Source: a virus
Length of the DNA stretch: 22,726 bases
IMG/VR virus record: IMGVR_UViG_3300037071_001467
Location: 1-22,726 of that record
Reading direction: 5' to 3' (one strand)
Positions 1 through 22,726 of the stretch are shown in pieces (position 1 is the stretch's first letter; each line of letters begins with the position of its first letter). The position numbers and the translations under genes were made by a program. Under the pieces are notes generated by a model. The model made no database searches, was not told the origin of the DNA, and worked only from the letters and a program-made list of their open reading frames with translations.

Positions 1-183
1 GCCGGGTACCAGGATCCCGATCTCGCCGTCGGCATTGCGGAGGACGACCGCGATAACGGCGTCCGTCTCGAGCATGTCCTCGAGGACGTCCCGGACCTCG
101 GTCCCGGTTTTGTCGATGAGATGCCCGGCGCCGTCGACCGCGGCGAATTGCATGTCGTCCGGGAGGAGATGCTTTTTGTTCAT
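1..183 (-). CDS. Partial unknown small protein, runs off the left edge
   Basis: An ATG at 183 opens a frame that continues without a stop to base 1, giving 61 residues beginning MNKKHLLPDDMQFAAVDG. It starts 26 bases after the stop of the preceding minus-strand gene and continues the same gene series. The visible part is acidic and mixed, with a segment rich in E, D, V and L (TEVRDVLEDMLETDAVIAVV) that would suit a small alpha/beta fold. The upstream AAGG is rather far from the ATG, so the start is not firmly set. No family is recognised. It is probably an early phage gene. Confidence 0.5.
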   Translation of the reverse strand, partial: MNKKHLLPDDMQFAAVDGAGHLIDKTGTEVRDVLEDMLETDAVIAVVLRNADGEIGILVPG

Positions 184-208
184 CGCAGCCGCGGGATCGC
201 CTTTTTGG

Positions 209-685
209 TTATCCCGCTTGTGACTTTCGGAGCTCGGCGTACCGGCGCAATTCGTTCGCGTGCTCGTTGAGCGTTGTCGCGTTGTGATCGTAGAGATCGG
301 CCTTGGCGCAAAGCTCCTCGTACGTGAGTTTGTCGGTTGGAACCATGACGAAATCGCCATCGCGCCTTGTGACATACGAATGTTGCAGGTACACAAATCC
401 AGGCAGGAAAGGTGCGTCCGGTTTCGCGAGCGGATTTTCTCGCTCGTTGATGCAAGCCGTCGCGATCTTGCGGACGTTGGTATACCCGTTGAAACGCCAA
501 AAGGCGACGTCTTGCGGCTCGTCGACATCGTCCCGGTTGCCGTCAACGGCGAGGCCGGCAACGTGCTCTTTACAGATCGCGTGAGTAATCCAGGCCGGGC
601 GAACTTCGTTATTCGCGCGCTCGAGCTCGTCGATCGCCAGGTTGATCTCTTCGCGTAGATTTGTGTCGTTGTACGGCGTCAGCAT
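209..685 (-). CDS. Unknown phage early-region protein (158 aa)
   Basis: The start ATG at 685 lies directly behind a very strong ribosome binding site (GAGGAGGG, three bases before the ATG) and overlaps the stop of the upstream gene by a few bases, so the two genes are probably translated together. The protein is soluble, with no membrane segment or signal peptide. The N-terminal part (LREEINLAIDELERANNEVR) looks helical, the middle contains the aromatic-rich stretch VAFWRFNGYTNV, and the C-terminus (residues about 120-155) is probably helical. I do not recognise a family. Its place after replication and partition-like genes suggests an early accessory role, but that is inference only. Confidence 0.7.
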   Translation of the reverse strand: MLTPYNDTNLREEINLAIDELERANNEVRPAWITHAICKEHVAGLAVDGNRDDVDEPQDVAFWRFNGYTNVRKIATACINERENPLAKPDAPFLPGFVYLQHSYVTRRDGDFVMVPTDKLTYEELCAKADLYDHNATTLNEHANELRRYAELRKSQAG

Positions 686-1512
686 CGACCCTCCTCTTTA
701 AGTTCGCGCACAAACCTCGACAGCCAGCGTTCGATCGTCGCTATTTGCCGGAGCGATGGATCGACCTCATGAACATAGAGCGCCTTCGCGACGCCGATCG
801 GATCGTGTTCCTCACAAAACCGGGCAAACGTCTGTAGTACGCCGAGTACATGCGTCGCCTCGGCGAACTTCGGCGGGACCTCCTTCGCCGGTTGCTTGGT
901 CGTTCCCATCTCGGCGAGCGCCGTTACCGTTGGCGGGTTATCACTCTCGACCGCGGCCTCGAATTCGTCGGATGGGACGTTAGCAACGCGTACCGCCTGT
1001 ACTTCCTGATCTTTCGACATGCCGGCGGCCTCGGCCGCTTGGCGTTGCGAAAAACTAGTAGGGGCGCCCCCACTAGTTTTCGATGGCCGGCCGCCGGGAG
1101 ATTGGAACGTCTCCAACAATTCGCCACAACGCCGAATGGCGCGCGAGCTTATCCGTACGGCGTAATGGTGGAGCGTTTGATCGGCGGCTTGCCTCGCATA
1201 ACTGGCGAGCGCCGCGGCCTTGTCCGCCCAGGTTTTACACTCGTCGATCGCTTGACACTCGGCGAGCGCGGCCTTGGCGCGCTCATACGAGGCCGGGAGA
1301 TTTGCACTGGCAATCGGTAAATCAGGCGGAAGCCGAGGCGCGCTCGTCTTCGCGATCGACCGGACGCCGAGCATTGCCCAGGTAACCGCCATCGCACACT
1401 TGCATGGCGCATCGTCGGCGCTCGACGACCAGACATGCCCGAAGAGGTTGTCTTTGCCGTGCGGTTGGCACACGAGCTCGACGATCGGCGTCTCAGTGGT
1501 TACCGTTGCCAT
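679..1512 (-). CDS. ParB/methyltransferase-associated-type DNA-binding protein with N-terminal Cys/His cluster (277 aa)
   Basis: The open frame extends further upstream, but the ATG at 1512 (MATVTTETPIVELV) is chosen because it overlaps the end of the upstream gene only slightly and the sequence before it has out-of-frame composition. Residues 15-39 carry C15, H18, H26, C37 and C39, a possible metal site. The centre has the pattern AIRRCGELL, then GGRPSKT, then SQRQAAEAAGMSKDQ, then VANVPSDEFEAAVE and PPTVTALAEMG. This order is familiar from phage and bacterial proteins found next to ParB-like or DNA methyltransferase genes: a helical part, a GGRP linker, a helix-turn-helix-like segment and a PPTV-AL-E tail. 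A DNA-binding role in replication or partition is likely but not proven. The GGRP linker region (residues about 145-154) is encoded by a 30-bp near-perfect palindrome, which is unusual. Confidence 0.72.
   Translation of the reverse strand: MATVTTETPIVELVCQPHGKDNLFGHVWSSSADDAPCKCAMAVTWAMLGVRSIAKTSAPRLPPDLPIASANLPASYERAKAALAECQAIDECKTWADKAAALASYARQAADQTLHHYAVRISSRAIRRCGELLETFQSPGGRPSKTSGGAPTSFSQRQAAEAAGMSKDQEVQAVRVANVPSDEFEAAVESDNPPTVTALAEMGTTKQPAKEVPPKFAEATHVLGVLQTFARFCEEHDPIGVAKALYVHEVDPSLRQIATIERWLSRFVRELKEEGRC
1051..1080. repeat. 30-bp near-perfect palindrome resembling an intrinsic terminator, inside a gene
   Basis: The arms AAAACTAGT and ACTAGTTTT flank a GGGGCGCCCC core. One A/C mismatch breaks an otherwise perfect 30-bp dyad. 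Read on the minus strand it is an A-run, a GC-rich stem and then a T-run (TTTTT), which is the layout of an intrinsic terminator and could work in both directions. It lies within the coding frame of the 277-residue protein, in the variable linker, and does not break the frame. Confidence 0.75.
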
Positions 1513-1927
1513 TGTGAATTGCCCAGATAAACATTGACCGTCCGCGCGAGTTGCGCTTGTCGCCGACGATCTCGAGCGCGCGCATCTCGTACAGTTCGGA
1601 GCGTCGCTTGCGGAGCGTCGACGGTCCAAAGGTCCGGAATTGCGGAAGGCGCTCGAGCTCTTCGTCCGTCATCGGTCCCGCCTCGGCGAAGGCCTGTAAG
1701 ACGAGCTCATGTAATTCGCTGCGCCGGCGCGCGATAACATGCGCCGACTCGAGCGCGGTAAAGCCGTCGTCGCGATGGACCATCCCGCGAATATCGTGCT
1801 GGTCGTCGACCTCGGCGCCGAGCGCGGCGAGCTCGACGAGCTCCTCGACGAGCCCTTGCCGGCCGTCACAGTGCAAGAGATGATCGGCCTCGCTCGGATC
1901 GCCTCCGCAAAAGAGACAGGGTTGCAT
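1493..1927 (-). CDS. Small protein with N-terminal zinc-type motif and C-terminal winged-helix-like domain (144 aa)
   Basis: The protein begins MQPCLFCGG and continues to H16, H19 and C20, so C4, C7 and two of the later His/Cys residues could bind zinc. The C-terminal half (about residues 70-140) reads HELVLQAFAEAGPMTDEEL, then STLRKRRSELYEMRALEIVG, then SRGRSMFIW. That is a helix, a helix-turn-helix with a basic recognition helix, and a beta wing, as in small phage winged-helix proteins. It starts a few bases after the stop of the upstream gene, and its last codons overlap the next gene. A DNA-binding regulator or replication accessory is likely; the exact role is unknown. Confidence 0.72.
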   Translation of the reverse strand: MQPCLFCGGDPSEADHLLHCDGRQGLVEELVELAALGAEVDDQHDIRGMVHRDDGFTALESAHVIARRRSELHELVLQAFAEAGPMTDEELERLPQFRTFGPSTLRKRRSELYEMRALEIVGDKRNSRGRSMFIWAIHNGNGNH

Positions 1928-1931
1928 CGCG

Positions 1932-2330
1932 TCATGCCTCGAGCTCGTTGTCGCGCAGGAGCGCGCGCGTCAAGGTCGAGCGTCCGGAGACGTCCGTCGC
2001 GGCGACGACGATCGCGCGGATGACGGCCGCCTCGGAGACCTTGACGCCGGCCTTGAGCTCGGCGCCGTAGAGATGGCACGAGACGCGCGCGAGATGACGG
2101 CAGACGACCGCGGTTGTCGCCGTCCAGGGTTCGCCAGCCGCGGTACAGAAGGCGCGCGCGAGGCGCTCGTCGTACTGCCAGGCCGTCGAATCGAAGGCCG
2201 GCGGCTCGGTCGACTCGACGGCATAGCGCGCAATGGCGCGCGCGGCGCGAAGGCGAAGCGACGGGTACGGCGCCTCGAGCGCGCCGGCGAGATGCTCAGC
2301 GGCGAGACGACGGGCATCGTGGAGCGTCAT
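1932..2330 (-). CDS. Unknown helical protein of the replication region (132 aa)
   Basis: The ATG at 2330 overlaps the stop of the upstream replication-type gene in an ATGA arrangement, which fixes the start and suggests coupled translation. The protein is rich in Ala, Arg and Leu and should be mostly helical: repeated amphipathic stretches such as HDARRLAAEHLAGALEA and SLRLRAARAIARYAVES are followed by a Cys/His-containing segment (AVVCRHLARVSCHLYG). There is no signal peptide or membrane segment. I do not recognise a family. Its position between a replication initiator-like gene and a winged-helix gene makes a replication accessory role possible. Confidence 0.68.
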   Translation of the reverse strand: MTLHDARRLAAEHLAGALEAPYPSLRLRAARAIARYAVESTEPPAFDSTAWQYDERLARAFCTAAGEPWTATTAVVCRHLARVSCHLYGAELKAGVKVSEAAVIRAIVVAATDVSGRSTLTRALLRDNELEA

Positions 2331-2890
2331 CGGGCGCGCCTCCGGCGCGACGGCGGATCGGGTTGACGGGAGACGTCCTCGTAAATTTGGTCGAGCGCCG
2401 CGCGCGTTTCGATCGGCATCGCCTCCGGTACGGCGTCTCTTCTCTCTTTGGGTTGACGGGTACCGGGTACTACGGGAATACGGGGTATACCCGGCGCGCT
2501 AGACTTTGCGGCGTCATTTGCTGGCAAATTGCCATCATCGAATGGCAAGTTGCTAGCCTTGCCGCGCTCGGCTTTGGTGAGGCCGCCTTCCCTGCCGGCC
2601 TCGGCGCGCTTTTTTCGGATCTCGAGGATCTCGGCGCGCGTCCGGTTGTAGTCAAGAAAATCATGGATCCGGTACCCGGCGCCGTCGAGATGCCAGAGCC
2701 GGGCATACACGAGCTCGCGGAGCGCGCGCGTCTTCCCGTACCGCGAGGCGATCTCCTTCGGGACAAAGCCATCCGTGAGGTAGAGCGCCGAATGGAGCAT
2801 TCCGCGGACGTGGAGCGCGAAGGCGCCATCGGTGAGGCCGATGATCTTCGGATGGATCAGCATCGCATCGTCGAGGCGCAGCCAGGGCAT
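2327..2890 (-). CDS. Phage replication initiator-like protein, N-terminal winged-helix type (187 aa)
   Basis: The N-terminus (MPWLRLDDAMLIHPKIIGL, then AFALHVRGMLHSALYLTDGFVPKE, then a basic stretch and LWHLDGAGYRIHDFLDYN) matches the pattern of phage replication proteins of the DnaD/replisome-organiser type: a short beta start, helices, then a winged helix ending in HDFLDYN. Residues 95-187 are a basic, proline-rich tail (SRRRRAR at the end) that is probably disordered. The start overlaps the stop of the HTH regulator upstream (TAATG). The protein would bind the phage origin and help load the host replication machinery. Its own gene contains direct and inverted repeats that may be that origin. 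The family call is from pattern recognition and was not searched. Confidence 0.72.
   Translation of the reverse strand: MPWLRLDDAMLIHPKIIGLTDGAFALHVRGMLHSALYLTDGFVPKEIASRYGKTRALRELVYARLWHLDGAGYRIHDFLDYNRTRAEILEIRKKRAEAGREGGLTKAERGKASNLPFDDGNLPANDAAKSSAPGIPRIPVVPGTRQPKERRDAVPEAMPIETRAALDQIYEDVSRQPDPPSRRRRAR
2450..2557. other. Candidate replication origin: GGG-led direct repeats plus a 16-bp inverted repeat inside the initiator gene
   Basis: On the plus strand five short units beginning GGG occur at 2450, 2458, 2465, 2474 and 2482, several of them GGGTAC-like, about 8 bp apart. About 30 bp further on, the arms GCTGGCAAATTGCCAT (2520-2535) and ATGGCAAGTTGCTAGC (2542-2557) pair at 14 of 16 positions around a 6-base loop. 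The whole cluster lies within the C-terminal part of the initiator-like gene. Phage origins inside initiator genes are well known (lambda O is the classic case); assignment here is inference. Confidence 0.4.
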
Positions 2891-3105
2891 TAGGTCCCTC
2901 CGGCAACGGAGGCCTTGAGCGCCGAGACGACGGCCGGCAACGACGAGCGCAGGCCGGTACTGAGGCGCGTCAAGGTCGAGAGGCGCGGATCGGGTACCTT
3001 GCCGCGCTCGAGTTGAGAGATGGTGGTTTGTTGCAGGCCGGACCGGACCGAGAGCTCGTCTTGCGTCAGTCGCCGCAATTCCCGCAGCCGTCGAAGACTA
3101 GGCAT
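2890..3105 (-). CDS. Small XRE/Cro-C1-type HTH regulator (71 aa)
   Basis: The start at 3105 (MPSLRRLRELRRLTQDELS) is chosen over a farther upstream ATG because it follows a GGAGG site and a promoter whose predicted start lies between the two. Residues 4-58 are a typical lambda-repressor-like helix-turn-helix: LRELRRLTQDELSVRSGL, then QTTISQLERGK, then PRLSTLTRLSTGL. It has only the DNA-binding domain and a short tail, as in Cro-like proteins or small antirepressors. It is the first gene of the leftward early operon and diverges from the plus-strand HTH gene, so it probably acts in the lysis-lysogeny choice or in control of early genes. The next gene overlaps its stop. Confidence 0.85.
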   Translation of the reverse strand: MPSLRRLRELRRLTQDELSVRSGLQQTTISQLERGKVPDPRLSTLTRLSTGLRSSLPAVVSALKASVAGGT

Positions 3106-3133
3106 CGAAGCACCTACCTCCGTAAAGCGTCGG

Positions 3134-3162
3134 ATAGTAGGAAAAAAACCAATGACGTGCAA
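3134..3162 (-). promoter_or_regulatory. Sigma70-like promoter for the leftward early operon
   Basis: Read on the minus strand, TTGCAC (3162-3157) and TACTAT (3139-3134) are separated by exactly 17 bases. Transcription would begin near 3127, about 20 bases before the HTH gene start at 3105, and the leader contains a GGAGG ribosome binding site. This is the clearest promoter in the window. It sits in the intergenic region shared with the divergent HTH gene, so it is a likely target of one or both regulators. Confidence 0.7.
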
Positions 3163-3169
3163 GGGGAAA

Positions 3170-3204
3170 AAATTAGTCCCTATGAAATTAGAAGTATTTA
3201 TAAT
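3170..3204 (+). promoter_or_regulatory. Candidate promoter (perfect TATAAT) and direct repeat upstream of the plus-strand HTH gene
   Basis: A perfect TATAAT lies at 3199-3204 in the AT-rich stretch, but no good -35 hexamer is seen 16-18 bases upstream, so it may need an activator. AAATTAG occurs twice, at 3170-3176 and 3185-3191, 15 bp apart; this could be an operator pair overlapping the promoter. Transcription would begin near 3211 and run rightward into the HTH gene. Confidence 0.45.
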
Positions 3205-3253
3205 ATTTTCTCCATGATGAAAACGGGAAGATCGTCGCGCAGTGCTAGGCTCG

Positions 3254-3265
3254 TTGAAGCTTCAA
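3254..3265. promoter_or_regulatory. 12-bp perfect palindrome at the start codon of the plus-strand HTH gene
   Basis: TTGAAGCTTCAA is a perfect dyad whose last base is the A of the ATG at 3265. A dimeric HTH protein bound here could block its own translation start region or early transcription, so autoregulation is plausible. A 12-bp palindrome can also arise by chance. Confidence 0.3.
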
Positions 3266-3711
3266 TGGTTGCGCTCCATGTCGCGCTCTGGCGCGCCGTC
3301 GGTAAGCATCTCGCCGAGGAGCGGCGCCGCCGGCAATGGAGCCGCCGGCAGGTCGAGCTCCGAGGCGGCCCAAACTATGCGACGGTCGAATCGCATGAGC
3401 GCGGGATCATCCGGACAACGGCCGCGCTCCATGCCCACTTGAGCGCCTTTGGCTGGCGCCTCGACGTCTTGTTACGGCAGGTCTTGAGCGAGACGCCGGC
3501 GACGATGGCGCCGGAGCTCAACGCGATAGTGACGGCGTACGAGGCCTCGACGCCGGACGGCCGCGCCTTGCTACAGGACGTCGCGCGCCTTGTCCCTCGC
3601 GCCGTTCCGCCGAGCGCGCCGCAAGCGCGGCGAGGCGAGATACGGCCGATCGCCCGTCGGCCGAGCATCGCCGGTACGCCAGGACGAGCGCAATCTCCAG
3701 GGAAGACGTAA
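3265..3711 (+). CDS. Plus-strand HTH (XRE-like) regulator, candidate repressor (148 aa)
   Basis: This gene and one short ORF at 5869 are the only coding on the plus strand. The frame is open from far upstream, but the start at 3265 (MVALHVALWRAVGKHLAEE) fits the domain; the in-frame ATGs at 3214 and 3217 would add residues with AGA, AGG and AGT codons unlike the rest, though they could be used if the transcript is nearly leaderless. Residues 8-70 form an XRE-like domain: VGKHLAEERRRRQWSRRQVE, then NYATVESHERGI, then LHAHLSAFGWRLDVLL. A helical part (about 75-105) follows, then an Arg/Pro-rich tail. It diverges from the small HTH gene, the usual arrangement of a repressor and its Cro-like partner. 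No peptidase (LexA-like) domain is visible. Confidence 0.75.
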   Translation: MVALHVALWRAVGKHLAEERRRRQWSRRQVELRGGPNYATVESHERGIIRTTAALHAHLSAFGWRLDVLLRQVLSETPATMAPELNAIVTAYEASTPDGRALLQDVARLVPRAVPPSAPQARRGEIRPIARRPSIAGTPGRAQSPGKT

Positions 3712-3883
3712 GCGTCAAGGTCGATGCGAGCAACGGCGTCGGCGACAGAAGCGACATCGGCGAGTCTCCACAAGCGACAACGGCGACAGCGGCAACGATG
3801 GGAGGAGCGAGGGATCCTATCGCAGACTAGGACGTGTGTCGTACGACCTTAGTCCTACCTTCGCGCTCGAGCTTACAGAAAGT
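3712..3883. other. Convergent intergenic region with no gene recognised
   Basis: Between the rightward HTH gene and the leftward end of the structural operon lie about 170 bases with repeated GCGACA words (about 3738-3793) and a 30-bp interrupted dyad (3828-3857). No convincing ORF is seen. A terminator or a protein-binding site would be expected here, because two transcription units meet. Confidence 0.5.
3828..3857. repeat. 30-bp interrupted dyad: TAGGAC - TCGTACGA - GTCCTA
   Basis: The outer arms TAGGAC (3828-3833) and GTCCTA (3852-3857) are perfect inverted repeats placed symmetrically, 5 bases on each side, around the perfect 8-bp palindrome TCGTACGA (3839-3846). The result is 20 matched positions in a 30-bp two-fold symmetric site. 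It could be a transcription terminator stem, an operator for a dimeric regulator or a recombination site. No T-run follows it, which argues against a simple terminator. Confidence 0.6.
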
Positions 3884-4066
3884 TTAGAAGACGCGCCGCC
3901 ATCGCCGGCCGCACGTCCAGCACTCCCAGGCGCGCGCGCCGTCGAGGTCGCGCGCGAAGATCGGATCGGCATGGAAGAGGCGGCACCGCAGAGGCCGCGC
4001 CTTCCGCGCGAGCGCGCGCGCCGCCGATCGGCGCCTCAGGTTGCGGACGGCGCGGATGATGCCCAT
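3884..4066 (-). CDS. Small basic zinc-binding protein (60 aa)
   Basis: The ATG at 4066 overlaps the end of the hydrolase-lectin gene and has GGAG seven bases upstream. The N-terminal half is strongly basic (AVRNLRRRSAARALARKARP). The pattern C28-x3-H32 with C49-x2-C52 (CRLFH ... CWTC) gives a complete four-ligand zinc site. Such short zinc-finger proteins are common at the ends of phage operons, and a nucleic-acid-binding role is possible. It is the last minus-strand gene before the convergent regulatory region. Function is unknown. Confidence 0.6.
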   Translation of the reverse strand: MGIIRAVRNLRRRSAARALARKARPLRCRLFHADPIFARDLDGARAWECWTCGRRWRRVF

Positions 4067-5751
4067 AGCGGGACTCCGAGATCGCCATAGATGACGAGGA
4101 GCCCGTCATCCTGTAATTGCGCCATCGCCCCAGGCGCGGAGGTCCCGGCGGCCCAGGCCGGCGAGCCGTCGACGCGGTACAGGACGAGGTTCCCGTCAAC
4201 CTGCATGTTGAGACGGCCCGGCGCGGCGTCGTCATAGCGGCACACGGTACCCGTTGACCAGATCGGAACGGCGCCGGCCTCCTCGGTCGCCGCGCGATAC
4301 AGGACGACGTTCCCGTCGCCTTGCATCTCGAGCGTATACGCCTTGGACGGCGAGACGAGCTTCTCGCCAACCTCGAGGTAGTCGTTTTCGTACAACGCGG
4401 CGCGGTCCGGAGGAGGCGGCGGCGGACCGGCCGCGCCGCCTCCGAGGTCGCGGAGGACCGTCGCGATCTCCGGCATGTGCGGGAGCTCCCAGACGAATCG
4501 GACCTCCCGATACCCGTTGTAGTACTCGTTCGGGAGATGCCCGTTCCAGACGCACCACTCACTATGCGCGACGTACATCGGCCAGCCGGCGCCGATCGTG
4601 TGCTCGCAATCGCGTTGCACCTTGGCGGCGTCCGTCCCTTCGCCGCCGGCGCTCGAGCCCGGTCCCGGCGGCTCGTTGTTGATCTTCGGGAGGTTCGGAT
4701 AGAAGGCGTTGAACGAATAGGGATCGTTCCACTTGGAGTCGTCGCGCATCGTATGGATCGTGCATTCGTTGGCGCCGGCGCCGTCGCCGCCATAGAGCTC
4801 GTCGAAACTCGCTTGCATCTCTTCGTTGGTTGGCGATTTGCCGGTCCCACCGGAGCCATGCGCGAGCGCCGGCGAGGACAACGACAGGAGGAAGCCAGGA
4901 GGCAGCTTGGCGCGCATATCGCGGCCGGCGGCGCGGACCTCTTCCGGTGTCCAATGGTTCGCTAGAAATTCGTTCATACACTCGAACGACCGGATCGCCT
5001 CCCACCGTCCAGCGCTCGCGGCGATGATGCGATCGTGAAAGCGTCGCCGGTCGTCCTCGGTTGGGGTTTGGTTCCGTCCGCCGTAGATCGTGCAATGCGC
5101 TTGCAGGCCGCGGCCGCCGAGGAGGTCCAACATCCGCCGGTAGCGATCTTCCCATCCCTCATTGATCCAGACGCCGGCATCGCGCCACACGTCCGGCGAT
5201 CCGTGCGACTCGCCTTCCACGGCGAGCATGACGCGGAAGACCGTCGGCGCCATCTCGCCGAGGATCCAATCGAAGTTGGCCTTGGCCTCGTCCGGCCATT
5301 GCTCGAGCGCCGTTTGGAGGCAAAACCAGCCGAAGGCGATCGTGCAAGACTTCGCCGCGCCGCCGGCATCGCCCGGCGTCCCAGAATCGAAGAGCGGCCA
5401 GCCGGAGGCGTCGATCCATTCGTTATGCGGCCGCCACTCTTCCGGCGCCGCCGGAGACCAGCCAGGACCGGCAATGATGCCCATGTCATGCCCGGCGGCC
5501 GAATTGATGACGTCGACGCGATCGCCTTCGGGTACCGCGACATAGTCGTACGAGGTCCGGATCCCGTTCGGGAAGGTATACCCGGCCTCGCCGTCGTTTT
5601 TCGTGAGGAGCCCCCAACGCTCGCCGGCCGGCAATGCCAGGAGGAGGCGTTGCAGGAATTCCCCGCAGGCCTCCGGCGTATTCCATTGGAGGAGGTGCGG
5701 GTATTGCGCGTCGACCTCCTCGACGATCGCCTTGTGATTCGGGACAGCCAT
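4036..5751 (-). CDS. Glycoside-hydrolase-like protein fused to a bulb-type (mannose-binding) lectin domain (571 aa)
   Basis: The start at 5751 (MAVPNHKAIVEEVDAQYP) is chosen because GAGGAGG lies eight bases upstream; an ATG 39 bases earlier would include that site. Residues about 1-125 form an N-terminal module (WGLLTKNDGEAGYTFPNG, then DYVAVPEGDRVDVINS). Residues about 135-430 look like a TIM-barrel hydrolase of the GH-A kind: FECMNEF with E261 as possible acid/base and KINNEP with E360 as possible nucleophile. A GPPPPPP linker follows. The last 123 residues are a bulb lectin with three QxDxNxVxY-type motifs: MQGDGNVVLY (about 476), MQVDGNLVLY (about 516) and LQDDGLLVIY (about 546, Asn replaced by Leu). 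It lies after the tail genes, so it is probably a cell-wall or capsule hydrolase, either a lysin or a tail-associated depolymerase. The catalytic residues are inferred by motif only. Confidence 0.75.
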   Translation of the reverse strand: MAVPNHKAIVEEVDAQYPHLLQWNTPEACGEFLQRLLLALPAGERWGLLTKNDGEAGYTFPNGIRTSYDYVAVPEGDRVDVINSAAGHDMGIIAGPGWSPAAPEEWRPHNEWIDASGWPLFDSGTPGDAGGAAKSCTIAFGWFCLQTALEQWPDEAKANFDWILGEMAPTVFRVMLAVEGESHGSPDVWRDAGVWINEGWEDRYRRMLDLLGGRGLQAHCTIYGGRNQTPTEDDRRRFHDRIIAASAGRWEAIRSFECMNEFLANHWTPEEVRAAGRDMRAKLPPGFLLSLSSPALAHGSGGTGKSPTNEEMQASFDELYGGDGAGANECTIHTMRDDSKWNDPYSFNAFYPNLPKINNEPPGPGSSAGGEGTDAAKVQRDCEHTIGAGWPMYVAHSEWCVWNGHLPNEYYNGYREVRFVWELPHMPEIATVLRDLGGGAAGPPPPPPDRAALYENDYLEVGEKLVSPSKAYTLEMQGDGNVVLYRAATEEAGAVPIWSTGTVCRYDDAAPGRLNMQVDGNLVLYRVDGSPAWAAGTSAPGAMAQLQDDGLLVIYGDLGVPLWASSAPSAT

Positions 5752-5810
5752 CGGCGGCGCCTCCTCGAGCGGCTCGCGCTCGCGCGCCAATCATGGCGCT
5801 TTTGATGCGC

Positions 5811-5858
5811 CGTCGCCTAGTTTTTTTGGTGAGGCGTCGCCGTACGTTTTTGGGTAGG
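5811..5858. repeat. Tandem imperfect 24-bp direct repeat in a divergent promoter region
   Basis: Two adjacent 24-bp units, 5811-5834 and 5835-5858, share CGTCGCC at the start, a central TTTTT and GG, and a final AGG, with 17 of 24 positions identical. They fill the gap between the leftward hydrolase-lectin gene (start 5751) and the rightward short ORF (start 5869). The second unit runs into TAGGCT (5855-5860), a possible -10 placed for a leaderless start at 5869. A regulator-binding array is a reasonable guess. Confidence 0.5.
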
Positions 5859-5868
5859 CTTCCCCGCT

Positions 5869-6054
5869 ATGACAAATCCCGATAGCTGGCGCGCGGCGTA
5901 CCGGCGGCTCTCGGCGCCGGAGCTCGGCGGCCTCGTCGCGGCCTTCGCCGAGGCGCGGCGCCTCGGCGGGACGGTCTCCCTGTGTGACGAGCGCCTCGAG
6001 GCGCTCCGCGCGGAGTTATTCCGCCGGGAGCGACTCGCCTTCGCGGAGGAGTAA
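5869..6054 (+). CDS. Short plus-strand ORF of unknown function (61 aa)
   Basis: This ORF sits in a gap of the leftward structural operon and runs against it; its 3' end overlaps the 3' end of the tip-protein gene by 39 bases. The product (MTNPDSWRAAYRRLSAPELG, then LVAAFAEARRLGG, then SLCDERLEALRAELFRRERL) has a natural composition with two amphipathic helices, unlike most antisense frames here. No ribosome binding site precedes the ATG, but TAGGCT eight bases upstream could give a leaderless transcript. It may be a lysogeny-expressed (moron-type) gene or a small regulator. It could also be spurious. Confidence 0.45.
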   Translation: MTNPDSWRAAYRRLSAPELGGLVAAFAEARRLGGTVSLCDERLEALRAELFRRERLAFAEE

Positions 6055-6516
6055 GGCGCCGGCGCGCGGTGCTTGCATGATCCAGGCGGCGACGGAGGCG
6101 ATATACACGACCCAGATCGAGTACCACGGTGCGAGGACGAAACTCGCGCCATAGCCAGGGCAAATAATCAGGTTCCCGGCGGACGAGGATCCGTGCAGGT
6201 TGTAGAACGAGATATTGACGCCGGCGCCATTGATGAGGAGATGCGAGGTCCCATCCGCCTCGGCGAGAATTCCCGTAATGCCCGTCGCCACACTTGGCTG
6301 TAAGAGCCAGACAACGGAGCTCGCGCCGTTGGTTGGCCGCCAATTGTCGAATTGGCCGAGCGCCATCGGGACGGCGAGCGTCGGCGCGAGGAGGAGCGGG
6401 TTGACCGTCTTCGCGTCAATCTGCCCGTACAGTTCCGTCTTCCAGGCCGCATTGATGACGGTCCCCGTCGTCCCCGTTCCGTCATCGTCAATCATCGCCG
6501 TCCGTGTAATTGCCAT
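6016..6516 (-). CDS. Probable tail tip/fibre accessory protein (166 aa)
   Basis: The ATG at 6516 follows the hub/fibre gene by four bases, within the same operon. The sequence is beta-rich, with Gly, Thr, Asn and Ser throughout: DDDGTGTTGTVINAAWKTEL near the N-terminus, then a region like a sugar- or receptor-binding sandwich (FDNWRPTNGASSVVWLLQPS; SHLLINGAGVNISFYNLHGS). The C-terminal part is hydrophobic (about residues 120-150), which could be a buried core or a membrane-like segment. Such proteins often sit after the tail hub and take part in host recognition. No family is recognised, and the call rests on position and composition. Confidence 0.6.
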   Translation of the reverse strand: MAITRTAMIDDDGTGTTGTVINAAWKTELYGQIDAKTVNPLLLAPTLAVPMALGQFDNWRPTNGASSVVWLLQPSVATGITGILAEADGTSHLLINGAGVNISFYNLHGSSSAGNLIICPGYGASFVLAPWYSIWVVYIASVAAWIMQAPRAGALLLREGESLPAE

Positions 6517-6520
6517 CGTC

Positions 6521-9500
6521 TTAGCCTCGCGGTTGCTCGCGCATCCGCCGAATCAGGTCCTCGAAGGTAAACCGCTCCGAGCTCGCCTCGACCTCGAAGA
6601 CCGGGAGAAGCGCCGGCGTGAATTCCCGGATCGTGACGGATTGAATCACAAAGGTTGAGGTCAAGTGGTACGGCTCAACAAGAATGTTGACGACGATCGT
6701 CTGACCGGCGCGCGTGTTGATGTCGCGCGAGTTGTACTTGACGCGGAGTTGGACCTCGTTCCGCGCGGCGAGATGCGCCCGGCCGCGCGCGCGCGCCTCC
6801 GTCGCCGACAGCCGGCGATCTTGGATGACGTCCTCGACGATACCGCTATGCGTCCCGCCGGCCGCCGAGGTAAAGAGCGCGGTGACGAGCGCTTGCGCCG
6901 CGGCGTCGTCGACCGTCATCCACAAGTTAATCGCGTCGCCTTTCTTGATCGGATAGCGGATGGCGCCGGTCCCGGAGGCCGGGATCCCGGTCACCGATGG
7001 CGCCGCCGTCACGGTCGAGTTATACGAGATCGAGGCTTCGATGCTGCCGGGACCGGAGGCCGGGATCCCGGTCAAGGCGCTCGCGGAGATCGCCGTATAC
7101 CGGATGACTTGTTGCCCGTTGCCGATGACGGCCCATCCGCCGGACGCGGCGAAGCCGGAGGCGCCGGCGACGATGAGCGAGGTACTCCCAGGGTTGACTT
7201 GTCCGGCCGGTTGCTGCAAGCCGGAGCCGTCCGTTGCCGGCGGCGCCGCGCCGAGCGTCGCATCGACGGCTTGATCGGTGTAGACGGTCGTGACGTTGTC
7301 GGCAATCGAGGCCAGGTACTTCAGCGCGCCGCCGCCGGCCGCCGTGCGATAGAGCTTCCGCGCGATGACCGCGCTCGCGCCCACCGGGATCGCCGACAGT
7401 GCCACGCGGTTCGCGAGCGCCGTTCCGGTCGTTGGCGGCGCCGTCGGAATCCGCGCACTATCCCGGACGGTATCGACGATCGTTGCCGTCGTGTTATCCG
7501 CGATCGAGAGGATGAGCCGATAGTCCTCGGCGTTGTTGCGGCTCGTCCGGTAGATACGCCGGCCGGTCACGTCCGCGCCGCCGAGCGGGATCTTGGTCAA
7601 GGTGACGGCGTGCGCGCCGGACAGGTCGATCGTCGGCGGCGCGGCGCCGAGCGCGGCCGCGGCCGCCGTGTCCGTATAGGTCGTCGAGGAGTTATTCGCG
7701 ATCGTCGTGACCTTCTGGTACCCGGTAAAGCCCGGCTTCGCGCGGTAGATGTGGCGCTTTTGCGTCCCGCTCGGCCCGGTCGGGATCGCCGTCAACGGGA
7801 TCGCGTTTTGTGTCGTTCCGGCGGACGGCCCAGGGTTGCCGGCGATCGAGGCGCTCGAGCTCGTATCGGTGTATGCCGTCGTTGAGTTGTTGGCAAACCG
7901 GACGACGCGGCGCCAGACCGGAGCGCCGTTTGAGGAGCGATAGACCGAGCGCGCCGTGACGCCGGCAGGTCCCGTCGGGATCGTGAGCGGGACGCTACTT
8001 TGCGGCGCCCCAGGTGACGGCGCCGGATTGCCGGCGATCGAGGAGGTCGAGCTCGTATCGGTATAGGTCGTCGCCGTGTTGTTGCCGATCGCCGTGACCC
8101 GGCGCCAGACGCCGGAATTGGCGACGGTCCGGTACAGGAGCCGGGACGTGACGCCGGCCGGTCCGAGCGGGAGCGTCAGCGGGAGCGCGGTTGTCGGCGG
8201 CGCGGCGACGGTGCTCGTCGTGGGCGGCGCTTGCCCGGTCGATCCAGGTCCGCCAGCCAGTACCAGATCATCAAACGTCGTCGCCGTGTTATTGGCAATC
8301 GTTCCACAGTGCGCCATCGTCGACGAGCCGGCCGATTGGCTGCGATAGATTTTCCGCTGCGTCACATTCGCCGGCCCGATCGGGATCCCGAAGACGACGG
8401 CGCCATTGCCCGGAAAAATTTGGATCCATGCGGTCAACGGGCTGATTGTTGTTTCGCCGGTCGCCGTGACGAAGGTCACCCCCCATCGGTAATTTCCAGG
8501 GACAAAGTTCCCGGCCGCCTGCGACACAGAGACCGGCCCAGGGGGTACCAACAAGATCGTCGTCCCGATCGTGACAGGTTCCGAGTACGGCCCAATGGTC
8601 GACTCGCCGGCGGCCGTTTGATGGCTCATCGCGTAGTGAAAGGTATTTGGTTCGATACTGCCGCCGGTCGTTGGCGTCCCAGGCAACGGCGCCGAGACCG
8701 GGACCGGCGACGGCGAGCCATAGCCGAGTGTGACGCCGGATCCCGGTCCGGTCGTCCCTTCGCCGTCCGCGGTCTCGAAGGTCATCGTGTAGAAAAACGA
8801 GTCAAGCTCCATCGCGCCGGCAAATCCCGGCGTCCCAGGCGTAACCGGCGCCGTTGGCGTCGGCGCGACACTGGCGAGCGTCAACGTCACAACCGAGCTC
8901 GCCGGTCCCGGCATCGACTCGCCGCCGGCCGTCTCAAAGGTCGCGAGGTACTGATAACTCCCAGGCTCGATCGCGCCGTTGAATCCAGGCGTTGCCGGGA
9001 CCGGCGCGGCGAGCGGGGCGGCGCCGTCCGGGACCGTTGCGCCGACGAGCGGCCCGATGATGGTCTCGCCGGTTGCCGTGACGAACGTGACGCCGTAGCC
9101 GTGCCAGCCGGAATCCGGTCCGGCGCCGGCCGTCATCGATCCGATCGTCAACGCGGTCTCCGGCGGCTGGATCAATCCAACGACGGCCGAGACCTTCGGC
9201 GAGACGAGCGACTCGCCGGCCGCGGTTTGGAACGTGACGGCGTAATCGTGTTGACCGGCTTCCATGCCGGCGCCGCCGATGACCGTCGCGCGCGGCGCGG
9301 AGCTCGCCGAGGCGCCGGGACCGACGAGCGCGCCGCCGCCTCCGGCGAAGACGCCGGTATAGCGGAGCCGTTGCGGTCCGGAGATGACCTCGCCGCCGGT
9401 TGGCTCATACCAGCCGATCGAGTCGACCGGGATCATCGTCTCGCCGGCGCGGAGCTCGGCCATCGAATTCGACCCGCCGGCCTCGATATAGACGCGCGTC

Positions 9501-10294
9501 ACGAACTGGCCGCCGTCATGGTCGATGACCAGCGCGCGCAGCGTCGGATGGATCGGGTTGATCGGTTGCGGCGCCGTCGGCGCCGCGGGATCCGCCGTCG
9601 TGTAGAGATGCAGCCGCTTGTAATAGTCGACGTACCAGTAGCCGCCGAGCCGTTGCACAAGATTGGACAACGCCGTCGGCACGTCTTGATTACTGACCGT
9701 AAACTCGTCGAGCGCCGGAAGGCCGGCGGCGACATACTCGCTCGAGAAGCCAGGCGCGCCGAGCGCGAGGAGCTCTTGCGCGATGGTCGTCCCTGAGACG
9801 TTCGTCCAACGGTTGAGGACGAGCCGTTGCCGGAGCCCGAAGGTCCAATCGATCGCCGAGACGTCGTAATGGTAATTCGCCGGCGTCCCGGTGTACCCGT
9901 GCGACAGGTTGAGGATTTGCCCGGCGAAGAGGCGCTCGCCGTTGTTCTTCGATCCGATGGTGATGAGGACGTCTTGCCCGATCGCCGGGACAACGCCGCG
10001 GACGCGGAAGGTCGCGCGGTTTGGCGTCTCGTTGAGGACGTCGGTAATCGTCAGGTTGCCGACGATCTTCCCGCCTCCGCTCGGCCCAACGCCCACATGG
10101 ATCCCGCCGATCGAGACGAAGCCGCCTCCGCCAGTGTAGTTACTCCGCGTCGCGCCAGAGCGCGCGATATTGGAGATCGCATAGGTCCAAGCCTGAATAC
10201 CGACGGCGAGCGGCCAGCCGGCGCGCGTCGCGCCGGAGCGCGCAAGGCCGGCCCTCGCCGGCGTGATGGCTTTTTGCGCGCCGGAGATTGCCAT
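6521..10294 (-). CDS. Tail hub/fibre protein with two families of tandem beta repeats (1257 aa)
   Basis: The protein follows the tape measure gene by three bases. Residues 1-340 look like a baseplate hub module (VVPAIGQDVLITIG; YVDYYKRLHLYTT; TLRALVIDHDGGQFVTRVYI), and residues about 1110-1257 return to hub-like sequence (RARGRAHLAARNEVQLRVKY; TRAGQTIVVNILVEPYHL). Between them are six A-type repeats (about 345-630; consensus YxYxVTFxTAxGESxxGP) and six B-type repeats (about 636-1020; consensus RxxYRT, then IANNTTTTYTDT). Both types resemble Ig/fibronectin-like domains found in phage tail proteins. The likely role is tail tip assembly with repeat arms extending toward the host surface. The length is plausible for such a fusion. 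Hub assignment is inference from position after the tape measure and from the split flanking domains. Confidence 0.8.
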   Translation of the reverse strand: MAISGAQKAITPARAGLARSGATRAGWPLAVGIQAWTYAISNIARSGATRSNYTGGGGFVSIGGIHVGVGPSGGGKIVGNLTITDVLNETPNRATFRVRGVVPAIGQDVLITIGSKNNGERLFAGQILNLSHGYTGTPANYHYDVSAIDWTFGLRQRLVLNRWTNVSGTTIAQELLALGAPGFSSEYVAAGLPALDEFTVSNQDVPTALSNLVQRLGGYWYVDYYKRLHLYTTADPAAPTAPQPINPIHPTLRALVIDHDGGQFVTRVYIEAGGSNSMAELRAGETMIPVDSIGWYEPTGGEVISGPQRLRYTGVFAGGGGALVGPGASASSAPRATVIGGAGMEAGQHDYAVTFQTAAGESLVSPKVSAVVGLIQPPETALTIGSMTAGAGPDSGWHGYGVTFVTATGETIIGPLVGATVPDGAAPLAAPVPATPGFNGAIEPGSYQYLATFETAGGESMPGPASSVVTLTLASVAPTPTAPVTPGTPGFAGAMELDSFFYTMTFETADGEGTTGPGSGVTLGYGSPSPVPVSAPLPGTPTTGGSIEPNTFHYAMSHQTAAGESTIGPYSEPVTIGTTILLVPPGPVSVSQAAGNFVPGNYRWGVTFVTATGETTISPLTAWIQIFPGNGAVVFGIPIGPANVTQRKIYRSQSAGSSTMAHCGTIANNTATTFDDLVLAGGPGSTGQAPPTTSTVAAPPTTALPLTLPLGPAGVTSRLLYRTVANSGVWRRVTAIGNNTATTYTDTSSTSSIAGNPAPSPGAPQSSVPLTIPTGPAGVTARSVYRSSNGAPVWRRVVRFANNSTTAYTDTSSSASIAGNPGPSAGTTQNAIPLTAIPTGPSGTQKRHIYRAKPGFTGYQKVTTIANNSSTTYTDTAAAAALGAAPPTIDLSGAHAVTLTKIPLGGADVTGRRIYRTSRNNAEDYRLILSIADNTTATIVDTVRDSARIPTAPPTTGTALANRVALSAIPVGASAVIARKLYRTAAGGGALKYLASIADNVTTVYTDQAVDATLGAAPPATDGSGLQQPAGQVNPGSTSLIVAGASGFAASGGWAVIGNGQQVIRYTAISASALTGIPASGPGSIEASISYNSTVTAAPSVTGIPASGTGAIRYPIKKGDAINLWMTVDDAAAQALVTALFTSAAGGTHSGIVEDVIQDRRLSATEARARGRAHLAARNEVQLRVKYNSRDINTRAGQTIVVNILVEPYHLTSTFVIQSVTIREFTPALLPVFEVEASSERFTFEDLIRRMREQPRG
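6972..7074. repeat. 22-bp exact direct repeat pair encoding TGIPASG
   Basis: The same 22 bases occur at 6972-6993 and 7053-7074, 81 bp apart. Each encodes TGIPASG followed by G near the C-terminal end of the repeat region of the hub protein. The internal GGGATCCC makes each copy partly palindromic. It is a recent local duplication compared with the diverged repeats elsewhere in this gene. Confidence 0.65.
7235..9262 (-). repeat. Twelve tandem protein repeats (six A-type, six B-type) encoded in the hub gene
   Basis: A-type units (9262 to about 8400) carry signatures such as YAVTFQTAAGESLVSP, YGVTFVTATGETIIGP, YLATFETAGGESMPGP and WGVTFVTATGETTISP. B-type units (about 8390 to 7235) carry RKIYRSQ, RLLYRTV, RSVYRSS, RHIYRAK, RRIYRTS and RKLYRTA, each followed by a NNTTTTYTDT-like strand about 15-20 residues later. 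Spacing is roughly 45-65 residues. The DNA is diverged, so these are old duplications kept at protein level. Confidence 0.8.
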
Positions 10295-10297
10295 CGC

Positions 10298-11986
10298 TCA
10301 GGCTCGGACGCCTTGCGCGCGCCAGTCGGCGGCAAGCGCCTCCTTCACGATGCGCGCGATCTCGTTCTTATCGCCCATCACGGTATTCACGTTGACGGTT
10401 TGCGTCGTCGACGAGCTCGACGAGCTCGAGGTCGCGCCGGTCATCGCGAAGGCGTTCGGCCCTTCCGCGGCGTGCGACCAATCCCATCCGTGCTGAATTT
10501 CCCAGGCGCGCGGATTGGTTTGGAGGAGGTTCCATTCGCTGTCGGACATATTCGCCGGCTTGACGGCCGGCCCAACGGTCCCGGACATCGTGCCCTCGCC
10601 GGCGGCGACGGCGTCCATTGCTTCGCCCCATGACAACGCGACGCGCTCGACCGCGGCGACTTGCCGATCGGCCGTCTCATCGGCCTTGGCGCCGATGCCC
10701 TCGTACGTGTCGAGCGTATAGGTCCCGTAACTATCGGCGGCCAGCCGCGCCGCCTCAGCCGCGCGTTGGAAATCGGCGATTTGCTTCTCGGTAAAATGCT
10801 CGCTATGCGCGAGCGCCGTTGCGTACTTCTCGGCGGCCGTCGCCGCAATCGCCTCGAGCTCCGCGCGCGAGACGCCGCCCAGGTCCCGCCAGGGCGCCTC
10901 TTGCGCTTTGACCGCCAATCCCATTTGCGCCGTTGCGACCTCGGTTTTCGCCGCGGCGTCATCCAGGCCGGCGGCGTACGTGGCCCACATGCCCGACGAC
11001 GGATCCGAAAACGAGCGCGTCACGGCGACGAGCTCGGTCGTCGCGTCGTAGACCTTTTTTAACTCCGACGGCGCTTGCAGGCCGAGCGCGGTATACGCGG
11101 TAAGCGCCTCGTCGAGCGCCTTACGGAGCTCCTCCTTTTTGTCCTTCGTCAGCTTCGTCAGGTTCTCAATCCCGCCGAGCGCCTCGAGGTACGTATCGGC
11201 GCGCGCGAGGTCGTCCATGCTGAACAGCTTGTTGCTGAACTCGGCGGCCTTCTCCGCGGCGTCACGGACGCGGCCCAGTTCGGCGGCGTTGGTTTTCGCC
11301 TTGTCGGTATAGTCGGCCGTGTTTTTCGTGATGATGCGAATCGCCTCGTCCATCGAGGTAATTTGCCGGCCGGCGATCTCCGAGGCCGTCGCGAGCGTAT
11401 GGGCGCCTTCCGCGGCCTCGACCGCGGCGACATCGCCCCATCCGAGGAGCTTCGCCGTGTTATCGGCGATCGCTTGTGTCCAGCCGGTCCACTCGCCGAT
11501 CTTCGTCCCGATATTCCATCCCGCCATCGCCGAAGCGAAGACGAGGCCGGCCGTGCCGAGCGCGCCGATCTCCGTTGCGGTTTTGCCAGCCGCGGAGCCG
11601 AGCTCCGTAATCGCGCCGGGCAACGGGCCGAGGTTGACGCCAACCGCCGAGAGGGATTTATCAACCTGATCGAAACTCTGTTTAAAGGTCATCCCGGACG
11701 AGGCCGCGGCCGCCGTCTCCGTCTCGAGCGCGGCGATCGATGGCGCCGTCGTATCGGCCGACGTCCCAACGTTTTGAATCGCGCGATCGACCTTCGCGAG
11801 CTCGGCCGGCGCCTCGTTGCCGAGATGCTCAAACTTGGCAAGCGTCTCTTGCACGGCTTGTTCGAGCTCGTCCTCCATGCTGCCGGCCGTCGTCTTGACG
11901 GCGACATCGGCCGCGGCGAGACTGCGCTCGAGCTCGGCGAGGTCTCCGGCAATCCGGATGACCATCCCAGGATTGGATCCCGCCAT
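10298..11986 (-). CDS. Tape measure protein (562 aa, short)
   Basis: The protein is helical and Ala-rich, lies between the chaperone genes and the hub gene, and has a hydrophobic segment at about 137-162 (GALGTAGLVFASAMAGWNIG). These are the usual signs of a tail tape measure protein. The N-terminus (LAELERSLAAADVAVKTTAG) looks like coiled coil. The C-terminal end has a run of seven Ser (about 520-526), then VNVNTVMGDKNEIARIVKEA, typical of tape measure tails. At 562 residues it would predict a short tail, about 80-85 nm using 0.15 nm per residue. It starts directly after the stop of the upstream gene. Confidence 0.85.
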   Translation of the reverse strand: MAGSNPGMVIRIAGDLAELERSLAAADVAVKTTAGSMEDELEQAVQETLAKFEHLGNEAPAELAKVDRAIQNVGTSADTTAPSIAALETETAAAASSGMTFKQSFDQVDKSLSAVGVNLGPLPGAITELGSAAGKTATEIGALGTAGLVFASAMAGWNIGTKIGEWTGWTQAIADNTAKLLGWGDVAAVEAAEGAHTLATASEIAGRQITSMDEAIRIITKNTADYTDKAKTNAAELGRVRDAAEKAAEFSNKLFSMDDLARADTYLEALGGIENLTKLTKDKKEELRKALDEALTAYTALGLQAPSELKKVYDATTELVAVTRSFSDPSSGMWATYAAGLDDAAAKTEVATAQMGLAVKAQEAPWRDLGGVSRAELEAIAATAAEKYATALAHSEHFTEKQIADFQRAAEAARLAADSYGTYTLDTYEGIGAKADETADRQVAAVERVALSWGEAMDAVAAGEGTMSGTVGPAVKPANMSDSEWNLLQTNPRAWEIQHGWDWSHAAEGPNAFAMTGATSSSSSSSTTQTVNVNTVMGDKNEIARIVKEALAADWRAQGVRA

Positions 11987-12367
11987 CTATTCCCCCAGGC
12001 CGGCGGCGTCGATGCCGTCGCCGACGGCCTCCTCGATACGCCGTCGATGCGCGCCGAGCTCGAGCGCCGCCGACGCATACAGGAACGGCTTCGCCGACAT
12101 GTACCGCGTGCCTTTCTCGAGCCAGTACGGAAGCATCGGCGTCTTCGGGTTGACGGCATGAACGAGCCAGCCGCCGGCGTTGGCGCGGATGTAGCCAATC
12201 CCGGCCGCCGTCTCGCCGGTCCGCCGTGCGACGCGGCCCTTCGCCTCGCGCACCACGGCCGAGGCCGAGACCTCGGCGGCCGCATCGACGCGCTCGGCGA
12301 TCGTCTCGGCGGCGCGCGACAAGGCGGTCTCGGCGCCAGAGGTATCGACCGTGACGCGCTTAGCCAC
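11987..12367 (-). CDS. HK97 gp10-like neck/tail completion protein (126 aa)
   Basis: The GTG at 12367 (VAKRVTVDTSGAETAL) is preferred because GAGGAG lies ten bases upstream; an ATG at 12397 would add ten residues and overlap the chaperone frame more. The pattern of N-terminal helices, VVREAKGRVARRTGETAAGI, a GWLVHAVNPKT strand, then WLEKGTRYMSAKPFLYASAA and a C-terminal helix is characteristic of the HK97 gp10-like family. These proteins usually act at the head-tail or tail-completion interface. It is placed after the tail chaperones and before the tape measure, which differs from the usual position near the connector genes. Confidence 0.75.
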   Translation of the reverse strand: MAKRVTVDTSGAETALSRAAETIAERVDAAAEVSASAVVREAKGRVARRTGETAAGIGYIRANAGGWLVHAVNPKTPMLPYWLEKGTRYMSAKPFLYASAALELGAHRRRIEEAVGDGIDAAGLGE

Positions 12368-13075
12368 GCCGCGCGAGCTCCTCGGCGACGAGCGCAAAAT
12401 CGTTGGCCATGACCTCTTCTGTCATCGGCGCCTCGTATCTCGTCTTCCCGCGGTGGTCATAGGCCGCCTTCGCTCGCCCATAGGCGCGGTAGAGCATGAT
12501 CGTCTCGAGCATCCCGGCCGGGACCTTCCGCCATTCGGCCCAGGCCTCGGACGGCAGACAATGAAACTCTTCGCACAACCGGGAGAGGATCCACTCGAGC
12601 GGAGGCGGCCCGTCGCCGTCGAGCGCCCGATGGAGCCTCAGGAGCTCGTTTTTTTTTCCGCGCCATTCGGGAGCGTCAACGTGAGGATCTCGCGCGCCAG
12701 CCAATCGGCGGCCTCGTCCGAGAGGTCGTCGAGCGTCTCTTCTGTCGGCGCCTCCTCGTACGTCCAGCCCTTGACGCCGCCGAGGAGGACCGTCCGCCGG
12801 TCGTACTTGGTCAACGGATCCGCGGCCGGCGACGCTGCGACCTCTGCGACCTTGGCCGCGCCGTTGTCGCCTGAGACCGCGGCCGCCCGGATCTCGGCGA
12901 GCTCCTTCCGGAATTGCGCGCCGCCCATGCGCCGGAGATACTCGCTCGCGGCGTAGGCCGATTCGAGACGCGCGCGCTCGAGCGCGCGGCCGGCGAGCCG
13001 TTGGATCGTCACGGTATGCGGCTCGTCAAACGGGACCGCGATCGTCCGCTGGATACGCGACGCGAAGATCGACAT
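12360..13075 (-). CDS. Tail assembly chaperone, -1 frameshift fusion (gpGT-like, about 238 aa)
   Basis: The second frame (12360 to about 12704) lacks a convincing ribosome binding site of its own and overlaps the first frame. If ribosomes move back one base at the A-run (12649-12657), about 142 residues of the short form join about 96 residues beginning NELLRLHRALDGDGPPPLEW. The extension includes WILSRLCEEFHCLPSEAWAE and ETIMLYRAYGRAKAAYDH, a helical pattern usual for the T part of chaperones. In lambda and many siphophages the GT fusion recruits tape measure and tube proteins. Existence of the fusion is inferred from the slippery run and frame arrangement. Confidence 0.75.
12638..13075 (-). 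CDS. Tail assembly chaperone, short form (gpG-like, 145 aa)
   Basis: The ATG at 13075 (MSIFASRIQRTIAVPFDEP) overlaps the stop of the upstream tube-like gene (TAATG); longer versions of the frame upstream are shadow sequence. The protein has an N-terminal beta part (TIAVPFDEPHTVTIQRLAG), a helical middle and an acidic C-terminus (APTEETLDDLSDEAADWLAR). It lies directly before the tape measure region, as tail chaperones do. Near its end the frame crosses nine consecutive A bases, where ribosomes probably slip to make the longer fused form; the unshifted frame ends soon after as EKKTSS. Confidence 0.8.
   Translation of the reverse strand: MSIFASRIQRTIAVPFDEPHTVTIQRLAGRALERARLESAYAASEYLRRMGGAQFRKELAEIRAAAVSGDNGAAKVAEVAASPAADPLTKYDRRTVLLGGVKGWTYEEAPTEETLDDLSDEAADWLAREILTLTLPNGAEKKTSS
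12649..12657 (-). promoter_or_regulatory. Slippery run of nine A for -1 programmed frameshifting
   Basis: On the minus strand nine A follow GCGG and precede CGAGC. In the zero frame the codons are GCG GAA AAA AAA ACG. An A-AAA-AAA heptamer allows both tRNAs to re-pair one base back, and the next codon is then AAC. The zero-frame stop comes three codons after the run. Confidence 0.8.
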
Positions 13076-13503
13076 TACGCCCAGGTCGCCGCGCCGGTCG
13101 GTTGTACCGTCGCCTTGTACTCGGTCAAGGCGGCGTTTTTGCCGAGGACCTCGTAATCCTTGAGGCGGACTTCCATCGTGCATTTTTTGGCGTCGCCGAA
13201 CGTGACCTCGAGCGTCCGCGTCGCCGAGCTCGGCGTCGCGTCGGCGGCGTTGGGCAGAAAGATCGAATGCGGTCCGCCGGCCGTCGTATCCCAAATCCCG
13301 CCGATCGCGATCTCGTTGGCGCGCCGCATCCCGGTATTCGTGTGCTCCTCCCAGGCGTCGCCGAAGGAGTGTGTCTCTTGCGTCAGGTTCTCGATCTTGA
13401 CGCCGCCGAGCTCGCGGACGTATTGCGTGATGTCGACGAGCGTCCCGCCGGGACCGTCGTCGAATTTGACGAGGACATCAACCGATCCATATTTGCCGGG
13501 CAT
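13075..13503 (-). CDS. Second tail-tube-like protein, paralogue of the major tail protein (142 aa)
   Basis: A strong ribosome binding site (AAGGAGGAGGG) lies before the ATG at 13503. The protein shares with its upstream neighbour the motif GDAWEEHTNTGMRR at about 48-61, then GGIWDTTAGG, and YEVLGKNAALT at about 117-127. It lacks the extra C-terminal domain of the neighbour, so it looks like a stripped tail-tube fold. It could be a minor tube or tube-initiator/terminator protein, or the main tube subunit with the larger neighbour as a decorated version. It is translated just before the tail chaperones. Confidence 0.75.
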   Translation of the reverse strand: MPGKYGSVDVLVKFDDGPGGTLVDITQYVRELGGVKIENLTQETHSFGDAWEEHTNTGMRRANEIAIGGIWDTTAGGPHSIFLPNAADATPSSATRTLEVTFGDAKKCTMEVRLKDYEVLGKNAALTEYKATVQPTGAATWA

Positions 13504-13517
13504 TGCTTCCCTCCTCC

Positions 13518-14231
13518 TTAGTTCCGGCGCAGGCCGGCAACGACGCGGACGGTCCCGGTCCCCGTGACCGTTCCCACGAAGCGGATGTAGCGATGGATCG
13601 TGCCGACAACCGGCATCGCTTGCGAATTCGGCGCGCTCGAGACCGGCCCGAAGACGACCAGATCGACATAGGTCGTGTTATCCGTCGAATGTTGGATCTT
13701 GCCGGACAGGTTGATTGTGCCGGTCCGCTCGAGCGTCTCTTGTGAGGCGGCGCCGCCGAGCGTCGTTGGCGCGAGGTTGTCGACGGCCGTCCCGGTCCAG
13801 GTTGCGGTTTTGACGTCCGGCGCTTGCACCATCGCGCCGACCTCGAGCGCGCCGGAGACGACATACTCGACGTTGGCTTTTGTCAGCTTGCCGAGGTTGC
13901 CGAGGACCTCGTACGCCGTCGTCAGCGTCCCTTTGGCGATGTAGAGGATCCCGCCGTCCGGCGAGGCGATGAGCGTCCGCGCGCCCATCGGCATCGCCGA
14001 CAACGCCTCATGCATCCCGGCGAGCACGGTATCGAAGTAGGCGCCGCCTTGCGTAATCGTGACCTTGCGGAGGCCGGTTGGCGTGTGCTCTTCCCAGGCG
14101 TCGCCGAGTCCGTCCGTCTTTTCGAGGAGGACCTCCGGGATCGCGTGGAACTCTTGCACCTTCGCGCCCAGGAGACTCTTCCCGTCTAGCGACAGGACGG
14201 TAAATTGTGCGGAGCCGGCTTTACCCGCCAT
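13518..14231 (-). CDS. Major tail (tube) protein with C-terminal extra domain (237 aa)
   Basis: The ATG at 14231 directly follows the TAA of the zinc-ribbon gene. Residues 1-145 look like a phage tail tube protein: MAGKAGSAQFTVLSLDGKSL, GLGDAWEEHTPTGLRKV at 41-57, GGAYFDT and AYEVLGNLGKLTKANVEY. Residues about 155-237 form a beta-rich extra domain (TGTINLSGKIQHSTDNTTYV; IHRYIRFVGTVTGTGTVRVV), like the surface decoration domains on some tail tubes. It would polymerise around the tape measure. The shared motifs with the next gene show the two arose by duplication. Confidence 0.78.
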   Translation of the reverse strand: MAGKAGSAQFTVLSLDGKSLLGAKVQEFHAIPEVLLEKTDGLGDAWEEHTPTGLRKVTITQGGAYFDTVLAGMHEALSAMPMGARTLIASPDGGILYIAKGTLTTAYEVLGNLGKLTKANVEYVVSGALEVGAMVQAPDVKTATWTGTAVDNLAPTTLGGAASQETLERTGTINLSGKIQHSTDNTTYVDLVVFGPVSSAPNSQAMPVVGTIHRYIRFVGTVTGTGTVRVVAGLRRN

Positions 14232-14444
14232 TTAGGTCCCTTCGCCTTTCGCGCGCGGCCAGACGGTCCGCTCGTCGAACTGATACCCGCAACGGCTACA
14301 GACGTCCCGGACGTGGGCGCCGAATCCGCCGGAGGCGACGCGGAGCTCCGGCGTCGCGCCACACTTCGGGCAATGCGTCGCCGCGCGCCGGCGCGCCGGT
14401 TGCCCGGAGGCGTCGAGGATCGGCGTCTCGTCCGGTTGCGTCAT
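14232..14444 (-). CDS. Small zinc-ribbon protein (70 aa)
   Basis: C25-x2-C28 (CPKC) and C49-x2-C52 (CSRC) form a complete zinc-ribbon ligand set separated by 20 residues that include a Gly-rich turn. The ATG at 14444 overlaps the stop of the tail terminator gene (ATGA), so it is part of the operon. The ends are hydrophilic (QPDETPILDASGQPARRRAA; FDERTVWPRAKGEGT). Zinc ribbons between head completion and tail genes are seen in some phages, but their role is not established. It may bind nucleic acid or serve as a small structural piece. Confidence 0.68.
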   Translation of the reverse strand: MTQPDETPILDASGQPARRRAATHCPKCGATPELRVASGGFGAHVRDVCSRCGYQFDERTVWPRAKGEGT

Positions 14445-14884
14445 GATTCCTCCACGTAGGCGCGCCAGCCCGTCACCAGCTCGCGGACCGGCTCGCCGGC
14501 GAGGAGCTCGAACGGGAGGAGCGTTTGGTCATCGTTCGGCAGGTACCAGGCGTGCCAGCCGGCCGGCGTCAATTGCGCGTTCCGGAGAAGCCGGATCGCC
14601 TCTTCGATGATGCGTTGCGCCTCTTCCATGCTTTGTTGCACTGAAAACGCATGGATCCGGACCTCGAGCTCGAACAGCCAGGGACCGCGGCCCAGGCCGG
14701 AGACGTTCGTCTCGCGCGCGATCTCATACCAGACGAAGGGAAAGGTCCCGGTCCCGACGGCCTCCGGCGGGACCTCGACGATCGAGCGCGCGCCTGCGCC
14801 GAGCGGAGGCGGCGCCGTCAACGATGGCACGTTGAGCACGCCATACAGCGCCGCCGAAAACGGGAGGAGCGCCGAGTTAGGCAT
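14441..14884 (-). CDS. Tail terminator/completion protein (147 aa)
   Basis: The order in the module (connector, head-tail joining, this gene, then tube) and the fold pattern suit a gpU/DUF3168-like tail terminator: an N-terminal helix (LLPFSAALYGVLNV), a strand-rich centre (FPFVWYEIARETNVSGLG; WLFELEVRIHAFS), a helix (SMEEAQRIIEEAIRLLRNAQ) and a C-terminal beta part. Such proteins cap the tube at the neck and stop its growth. The start overlaps the upstream stop by eight bases. Assignment is by position and secondary-structure pattern, not by a distinctive motif. Confidence 0.65.
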   Translation of the reverse strand: MPNSALLPFSAALYGVLNVPSLTAPPPLGAGARSIVEVPPEAVGTGTFPFVWYEIARETNVSGLGRGPWLFELEVRIHAFSVQQSMEEAQRIIEEAIRLLRNAQLTPAGWHAWYLPNDDQTLLPFELLAGEPVRELVTGWRAYVEES

Positions 14885-15470
14885 CGGCCTCGCCTCCGAG
14901 CGCCGTCGCCTCGATAATGACGAGTTGCCGCGGATAGTCCGGATGGTCGACGACGCCGGCGATCCGGAGCTCCTTCGGACGCGCCTCGAGATACGGCCGC
15001 CATTCGAGCGTCATCGTCTCGTTGAGGTCCGGCCGGTAATGCGTCGTAATGCGGTAGGCCAGCGTCGAGGCGACGGTCTCGGCGGCGAGACGCTCCGAGG
15101 CGCGGAGCGCGACGACCTCGCCCCATAACGCGCCGGCCGACCACGGTCCGCCCTCGACGCCGCCTTGTGCGTTGCTCTTGTAGCGGACGGTGATACTCCC
15201 GGCGGCCGGCGTTGCCAGGGTATCGGAGACGACGTACGAGAACTCGGTCGTTGACGGGACGTCGAGGAGCGCGCGTTGGCCGTTGTAGCCGAGCGGCGTC
15301 GCGCCGGCAATGACGACGTAATCGCCGCGCTCGAAGCCATGCGGCGCGGAGGTCATCCCGATCGCCTCCGTCCCAACGCGGCCGAGCGAGACGACCTCGA
15401 TCGCCGGCGGCGTTGCCGACAGGATCTCGAGCCGGTCCCGGAAGGCGCCGATCCGTTGGTCGCGCGCCAT
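14877..15470 (-). CDS. Head-tail joining (closure) protein with inserted beta domain (197 aa)
   Basis: The flanks match phage head-tail adaptor proteins: MARDQRIGAFRDRLEIL at the N-terminus, and WGEVVALRASERLAAETVAS, then ITTHYRPDLNETMTLEW and RIAGVVDHPDYPRQLVII at the C-terminus. Between them, residues about 25-97 are an extra beta domain (SAPHGFERGDYVVIAGATPL; YNGQRALLDVPSTTEFSYVV), a pattern also seen in unrelated structural proteins as a small sandwich. The ordinary adaptor is about 110-120 residues, so the insert explains the greater length. It overlaps the gp6-like gene by one base (TGATG). Confidence 0.75.
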   Translation of the reverse strand: MARDQRIGAFRDRLEILSATPPAIEVVSLGRVGTEAIGMTSAPHGFERGDYVVIAGATPLGYNGQRALLDVPSTTEFSYVVSDTLATPAAGSITVRYKSNAQGGVEGGPWSAGALWGEVVALRASERLAAETVASTLAYRITTHYRPDLNETMTLEWRPYLEARPKELRIAGVVDHPDYPRQLVIIEATALGGEADA

Positions 15471-15787
15471 CAGGCGAAGACTCCGTCACGAAAGCGCATC
15501 AGGAGGCCTTTGATCTCCGGTGTCGGCCAGTGCTCGGTTTTCGCGGCGTTGTCGCCGAGGCCGGGAATCCAGAGGTAGCCAATCGTCAGGTAGATCGCCC
15601 GGCGGATGACGAGCGGCAAGGTCGCGGCGTCCCAGGGTTGATCGGGCGCGAAGGCCGAGACGTCGAGATGCAGGTAATCGAAGACGAGCGCCTCGGCATC
15701 GTCGATGACCTCGCGCAAGACGTCGTCTTGTTCGCTGTGGTCGATCCGAAGATGCCCTTTAGCTTGCGCGAGGGTGATGATCGGCAT
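15470..15787 (-). CDS. gp6-like head-tail connector (105 aa)
   Basis: The sequence PIITLAQAKGHLRIDHSEQD, then LREVIDDAEALVFDYLHL, then PLVIRRAIYLTIGYLW and a short tail is typical of the HK97 gp6/phage_gp6 connector family, about 100 residues and all helical. It forms the ring below the portal through which DNA passes. It starts four bases after the stop of the collagen-like gene and overlaps the next gene, in the standard order portal - connector - joining protein. Confidence 0.85.
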   Translation of the reverse strand: MPIITLAQAKGHLRIDHSEQDDVLREVIDDAEALVFDYLHLDVSAFAPDQPWDAATLPLVIRRAIYLTIGYLWIPGLGDNAAKTEHWPTPEIKGLLMRFRDGVFA

Positions 15788-15790
15788 CGC

Positions 15791-16321
15791 TTACGCTCGG
15801 AGTTTCTCGAGGCGGCCGGCGTCCTTGCCGTCCCGTCCCGGTTTGACCATCAACGCCCAGGCCGGATCTTGCCCAGGGATCCCGGTTGTTGCCGTGTCGC
15901 AATGCCAGGAGCCGCGCGCAAAAAAGACGACATCGCCGGTCCCGTACTCGCGTCCGTGTTCAAACGGTCCCAGATACCGCGGGTACGGCAAGGTCAACGG
16001 GAAGGATTTGACCCGATCGCCGGCCGGCGATGTCTGGACGAAACGCAGCGTTAAGGTACGCGCGCCGTCGAACTCGACCGAGAGATCATCGAAGCCGAAG
16101 CCGTTCGTCCCGTCCGTCCCAGGTTGGCCGGCCGGTCCGGGAATCGGCGCCTTCGTCTCGAGGACGGCGAGGCGCTCGCGGACCGCGCCGAGCTCGCCGG
16201 CGCCTTGACGAAGAGCGGCGAGCGCGCCCTCCGCAAAGGTGAGCCGCGCGACGAGTGGCTCGAGCACGATCCGAATCGTTTGCGTCACGAGCGCGGCGAA
16301 GGCCTCGACTTTAGGTGACAT
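15791..16321 (-). CDS. Collagen-like/carbohydrate-module structural protein (176 aa)
   Basis: The start at 16321 (MSPKVEAFAALVTQTIRIVL) lies inside the end of the portal gene, with GGAAGG upstream. Residues 1-65 are a coiled-coil-like helix (LTFAEGALAALRQGAGELGA). GPAGQPGTDG follows as a short collagen-like stretch, then a beta module (VEFDGARTLTLRFVQ), then YLGPFEHGREYGTGDVVFFA and SWHCDTATTGIPGQDP, similar to small carbohydrate-binding modules in phage structural proteins. It ends with GRDGKDAG. It may decorate the head or neck and bind cell-surface sugars. The position between portal and connector is unusual for a decoration gene but is known in some phages. Confidence 0.7.
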   Translation of the reverse strand: MSPKVEAFAALVTQTIRIVLEPLVARLTFAEGALAALRQGAGELGAVRERLAVLETKAPIPGPAGQPGTDGTNGFGFDDLSVEFDGARTLTLRFVQTSPAGDRVKSFPLTLPYPRYLGPFEHGREYGTGDVVFFARGSWHCDTATTGIPGQDPAWALMVKPGRDGKDAGRLEKLRA

Positions 16322-17717
16322 CGCGCCGGTATCCTTCCGCAAGCTCGAGCGCCTTGGTCGTCAAGGCGACGGCATACTCGGCGCTGAGCTCGATCGCCTC
16401 GTCCTCCTCGATCGACGTCGCCGGGACCGCGGCCGGCGCCGGCGTCGGTTTGGCGAAGGGATCATCCCGGTCCCGCTTGGCAAGCGCCGACAGCGAAAAG
16501 TTTTGTTGCTGCATGTACGGCGTCTCGCCGCCGTCGACCGGCCCCAGGCCGAAGTACTTCCGGCGCGCCTCGTCCGGACTCAACGCGCCGGCGCCGATCG
16601 AGTCCGCGGCCGCCTTCGTCCGCGCCGCCGTGTCCAGCCAGATCAGATCATCAATATCGAACTCCGTCCCGTACGGCGTCGGGAGCTCGAGGCCTTCGTC
16701 GAGCGAGGTCTCGAAGGTCGTCATCAGGGTTTGGAGACATTGCGAGTAGTACTGCTGGACGAGCATCTCGGAATTGCCGTAGGGCGGTTGATGGCTCGAG
16801 TCGATGAGCGCCGCCGGGACGTGGTAGCAGCTACAGATCGTCTCGGTCGACCATTTGAGTTGCTCGACGAGTTGCGCGTCGACCGGGTTGATCGTGATGG
16901 GCTCGTACTTCATCCCGTCCGCCAGGATCGCGACGCGGCCGGCGTTGACGCCGGAAAAATTCGCCTCCCAATCGGCTTTGTTACGCTCGGCCGTCGCCGG
17001 ATCGATCTCGCCAGGGACCGTAACGACGCCGGACGGGACGCTCGAATTCGCAAAAAAGCGCGCGCTTTGATCTTGGATCTTGAGGCCTTGCAAGGCGGCG
17101 AGCGCGCACGCATAGATCGGCGAGACGCCAATCAACGGATGCCAGAGCGGCACCATGACATCGTGAATGATCTCGCGCGCCGGGACGATGACCGGCTCGG
17201 TCGTCGGTTGCACGCCGGCGAGGTCGTCGCGCTCGAGGCGGTAATAGACCGAGCCATCCGGCGCGACGAGCGGCGTAATGCGCGTCGGATCGAGGACATA
17301 GAGCGCGATGACGACGCCGCGGTTATCGCGTTGCTTGAGGACGTACGCGTTGCCGTGTACGAGCTTGGACAGGATCCATTGCTCAACGAACTTATGGACG
17401 ATTTGATAGCGGTTCGGCTTGCGGAGGACCGGCGAGAAGGCCGGCGAGCTCGTCTCGGTCCAGATCCCGGCGTCGAGTTGCTCGACCAGCCGCAAGCGAC
17501 ATTTGCCGATGTCCGAGGCGATGAGGCTCGTACACGAAAAGATCGTCGGATTGGCGAGCGCCTCCTCGGTTTTGAGCTCCTTATTGTGTTGCCAGGCGCC
17601 GGTATACGGCTCGCGGACCGTGACCGGCCCCCAAATCCCCGAATGGCGGACGGGTACCGCCAACGCGGTACCCGTCCGCAGCCGGGAGATCGAGATCGAA
17701 TAGCCGAAGACGTTCAC
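16311..17717 (-). CDS. Portal protein, HK97 type (468 aa)
   Basis: The protein follows the capsid gene by six bases. HK97/lambda-type portal signatures are visible: SCTSLIASDIGKCRLRL, VLRKPNRYQIVHKFVEQWIL, LVHGNAYVLKQRDNRGVV, HDVMVPLWHPLIGVSPIYA, ARFFANSSVPSGVVTVPG, STETICSCYHVPAALI and YYSQCLQTLMTTFE. The C-terminal tail (from about 400) is disordered and rich in Pro, Ala and acidic residues. The portal is the twelve-part ring through which DNA is packed and released. A 15-bp perfect hairpin lies in codons 13-24; it does not break the frame. Confidence 0.92.
   Translation of the reverse strand: MNVFGYSISISRLRTGTALAVPVRHSGIWGPVTVREPYTGAWQHNKELKTEEALANPTIFSCTSLIASDIGKCRLRLVEQLDAGIWTETSSPAFSPVLRKPNRYQIVHKFVEQWILSKLVHGNAYVLKQRDNRGVVIALYVLDPTRITPLVAPDGSVYYRLERDDLAGVQPTTEPVIVPAREIIHDVMVPLWHPLIGVSPIYACALAALQGLKIQDQSARFFANSSVPSGVVTVPGEIDPATAERNKADWEANFSGVNAGRVAILADGMKYEPITINPVDAQLVEQLKWSTETICSCYHVPAALIDSSHQPPYGNSEMLVQQYYSQCLQTLMTTFETSLDEGLELPTPYGTEFDIDDLIWLDTAARTKAAADSIGAGALSPDEARRKYFGLGPVDGGETPYMQQQNFSLSALAKRDRDDPFAKPTPAPAAVPATSIEEDEAIELSAEYAVALTTKALELAEGYRRDVT
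17646..17679. repeat. Perfect 15-bp stem with 4-base loop inside the portal gene
   Basis: The arms GCGGACGGGTACCGC (17646-17660) and GCGGTACCCGTCCGC (17665-17679) pair perfectly around CAAC. In the portal mRNA this is a very stable hairpin at codons 13-24, about 40 bases after the start. Such a structure could slow translation and set portal levels, or it may be a protein-binding or mobile hairpin element. Chance is very unlikely. Confidence 0.85.
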
Positions 17718-17723
17718 TCGGCC

Positions 17724-19688
17724 TTATCCGTTGCTCTTTTTCGCCTTCGTCGCCGACTCGTCCGCGGAGGCCGCCGTCGCGCCCAGGCCGATGATCGATG
17801 GCGCATAGGCGGCGCCGGTGATGACCTTGACGGCATTCACGATCGGACGCTGCCAATTAATGAACCGCTCGGCGCGCAACCCAACGAGGTTGTTCTGCCA
17901 GAGCGAGGTCATCACGGTTGTCGCATCGGCAGGGTTGGCCGGCGCCGAGTCCATCTGGACGGAGGCCTCGCGCGAGACGTCGACGTTGACGCCGCCTTCG
18001 TCGGCGTACAGGATGAACGAGCCCTGTACGGCGATGACGTTCGTCCCGGCGGCGTTGGACGTCACCAGGTTGATGCCCTCGAGCGATCCACCATCGGCCG
18101 AGGCAGACTGGAAGACGCGGCCGCCGGATCCGTCGCGCATCAAGCCGAGCGCGAAGCCGTTCGACTCGCTCATGATGAACGTGACGCCGGCGAGCGGGAT
18201 ATTCGCCGCCGTCAACGCCGCGGCGAGCGTGTGCAGGTCCTTGAGCGGATCGTTGGCCGAGGCGGTCCCGGCAATCCCGTTGGTAATCGACGCCGGCGAG
18301 ACGTTCGCGACGGCGGCGACGGCCGGATCGATGAACTGTTGATCGAGGAAGGCGGCAATCCCGGCGATCATGTCGTTCCGGACGACCTCCTCAGCGGACG
18401 GCGTACTCAGACGCGCGAGCTCTTCGGTAAAGACGATGATCCCGGCCGCCTTGGTAATCGCGAGCGTCGCCGTCCCGAAGCCGAGCTTTGTGACCGGCTT
18501 CGGCGCGCCTTGTCCGACCCATCCGTACGTGCCGCCGGAGCTCTGAATCGGGACCGAGGTCCCAAACGGGACCTTCCGCAGATTCGGGATCTTGCCGAGG
18601 ATCGTCCGCGGCCGGAGGAGCGCAATGAATTCGCCGGCGACATTCGAGGCGAGCGCCAACGGTCCCGCCCAGGTCGCATCCGTCGTGTTGCCGGCAGCGA
18701 TGGCGGCCTTCAGGAAGAGCTCGACCTCCGGTGTCGAATCCTTCCATTGCTTCGCAATCTCGACGGCTTGCATCTTGTTCCCGTTGGCCTGCAGGAGCGC
18801 CATCGACGCGCGGACGAACGAGGTCCCTTGTGGGACGTTCGCTTTGACCGTGACAACGCCGGAGCGGAGCTCGGCGCCCTTCTGTACCTCGTTGCCGTTG
18901 CCGTTGCTCTTGATCGGCGTCGCGCTCGAGAGGTTGATCGACTCGGCGACTCTGGCGCGGCGGAGTTGCTCGTCGATGCTCTTGATCTCGAGCTCGAGCT
19001 CGTCGAATTCCGTCGCCTCGCCGTCGTTGAGGGTTGAGCCGGCCGCGCCGCTCTTCGCGATGAGCTCGGACATGCGCGCCGCCTTCGGCGCGCGCGCGTT
19101 GCTCCAGGTTTGGATTTGTTCGGAGATGGTCATAGCAGGTCGCGCCTCGCGCGCGTTGACGATTGGGAGCTTGTCCGAGGTTCCGGACGAGGGGTGACGG
19201 CCGGGAGCGGCCAGATCGAGCGAGCGGAGCGTTAGGATCGTCGCTTCCCGGTTGGCCGGGATCGTCACGATCGACAATTCACAAATCTCTGTTTTGAGGA
19301 ACTTCCGGCCGCCTCCGCGGCGCTTCTCGACGTACTTGTCGAGCGTCCGGAAGCCGATCGAGACGCCAGTCATCAAGCCGTGCTTGATCGAGTGCCACGC
19401 GAGATCAACGCGATCTTTGACGATGCCAGGATCGCGGACGATCGGGATCCAGGCCTCGAACATCAAGCCGGCGGCGCTCGGCGACGAGAAGCGCGCCTTG
19501 CCGACAGGGAGCGCCTTGTCATGGCCGAGGAGGAGCGGGACGGTCTCGGCGAAGGTCATCCCGGCCGGATCGATCTCGTCGCCCATCCGGTCCGGCTCAG
19601 GCGTCGAGGCAATCCCGGAGATGACGTGGTACTCGTCGACGTCCTCGAGGCTTTTGATGTGGAGGAAGCCGTACGCGCGCTCGAGCAT
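17724..19688 (-). CDS. Prohead protease fused to major capsid protein (654 aa)
   Basis: Residues 1-160 are an S78-type prohead protease: LLLGHD with H56, MTGVSIGF with S110 and ICELSIVTIPAN with E137 as likely catalytic residues. Residues about 186-260 resemble a scaffolding delta domain (MTISEQIQTWSNARAPKAAR; coiled coil FDELELEIKSIDEQLRRAR). Residues about 285-630 are an HK97-fold capsid protein (AAIAAGNTTDATWAGPLALA; YGWVGQGAPKPVTKLGFGTA; VFTEELARLSTPSAEEVVRN; NLVGLRAERFINWQRP). Normally these are two genes; here one frame covers both. M186 (19133) could serve as an internal start for extra capsid protein. The protease would then cut itself and the delta domain free. Confidence 0.9.
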   Translation of the reverse strand: MLERAYGFLHIKSLEDVDEYHVISGIASTPEPDRMGDEIDPAGMTFAETVPLLLGHDKALPVGKARFSSPSAAGLMFEAWIPIVRDPGIVKDRVDLAWHSIKHGLMTGVSIGFRTLDKYVEKRRGGGRKFLKTEICELSIVTIPANREATILTLRSLDLAAPGRHPSSGTSDKLPIVNAREARPAMTISEQIQTWSNARAPKAARMSELIAKSGAAGSTLNDGEATEFDELELEIKSIDEQLRRARVAESINLSSATPIKSNGNGNEVQKGAELRSGVVTVKANVPQGTSFVRASMALLQANGNKMQAVEIAKQWKDSTPEVELFLKAAIAAGNTTDATWAGPLALASNVAGEFIALLRPRTILGKIPNLRKVPFGTSVPIQSSGGTYGWVGQGAPKPVTKLGFGTATLAITKAAGIIVFTEELARLSTPSAEEVVRNDMIAGIAAFLDQQFIDPAVAAVANVSPASITNGIAGTASANDPLKDLHTLAAALTAANIPLAGVTFIMSESNGFALGLMRDGSGGRVFQSASADGGSLEGINLVTSNAAGTNVIAVQGSFILYADEGGVNVDVSREASVQMDSAPANPADATTVMTSLWQNNLVGLRAERFINWQRPIVNAVKVITGAAYAPSIIGLGATAASADESATKAKKSNG

Positions 19689-19709
19689 GGCGCGCCGAGC
19701 ATGGCGCGG
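19682..19709. repeat. Tandem 14-bp repeat over the protease-capsid start codon
   Basis: CGAGCATGGCGCGC (19682-19695) is followed at once by CGAGCATGGCGCGG (19696-19709), differing in one base. On the minus strand this duplicates the start codon context: the ATG at 19688 opens the long frame, while the ATG at 19702 is out of frame. A competing start could lower translation of the long protein. Confidence 0.6.
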
Positions 19710-19742
19710 CCGGACTCGTGGCGCCTATTTACGGCGACACAA

Positions 19743-19820
19743 CTACTTGCGGCCGTTGCGATGGCCGAGCGTCATCAGCAAGAGCGCCGAGACAGCCAGG
19801 AGGACGAAGAGGACGATCAT
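19743..19820 (-). CDS. 25-residue single-pass membrane peptide
   Basis: A short frame from ATG 19820 to TAG 19743 reads MIVLFVLLAVSALLLMTLGH followed by RNGRK. The first 19 residues are strongly hydrophobic, and the end is positively charged, suiting one membrane span with the C-terminus inside. Its ATG overlaps the stop of the upstream gene in the ATGA arrangement used repeatedly in this operon, which supports real translation. The peptide is too short for a usual holin. It could be a spanin-like, antiholin-like or host-membrane-modifying peptide; function is unknown. It lies between the packaging and capsid genes, an unusual place for a membrane peptide. Confidence 0.55.
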   Translation of the reverse strand: MIVLFVLLAVSALLLMTLGHRNGRK

Positions 19821-20023
19821 CGCCGGCGCCGGTAGCCGGCCGCCGACAGCGTCCCGGCCGCCTCGAGGAGCGTCCGGCGAAGCCAATCGGCCAGCGGCAG
19901 CCGCGCGCGCCGCGCGAGCTCGTAATGCTTATCGTAGAGACGCGCCGGGACGCGGAGATGCAGGTTGACCGAGCGATCGGTCTCGTCGAGCGGAGGACGT
20001 CCCGGCCGGCGGCTCGACGTCAT
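19817..20023 (-). CDS. Small ribbon-helix-helix-like protein (68 aa)
   Basis: The start at 20023 (MTSSRRPGRPPLDETDRSVN) overlaps the large terminase stop as ATGA; longer upstream frames are shadow sequence. The pattern RPGRPPLDETDR, then VNLHLRVPARLYDKHYELAR, then LPLADWLRRTLLEA is like Arc/MetJ-type ribbon-helix-helix proteins: a beta strand VNLHLRVP and two helices. It would bind DNA as a dimer. The basic tail (GYRRRR) supports DNA binding. It is probably a small regulator or packaging accessory. Confidence 0.68.
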   Translation of the reverse strand: MTSSRRPGRPPLDETDRSVNLHLRVPARLYDKHYELARRARLPLADWLRRTLLEAAGTLSAAGYRRRR

Positions 20024-21564
20024 GGCGGCGAGGTCCCAGGCCCCCAAAAATGGATCCGATACGTGGGCTTGTTTGGCGTCGTGTGCCGTTGCATCAGGTC
20101 GACCGCCATGATCAAGGCGACGACGCCGTCGATGCGCTCGGTTGATGTCACCTTGGACGGCTTCATATTCCCGGCGGCGTCGACGTCCACCGAGACATTG
20201 GAGACGCACCACCGGAGGATCGGGTTGCCGTCATGCCGGAGCGTCCGCGCAAGGATCGCGGCCTCGAGCGCCTTGGTGGGCGCCGACAGGGACGCGAAGC
20301 CTTGACGCATCGCAATGCAAATCATCCCGTCTTCTTCTTGCAGCCGGGTTGTCAGGTCGGTTGCGTTCCAGGGATCGAAGGCGAGCGAGATGAGGTCGTA
20401 TCGCTCGTCCCAGGTTCGCAAGAGCGCGCGCACGGCATCATAACTGACCACGTTCCCAGGCGTCGCCGTGAGCGTCCCGTCCTTCGCCCATTGGTCATAC
20501 GGGACGCGGTCCCGGAGCGATCGCTCGCGGATGCGATCGGCCGGACAGAAGAAGTGCGCGAGGACCTCGAAGCCGTCCTCGTCCGGGAAGACGGCGACGA
20601 GCGCGGTAAGGTCCGTCGTCGCCGAGAGATCCATGCCGACAAAACAACGCCGGCCGGCGAGCTCTGGCCGCGCGCGCCGACAGGCGTCCCATGACGGCAT
20701 CGCGATCCAACGCGCGGCCGCCTCGGTCCATTGGTTCAAATACAACCTTCTAAACGTGTTTTCTTGCGCCGGGACCTCCTTCGCGCGCGCCGCGGCCGTT
20801 CGCATCTCTTCGATCGACCGAAAATCGCCGAGCGCGGGATTGGCCTTGTACCAGACGCGCTCATCGGTCCAATCGGCATCGATCGGCGCCTCGAAAATGA
20901 TCGGGAGGAAGGTCGGATCGATCTCCGGTTTGTCCCGGACCCGGATCGCGTGCGCGTACAGTTCCCACAAGATCGAATGGCGATCGTAGCCGGCCGTCGA
21001 GACGACAAACAACAACGGCTGCAGCCGCGCGCCGGTCGACGTCGACAGGACATCGTAGAGATCGCGCGACGGCGCGGCGTGGAGCTCGTCGTAAATAATC
21101 ATGCTCGCGTTGAAGCCGTGCTTTGAGTAGGCCTCGGCCGAGATCGCGCGATAGACCGAGTTACTCGGCCGATGCACGATACGCTTCTGACTGTCGACGA
21201 TGTCACATTGCGCCTCGAGCTCCGGCTCCTGCCGGATCATTTGCGCGGCGACGTTGAACACAAGGGTTGCTTGATCCCGGTCCGCGGCCGCCGAGTAAAT
21301 CTCGCCGCCGAGCTCGCCGTCGCCGAGGAGCCCGTACACCGCGATCGCCGCGGCGATCTCCGTCTTCCCGTTCTTGCGCGGCAACATGCAGAGGCACGTC
21401 CGGTACTGCCGGAGCCCATCGCGCCTGACCTTGAAGAGCGGCCGGATGATGCGCTTCTCTTGCCACGGCCGGAGGTTGAACGACTCGCCGGCGTGTACGC
21501 CTTTCGTGTGCTGCAGGAGGTTGATAAAGGCGACGGCGCGATCGGGACCGCGGTCGCGCGTCAT
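20020..21564 (-). CDS. terL: Terminase large subunit, HK97-like (514 aa)
   Basis: The ATPase part contains a Walker A-type loop LPRKNGKTE (61-69) and a Walker B MIIYDELHA (D159, E160). The nuclease part contains GMDLSATTDLTAL (D312), LAFDPWNATDL (D397) and ERIDGVVALIMAV as the third acidic site. ATP drives DNA into the prohead, and the nuclease cuts genome ends. The start overlaps the cupin stop (ATGA), and the end overlaps the ribbon-helix-helix gene. The length and motif order fit the Terminase_1 (HK97 gp2-like) family. Confidence 0.95.
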   Translation of the reverse strand: MTRDRGPDRAVAFINLLQHTKGVHAGESFNLRPWQEKRIIRPLFKVRRDGLRQYRTCLCMLPRKNGKTEIAAAIAVYGLLGDGELGGEIYSAAADRDQATLVFNVAAQMIRQEPELEAQCDIVDSQKRIVHRPSNSVYRAISAEAYSKHGFNASMIIYDELHAAPSRDLYDVLSTSTGARLQPLLFVVSTAGYDRHSILWELYAHAIRVRDKPEIDPTFLPIIFEAPIDADWTDERVWYKANPALGDFRSIEEMRTAAARAKEVPAQENTFRRLYLNQWTEAAARWIAMPSWDACRRARPELAGRRCFVGMDLSATTDLTALVAVFPDEDGFEVLAHFFCPADRIRERSLRDRVPYDQWAKDGTLTATPGNVVSYDAVRALLRTWDERYDLISLAFDPWNATDLTTRLQEEDGMICIAMRQGFASLSAPTKALEAAILARTLRHDGNPILRWCVSNVSVDVDAAGNMKPSKVTSTERIDGVVALIMAVDLMQRHTTPNKPTYRIHFWGPGTSPP

Positions 21565-21980
21565 ACGGCCTCAAAGCGCCACGGTTGCTGATACTCGCCA
21601 GCTAGGAAGATCGACCAGCAATCGCCGCCGAGGAGCTCGATCCGATGCTTGTCCGCGGCCTCGAGGACGTTGACCTCGCCGGCGCGGAACGAGCGCGCGA
21701 TCATCCCGGCCGCGGTCCAACGGTGCTCAATGTACCCGCCGGCGAGAATGACGCTCATCGACCATCGCCAGGGGTGCGAATGGATCTCGTCCGAGGCGTC
21801 CGAATCAACGAAATGATGCAGGAAGACGGCCGGCCCAGGTCGACGCCGCGCCGGATGCCAGCCGCCCACGAAATACCGCTCGAGATACGGCCGGCCTCCG
21901 CGCGTAATGTGCTGGACGGCGAGCGTCCGCGCGAGCTCCTCGGCCCATTGCCGCGCCTCGAGCTCGTTGCCCGGCGTCAT
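21561..21980 (-). CDS. Cupin-fold protein between the terminase genes (139 aa)
   Basis: The ATG at 21980 forms an ATGA overlap with the small terminase stop, so it is preferred to a GTG at 21998. The motif VFLHHFVDSDASDEIHSHPW, then SMSVILAGGYIEHRW, RAGEVNVLEAADKHRIEL and CWSIFLAGEY has the spacing of a cupin barrel, with H67, H69 and H112 as likely metal ligands. Related proteins occur in phages and bacteria, but their substrates are mostly unknown. Its place inside the packaging operon suggests a structural or packaging role, or a small-molecule enzyme carried as cargo. Function cannot be told from the sequence. Confidence 0.75.
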   Translation of the reverse strand: MTPGNELEARQWAEELARTLAVQHITRGGRPYLERYFVGGWHPARRRPGPAVFLHHFVDSDASDEIHSHPWRWSMSVILAGGYIEHRWTAAGMIARSFRAGEVNVLEAADKHRIELLGGDCWSIFLAGEYQQPWRFEAV

Positions 21981-22444
21981 CCGAGGAGGCCGGCCCACTT
22001 CGAGGCCGGCGTCTTCGCGTCCGTCACCTTGACGCGCGAGCGGCTCGACGGCGTCAAGCCGAGCTCGACGTCGACGCGGAGGAGCTTCTCGAGGGTTTGA
22101 TGCGCCATCCGCCGGAGCGGGTTGCTATGCGGCCGGTTGTCCTCGCCGATGATGACCGTTGGCGAGACCGCGGCCTCGAGCGCGAGGCGGCGCCATTCGG
22201 CCCACAGGAGGCAATGCGCGAGCGCGACGGCGCGATCGGCGGCCGTTATCTGCCGGCGCTCGATCGCCGGGACAATCGTCCGCCGCCACTCCTTCCGCGC
22301 CTCCTTATCGTCGAGCGCGGCGAGCTCCGGCGGGACCTTCGCCTCGAGCGCCTCCGGTTGCGGCTCGTTGAGGTTCAACGGCCGTTGCCCAGGGTTGCCG
22401 CGAAGGATTTTCAATGCCGTTGGGACCGGCTTACGACCGCGCAT
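21977..22444 (-). CDS. terS: Terminase small subunit, P27-like (155 aa)
   Basis: The start at 22444 follows a GGAGG site six bases upstream. The sequence MRGRKPVPTALKILRGNPGQ, then PEPQ-type proline-rich segment, then KEARKEWRRTIVPAIERRQI and TAADRAVALAHCLLWAEW, then NPLRRMAHQTLEKLLRVDVE matches the P27 family of small terminases. The basic N-terminus and helices would recognise viral DNA and bring the large subunit to the cut site. The gene-free region upstream contains likely recognition elements. Its stop overlaps the cupin start. Confidence 0.88.
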   Translation of the reverse strand: MRGRKPVPTALKILRGNPGQRPLNLNEPQPEALEAKVPPELAALDDKEARKEWRRTIVPAIERRQITAADRAVALAHCLLWAEWRRLALEAAVSPTVIIGEDNRPHSNPLRRMAHQTLEKLLRVDVELGLTPSSRSRVKVTDAKTPASKWAGLLG

Positions 22445-22517
22445 GGAAGGCCTCCGGATGCCGGCGGGACGGCCCGGCGAGGCCGCCCAACGCTACAATG
22501 TTTGTTCAGGCGCCGTC

Positions 22518-22537
22518 GTACGGCTTTTTGGCCGTAC
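22518..22537. repeat. Hairpin GTACGGC-TTTTTG-GCCGTAC upstream of the small terminase
   Basis: A perfect 7-bp stem with a 6-base loop lies about 75 bases before the small terminase start. No T-run follows it, so it is not a standard terminator. It may be a terminase or regulator binding site, or a leader RNA structure. Confidence 0.55.
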
Positions 22538-22643
22538 TTGAAGGTTTGGTCATGCGCCAACCGCGGCGCCGTTTCATAAACCAATCGTGCATATCTATAC
22601 AGTCGCATACGGACGGTACCCGGCCGGACCGCCCGGCGGCATC

Positions 22644-22694
22644 AAACCGGGGAAAACGTCAAAACGGCCCAAAAAGCCCTAAAAACGCGCAAAA
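22644..22694. other. Phased A-tracts, predicted intrinsically bent DNA
   Basis: A-runs of 3-5 bases begin at 22644, 22653, 22661, 22671, 22681 and 22691, so the last four are exactly 10 bp apart. A-tracts repeated at about the helical period bend DNA in one direction. The position, 200-280 bases upstream of the small terminase start, suits a packaging recognition site or nucleoprotein structure. Bending is predicted from known A-tract behaviour, not measured. Confidence 0.55.
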
Positions 22695-22726
22695 CCGCAG
22701 ACATTCGCGCGACGCGCGGAGCCTTC

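Follow-up and report, generated by a model that had tools for sequence, protein, structure and literature searches.

A phage gene that joins a bulb-type lectin to a predicted clan GH-A-like barrel

What might a phage do with a protein that carries a bulb-type (monocot mannose-binding) lectin behind a putative glycoside hydrolase? The question is raised by a gene in an IMG/VR virus record of 22,726 bases, possibly a fragment, the whole of which was analysed and is called the window here. The original prediction proposed a targeted hydrolase built from a catalytic TIM-barrel-like part, a proline linker and a C-terminal lectin, and considered such lectins uncommon in phages. In this study, we examine the gene, the predicted structure of its product, its relatives in viral contigs and the explanations that compete for its role. 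We lean, if only somewhat, towards a phage-encoded, lectin-targeted glycoside hydrolase that acts on a host surface polysaccharide. Such a protein would work on a known principle with known parts, and its novelty lies in how these are combined, in a barrel family without assignment and in a lectin that is exchanged at a fixed site.

The gene, its setting and its domains

The gene occupies positions 4036-5751 of the minus strand, a strand that the original prediction had not given. Its open frame of 571 residues, from an ATG at 5751 to a stop at 4036, and a GGAGG-type ribosome site immediately 5' of the ATG indicate that it is real. The supposed phage setting was likewise borne out, as Pfam and PHROG family matches identify a large terminase, a portal, a capsid protein with protease and a major tail protein in the window. 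In this tailed-phage contig the structural or tail module ends with the barrel-lectin gene, and the two virion-type genes that precede this gene are both kept in three related contigs (L004, L005 and L007). It also closes the structural module in L005, with an integrase-like gene after it, and in L003, L008, L009 and L081 the barrel gene adjoins a terminase gene and not a tail gene. The G+C content of the window is about 66%. Its terminase and portal find their best matches in phages of Firmicutes and Proteobacteria at less than 50% identity, a level from which no host was assigned; megablast of the window against 50,697 phage records gave no near relative, and a plasmid search gave no useful match. 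A virion-type protein of 1257 residues (6521-10294, minus strand) has a weak internal-virion match and is kept in L004, L005 and L007 with a differing middle.

A first structure prediction of the protein, from an alignment of 5 rows, had a mean pLDDT of 49.6. A second (AlphaFold2, 23 rows) had a mean pLDDT of 82.4 and a pTM of 0.74, and divides the protein into an N-terminal part, followed by a (beta/alpha)8 barrel and then by a bulb-lectin beta-prism. Residues 1-116 (5404-5751, minus strand, as for all features of the gene) are modelled as helices and a small sheet; they are present in all full relatives and have no assigned family. A profile of this part matches the present barrel family alone among the collected loci, a search of phage records gave no informative match (best E 3), and a role in virion attachment is perhaps what it serves. 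The predicted barrel, called clan GH-A-like from the AlphaFold2 model and VIA-align, spans residues ~117-440 (4432-5403). Between it and the lectin (residues ~452-571, 4039-4398), which was assigned by phmmer, fold match and motifs, the translation contains a Pro-rich stretch at residues 444-451 (4399-4422), where a proline linker had been proposed.

A predicted clan GH-A-like barrel and its glutamates

The eight barrel strands of the second prediction follow one another at residues 137-141, 171-177, 217-222, 253-258, 288-290, 330-332, 356-359 and 392-395. When residues 136-440 were compared with known structures by VIA-align, the best match was the GH5 structure 8d89 (Z 20.8), with the GH5 enzymes CmMan5A (1uuq, Z 20.3) and RmMan5B (Z 20) and the GH39 structure 2bfg (Z 18.9) also scoring highly. 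The predicted fold thus agrees with the TIM-barrel-like catalytic part originally proposed, for which comparison with clan GH-A had been suggested and yields Z values of about 20 for GH5 and 19 for GH39. Many of the members of clan GH-A lie within a few Z units of the best match, so that the clan is better supported than any one family. As modelled, the barrel resembles clan GH-A enzymes, and GH5 beta-mannosidases best among them. The barrel and N-terminal part found no sequence match in Pfam, PHROGs, NCBIfam or the PDB, and no glycoside hydrolase model matched any of nine family members at E values of up to 10 (Pfam) or up to 1 (NCBIfam).

Two glutamates are the candidates for catalysis. E261 (4969-4971), preceded by N260, is the predicted acid/base and follows strand 4, and E360 (4672-4674), in an EPxG motif at the end of strand 7, is the predicted nucleophile. 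Both had already been named in the original prediction when they were chosen for comparison, and their place in the model, where strands 4 and 7 end, and their invariance in nine of nine aligned members (33-68% identical to the window protein) uphold that choice. R173, N260, H333 and W402 are also invariant across the nine. The model has the arrangement of clan GH-A, with N260-E261 after the strand 253-258 and E360 after the strand 356-359, and five GH5 exo-mannosidases have in common a residue set that matches R173, N260, E261, H333, E360 and W402 here (PMC8233224). The 99 residues that separate E261 from E360 equal the spacing of E202 and E301 in a Rhizomucor GH5 mannosidase, whose mutants are named in PDB titles. 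From the model, the protein would be like a clan GH-A enzyme in its working. E398, also considered as nucleophile, was rejected; it is Ser in L081 and L142 and Ala in L145.

The likeness to GH5 has a limit. Eight conserved residues define GH5, namely Arg, His, Asn, Glu, His, Tyr, Glu and Trp (PMC3978015), and six of these have a counterpart in the barrel family. The Tyr that follows the strand-6 His is M335 in the window protein and M, V or S in its relatives, and H219, the candidate for the strand-3 His, is doubtful, being Trp in L142. Because the Tyr is missing and the first His is doubtful, the protein should not be filed as GH5, an assignment that we rejected also in view of the lack of a model match. 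The window protein shares with the GH5 exo-beta-mannosidases CmMan5A (1uuq) and RmMan5B (4lyq/4lyr) a barrel fold (Z ~20 over 270 residues), the Asn-Glu after strand 4, the Glu after strand 7, the strand-6 His, the strand-2 Arg and the Trp after strand 8, but differs from them in lacking the strand-6 Tyr, in its added lectin and N-terminal domain and in sequence, at 10-13% identity with no sequence-level match. Among viral models in BFVD, the best structural match was an uncultured Caudovirales protein (A0A6J5R1U1; E 1.1e-12, whole length), although its identity to the window protein is 13% and the global superposition is poor.

The lectin and the exchange of the C-terminus

The lectin reads QGDGNVVLY at residue 477, QVDGNLVLY at 517 and QDDGLLVIY at 547. 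As had been noted originally, two of the three QxDxNxVxY motifs are intact in the translation, whereas in the third the Asn is replaced by Leu. Residues 452-571 match pyocin L2 (2.6e-11), the Mycobacterium smegmatis lectin 4oit (4.8e-10) and putidacin L1 (5.1e-9) in phmmer. The family models score below their cut-offs, namely the NCBIfam putidacin family with 57 bits against 275 (1.5e-15) and Pfam B_lectin with 19.8 against 32.4 bits. The predicted domain has the three-fold beta-prism of bulb lectins (4tkc, Z 17.5, rmsd 2.1, 114 residues aligned; 1xd6, Z 17.2), and over the full domain its fold comes nearest to the bulb lectin of 9oee, an umbrella-toxin protein of Streptomyces (rmsd 1.5, 112 residues). 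In the study of that toxin protein, a beta-propeller, not the bulb lectin, bound the cell-wall polymer (PMC13274773). Such motifs bind D-rhamnose in pyocin L1, whose affinity for the free sugar is millimolar (PMC3916391), so that the motif accommodates mannose and rhamnose alike as candidates; the sugar affinity of a single bulb-lectin site can be very low (PMC3916391). The lectin-like bacteriocins pyocin L1, pyocin L2 and putidacin L1 share the bulb lectin with its QxDxNxVxY motifs and are, with 4oit, the nearest solved lectins by sequence, but they carry tandem lectins and kill without an enzyme, whereas the window protein has one lectin domain on a barrel and so falls outside the tandem type that marks these bacteriocins.

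Bulb lectins proved less rare in phages than the original prediction had supposed, for one strict motif pattern matched at least 119 stretches of viral contigs. Among the 105 lectin-bearing open reading frames in the collected loci, a set gathered by the motif itself and hence not a census, at least 55 resemble lambda gpL tail-tip proteins by pattern. Pfam confirmed two as Phage_tail_L (PF05100, 8.9e-42 and 2.5e-53). Some of the lectin records come from isolate genomes and may be prophages with bacteriocin genes. Bulb-lectin inserts thus seem to be common in gpL-type tail-tip proteins of viral contigs, as in L013 (1319-3016), L021 (504-3341) and about 53 further loci, with up to several in each protein. 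Like the window lectin, they sit in a phage structural gene, but their partner is Phage_tail_L (PF05100) and not a glycosidase-like barrel.

Relatives of the window protein, gathered in several scans of viral contigs, are 33-68% identical over the N-terminal part and were found in viral contigs only. Among those with a complete C-terminus, the lectin is present in the window protein, L002/L003, L081 and L145, and other short C-terminal domains, probably helical as judged from their sequences, take its place in L005, L006, L008, L009, L141 and L142. L004 has no lectin, but its contig ends inside the gene, and the L007 sequence stops short of the C-terminus. The major tail protein and the 1257- and 562-residue proteins of the window are 47-60% identical to those of L004, L005 and L007. 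This common tail module places the lectin difference at the same genomic site, and since the lectin-less L004 and L005 have it, the C-terminus is exchangeable. When a tree was drawn from the shared part, the lectin forms of the window and L003 did not group; L003 stands with lectin-less forms at starred support, and the window row has no firm position. The C-terminal type must have changed at least twice, and the tree is compatible with gain as well as loss of the lectin.

More remote proteins combine similar domains differently. L037 (2983-4632) encodes a remote barrel relative with a bulb lectin at the opposite end, the N-terminus, and in a single profile comparison with the window barrel (E 8.7e-10) both glutamates align with Glu. 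In L003, a second glycosidase-like gene of 271 residues (9668-10483) shares 4 bases with the end of the lectin-barrel gene, has NE and TE motifs and weakly matches the GH39 structure 5jvk (E 0.0028). L118 (7664-9262) has a bulb lectin similar to those of the present family, which forms the N-terminus of another barrel-like protein with the motifs NEAW and EGPGNG. The L118 and L016 proteins and the 271-residue protein of L003 could not be aligned with the window barrel by profile.

Role of the protein and alternative readings

Of the targeted hydrolase first proposed, the predicted GH-A-like barrel, the conserved Glu pair, the lectin motifs and the linker stand, and the rarity of phage bulb lectins does not. 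We infer the catalysis, sugar binding and substrate of the protein as follows. The C-terminal lectin would hold it to a host surface glycan through the two intact motifs, and the barrel would cleave a surface polysaccharide, be it capsule, exopolysaccharide or wall-linked polymer, by a retaining mechanism in which E261 would be the acid/base and E360 the nucleophile. It might do so while borne on the tail or after its release, when the phage adsorbs or spreads. The exchanged C-terminal domain probably sets which surface is bound. The position of the gene as last of the tail module speaks for this role, as does the replacement of the lectin at the syntenic site and again elsewhere on the tree. 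Against a glycosidase stand the lack of a sequence match to any glycosidase family and the replaced GH5 strand-6 Tyr; against a tail role stands the terminase neighbourhood in four relatives, and against targeting by the lectin the very low sugar affinity that a single bulb-lectin site can have.

The same neighbourhoods raise the possibility of a lysis-cassette enzyme, released by a holin at the end of infection to cut a wall-linked polymer, with the lectin as wall-binding domain. The end of a tail module and the vicinity of the terminase are usual places for lysis genes. In L141, a 60-residue protein with two hydrophobic stretches (3826-4008) stops 9 bases short of the gene, another of 60 residues stands directly before the gene in L006 (up to 7991), a 59-residue two-stretch protein lies near it in L142 (2028-2207), and family searches recognised no other lysin in the window. 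However, these small proteins match no lysis family and resemble, weakly at that, families whose function is unknown, no such protein lies beside the gene in the window, and in a fragment the absence of a lysin says little. Clan GH-A is not known to hold a peptidoglycan hydrolase, which we count against a lysis role, and we consider this reading unlikely. Because of that same trait of the clan, and because tail tips are a familiar setting for bulb lectins, we prefer a surface depolymerase. A further reason is that barrel-type depolymerases exist in the tails of Acinetobacter phages, as TIM-barrel (transglycosidase-like) tail-spike enzymes (PMC11823257). The likeness, drawn by description, is that of a phage-encoded barrel-type glycosidase tied to depolymerase activity; those enzymes are tail fibre or spike proteins (PMC11823257), whereas the window protein may be borne on the tail or released.

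The barrel could also have ceased to cleave and serve as a sugar-holding scaffold in a receptor-binding protein, with the lectin adding avidity. The missing GH5 Tyr, the strand-3 His not kept in L142 and the occurrence of bulb lectins in tail-tip proteins are consistent with this, but both glutamates, the preceding Asn, the His of strand 6 and the Trp of strand 8 do not vary even where identity falls to 33-46%, and a dead enzyme, which would not need invariant catalytic residues, is therefore quite improbable. We give the least credence to an auxiliary metabolic enzyme that helps the infected host to use mannan or another soil polysaccharide. The best fold matches are indeed polysaccharide-degrading GH5 mannosidases and mannanases, and GH5-annotated phage proteins exist, but the gene lies among late structural genes or by the terminase, the translated 571-residue protein shows no evident secretion signal, and scans of bacterial genomes, whose patterns reach close relatives only, found no relative.

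For the preferred surface-directed hydrolase, we propose more tentatively that the barrel is an undescribed, virus-restricted family of clan GH-A, a phage chassis that swappable C-terminal domains would aim at different host surfaces. If true, this would add a sugar-cutting enzyme family that sequence libraries have missed, and phages would aim such enzymes by lectin swapping. The natural variants with or without lectin at the same genomic site would offer a testable set for how phages tune their target surface, and the substrate could give a clue to a polymer on the surface of an uncultured host.

Small frames were also seen near the gene. L009 has a holin-like small protein close by (11660-11833), which together with the two-stretch proteins of L141, L006 and L142 makes a set of 57-60 residues. 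In the window, a 60-residue frame at 3884-4066 (minus strand) overlaps the end of the gene, ends in CWTCGRRW and may encode a small zinc-binding protein.
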